This document shows positions 1 through 10,834 of a stretch of DNA of 10,834 nt, piece after piece. Origin of the DNA: Planctomycetota bacterium. GTDB taxonomy: Bacteria > Planctomycetota > MHYJ01 > JACPRB01. Numbering within the stretch: position 1 is the stretch's first letter; each line of letters starts with the position of its first letter. Location: the NCBI GenBank assembly GCA_016200125.1, contig JACQFK010000127.1, positions 1-10,834 on the forward strand. The letters are read 5' to 3'. Below the pieces are notes generated by a model. That model was not told the DNA's origin and searched no databases. It saw only the letters and a list, made by a program, of their open reading frames with translations. A program made the translations under genes and the position numbers.

Positions 1-110
1 AGGAACTGCTCGATCCGGTCGAATTGAAAGCGCTGCCCGTCGACGAGCCGGATTTCGAAGGGCTGGAAGGGCCTCTTGGCCGCGTACTTGTCGACGTCCG
101 ATTTTCTCAT
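1..110 (-). CDS. Small protein with RPFxPFxIxLxDG motif, 3' end outside window
   Basis: This open frame starts at an ATG whose bases overlap the TGA of the upstream TPR gene (ATGA, a 4-nt overlap), which indicates translational coupling and that the frame is real although truncated. The 36 visible residues begin MRKSDVDKYAAKRPFQPFEI and continue with RLVDGQRFQFDRIEQF. The pattern RPFxPFxIxLxDGxxF is typical of short (about 80-110 residue) proteins of unknown function that are frequent in Planctomycetota and some other phyla; that family statement is from memory. The stop lies left of the window. No function can be assigned. Confidence 0.75.
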   Translation of the reverse strand, partial: MRKSDVDKYAAKRPFQPFEIRLVDGQRFQFDRIEQF

Positions 111-1405
111 TTTTTCGATTTGATCCGATCGAGCGCCTTCTTGGCGTCCTCGTGCTTCGGATCGGCCGAGAGGGCCTCCTTGTACTCGCGCTCGGCGTCC
201 TTTTTCCGGTCCAGCCGCTCGAGGGAGAGCCCCAGGTTGTAGTGGGCGGGGGCGCTTTCGGGGTCGGCCTGCACCGCCTTCTCCAGGGTCTGGCGGGCGA
301 GGTCGTTCTGGTCCTTGCCGAGATAGGCCGCGCCCAGGTTCGTCAGCGCGGGCTCGAAGGCCGGGTCGAGGACGACGGCCTTCTTGAGCGCGTCGATCGC
401 CCCCTCGCTCTTCGACTGCTTGAGCAGGCAGACGCCGAGGTTGTAGTGGTGGTTCGAGTCGTCGGGGTCGATCTCGACCGCCCGCTTGTATTCGGCCTCG
501 GCGTCGGGGAAGCGCGCCTGCTTCATGTGGATCGTCGCGATCGTGGAGTGCAGGTCGGCGAACTCGGGGCAGATCTGCGAGGCGGCCTGGAAATCGCCGA
601 GCGCGTCGGACAGCTTGCCCTCCCGGTAGTACTGCTCGCCGCTCTGGTAGCGCAGGAGGAAGCGCTTGCGGTCCTCCGCCGTCAGCGTGGACGCCGGGAA
701 GATGCGGAAGGAGCGCATCGAGGCGTCGACGATCGGGTAGTAGCGCTCGAACCAGGCCTGGCTGGTGTTGAAGCCGAGCACGTACTTGCGGTCGCCGTCG
801 GAGATGAACGTGAAGAGCGCCTGCTGGACCACGGGGAGGTCGCCGTCGGTGAAGGTCACGCTGAACTGGTAGCCCTGCTTGTCGCGGATCGCCGAGGCCT
901 CCTCGTAGACGAACTGGACGTCCTTGACGCCCTTGCGGAAGGCGTCCTTGTAGGCGGTGACGAAGTCGACGAGCTCCTTTTTGCTCACCTGGTAGAAGAG
1001 GTCCATGCGGGGCTGGTAGAGCTGGTCCTTGGGGCCCCAGAAGCTGGCGGCCGCCTGGCCGGAGGACTTGCCGTAGGCCCACTTGGGCGGCAGGTAGAGC
1101 TTGAAGGCGTAGAAGGGGTGGGCGTAGGGCGCGCCGAGCTTCGCCGGCTTCTTCGCCATCATCCCCTTGGGGAGCGTGAAGTCCTTCTTCTCGATGCGCT
1201 CGACGAGGTCCTTCTCGACGCTGACCTTGCCGTTGGCGGTCTCGACCTCGAGCCGGTCGCCCTTGTCGCTGACCTTGCCCTCGATCTTCCCGCCGTTGCG
1301 GAGGTGGACGATGTCCTCCTCCGCCAAGGCTAGGGAGGACAGGTCGCCGAAGGCGAGGCCCGAGAGCAGGAGGAAGGCGAGGACGCTCCGCATGACTGCC
1401 ATCAC
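107..1405 (-). CDS. Secreted TPR-repeat protein with N-terminal LRNGGxIEGKV segment and PsbP/Mog1-like middle domain
   Basis: A 432-residue exported protein of unknown specific role, probably a periplasmic or surface-attached scaffold. Residues 1-28 look like a Sec signal peptide with a hydrophobic core (VLAFLLLSGLAFG) ending near ALA. Residues 29-75 (LRNGGKIEGKV and following) are a small beta-rich segment often found at the N-terminus of planctomycete exported proteins. Residues about 90-236 are alpha/beta and resemble the PsbP/Mog1 fold (weak call). Residues about 250-419 form five tandem 34-residue TPRs, with recurring YNLGxxL and AxxxDP signatures. Three starts compete: GTG at 1405, ATG at 1402 and ATG at 1393; the last gives the cleanest signal peptide. 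None has a good Shine-Dalgarno site, and a TATAGT box at 1404-1409 hints at a very short leader, though no matching -35 is seen. The 52-nt gap upstream (1406-1457) holds nothing else recognisable. Confidence 0.88.
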   Translation of the reverse strand: MMAVMRSVLAFLLLSGLAFGDLSSLALAEEDIVHLRNGGKIEGKVSDKGDRLEVETANGKVSVEKDLVERIEKKDFTLPKGMMAKKPAKLGAPYAHPFYAFKLYLPPKWAYGKSSGQAAASFWGPKDQLYQPRMDLFYQVSKKELVDFVTAYKDAFRKGVKDVQFVYEEASAIRDKQGYQFSVTFTDGDLPVVQQALFTFISDGDRKYVLGFNTSQAWFERYYPIVDASMRSFRIFPASTLTAEDRKRFLLRYQSGEQYYREGKLSDALGDFQAASQICPEFADLHSTIATIHMKQARFPDAEAEYKRAVEIDPDDSNHHYNLGVCLLKQSKSEGAIDALKKAVVLDPAFEPALTNLGAAYLGKDQNDLARQTLEKAVQADPESAPAHYNLGLSLERLDRKKDAEREYKEALSADPKHEDAKKALDRIKSKK

Positions 1406-1457
1406 TATATCAGACGTCGCCGGGGCCGCGCCGGTTGAAGCGAATCGGGGGGCGGGG

Positions 1458-2192
1458 CTACTCGGCCTTGGAGCGGACCCAGTCGTGCTCCGGCGATTCG
1501 CGCAGGGCCACCCAGCCGTCCGGCATGTCCGCCAGCGGGGACAGGGTGGAATCGAGGTCGAGCAGCCGGTCGAGCGTCAGGACCCGCGTCGTCGCCGCGT
1601 TGTCGTTCTCCCCGCCGCAGACGGCCAGGACCTCCCCGTCCAGCTCGCGGGAAACCAGGAGGATGGGCTGCTGTTCTTCCAGGACGTGGGAGCAGGTCTG
1701 GGCGCCGAAGATGCGCTTGCGGTCGGAGACGGCCCGGATGTCCGTGAAGACCATGTAGGTGAATCCGTCCTGGCTGGGGCAGCGATAGGCGCCCTTCGCC
1801 TCGGTCAGCTTGGCGGTCACGGCGGTCATCTCCCAGGCGTCGGAGTCCTTCGCCGCCCAGCGGGGCTGCATCAGCCGGATGATGCCGCGCTCGGTGCCGA
1901 ACTCCTTGGCCCGGAGCACCGCCTGGCGGACGGGCGCGAGAGTGCCGGGATTCGCCCAGGCCCAGACCCAGGCCCCCGACTTCGTCGAATGGGATCCGAC
2001 GAGCTGGATCCGGGCGACGACCTTGGGGGTGCCTCCGCTGGAGAAGACCAGCTCGCCCCGCCACTGGTCCCAGTCGAAGCGGTGATAGCTGTCGAGCTGG
2101 AAGGCCTTCCGGTTCTCGTCCATCTGCCCGCGCATGAACCAGTTGGCCTGGCGGAGGAAGTCCTGGACCTCCTGCTCGGACATCGGATCCAT
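1458..2192 (-). CDS. DUF6882 protein with a C-terminal extension resembling a recurring DUF2185-like module
   Basis: A 244-residue cytoplasmic protein with no signal peptide. Residues about 35-153 match the DUF6882 pattern as I know it: FDWDQ, then VARIQLVGSHSTKSGAWVWA, a WEMTAVTAKL helix, GAYR and FTYMVFTDIR. Residues about 165-241 are a separate module (CSHVLEEQQPILLVSREL, then CGGENDN, a leucine-rich DRLLDLDSTLSPLADMP and WVALRESPEHDW), a pattern I recall from standalone bacterial hypothetical proteins often labelled DUF2185-like. The two together look like a fusion. DUF6882 has no established biochemical function; members often sit among immunity or housekeeping accessory genes. ATG at 2192 is used here; the ATG at 2183 (MSEQEV) is equally possible because neither has a strong ribosome site. 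It lies 16 nt downstream of the DUF2695 gene and is probably co-transcribed with it. Confidence 0.85.
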   Translation of the reverse strand: MDPMSEQEVQDFLRQANWFMRGQMDENRKAFQLDSYHRFDWDQWRGELVFSSGGTPKVVARIQLVGSHSTKSGAWVWAWANPGTLAPVRQAVLRAKEFGTERGIIRLMQPRWAAKDSDAWEMTAVTAKLTEAKGAYRCPSQDGFTYMVFTDIRAVSDRKRIFGAQTCSHVLEEQQPILLVSRELDGEVLAVCGGENDNAATTRVLTLDRLLDLDSTLSPLADMPDGWVALRESPEHDWVRSKAE

Positions 2193-2208
2193 CGAAGCGG
2201 TCCCGACC

Positions 2209-2460
2209 CTACCAGCCCAGCTTGTCCGGGGTCACCTGCGCGACGACCTTGCAGTCGCAGGCGCCGCCGAGGGACTTGAGCGCGTCGACGAGGGCCTCCA
2301 TGTCGACGCCCATGCGGCCGGCCCACTCCTCGGTGCGCGCGTGGCTGTGGTCGCAGACGATCTTCAGGCCGAAGGTCTTCCCGTCGAGGAAGGCGCGCAG
2401 TTCCTTGAACTGCGCCGCGTTCAGTCCGAGCTTCGCCCGCGCCGCTTCCATGTCGCCCAT
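2209..2460 (-). CDS. DUF2695-family small protein
   Basis: An 83-residue protein with the DUF2695 signature: a CDH motif (C36, H38) in a segment where family members usually read CDHTxRxTxxWL, here CDHSHARTEEWAGRMG, followed by a helix and the closing GGxCDCxVxAxV motif (C68 and C70). The paired Cys/His groups suggest metal binding, but no function has been established that I know of. The start at 2460 is well supported by AGGAGG six bases upstream; reading the frame further upstream would discard this site and run into the divergent gene. It heads a minus-strand group continuing with the DUF6882 gene 16 nt downstream. Confidence 0.88.
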   Translation of the reverse strand: MGDMEAARAKLGLNAAQFKELRAFLDGKTFGLKIVCDHSHARTEEWAGRMGVDMEALVDALKSLGGACDCKVVAQVTPDKLGW

Positions 2461-2466
2461 CGTGGC

Positions 2467-2472
2467 CCTCCT
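2467..2472 (-). promoter_or_regulatory. Shine-Dalgarno site AGGAGG that fixes the start of the DUF2695 gene
   Basis: A perfect AGGAGG on the minus strand with a 6-nt spacer to the ATG at 2460. It is the clearest ribosome-binding site in the window and argues against the much longer minus-strand frame through this gene. Confidence 0.8.
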
Positions 2473-2527
2473 GGCAGCCTTTTCTATCCTACTTCTCCCC
2501 CGAGAGATTGCTCGAAGAAAACGGCAT

Positions 2528-2556
2528 CCGGAGGGGAACACTCCCCCGCCCTCCGG
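2528..2556. repeat. 8-bp perfect inverted repeat between divergent genes
   Basis: CCGGAGGG at 2528-2535 and CCCTCCGG at 2549-2556 are exact reverse complements separated by 13 nt, and a second small stem (GGGGA/TCCCC) nests inside. The element lies in the 108-nt divergent intergenic region (2461-2568) and ends 12 nt before the ATG at 2569. It could be an operator or a 5'-UTR hairpin controlling translation. No T-run follows on either strand, so it is not a classical terminator. Confidence 0.45.
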
Positions 2557-2568
2557 CGTCACAAGGGC

Positions 2569-3330
2569 ATGAGAACCTTCATCGCATGTCTGTTCGTCGG
2601 CTCTGCGGTCGCGGCCCCGCAGGACGAGAAGAAGCCGAACCGCTTCCTCGAACTCAACCCGGGATACCGCGAGCGCGCCGGCGCCTTCTACGAGAAGACG
2701 TATCTCGGGCCCGCCGCAGAGTCGCTGGCGAAGGCGGTCGCTGTGGAGCGGCTCACGAAGGAGGCCGCGTCCGGCGTCCTCAGGCAGTACATCTACGACT
2801 GGCTGGATGGCTACATCGCGGGGGAGGGCGAGATGTCGCGCGCCGCGCATGCGGCCGTGGTGAAGCGGGCGGACCTGGCCATGAACCCGCTTCTCGACGA
2901 CGGGCCGGCCTTCCAGCGCTGGGTCGAATGGCGGGAGAACCTGCAGCCCGGCGGGAACGTGCTGGCGTTCATCACCAGCGCGAGGGTTGCGATGGCGGGA
3001 TTGCCGCTGACGCTTCCGGAGTCGTTCGCGAAGGAGGGATGGACGCGTCGCTCCCTCGAGGACGACGAGCAGGTCGCGCCGTACCAGCGGGGCTTCCCCG
3101 CCCTGCCGCACCAGGTGCTCCTCTTCGAACAGGAGAACGGCGTCCGGATCGCGCTGATCGTGTTCCGCGCCGGCCGGGCGCAGGAACTGCTCGCCGCGCT
3201 CGAGAAGGCGGGGGACCCGGACCTGCGGGTCTTCAGGCGCACGATGCAGTTCGTCGTTTTCGCCGTCGAAACGGGGGCGGTTCCGGAATCGCTGAAGGAG
3301 CGGCTGCGGCGGCAGCTCGTGACGAAGTAG
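2569..3330 (+). CDS. Secreted protein of unknown function
   Basis: The only plus-strand gene: 253 residues beginning MRTFIACLFVGSAVAAPQDE. Residues 1 to about 16 are a short Sec signal peptide with an AVA cleavage site, so the mature protein is probably periplasmic. The rest is a mixed helical/strand protein without repeats or obvious catalytic motifs; a tyrosine-rich segment (RQYIYDWLDGY) and a C-terminal beta segment (HQVLLFEQENGVRIALIVFR) stand out. I do not recognise the family. The long frame can be read upstream from 2134, but that would overlap the well-supported DUF2695 gene and bury the signal peptide, so the ATG at 2569 is chosen despite a weak ribosome site. Its stop at 3330 faces the stop of the next gene at 3344 with only 13 nt between; no terminator hairpin is visible there. 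Confidence 0.8.
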   Translation: MRTFIACLFVGSAVAAPQDEKKPNRFLELNPGYRERAGAFYEKTYLGPAAESLAKAVAVERLTKEAASGVLRQYIYDWLDGYIAGEGEMSRAAHAAVVKRADLAMNPLLDDGPAFQRWVEWRENLQPGGNVLAFITSARVAMAGLPLTLPESFAKEGWTRRSLEDDEQVAPYQRGFPALPHQVLLFEQENGVRIALIVFRAGRAQELLAALEKAGDPDLRVFRRTMQFVVFAVETGAVPESLKERLRRQLVTK

Positions 3331-3343
3331 TCCGACGGAGGGG

Positions 3344-3991
3344 CTAGGGCTTCGCGCAGGGACAGGCGGCGGCGTCCACCTGGGGGAGGCCGACGAGCCG
3401 CCATCCCAGGCTCATCGGCTTCCCGGGATTGGTCGTGAGCCACGAGAACGTGCGGAGGAGCTTCATCGGACCGTCGCCGGAGTGATAGGAGTCCTCCAGC
3501 GGATCGTCGCTCGAGACGAGCTCGTAGGTCGCCGCGATCTCCCGCGGGATCTGGCCGCACTCGTGGGCGGGCGCCGTCCGGTGGGTGGCCAGGCCGGACC
3601 GCAGGCGGATCGTCCAGGTTCCGCGCGGCGACTCGGCCGTGCGGTTCCGCCCCCAGTCCGCGAGCATGTGGATGGGGTCCGAGTAGTAGTACTCCTCGTC
3701 CGCGGCCCAGAAGAGCTTGTACCAGCCGTCGTGGTCGTGGATCGACATCACGCGCCGGCTTTCGACGATCTCGAAGGGATGCACGCACTCGCCGCAGCCG
3801 GCGCAGGCGTGGATGAACTGGAGGTCGGGGAAGACCCGGCCGAACGCGAAGTCGTCGGCGCCGACGTTGCTCGCCTTTCCCGGCGGCACGAGGCTGCCGA
3901 ACTCGTAGTCGTCCGACTCGCGGAGATTCAGGACGAGGAGCACGACCCCGAAGGCAAGGAGCACCAGGACGAACGGCAGGGCCTTCCTCAC
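3344..3991 (-). CDS. Membrane-anchored or exported protein with a CxxCxxC cysteine cluster, unknown function
   Basis: A 215-residue protein starting at GTG. Residues 4-23 (ALPFVLVLLAFGVVLLVLNL) form a hydrophobic segment, either an uncleaved anchor or a signal peptide, with the remainder probably outside the cytoplasm. Residues 61-71 contain HACAGCGECVH, i.e. C63, C66 and C69 flanked by H61 and H71, with further cysteines at 145, 210 and 212 (CPC near the end). This suggests a bound metal or disulphides, but the family is not recognised. An aromatic/acidic stretch (DEEYYYSDPIHML) follows. It lies 52 nt downstream of the MIT-AAA gene, separated from it by a heptamer repeat. It may be the last gene of that cluster or have its own transcript. 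No convincing Shine-Dalgarno site supports the GTG. Confidence 0.75.
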   Translation of the reverse strand: MRKALPFVLVLLAFGVVLLVLNLRESDDYEFGSLVPPGKASNVGADDFAFGRVFPDLQFIHACAGCGECVHPFEIVESRRVMSIHDHDGWYKLFWAADEEYYYSDPIHMLADWGRNRTAESPRGTWTIRLRSGLATHRTAPAHECGQIPREIAATYELVSSDDPLEDSYHSGDGPMKLLRTFSWLTTNPGKPMSLGWRLVGLPQVDAAACPCAKP

Positions 3992-4002
3992 GGGGGGTCG
4001 AC

Positions 4003-4037
4003 CCTGTCGCGATTCGCGATTCGCAATTCGCTGTTCG
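4003..4037. repeat. Heptanucleotide tandem repeat, NNNTTCG, five units
   Basis: Five consecutive 7-nt units start at 4003, 4010, 4017, 4024 and 4031. Two are identical (CGATTCG), and the others (CAATTCG, CTGTTCG, and the diverged CCTGTCG) keep the terminal TCG and the 7-nt phase. On the minus strand each unit begins CGA(A). The array starts 7 nt beyond the double TGA stop of the MIT-AAA gene and fills most of the spacer to the gene at 3991. Function unknown; it resembles in kind the short tandemly repeated heptamers (STRR) described in cyanobacteria. Confidence 0.6.
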
Positions 4038-4043
4038 TCCTCA

Positions 4044-5174
4044 TCATCCCCCTTTGAAGCTCCTGAACCTGATGAGGTCCGCCGGGGTCACCGAGGGCCG
4101 CAGCGTCTTGAGGACCCGCTGGAAGTCCGCGTCCGCGACCGGGCGCTCCGTCGCGAGCTCGACCGACTCGAGGAAGGTCTGCTCGGCGACCTTGCGGCAG
4201 AGATAGGCGATGTCGGCGCCGCTGTAGCCCTCCAGGCGGTCCGCGAGCGCGTCCATGTCGACGTCCTCGCAGAGCGGGATGTCCTTCAGGTTGAGCTCGA
4301 GGATCTTCTTCCGCGCCGCCCGGTCGGGGAGGCCGACGAAGACTTTCTCGTCGAGCCGGCCGGGGCGGAGCATCGCGTAGTCGATGCTCCAGGGCTCGAT
4401 GGTGGCGCCCATGAACATCACGTTCTGCCCTTCGCGCGCCTCGAAGCCGTCGAGTTCGGCCAGGATCTGGGGGACGACGCGGGCCATGACGCTGCCGGCC
4501 TCCGCATCGCGCCGCTTGGGGATCAGGGACTCCACCTCGTCGATGAACACGACGGCCTTGGCGCAATTGCGGGCGGTCTCGAACAGCTTGCGGATGTTCT
4601 TCTCGCTCTCGCCGACCCACTTGTTGAGGATCTCGGCGGGCGCGATGGCGAAGAAGGTGGCGTCGAGCTCGCCGGCGACCGCCTTGGCGATCATGGTCTT
4701 GCCGGTCCCCGGAGGCCCGTAGAGCAGGATCCCGCCGCCGGTCTTCACCTTGTACTTCTTCGCCTTCTCGGGGAAGGTGAAGGGGAAGATCATCTTGATG
4801 CGGATCTGCTCCTTCACGTCCTCGAGGCCGGCGATGTCGTCGAAGCGGATCTTCGGCTTCTCGGAGAGGGTCCAGTCCTTCGGGATGCCCTGCTGGTCCT
4901 CTTCCGACGCGGGCGCCCCGGCCTTGACCGCGGCCGCCTGCTCGCGGACCTTCTGCTTGCGCTCCTTCACGGTCTTCGCGAGCGTGACGAGCTCCTGGGC
5001 CTGCTTCATACGCGCGGCGCGCAGCTTCGGCTCGCTCTCTTTCGCCAGCTGGAGCAGGTACTCGGCGGCCTTGAGGAAATGGTACTTGGCCTCCTCGAGC
5101 TCGCCCATGCGGAAGCGGGCGATGCCCTTGGCCTTGTGCTTCTCGAAGGACTCCAGGAGGAAGGGTTTGGGCAT
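4044..5174 (-). CDS. MIT-domain AAA+ ATPase, Vps4-like
   Basis: A 376-residue ATPase with the layout of eukaryotic and archaeal Vps4/CdvC, the enzyme that disassembles or remodels ESCRT-III polymers. Residues 5-75 form a three-helix MIT domain (GELEEAKYHFLKAAEYLLQL matches MIT helix 2). A linker leads to the AAA module at about 108-375: FDDIAGLEDVK, Walker A GPPGTGKT (153-160), pore loop KWVGESEK (186-192), Walker B VVFIDE (208-213), arginine-finger region LRPGRLDE (269-276), GYSGADIA (317-323), and a C-terminal KTLRPSVTPADLIRF helix very like the Vps4/katanin C-terminus. One oddity: sensor 1 reads GATIEPW where GATNxP is usual, so the normal asparagine is Ile259. The start at 5174 is chosen because it overlaps the upstream TGA (TGATG coupling); the frame upstream of it lacks MIT character. 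It ends in tandem TGA TGA. The protein is expected to act at the cytoplasmic membrane on the ESCRT-III-like neighbours. Confidence 0.92.
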   Translation of the reverse strand: MPKPFLLESFEKHKAKGIARFRMGELEEAKYHFLKAAEYLLQLAKESEPKLRAARMKQAQELVTLAKTVKERKQKVREQAAAVKAGAPASEEDQQGIPKDWTLSEKPKIRFDDIAGLEDVKEQIRIKMIFPFTFPEKAKKYKVKTGGGILLYGPPGTGKTMIAKAVAGELDATFFAIAPAEILNKWVGESEKNIRKLFETARNCAKAVVFIDEVESLIPKRRDAEAGSVMARVVPQILAELDGFEAREGQNVMFMGATIEPWSIDYAMLRPGRLDEKVFVGLPDRAARKKILELNLKDIPLCEDVDMDALADRLEGYSGADIAYLCRKVAEQTFLESVELATERPVADADFQRVLKTLRPSVTPADLIRFRSFKGG

Positions 5175-5620
5175 CAGTCGTCCCACTTGACGCGCTGCTG
5201 TTCCGCGGGCGGGTTCCCGATCGTCAGGGATCGGCCGTCCTTCGCGTCGACCCGCGCGCCCAGGGCGGACCACTTTCCGCCGCTGCGGACCAGCCAGACG
5301 ACCGCAGCCCTCTCCCGGGGCTCCTTAGATCCCAGGATGGAGTAGCTGAACTGGGCATTTCCGCCGTCGTTGACGACCTGGATGTTCCACCCCCACCATT
5401 TCCGCCGGATCGTGGCGTCGCCGAAGGCCTCCTGTACGGCGGGCGCGCTCCTGAGATAGGCCGCCCCGATCTCGGCGGTGGAGTCCGATCCCCGGTAGAT
5501 GCCGTAGAAGATCGCGCCGCAGCCGCCCATGCCCAGCAGGAAGACCGCCGTCAGGACGCCGCAGCCGACGAGGAGGTACTTCATCGGACCGGCGGGCTTT
5601 TTGGGCGCGGGATCGGCCAC
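5174..5620 (-). CDS. Single-pass membrane protein with Coa1-like domain
   Basis: A 148-residue protein with a short basic/proline-rich N-terminus (MADPAPKKPAGPMK), one transmembrane helix at about 14-41 (YLLVGCGVLTAVFLLG, then a glycine-rich end), and a roughly 100-residue C-terminal domain. That domain (residues 50-135: a helix with AVQEAFGDATI, then strands around WWGWNIQVV, QFSYSILG, AAVVWLVRSGGKWSALGARV) follows the pattern of the Coa1/Tim21-type fold seen in many bacterial hypothetical membrane proteins; this is fold-level resemblance only. It starts at GTG 3 nt after the ESCRT-III-like gene (GGGAG about 9 nt upstream) and its TGA overlaps the ATG of the MIT-AAA gene, so it is tightly embedded in the cluster. 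The tight coupling suggests a membrane anchor or sensor for the machinery rather than cytochrome oxidase assembly. Confidence 0.82.
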   Translation of the reverse strand: MADPAPKKPAGPMKYLLVGCGVLTAVFLLGMGGCGAIFYGIYRGSDSTAEIGAAYLRSAPAVQEAFGDATIRRKWWGWNIQVVNDGGNAQFSYSILGSKEPRERAAVVWLVRSGGKWSALGARVDAKDGRSLTIGNPPAEQQRVKWDD

Positions 5621-5623
5621 CGG

Positions 5624-6226
5624 TTAGCGCTCCCGGTCCAGCTCGTCCTGGATGTCCTTGAGCCCCTTTTCGATGTCCTTGTCGAGCGATCCGTCGCCCT
5701 CCTCGTGGACGACCTCCTCGTCGAGCATCTTGTCGATCTCGGCGTCGCTGACCACCTGGTCCTCGCCTTCGACCTCGCCGGACATGACGTGCTCCTGGGT
5801 CATCTCGAGGAAGATCTCCATCTGCTGTTGGAGCGTCTCGGCCTGCATCATGGCCTTCTCGAAGTTCTTCTGGGTCTTGGCGAAGTCGACCGAGCCGTAG
5901 ACCTCGCTCACCGCCTTGGCGACGGAGCCCATGGACTTGGCGAAGTCGGCGTCGCTCTCCGCCTGGTTCTTGATCTGGACGGCGGTCTCGATCGAGAGCA
6001 GCTGGCGCTCGCGCATCCGCTTCTGAGCGGCGGTCTTCTTCAGCTGGCGCTTGAGGAAGTCGTACTGGGACGAGTCGCCGATCCGCCTGGCCTTCTTCGC
6101 CTTGAGGATGTAGGAGGACTCGTGCTTGGCGAGGTCGCGGATGTTCCGCTTGAGCGAATTGACGCCCTTGCGGACCTCGATGTCCCGCTCGATCCGCTTC
6201 TCCTCCTTGGACTTGAACATGCCCAT
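5624..6226 (-). CDS. ESCRT-III (Snf7/CHMP)-like protein with C-terminal MIM1-like motif
   Basis: A 200-residue, almost entirely helical protein that follows the CHMP/Snf7 plan end to end. Residues 1-15 (MGMFKSKEEKRIERD) resemble the amphipathic N-terminus. Residues 15-50 and 52-90 are the strongly basic alpha1/alpha2 hairpin. Residues 94-113 (FAKSMGSVAKAVSEV) match alpha3 of CHMP2, where the pattern is SMAxAMKGVTKAM. Residues 114-147 (KTQKNFEKAMMQAETLQQQM) are alpha4. Residues 157-175 (VVSDAEIDKMLDEE) are acidic alpha5. The tail has D182, I185, G188, L189 and I192 in DKDIEKGLKDIQDEL, close to the MIM1 consensus (D/E)xxLxxRLxxL(K/R) that binds Vps4 MIT domains. Known ESCRT-III proteins polymerise on membranes; here the neighbours encode two MIT-AAA ATPases. 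An AGGAG site just upstream favours the ATG at 6220 (MFKSK), with 6226 as the outer start. The gene lies 3 nt after the ATPase gene and 3 nt before the Coa1-like gene. Confidence 0.88.
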   Translation of the reverse strand: MGMFKSKEEKRIERDIEVRKGVNSLKRNIRDLAKHESSYILKAKKARRIGDSSQYDFLKRQLKKTAAQKRMRERQLLSIETAVQIKNQAESDADFAKSMGSVAKAVSEVYGSVDFAKTQKNFEKAMMQAETLQQQMEIFLEMTQEHVMSGEVEGEDQVVSDAEIDKMLDEEVVHEEGDGSLDKDIEKGLKDIQDELDRER

Positions 6227-6231
6227 CTCCT
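6227..6231 (-). promoter_or_regulatory. Shine-Dalgarno site AGGAG overlapping the upstream stop codon
   Basis: AGGAG on the minus strand shares bases with the TAG (6232-6230) that ends the broken MIT-AAA gene. It abuts the ATG at 6226 but has an ideal 6-nt spacing to the second ATG at 6220, so translation of the ESCRT-III-like protein probably starts at MFKSKEEK, two residues in from the longest reading. Confidence 0.55.
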
Positions 6232-6775
6232 AATCTTCCTCCGCGCTCTCTTTCCAATTGTAGTACTTCTGCATCTCCTCGGGCGTCGTCTGCGGATGGA
6301 TGATCCGCGCCGCGGCGTCGAAGTCCTGCCGCGTCAGCGGCCGCACCTTGATCCGGTACTTCTTCACCGTGTCGAGCCCCTGGTCGACCAGGGCCGGGAT
6401 GTCGCGGTTGACCTCCTCGACCATGCCGGTGGTGACCTCCTTGCAGAAGCGCTCGATCTCGCGGCCGCTGTAGCCCTCGGTCATCTTCGCGAGCTCGCCG
6501 AAGCCGACCTCGGTGGGGAAGCCCTTCTTCTCGAGGTGGATCCTTAGGATGCGCTCGCGGGTCGATTCGTCGGGCAGCGGGATCAGGATCTTCTTCTCGA
6601 AGCGCGAGAGCACGGCGCTGTCGAGGTCCCAGGGCCGGTTCGTCGCGGCGATCGTGAGGACGTAGATGTCGTCGCGTCCCTTCTCGGCGAGCCCGTCGAG
6701 CTCCGACAGGATCGTCGAGAGGATCCGCCGCTCGGTGCCCGTGTCGCCCTCGTTGCGGCTCCCGCAGAGCAGCTT
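6230..6775 (-). CDS. C-terminal part of the broken MIT-AAA ATPase (post-Walker-B region, arginine finger, C-terminal helix)
   Basis: About 181 residues open from the breakpoint, with no start codon of their own that makes biological sense (a GTG at 6613 is the first start-like codon but lies inside the AAA fold). It contains GDTGTERRILSTILSELDGL, sensor 1 IAATNRPWDLD with the normal asparagine, the arginine-finger region SRFEKKILIPLPDE typical of the meiotic AAA clade (Vps4, katanin, fidgetin, spastin), MTEGYSGREIE, and a closing LTRQDFDAAARIIHP segment equivalent to the Vps4 C-terminal region. Confidence 0.7.
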   Translation of the reverse strand, partial: KLLCGSRNEGDTGTERRILSTILSELDGLAEKGRDDIYVLTIAATNRPWDLDSAVLSRFEKKILIPLPDESTRERILRIHLEKKGFPTEVGFGELAKMTEGYSGREIERFCKEVTTGMVEEVNRDIPALVDQGLDTVKKYRIKVRPLTRQDFDAAARIIHPQTTPEEMQKYYNWKESAEED

Positions 6776-7368
6776 TCGCCGAAGTACTTGGACAGGATGG
6801 ACGAGACCTTGACGTTGTAGAAGACGCTCGGGACGCCCTCGGTGGACTTCACGGCGTTCGAGGTGGCGGCGGCGAGCAGGGTCTTGCCGGTGCCCGGCGG
6901 CCCGTAGAAGAGGATGCGGGTCCAGGCGGCGATCTTGACGCCGGCCGGGTGCTGGGCAAGGGTCATGCCCAGCGCGAACTTGATTTCGTTCTTGGTCTCG
7001 TCGAGGCCGCCGATGTCCTCCCAGGTGATCTTCGACGCGTGGGAGAGGTTGGAGACGATGGACTTGATCTCGCCCCCGGCGCCGACCTTCGAGGCCGGCT
7101 CCTTGTCGGAGGTGGATTCGGAGGAGCGGGCGGGCGGGTCGGAATAGACCTCGCCCGAGCGGAGCCGCTGGGCGATGGCGCGGTACTCGATCGCCATCTT
7201 CTTGCGGCGCTCCTCGGCCTCGCGCCCGTGGGCCTGCTCGGCCCAGGTCGACATGAGCGTGGCCGCCTTCTCGTACGCGGAGGCGGCCTTGGCCCAGTCC
7301 TTGGCCTCGGCGAAGGTCTTCGCCTTCGCCAGCGCCTGCTTCAGGGGGGCCTGGACGTCGACTTCCAT
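6583..7368 (-). CDS. N-terminal part of the broken MIT-AAA ATPase (MIT domain, Walker A, pore loop)
   Basis: As an open frame this encodes 261 residues, of which only the first about 199 are genuine. Residues 5-72 are a MIT domain (AEAKDWAKAASAYEKAATLM is helix 1-2). Residues 73-112 are a serine-rich linker. Residues 113-199 are the first half of an AAA module: ITWEDIGGLDETK, FYGPPGTGKT with Walker A at 156-163, and pore loop SKYFGE. Residues 200-261 (rich in R, S and T) are out-of-frame read-through and should be ignored. The start at 7368 follows the upstream TAG by 2 nt and is in keeping with the MIT boundary. Confidence 0.7.
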   Translation of the reverse strand: MEVDVQAPLKQALAKAKTFAEAKDWAKAASAYEKAATLMSTWAEQAHGREAEERRKKMAIEYRAIAQRLRSGEVYSDPPARSSESTSDKEPASKVGAGGEIKSIVSNLSHASKITWEDIGGLDETKNEIKFALGMTLAQHPAGVKIAAWTRILFYGPPGTGKTLLAAATSNAVKSTEGVPSVFYNVKVSSILSKYFGESCSAGAATRATRAPSGGSSRRSCRSSTGSPRRDATTSTSSRSPRRTGPGTSTAPCSRASRRRS

Positions 7369-7370
7369 CG

Positions 7371-7979
7371 CTACTCTGCTTCCATCTCCGAGTCGCGCTT
7401 CTCCTTCTCGCGCACCGCCTTGTCGGCCATCTTGAGGCCGTCGGAGAAGTTCTCGATCTCGCCCTCGTCCATCTTCTGCCAGACGTCCATGACCTCCGAG
7501 CCCTCCTTGCCGAGGTCCTCGGTGATCTGGTTGGCGCCCTCGGTGACCGTGGAGAGCACGCCGTTGAGCTTCTCCAGGTACATCTCCTGGGAGATCTTGT
7601 CGTCCTCGAGGTAGGTCATGAGCTTCGCCTCGTCGACGCGCTCGAGGATGCGGGAGACGCCGTCCTTGGAGGTCTGGCGCCGCTCGAGGGCGAGCTTGAG
7701 GGCGGAGATCGTCGTGATCTCCTTGGAGAGCACGCTGAGCTCGCGCTCCATGGTCTTCACGCCGGAGGACTTGAGCTCGTAGAGGCGCGCGAGCTGGCGC
7801 CGGCGGGGCGGCGACTTGATCTTGAGCCCCTTGGCGAAGATGTCCTCGCGCTCCTTCTCCAGCTTTTCGAGCTTGGCGAGCGTCTGGGTCTCGCGGATGC
7901 CGAGCTTGATCTCCTCGCGCTTCACCTGCTCGAGGGAGAGCTCCTTCTTCTTCAGTCCCAGATAGTCCATCAGTCCCAT
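7371..7979 (-). CDS. ESCRT-III-like helical protein, paralogue of 8083-8733
   Basis: A 202-residue all-helical, highly charged cytoplasmic protein. It is clearly homologous to the product of 8083-8733: shared IRExQxL (28-34), a basic FAKGLKIKSPPRRRQLAR block (48-65), MERELS (77-82), LALERRQ (96-102), YLEDDKIS (123-130), and a WxxMDEGE acidic segment (167-174) followed by FSDGLKMA (178-185). The long basic hairpin, then an acidic helix and a short C-terminal amphipathic motif is the ESCRT-III arrangement, though sequence similarity to eukaryotic CHMPs is lower than for 5624-6226. F178, G181, L182 and A185 match a MIM1-like spacing. A GAGG lies 8 nt before the ATG. The stop is 2 nt before the broken MIT-AAA gene, so the two are co-expressed. 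A 103-nt spacer with heptamer repeats separates it from the upstream gene. Confidence 0.82.
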   Translation of the reverse strand: MGLMDYLGLKKKELSLEQVKREEIKLGIRETQTLAKLEKLEKEREDIFAKGLKIKSPPRRRQLARLYELKSSGVKTMERELSVLSKEITTISALKLALERRQTSKDGVSRILERVDEAKLMTYLEDDKISQEMYLEKLNGVLSTVTEGANQITEDLGKEGSEVMDVWQKMDEGEIENFSDGLKMADKAVREKEKRDSEMEAE

Positions 7980-8016
7980 CTTCAGCGCCTCGTCCGCAAC
8001 CCCGAAATCCGGCCTT

Positions 8017-8031
8017 TCCCCCGCAGGGGGA
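8017..8031. repeat. C/G-tract hairpin in the spacer between the two ESCRT-III-like paralogues
   Basis: TCCCCC (8017-8022) and GGGGGA (8026-8031) pair perfectly around a 3-nt loop, and the G-run continues with a second tract to 8039. On the transcribed (minus) strand the RNA would carry a C-tract then a tight hairpin, without a following U-run, so it is not a standard intrinsic terminator. It could slow polymerase, stabilise a processed mRNA end, or be a G-quadruplex-prone tract on the plus strand. Confidence 0.4.
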
Positions 8032-8043
8032 GGGGGGGGAACT

Positions 8044-8085
8044 CCATTCGATTTTCGGTTTTCGATTTTCGGTTTTCGCTCTTCA
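8044..8085. repeat. Heptanucleotide tandem repeat, NNNTTCG, six units
   Basis: Six in-phase 7-nt units start at 8044, 8051, 8058, 8065, 8072 and 8079. The middle four alternate ATTTTCG, GTTTTCG, ATTTTCG, GTTTTCG; the flanks are CCATTCG and CTCTTCA. On the minus strand the units begin CGAA, and the array begins inside the TGA stop of the gene at 8083-8733. The register and the TTCG core are the same as in the array at 4003-4037, although the variable bases differ. Confidence 0.65.
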
Positions 8086-8733
8086 TGCAGGCTCGGCTTC
8101 GCCCGCCTCCGCTTGCTTTTCCTTCTCTTTGCCTTCTTTCTGTCCGCCCGCCTTCTCGCGGTCGGTGGCCTCCTTGAGGCCCTCGCCGAACTCCAGCTCG
8201 CCCTCGTCCATCTGCTCCCAGGTCTTGAGGACTTCGAGGCCCTCGTTGCCGATGTCCTGGCTGTCGTAGGCGGGGTCGTTCACCACGCCGAGGAGCAGGT
8301 CGAGCTTCTGGCTGTAGACCTCCTCGCTGATCTTGTCGTCCTCGAGGAGGGTGGTCAGCTTCATCAGGTCCTCCTCCTTGAGGCGCTGGAGGATGTTCTG
8401 GGAGGCCGGGATCTGGCGCTGGCGCTCGAGGATGCCGCGCACGCGGGTGAGGGTCATGAGCTCCTTCACGACGCGGGAGAGCTCGCGCTCGATCATGCTG
8501 ATGCGCTGGGAGTAGTCGCCGAAGCGGCGGGCGTAGATGCGGCGCCGGGCGGGGGACTTGTTCTTCGCGCCCTGGTGGAAGACCTCCTCGCGGAGCTTGT
8601 CGTACTTGTCGATCTGGCGGAGGTGCTGGTTCTCGCGGATCTCCAGGCGCTTCTCCTCCACCCGGATCTCCTCGAGCCCGAAGTCCGTCAGCCCCTTCTT
8701 CCCCTTGGTGAAAATCTGGCCCAGGATCGACAT
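8083..8733 (-). CDS. ESCRT-III-like helical protein with charged C-terminal tail
   Basis: A 216-residue helical protein. After a short N-terminus (MSILGQIFTKGKKGL, possibly amphipathic) comes a long basic helical hairpin (about 20-108) containing FHQGAKNKSPARRRIYARR (52-70), IERELSR (81-87) and LERQRQ (102-107). Next come LLEDDKISEEVY (129-140), a third helix (LDLLLGVV), and the acidic WEQMDEGELEF (172-182). F182, G185, L186 and A189 form the same MIM1-like spacing as in the other two ESCRT-III-like proteins. Residues 190-216 are a disordered K/E/A-rich tail absent from its paralogue at 7371-7979. The start at ATG 8733 is one base after the preceding TGA, with GAGGA about 5 nt upstream inside the previous gene's last codons, indicating translational coupling. 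Its role is probably a membrane-associated polymer subunit (inference). Confidence 0.82.
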   Translation of the reverse strand: MSILGQIFTKGKKGLTDFGLEEIRVEEKRLEIRENQHLRQIDKYDKLREEVFHQGAKNKSPARRRIYARRFGDYSQRISMIERELSRVVKELMTLTRVRGILERQRQIPASQNILQRLKEEDLMKLTTLLEDDKISEEVYSQKLDLLLGVVNDPAYDSQDIGNEGLEVLKTWEQMDEGELEFGEGLKEATDREKAGGQKEGKEKEKQAEAGEAEPA

Positions 8734-8734
8734 G

Positions 8735-9403
8735 TCATTCCTCGAACATGATCTCGGGAGGCTCCTTCTCGCGGACCGGGGCCTCGGCCTTCTTCTCCTT
8801 CTCCTTGACGGGGCGGAGCTCCTCCTTCTTTTCGGGGATCCGCTCGCGGACGGGTTCCTCCGGCGCGGGGCGCTCCATCTCCCGGAGGATCTCCTTCTCC
8901 TCGTCGTCGGGCTGGGCCGTCTCGGGGGCCAGGGCGATGCCCTCGGCGAGCTCCTTGGTCTTCTCCAGGTCCTCCAGGAGCTGCTTGGCCTTGATCGCCA
9001 TGTCCTCCATGGTCTTCTTGTCGGGCAGGGCCTCGCTGGTGAGCTCGAGGATGGTCTCGAGCGACGCGACGTGCTCGTTGAGCACCTTGAGGCGCTTGTT
9101 GTAGATGTTCTCGATGCGGTTGTTGAGCTCCTGCATCTTCCAGCGGATCTCCTTGATCCGCCGGGCCAGCATGAGCTTGCGCGCGTCCGAGATGTCGCTC
9201 TTGCCCTCCTCGAGCAGCTCCTCCTCGGCGCGGTCGAGCTCCTCGAGATCGGCCATGGCGCGGCGGCGGCGGGACTCGTCCCTCCGGCGCGCCTCCTTGA
9301 GGAGCACCAGGGCCTCGCGCTCGTTGCGCGCGCCGCGGTAGAGCGGCGTCACCTCCTCGGGGAGGTCCTTCACGCCCAGCATTTTCCGGATCTTTTCCAG
9401 CAT
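8735..9403 (-). CDS. Coiled-coil protein with ESCRT-III-like helical core and charged proline-containing tail
   Basis: A 222-residue protein. Residues 25-155 are predicted by eye as long charged helices. The segment EEGKSDISDARKLMLARRIK (65-84) is placed like the basic GxKxKSPxRRRxxAR block of the two ESCRT-III-like paralogues next door, and is followed by a helix (IKEIRWKMQELNNRIENIYN) at the position of their IERELS helix. This suggests a third, more diverged member of the same superfamily, but a generic coiled coil is not excluded. Residues 156-222 are disordered, rich in E, K and P (ERPAPEEPVRERIPEKK); the prolines vaguely recall MIM2-type MIT ligands, which is weak evidence. The N-terminus MLEKIRKMLGV could be an amphipathic membrane helix. 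The start at 9403 is 3 nt after the upstream TAG, and the stop is one base before the ATG at 8733. Confidence 0.78.
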   Translation of the reverse strand: MLEKIRKMLGVKDLPEEVTPLYRGARNEREALVLLKEARRRDESRRRRAMADLEELDRAEEELLEEGKSDISDARKLMLARRIKEIRWKMQELNNRIENIYNKRLKVLNEHVASLETILELTSEALPDKKTMEDMAIKAKQLLEDLEKTKELAEGIALAPETAQPDDEEKEILREMERPAPEEPVRERIPEKKEELRPVKEKEKKAEAPVREKEPPEIMFEE

Positions 9404-9406
9404 GCG

Positions 9407-10246
9407 CTATCCGTACACCCGGGTCAGACGGTAGGGCCGCGCGGTCGTGTCGAACCGGACGTACCGGTCCTCCGCGGCGATCTGCTCGAAGGCCTCGCGG
9501 ATGATCGGGATCGCGTAGCCCAGCGCGTCGAAAACGGTGTCCTCCGTGAGTTCGTCCATCAGCAGCTCGAAGGTGTGGCGCGAGACCCAGCGCCGCACCG
9601 CCTCCACCTTCTCGTCCTCGCTCGAGAGGTCGAAGATGCGCGCCGCGGCCCGCCAGCGGGGGTCGGGCGCGTAGTAGGTCCGCCAGGCCCCCTGGTTCAC
9701 GTCCGACAGCGCGATCAGGTAGTTGTTGCCCACCAGCGCGCGCCGGGCGTCGTCGTCCCAGGAGCTCGTCGCGAAGGCGTCCACGTAGTAGAAGACGTGC
9801 TCGCTGCGCACGATCTGGTCCTTCACCCGGACGAGCTCCGAGGCGGGGATCCGGCCGCGCGACGCGCCCGAGCGGACCAGCTCCTCGACGGGGCTGAAGG
9901 CGGCCCCCGCCACCACCACCCTTACGGACGGGCGGCCGAGCAGCTCCTTGTGCACGATTTCGTACACCACGGTCTCGTTCTTCGGCATCTCCTCGTAGGC
10001 GCGGAGAAGGTCGCGCTCCGCGAAGCGCTTGATCAGCGTTTTCACCTCACTAGACCTCTCGTCGAGGGCCTTTGTGACACGGTTTCGGGGCGAGGCGTCG
10101 TAGGTGCGGTTCGTCAGCGGGTCGAAGAGCCCCGCCGTCGCGTTCATGTTCGCGGAGAGGCGCTCGAAGAAATTCTCCTCGGCCACGCGGGCGGCCTTGC
10201 GGTCGACCTCGGCGGCGGGGGCTTTCCGGACGCGGGTGCTGGCCAT
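9407..10246 (-). CDS. Unrecognised cytoplasmic protein with possible C-terminal winged helix, first gene of the ESCRT-like cluster
   Basis: A 279-residue soluble protein without signal peptide or membrane segment. Residues 1-105 are mainly helical (a KLIKRFAERDLLRAYEEM-type stretch). Residues 106-200 alternate strands and helices (VRVVVAG, EHVFYYVDAFATSSWDD, NNYLIALSD, WRTYYAPD). Residues 222-277 look like a winged helix: helix FELLMDEL, helix EDTVFDALG, a recognition-like helix IPIIREAFEQIAAED, then RYVRF and PYRLTRV strands. The fold call is by eye. Winged-helix domains are used as protein-protein modules in ESCRT-II and in archaeal CdvB, so a role as adaptor for the adjacent ESCRT-III-like proteins is conceivable. 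No family is recognised. It ends 3 nt before the coiled-coil gene. The ATG at 10246 has no Shine-Dalgarno site; the leader is C-rich and structured. Confidence 0.75.
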   Translation of the reverse strand: MASTRVRKAPAAEVDRKAARVAEENFFERLSANMNATAGLFDPLTNRTYDASPRNRVTKALDERSSEVKTLIKRFAERDLLRAYEEMPKNETVVYEIVHKELLGRPSVRVVVAGAAFSPVEELVRSGASRGRIPASELVRVKDQIVRSEHVFYYVDAFATSSWDDDARRALVGNNYLIALSDVNQGAWRTYYAPDPRWRAAARIFDLSSEDEKVEAVRRWVSRHTFELLMDELTEDTVFDALGYAIPIIREAFEQIAAEDRYVRFDTTARPYRLTRVYG

Positions 10247-10303
10247 AGTTCAGGGGCGGGGGGGCGGAGCGCCTCCGGGGCGCCCTCCGGTCCCGCATGC
10301 TCC

Positions 10304-10332
10304 ATTCAGTCTTTCAACGCCGCATTTGTCAA
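10304..10332 (-). promoter_or_regulatory. Candidate promoter for the ESCRT-like cluster
   Basis: On the minus strand a perfect -35 TTGACA (10332-10327) is followed by a 17-nt spacer and CTGAAT (10309-10304), which matches only the last three bases of the -10 consensus. It sits between the WD40 stop (10339) and the ATG at 10246 and would give a leader of roughly 50 nt. That leader contains an imperfect GC-rich stem between GGAGGGCGCC-like and GGCGCTCC-like arms. The 92-nt gap contains nothing else recognisable. Confidence 0.4.
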
Positions 10333-10338
10333 TTGCGG
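10320..10338. repeat. 19-bp imperfect palindrome centred on the -35 box
   Basis: Positions 10320-10338 pair CCGCA with TGCGG, then one mismatch, then two more pairs around a 3-nt centre. The palindrome begins directly after the WD40 stop codon and encloses the TTGACA element. It could be a repressor site occluding the promoter or a small 3'-end hairpin of the WD40 transcript. Confidence 0.4.
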
Positions 10339-10834
10339 TCAGGCGCCCTTGGCGAGGGTCTTCCGCATCCAGAGGTCGAGCACCGGCTTGTCGGAGTGCT
10401 TCCAGATGTCGACCGCCCGCGCGGGCCGCGTGGGGGCGGTGGATTTCCAGAGCAGGAGGCGGCGGCCGTCGCCGTCCGAGGCGCAGATGAGGTCGCTCGC
10501 CGCGTCCAGGATGCCGATGGGGGCGCCGTCCGACTCGTAGGAGGTCTCCAGGTTCTGGCCGATGACGCGGGCGCGGACCGAAAGGTCGCGCGCGCTGTAG
10601 ATCAGGTGGGGGATCGCGCAGATGCGGGCGAGCCGCAGGTTCACGATCGGCTCCCGCTTCCGCACGAGCACCACGGGCTGGTCGGGCGCGTCCGCCTTCC
10701 AGCAGACGATGGACCCGTTCTCGGTGCCCGCGAAGATCGTGCGCGCCGCGGCGGCGATGCAGGTCACGGGACTTTCGATGCTCGAGACGTACTTGACCGG
10801 CTCGCCGCTCGCGTCGGCGGGCGCGGTGAAGACG
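10339..10834 (-). CDS. WD40/beta-propeller repeat protein, 5' end outside window
   Basis: The C-terminal 164 residues of a larger protein; the frame is open to the right edge. At least three propeller blades can be seen: SPVTCIAAAARTIFAGTENG followed by SIVCW, then PIVNLRLARICAIPHLIYSA, and APIGILDAASDLICASDGDG followed by RRLLLWKS. Each shows the strand-turn-strand pattern with a (S/T)xDGxxxxW-like ending. The protein ends shortly after IWKHSDKPVLDLWMRKTLAKGA-type sequence. WD40 propellers are protein-interaction scaffolds. The gene lies 92 nt upstream of, and in the same direction as, the ESCRT-like cluster, so it may be part of it. A comparison is katanin, where a MIT-AAA subunit works with a WD40 subunit. 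The codon at 10767 is GTG but is internal valine, not the start. Confidence 0.8.
   Translation of the reverse strand, partial: VFTAPADASGEPVKYVSSIESPVTCIAAAARTIFAGTENGSIVCWKADAPDQPVVLVRKREPIVNLRLARICAIPHLIYSARDLSVRARVIGQNLETSYESDGAPIGILDAASDLICASDGDGRRLLLWKSTAPTRPARAVDIWKHSDKPVLDLWMRKTLAKGA

What the first reader, a model, noticed from the sequence alone, without database searches (positions are those of the whole stretch)
4044..10246. A bacterial ESCRT-III/Vps4-like membrane-remodelling operon
Seven consecutive minus-strand genes, most joined by 1-4 nt or overlapping junctions, encode three to four ESCRT-III-like helical proteins, two MIT-AAA ATPases, a one-pass membrane protein and a possible winged-helix adaptor. 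MIT-AAA plus Snf7-type proteins with MIT-binding tails is the defining core of ESCRT in archaea and eukaryotes. The recognised bacterial superfamily members, Vipp1 and PspA, lack a Vps4 partner. Surrounding genes (DUF6882, DUF2695, RPFxPF-type protein) and ribosome sites are bacterial. If confirmed, this is a complete ESCRT-like module in a bacterium, possibly for vesicle formation, internal membranes or division.
Basis: partly seen in the sequence, partly recalled or inferred. Interest (0 to 1): 0.95.

Follow-up and report, generated by a model that had tools for sequence, protein, structure and literature searches.

The report
A bacterial ESCRT-III/Vps4 membrane-remodelling operon

Summary
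Minus-strand bases 4044-10246 hold eight genes, most 1-3 nt apart, preceded by the end of an SPFH/beta-propeller gene. The 200-aa protein is a Snf7-family ESCRT-III protein: for a profile of 43 relatives the eight best PDB matches are CHMP3, CHMP2A and yeast Snf7 (best 3.1e-5), and 32 of 43 match Pfam Snf7. One intact ATPase has a Vps4 C-terminal domain and a weakly supported MIT domain; the second is broken here by a 76-bp deletion removing Walker B, but open in relatives. Two further proteins are predicted to have the ESCRT-III hairpin. The host is bacterial: Snf7 is in 55 of 392 Planctomycetota genomes, once on a 2.45-Mb contig with a bacterial 16S gene, and Snf7 divergence tracks 16S (r 0.97, 9 genomes). 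A Vps4-type ATPase accompanies Snf7 in 42 of 44 loci. None of the 55 carriers has FtsZ, but none of the 392 genomes passes the FtsZ cut-off, so that contrast is empty. My searches found no report of this system; a 2024 survey says ESCRT with Vps4 is confined to archaea and eukaryotes. Function (membrane scission, perhaps cytokinesis) is inferred. Winged-helix and coiled-coil assignments are unproven.

The parts
4044..5174 (-). VpsB: single AAA ATPase with Vps4 C-terminal domain and a likely N-terminal MIT domain (376 aa)
   Evidence: AAA 1.2e-38, AAA_lid_3, Vps4_C 24.6 bits over cut-off 21.3; CdvC model aligned from residue 12 to 366, 231 bits, but CDC48 249 bits; MIT 15.3 bits, under the cut-off of 30; start ATG and 1-nt overlap
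5174..5620 (-). 148-aa protein with one N-terminal membrane helix and a small C-terminal domain
   Evidence: hydrophobic stretch read by eye in the translation; Coa1 0.017, under cut-off; found in 3 of 44 loci: window, L002, L053; absent from L001
5624..6226 (-). Snf7-family ESCRT-III protein (200 aa) with a conserved C-terminal MIM1-like helix
   Evidence: PF03357 2.1e-5, 24.7 bits against a cut-off of 27.3; profile A5 against PDB: eight best rows are CHMP3, CHMP2A, SNF7; 32 of 43 relatives match PF03357; predicted helices 7-49 and 52-110
6230..7368 (-). VpsA: second Vps4-type ATPase, broken in this contig (ORFs 7368-6583 and 6613-6230; 76 bp including Walker B absent between 6771 and 6770)
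   Evidence: open in L002 and L003
7371..7979 (-). E5: ESCRT-III-like helical protein (202 aa), paralogue of E4 (41-42% identical)
   Evidence: no structure predicted for E5 itself
8083..8733 (-). E4: ESCRT-III-like helical protein (216 aa)
   Evidence: model pLDDT 75, helices 20-57 and 61-107; 15 of the 20 best Foldseek rows are ESCRT-III superfamily but all E >= 0.73
8735..9403 (-). E3: charged, predicted coiled-coil protein (222 aa, by eye), conserved in the operon, family unassigned
   Evidence: found in 38 of 44 loci; no PDB relative at E below 0.06
9407..10246 (-). g2: 279-aa protein, C-terminal part perhaps winged helix (by eye only)
   Evidence: found in 39 of 44 loci; no convincing family or PDB match
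10339..10834 (-). C-terminal propeller part of an SPFH/beta-propeller protein, cut by the window edge
   Evidence: full-length in L001 and L002; Band_7 matches 7 of 17 full-length members, best 1.8e-5; propeller part matches WD40-type structures

Best explanation
The window carries an operon, conserved in several classes of Planctomycetota, that encodes a Snf7-family ESCRT-III protein, two paralogues predicted to share its helical hairpin, and AAA ATPases of likely Vps4 type (one intact, one broken in this contig), which together would assemble and take apart filaments that bend or cut membranes. Proposed mechanism, inferred throughout: Snf7 and E4/E5 polymerise on the cytoplasmic face of a membrane. 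VpsA and VpsB bind the conserved C-terminal helix of Snf7 through MIT-like N-terminal domains and pull subunits out of the filament, which drives constriction and recycling. The SPFH/propeller protein and g2/E3 would place the filament at a membrane site. The leading guess for the process is the last step of cell division in these FtsZ-lacking lineages (about 40%), ahead of internal vesicle or invagination formation (about 35%) and membrane repair.
For: Snf7 identity: the eight best PDB matches of a 43-sequence profile are all ESCRT-III, four at E <= 0.001 (best 3.1e-5) and four at 0.03-0.06; 32 of 43 match PF03357 at E <= 0.05; 13 of the 14 best Foldseek rows are ESCRT-III, though E >= 0.095. 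ATPases: 33 of 44 VpsA/VpsB members match Vps4_C at E <= 0.05; the CdvC model aligns nearly end to end; among the 60 rows shown for the VpsA of L003, the best single-AAA match is katanin, 179 bits, against about 140 per Cdc48 domain; the N-terminal profile matches VPS4 MIT structures over positions 5-73 of 79. Linkage: Snf7 with a VpsA/VpsB-type ATPase on the same strand in 42 of 44 loci, within 1 kb in 37; distances of operon proteins correlate, Mantel r 0.67-0.92. Coupling motif: strict MIM1-like pattern (recalled consensus) in 6 of 43 Snf7 tails, loose pattern in 27 of 43 against 0.04 and 0.87 in shuffles. Host: 55 of 392 Planctomycetota genomes; 17 of 20, 11 of 12 and 10 of 23 genomes of three classes; operon and bacterial 16S on one 2.45-Mb contig of G250; Snf7 against 16S distance r 0.97 over 9 genomes. 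Division hint: FtsZ in 0 of 55; murD 31-1,834 bases from Snf7 in 13 of the 14 loci I fetched from the class of G250.
Against: FtsZ absence is phylum-wide (0 of 392 over the cut-off, 10 of 392 at E <= 0.001), so it does not single out ESCRT carriers; 337 of 392 planctomycete genomes gave no Snf7 match, so most of these FtsZ-less bacteria must divide without this operon. SPFH and propeller parts recall archaeal protein-sorting ESCRT loci more than Cdv division loci. Foldseek finds no match at E <= 0.001 for either model, and VIA-align does not separate ESCRT-III from other helical folds (for Snf7 the first ESCRT-III row is rank 10). TPR designs outscore MIT for the N-terminal domain, and CDC48 outscores CdvC for both ATPases. 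In L031 the ATPase is a 102-aa piece at a contig end 4 kb away. VpsA is broken in this contig. The Snf7 gene carries an in-frame stop in G002, G004 and, near its end, G275.
Confidence: 0.84

Rival explanations
1. The helical proteins are derived PspA/Vipp1 proteins, the known bacterial ESCRT-III branch, that acquired an AAA partner of Cdc48 type; the system maintains membrane integrity under stress.
For: PspA/Vipp1 belong to the same superfamily (PMC8281802). 24 of 55 carrier genomes also have a PspA over the cut-off. VpsB and VpsA score somewhat better with CDC48 than with CdvC. E4's structural neighbours include Vipp1 and PspA as well as CdvB.
Against: The 43 Snf7 relatives match PF03357 in 32 cases, and PspA is not among the 21 families matched at E <= 0.05. 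The PspA hits lie on other contigs than the Snf7 hits. The PDB profile search lists CHMP and SNF7, no Vipp1 or PspA.
Confidence: 0.1
2. The same ESCRT module serves internal membranes: invagination, vesicle budding or membrane-protein sorting, as proposed for the archaeal adaptin-type ESCRT loci, and not cell division.
For: SPFH and beta-propeller domains in the operon recall the SPFH protein of the Meth_adaptin and the propellers of the Halo_adaptin loci. An ORF with a Ser/Thr kinase motif lies on the same strand in the stretch held in 7 of 44 loci. Carriers are a minority of the planctomycete genomes searched, which lack a clear FtsZ.
Against: No cargo or coat gene was identified, and I made no search aimed at one; one class has murD next to the operon in 13 of 14 fetched loci. 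The SPFH/propeller gene is found in 20 of 44 loci only.
Confidence: 0.35
3. The operon is an anti-phage or other conflict system built on an IetA-like AAA ATPase.
For: VpsB and VpsA match IetA models of PADLOC with up to 110 and 114 bits; E4 matches a Drt5 model at 6.9e-5 (20 bits) and E3 a candidate model at 0.003.
Against: The ATPase match lies mainly in the shared AAA domain and is far below NCBIfam's IteA cut-off (99 and 107 of 510 bits). Snf7, g2 and the SPFH/propeller protein match no defence model at E <= 0.01. Inheritance follows 16S in the 9 genomes compared, and no relative was found in IMG/VR contigs.
Confidence: 0.02
4. The contig is archaeal or eukaryotic, or the operon is a contaminant in planctomycete bins.
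For: The window itself has no assembly, and the three named carriers are metagenome bins.
Against: Operon and bacterial 16S/23S on one 2.45-Mb contig; near-universal in two classes; Snf7-16S correlation 0.97; the 14 homologue rows, of 360 listed, that carry an organism name are all Planctomycetota.
Confidence: 0.02

Closest known systems
Archaeal ESCRT loci of Meth_adaptin/Halo_adaptin type (Makarova et al. 2024, PMC10936438; abstract and passages read)
   Same: Vps4-type ATPase next to ESCRT-III genes, with SPFH or beta-propeller proteins in some loci and a wH protein upstream of ESCRT-III
   Different: Host is bacterial; two ATPases in many loci; SPFH and propeller fused in one protein; no adaptin-like protein identified; wH in g2 not shown
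CdvABC cell division system of TACK archaea (CdvB = ESCRT-III, CdvC = Vps4)
   Same: ESCRT-III plus a single-AAA ATPase with N-terminal MIT-like domain; the CdvC model aligns nearly end to end to VpsB
   Different: CdvC score 231, far under the model's cut-off of 650; no CdvA identified (not searched for); extra SPFH, g2 and E3 proteins; division role untested
Eukaryotic ESCRT-III (CHMP2A, CHMP3, Snf7) and Vps4
   Same: Profile homology to CHMP3, CHMP2A and SNF7; Vps4_C domain; MIM1-like tail
   Different: No ESCRT-0, -I or -II components identified; low identity; MIT assignment weak
Bacterial PspA/Vipp1 (Liu et al. 2021, PMC8281802; passages read)
   Same: ESCRT-III superfamily hairpin (here predicted)
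   Different: No PF04012 match; operon has its own Vps4-type ATPases; PspA genes lie elsewhere in 24 of 55 carriers

Membership tests
ESCRT-III (Snf7/CHMP/CdvB) | Sequence-profile homology to Snf7-family proteins | tested here: met
   window 24.7 bits (cut-off 27.3), G001 relative 29.8 bits over the cut-off, 32 of 43 relatives at E <= 0.05, eight best PDB matches all ESCRT-III
ESCRT-III (Snf7/CHMP/CdvB) | Long alpha1-alpha2 hairpin followed by shorter helices | tested here: inconclusive
   predicted in Snf7 (7-49, 52-110) and E4 (20-57, 61-107); structural matches led by ESCRT-III but not significant and not separated from other helical folds
ESCRT-III (Snf7/CHMP/CdvB) | C-terminal MIT-interacting motif | tested here: inconclusive
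   strict MIM1-like pattern 6 of 43, loose 27 of 43, shuffles 0.04 and 0.87; consensus recalled; related sequences are not independent; the window's own tail fits only the loose pattern
ESCRT-III (Snf7/CHMP/CdvB) | Forms membrane-bound filaments | not testable with these tools
   needs protein
Vps4/CdvC | Single AAA domain with Walker A and B | tested here: met
   VpsB in the window; 44 of 44 aligned members match AAA; the window's own VpsA lacks the Walker B region and was not in that set
Vps4/CdvC | Vps4 C-terminal domain | tested here: met
   window VpsB 24.6 bits over 21.3; 33 of 44 members at E <= 0.05; the VpsA of L002 is under the cut-off, that of L003 over it
Vps4/CdvC | N-terminal MIT domain | tested here: inconclusive
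   whole-domain matches to VPS4/SKD1 MIT, best 0.0021, but partial TPR matches score better; Pfam MIT 3 of 41 at E <= 0.5, TPR_2 16 of 41, window member 15.3 bits under cut-off 30
Vps4/CdvC | Groups with Vps4/CdvC in an AAA tree | not tested
   no archaeal or eukaryotic reference sequences could be fetched; CDC48 249 against CdvC 231 bits for VpsB
PspA/Vipp1 | Matches the PspA_IM30 model PF04012 | tested here: not met
   absent from the 21 families matched by 43 Snf7 members at E <= 0.05 and the 25 matched by 44 E4/E5 members at E <= 0.1; PspA hits in 28 of 55 genomes lie on other contigs
SPFH (Band 7) | Band_7 domain in the operon's propeller protein | tested here: met
   7 of 17 full-length relatives at E <= 0.05, best 1.8e-5; the N-terminal part lies outside the window

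The most novel reading that the evidence does not exclude
Several classes of Planctomycetota divide with an ancient, vertically inherited ESCRT-III/Vps4 machine that takes the place of FtsZ. Either ESCRT predates the archaeal lineage, or it passed between domains early enough to become the core division or endomembrane machine of a large part of a bacterial phylum.
Probability: 0.3. Interest if true: 0.97.

Novelty: new variant of a known kind. Interest (0 to 1): 0.9.

Why it matters
[quoted passage not shown] A conserved bacterial Snf7 plus Vps4-type operon breaks that boundary and bears on where ESCRT arose. [quoted passage not shown]

Tried and rejected
Rejected: plain PspA/Vipp1 identity; archaeal or eukaryotic contamination; defence system. 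FtsZ replacement as a discriminating argument: 0 of 55 carriers have an FtsZ match, but 0 of 392 planctomycetes pass the cut-off and only 10 of 392 reach E 1e-3, so the contrast is empty.

Led nowhere: single-sequence PDB searches with Snf7 and E5; PDB profiles of E4, E3 and g2; NCBIfam on the helical proteins; VIA-align on both models (ESCRT-III not separated from BAR, bMERB and designed helical proteins); IMG/VR scan (155 stretches matched a pattern, none encodes a relative). hhalign between the Snf7 and E4 families gave 64% probability, between Snf7 and E3 0.6%, between E3 and E4 15%. Spread beyond Planctomycetota could not be tested: no genome handle of another phylum was reachable. Kinship, names and completeness of the genomes behind G handles are not told by the tool.

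Parts given, of what I had: Snf7 alignment A5 43 of 44; E4/E5 alignment A6 44 of 52; ATPase alignment A7 44 of 54; g2 alignment A8 28 of 39; SPFH/propeller A9 17 of 18; E3 alignment A10 31 of 38. Regions were fetched for 40 of the 52 carrier genomes other than G001-G003.

Literature: in the held PMC library found no report of a bacterial Snf7 plus Vps4 operon (one search was about FtsZ-less division); bioRxiv and most subscription papers are not held. Seen: abstract and passages of PMC10936438; passages of PMC8281802, PMC8970359, PMC5147048 and PMC7203096 (of the last only the first 300,000 characters are held); the rest only as listings.


Full report
What is there. The minus strand from 10834 to 4044 carries a tight gene run: the end of an SPFH/propeller gene, g2, E3, E4, E5, VpsA, Snf7, a one-helix membrane protein, and VpsB. 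The junctions in that order are 92, 3, 1, 103, 2, 3 and 3 nt and a 1-nt overlap. VpsA is broken: 76 bp, including the Walker B region, are missing between bases 6771 and 6770 relative to L001, L002 and L051. L002 and L003 have it open. Whether this is a strain mutation or an assembly fault is unknown.

Snf7. The 200-aa protein matches Pfam Snf7 at 2.1e-5, 24.7 bits, under the curated cut-off of 27.3; its relative in G001 is over it. A profile of 43 relatives (identity to the window protein 41-91%) searched against the PDB sequences returned nine rows at E <= 10: the first eight are CHMP3 (four, 3.1e-5 to 0.001), CHMP2A (one, 0.029) and yeast SNF7 (three, 0.05-0.064); the ninth is FtsA at 0.48. 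Scanned singly, 32 of 43 match PF03357 at E <= 0.05, and PspA is not among the 21 families found. The AlphaFold2 model (pLDDT 69.7) has helices 7-49, 52-110, 115-147, two short ones and a last helix 180-199. In Foldseek 13 of the 14 best rows are ESCRT-III, but the best E is 0.095, and VIA-align does not separate ESCRT-III from other helical folds.

E4, E5, E3. E4 and E5 are paralogues and belong to one family present in 42 of 44 loci. Sequence alone does not assign them. The E4 model (pLDDT 75.2) shows a short N-terminal helix, a 38- plus 47-residue hairpin and short helices. Of the 20 best Foldseek rows 15 are ESCRT-III superfamily (CdvB, CdvB2, Asgard ESCRT-IIIB, Loki CHMP4-7, CHMP1B, Vipp1), all with E >= 0.73; VIA-align puts Asgard ESCRT-IIIB first but tied with unrelated hairpins. 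I call E4 and E5 predicted ESCRT-III-like; E5 was not modelled itself. E3 has no such support.

ATPases. Window VpsB has AAA, AAA_lid_3 and Vps4_C over their cut-offs. The NCBIfam CdvC model aligns from residue 12 to 366 with 231 bits, CDC48 over the AAA part with 249; for the VpsA of L002 the figures are 163 and 178. For the VpsA of L003 the best single-AAA match among the 60 PDB rows shown is katanin, 179 bits over 114-401, against about 140 bits for each domain of the top Cdc48 row. Vps4_C is matched by 33 of 44 VpsA/VpsB members. The 79-position N-terminal profile of 41 members matches VPS4A/VPS4B/SKD1 MIT structures over nearly its whole length (best 0.0021), but consensus TPR proteins score higher over part of it, and Pfam MIT appears for 3 of 41, TPR_2 for 16 of 41. 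MIT is likely, not shown. A conserved C-terminal helix of Snf7 resembles MIM1 (consensus recalled): strict pattern in 6 of 43, loose in 27 of 43, against 0.04 and 0.87 in shuffled tails; the sequences are related, so this is not a significance test.

Accessory parts. The SPFH/propeller protein matches Band_7 in 7 of 17 full-length members and WD40-type propellers by profile. g2 has no convincing family match; its C-terminal part looks winged-helix by eye only. The TM gene is found in 3 of 44 loci.

Host and spread. The window has no assembly. Three named MAGs of Planctomycetota encode Snf7 at 91, 79 and 60% identity. L002 has the window's gene order throughout; L001 has it without the TM gene, with VpsB cut by the contig end; L003 has g2 to Snf7 with one added small gene and no VpsB found after it. 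A profile finds Snf7 in 55 of 392 Planctomycetota genomes drawn evenly from the phylum: in 10 of 23, 17 of 20 and 11 of 12 genomes of three classes whose names the tool does not give. In G250 the operon (near 1.04 Mb) and a full bacterial 16S gene (2.27 Mb) lie on one contig of 2,453,463 bases. Of 14 carriers searched for 16S, 10 gave a match, nine of them full length; over those nine, Snf7 and 16S distances correlate at 0.97, with 16S identity down to 0.76 (six of the nine belong to the class of G250). That argues for old vertical inheritance. All 14 homologue rows bearing an organism name, of 360 listed, are Planctomycetota. In 44 loci (window, L001-L003 and regions of 40 other carriers) a VpsA/VpsB-type ATPase accompanies Snf7 on the same strand in 42, within 1 kb in 37; in L031 it is only a 102-aa piece 4 kb away. 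g2 is found in 39, E3 in 38, the E4 family in 42, the SPFH/propeller protein in 20, VpsA in 36 and VpsB in 21. In the two loci without an ATPase Snf7 lies near a contig end (L052) or on a 7-kb contig (L057).

What it does. The anatomy fits an ESCRT-III filament system with Vps4-type disassembly. The process is inferred. For division: 0 of 55 carriers have an FtsZ match, while 13 of 14 control genomes do, and murD, over its cut-off in the two members tested, lies 31 to 1,834 bases from Snf7, on the opposite strand, in 13 of 14 loci of one class. Against a special link: no planctomycete of 392 passes the FtsZ cut-off, and 337 of 392 gave no Snf7 match. For sorting or vesicles: SPFH and propeller proteins occur in archaeal adaptin-type ESCRT loci, and a kinase-motif ORF is on the same strand in 7 of 44 loci.

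Known or new. Makarova et al. [quoted passage not shown] Liu et al. [quoted passage not shown] Rivas-Marin et al. 2016 hold no mention of ESCRT or Cdv in the main text and call division in these bacteria a mystery. Six searches found no report of this operon. One databank entry already bears the name 'Snf7 family protein [Planctomycetota bacterium]', so the gene has been annotated, but I found no paper on it. I rate it a new variant of a known kind, highly surprising for its host.

Noticed in passing
window 6770-6771: VpsA lacks 76 bp including the Walker B region compared with three relatives, and changes frame; strain mutation or assembly fault.
   Followed up: partly
L002 8880-8882; also Snf7 hits in G004 and G275: In-frame TAA stops in the Snf7 gene: in L002 just before the conserved C-terminal helix, whose codons continue after the stop.
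   Followed up: partly
L036 10046-11635, and L037, L038, L039, L040, L041, L044, L045, L046, L061, L062, L063, L064: murD (peptidoglycan ligase) lies 31 to 1,834 bases from Snf7 on the opposite strand in 13 of 14 fetched loci of one class.
   Followed up: partly
L036 6259-7350, L037 12427-13578, L038 12433-13617: Extra protein with an MIT-like N-terminal stretch (by eye) between E4 and VpsA in these three loci.
   Followed up: partly
L032, L034, L042, L047, L048, L059, L070: ORFs with a Ser/Thr kinase motif on the operon strand; kinases also occur in some archaeal ESCRT loci.
   Followed up: partly
window 107-1405, 1458-2192, 2209-3111: Flanking genes: TPR protein, DUF6882 protein, and an ORF with DUF2695.
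   Followed up: yes
window, L001-L003, L049-L051, L053, L054, L070: The E4 family has two copies in these ten loci and one copy in 32 others, so the ESCRT-III-like set was duplicated in some lineages.
   Followed up: partly
10 of 392 planctomycete genomes, e.g. G117:C529, G044:C206: Weak FtsZ/tubulin-family hits under the FtsZ cut-off in genomes that are not Snf7 carriers.
   Followed up: no
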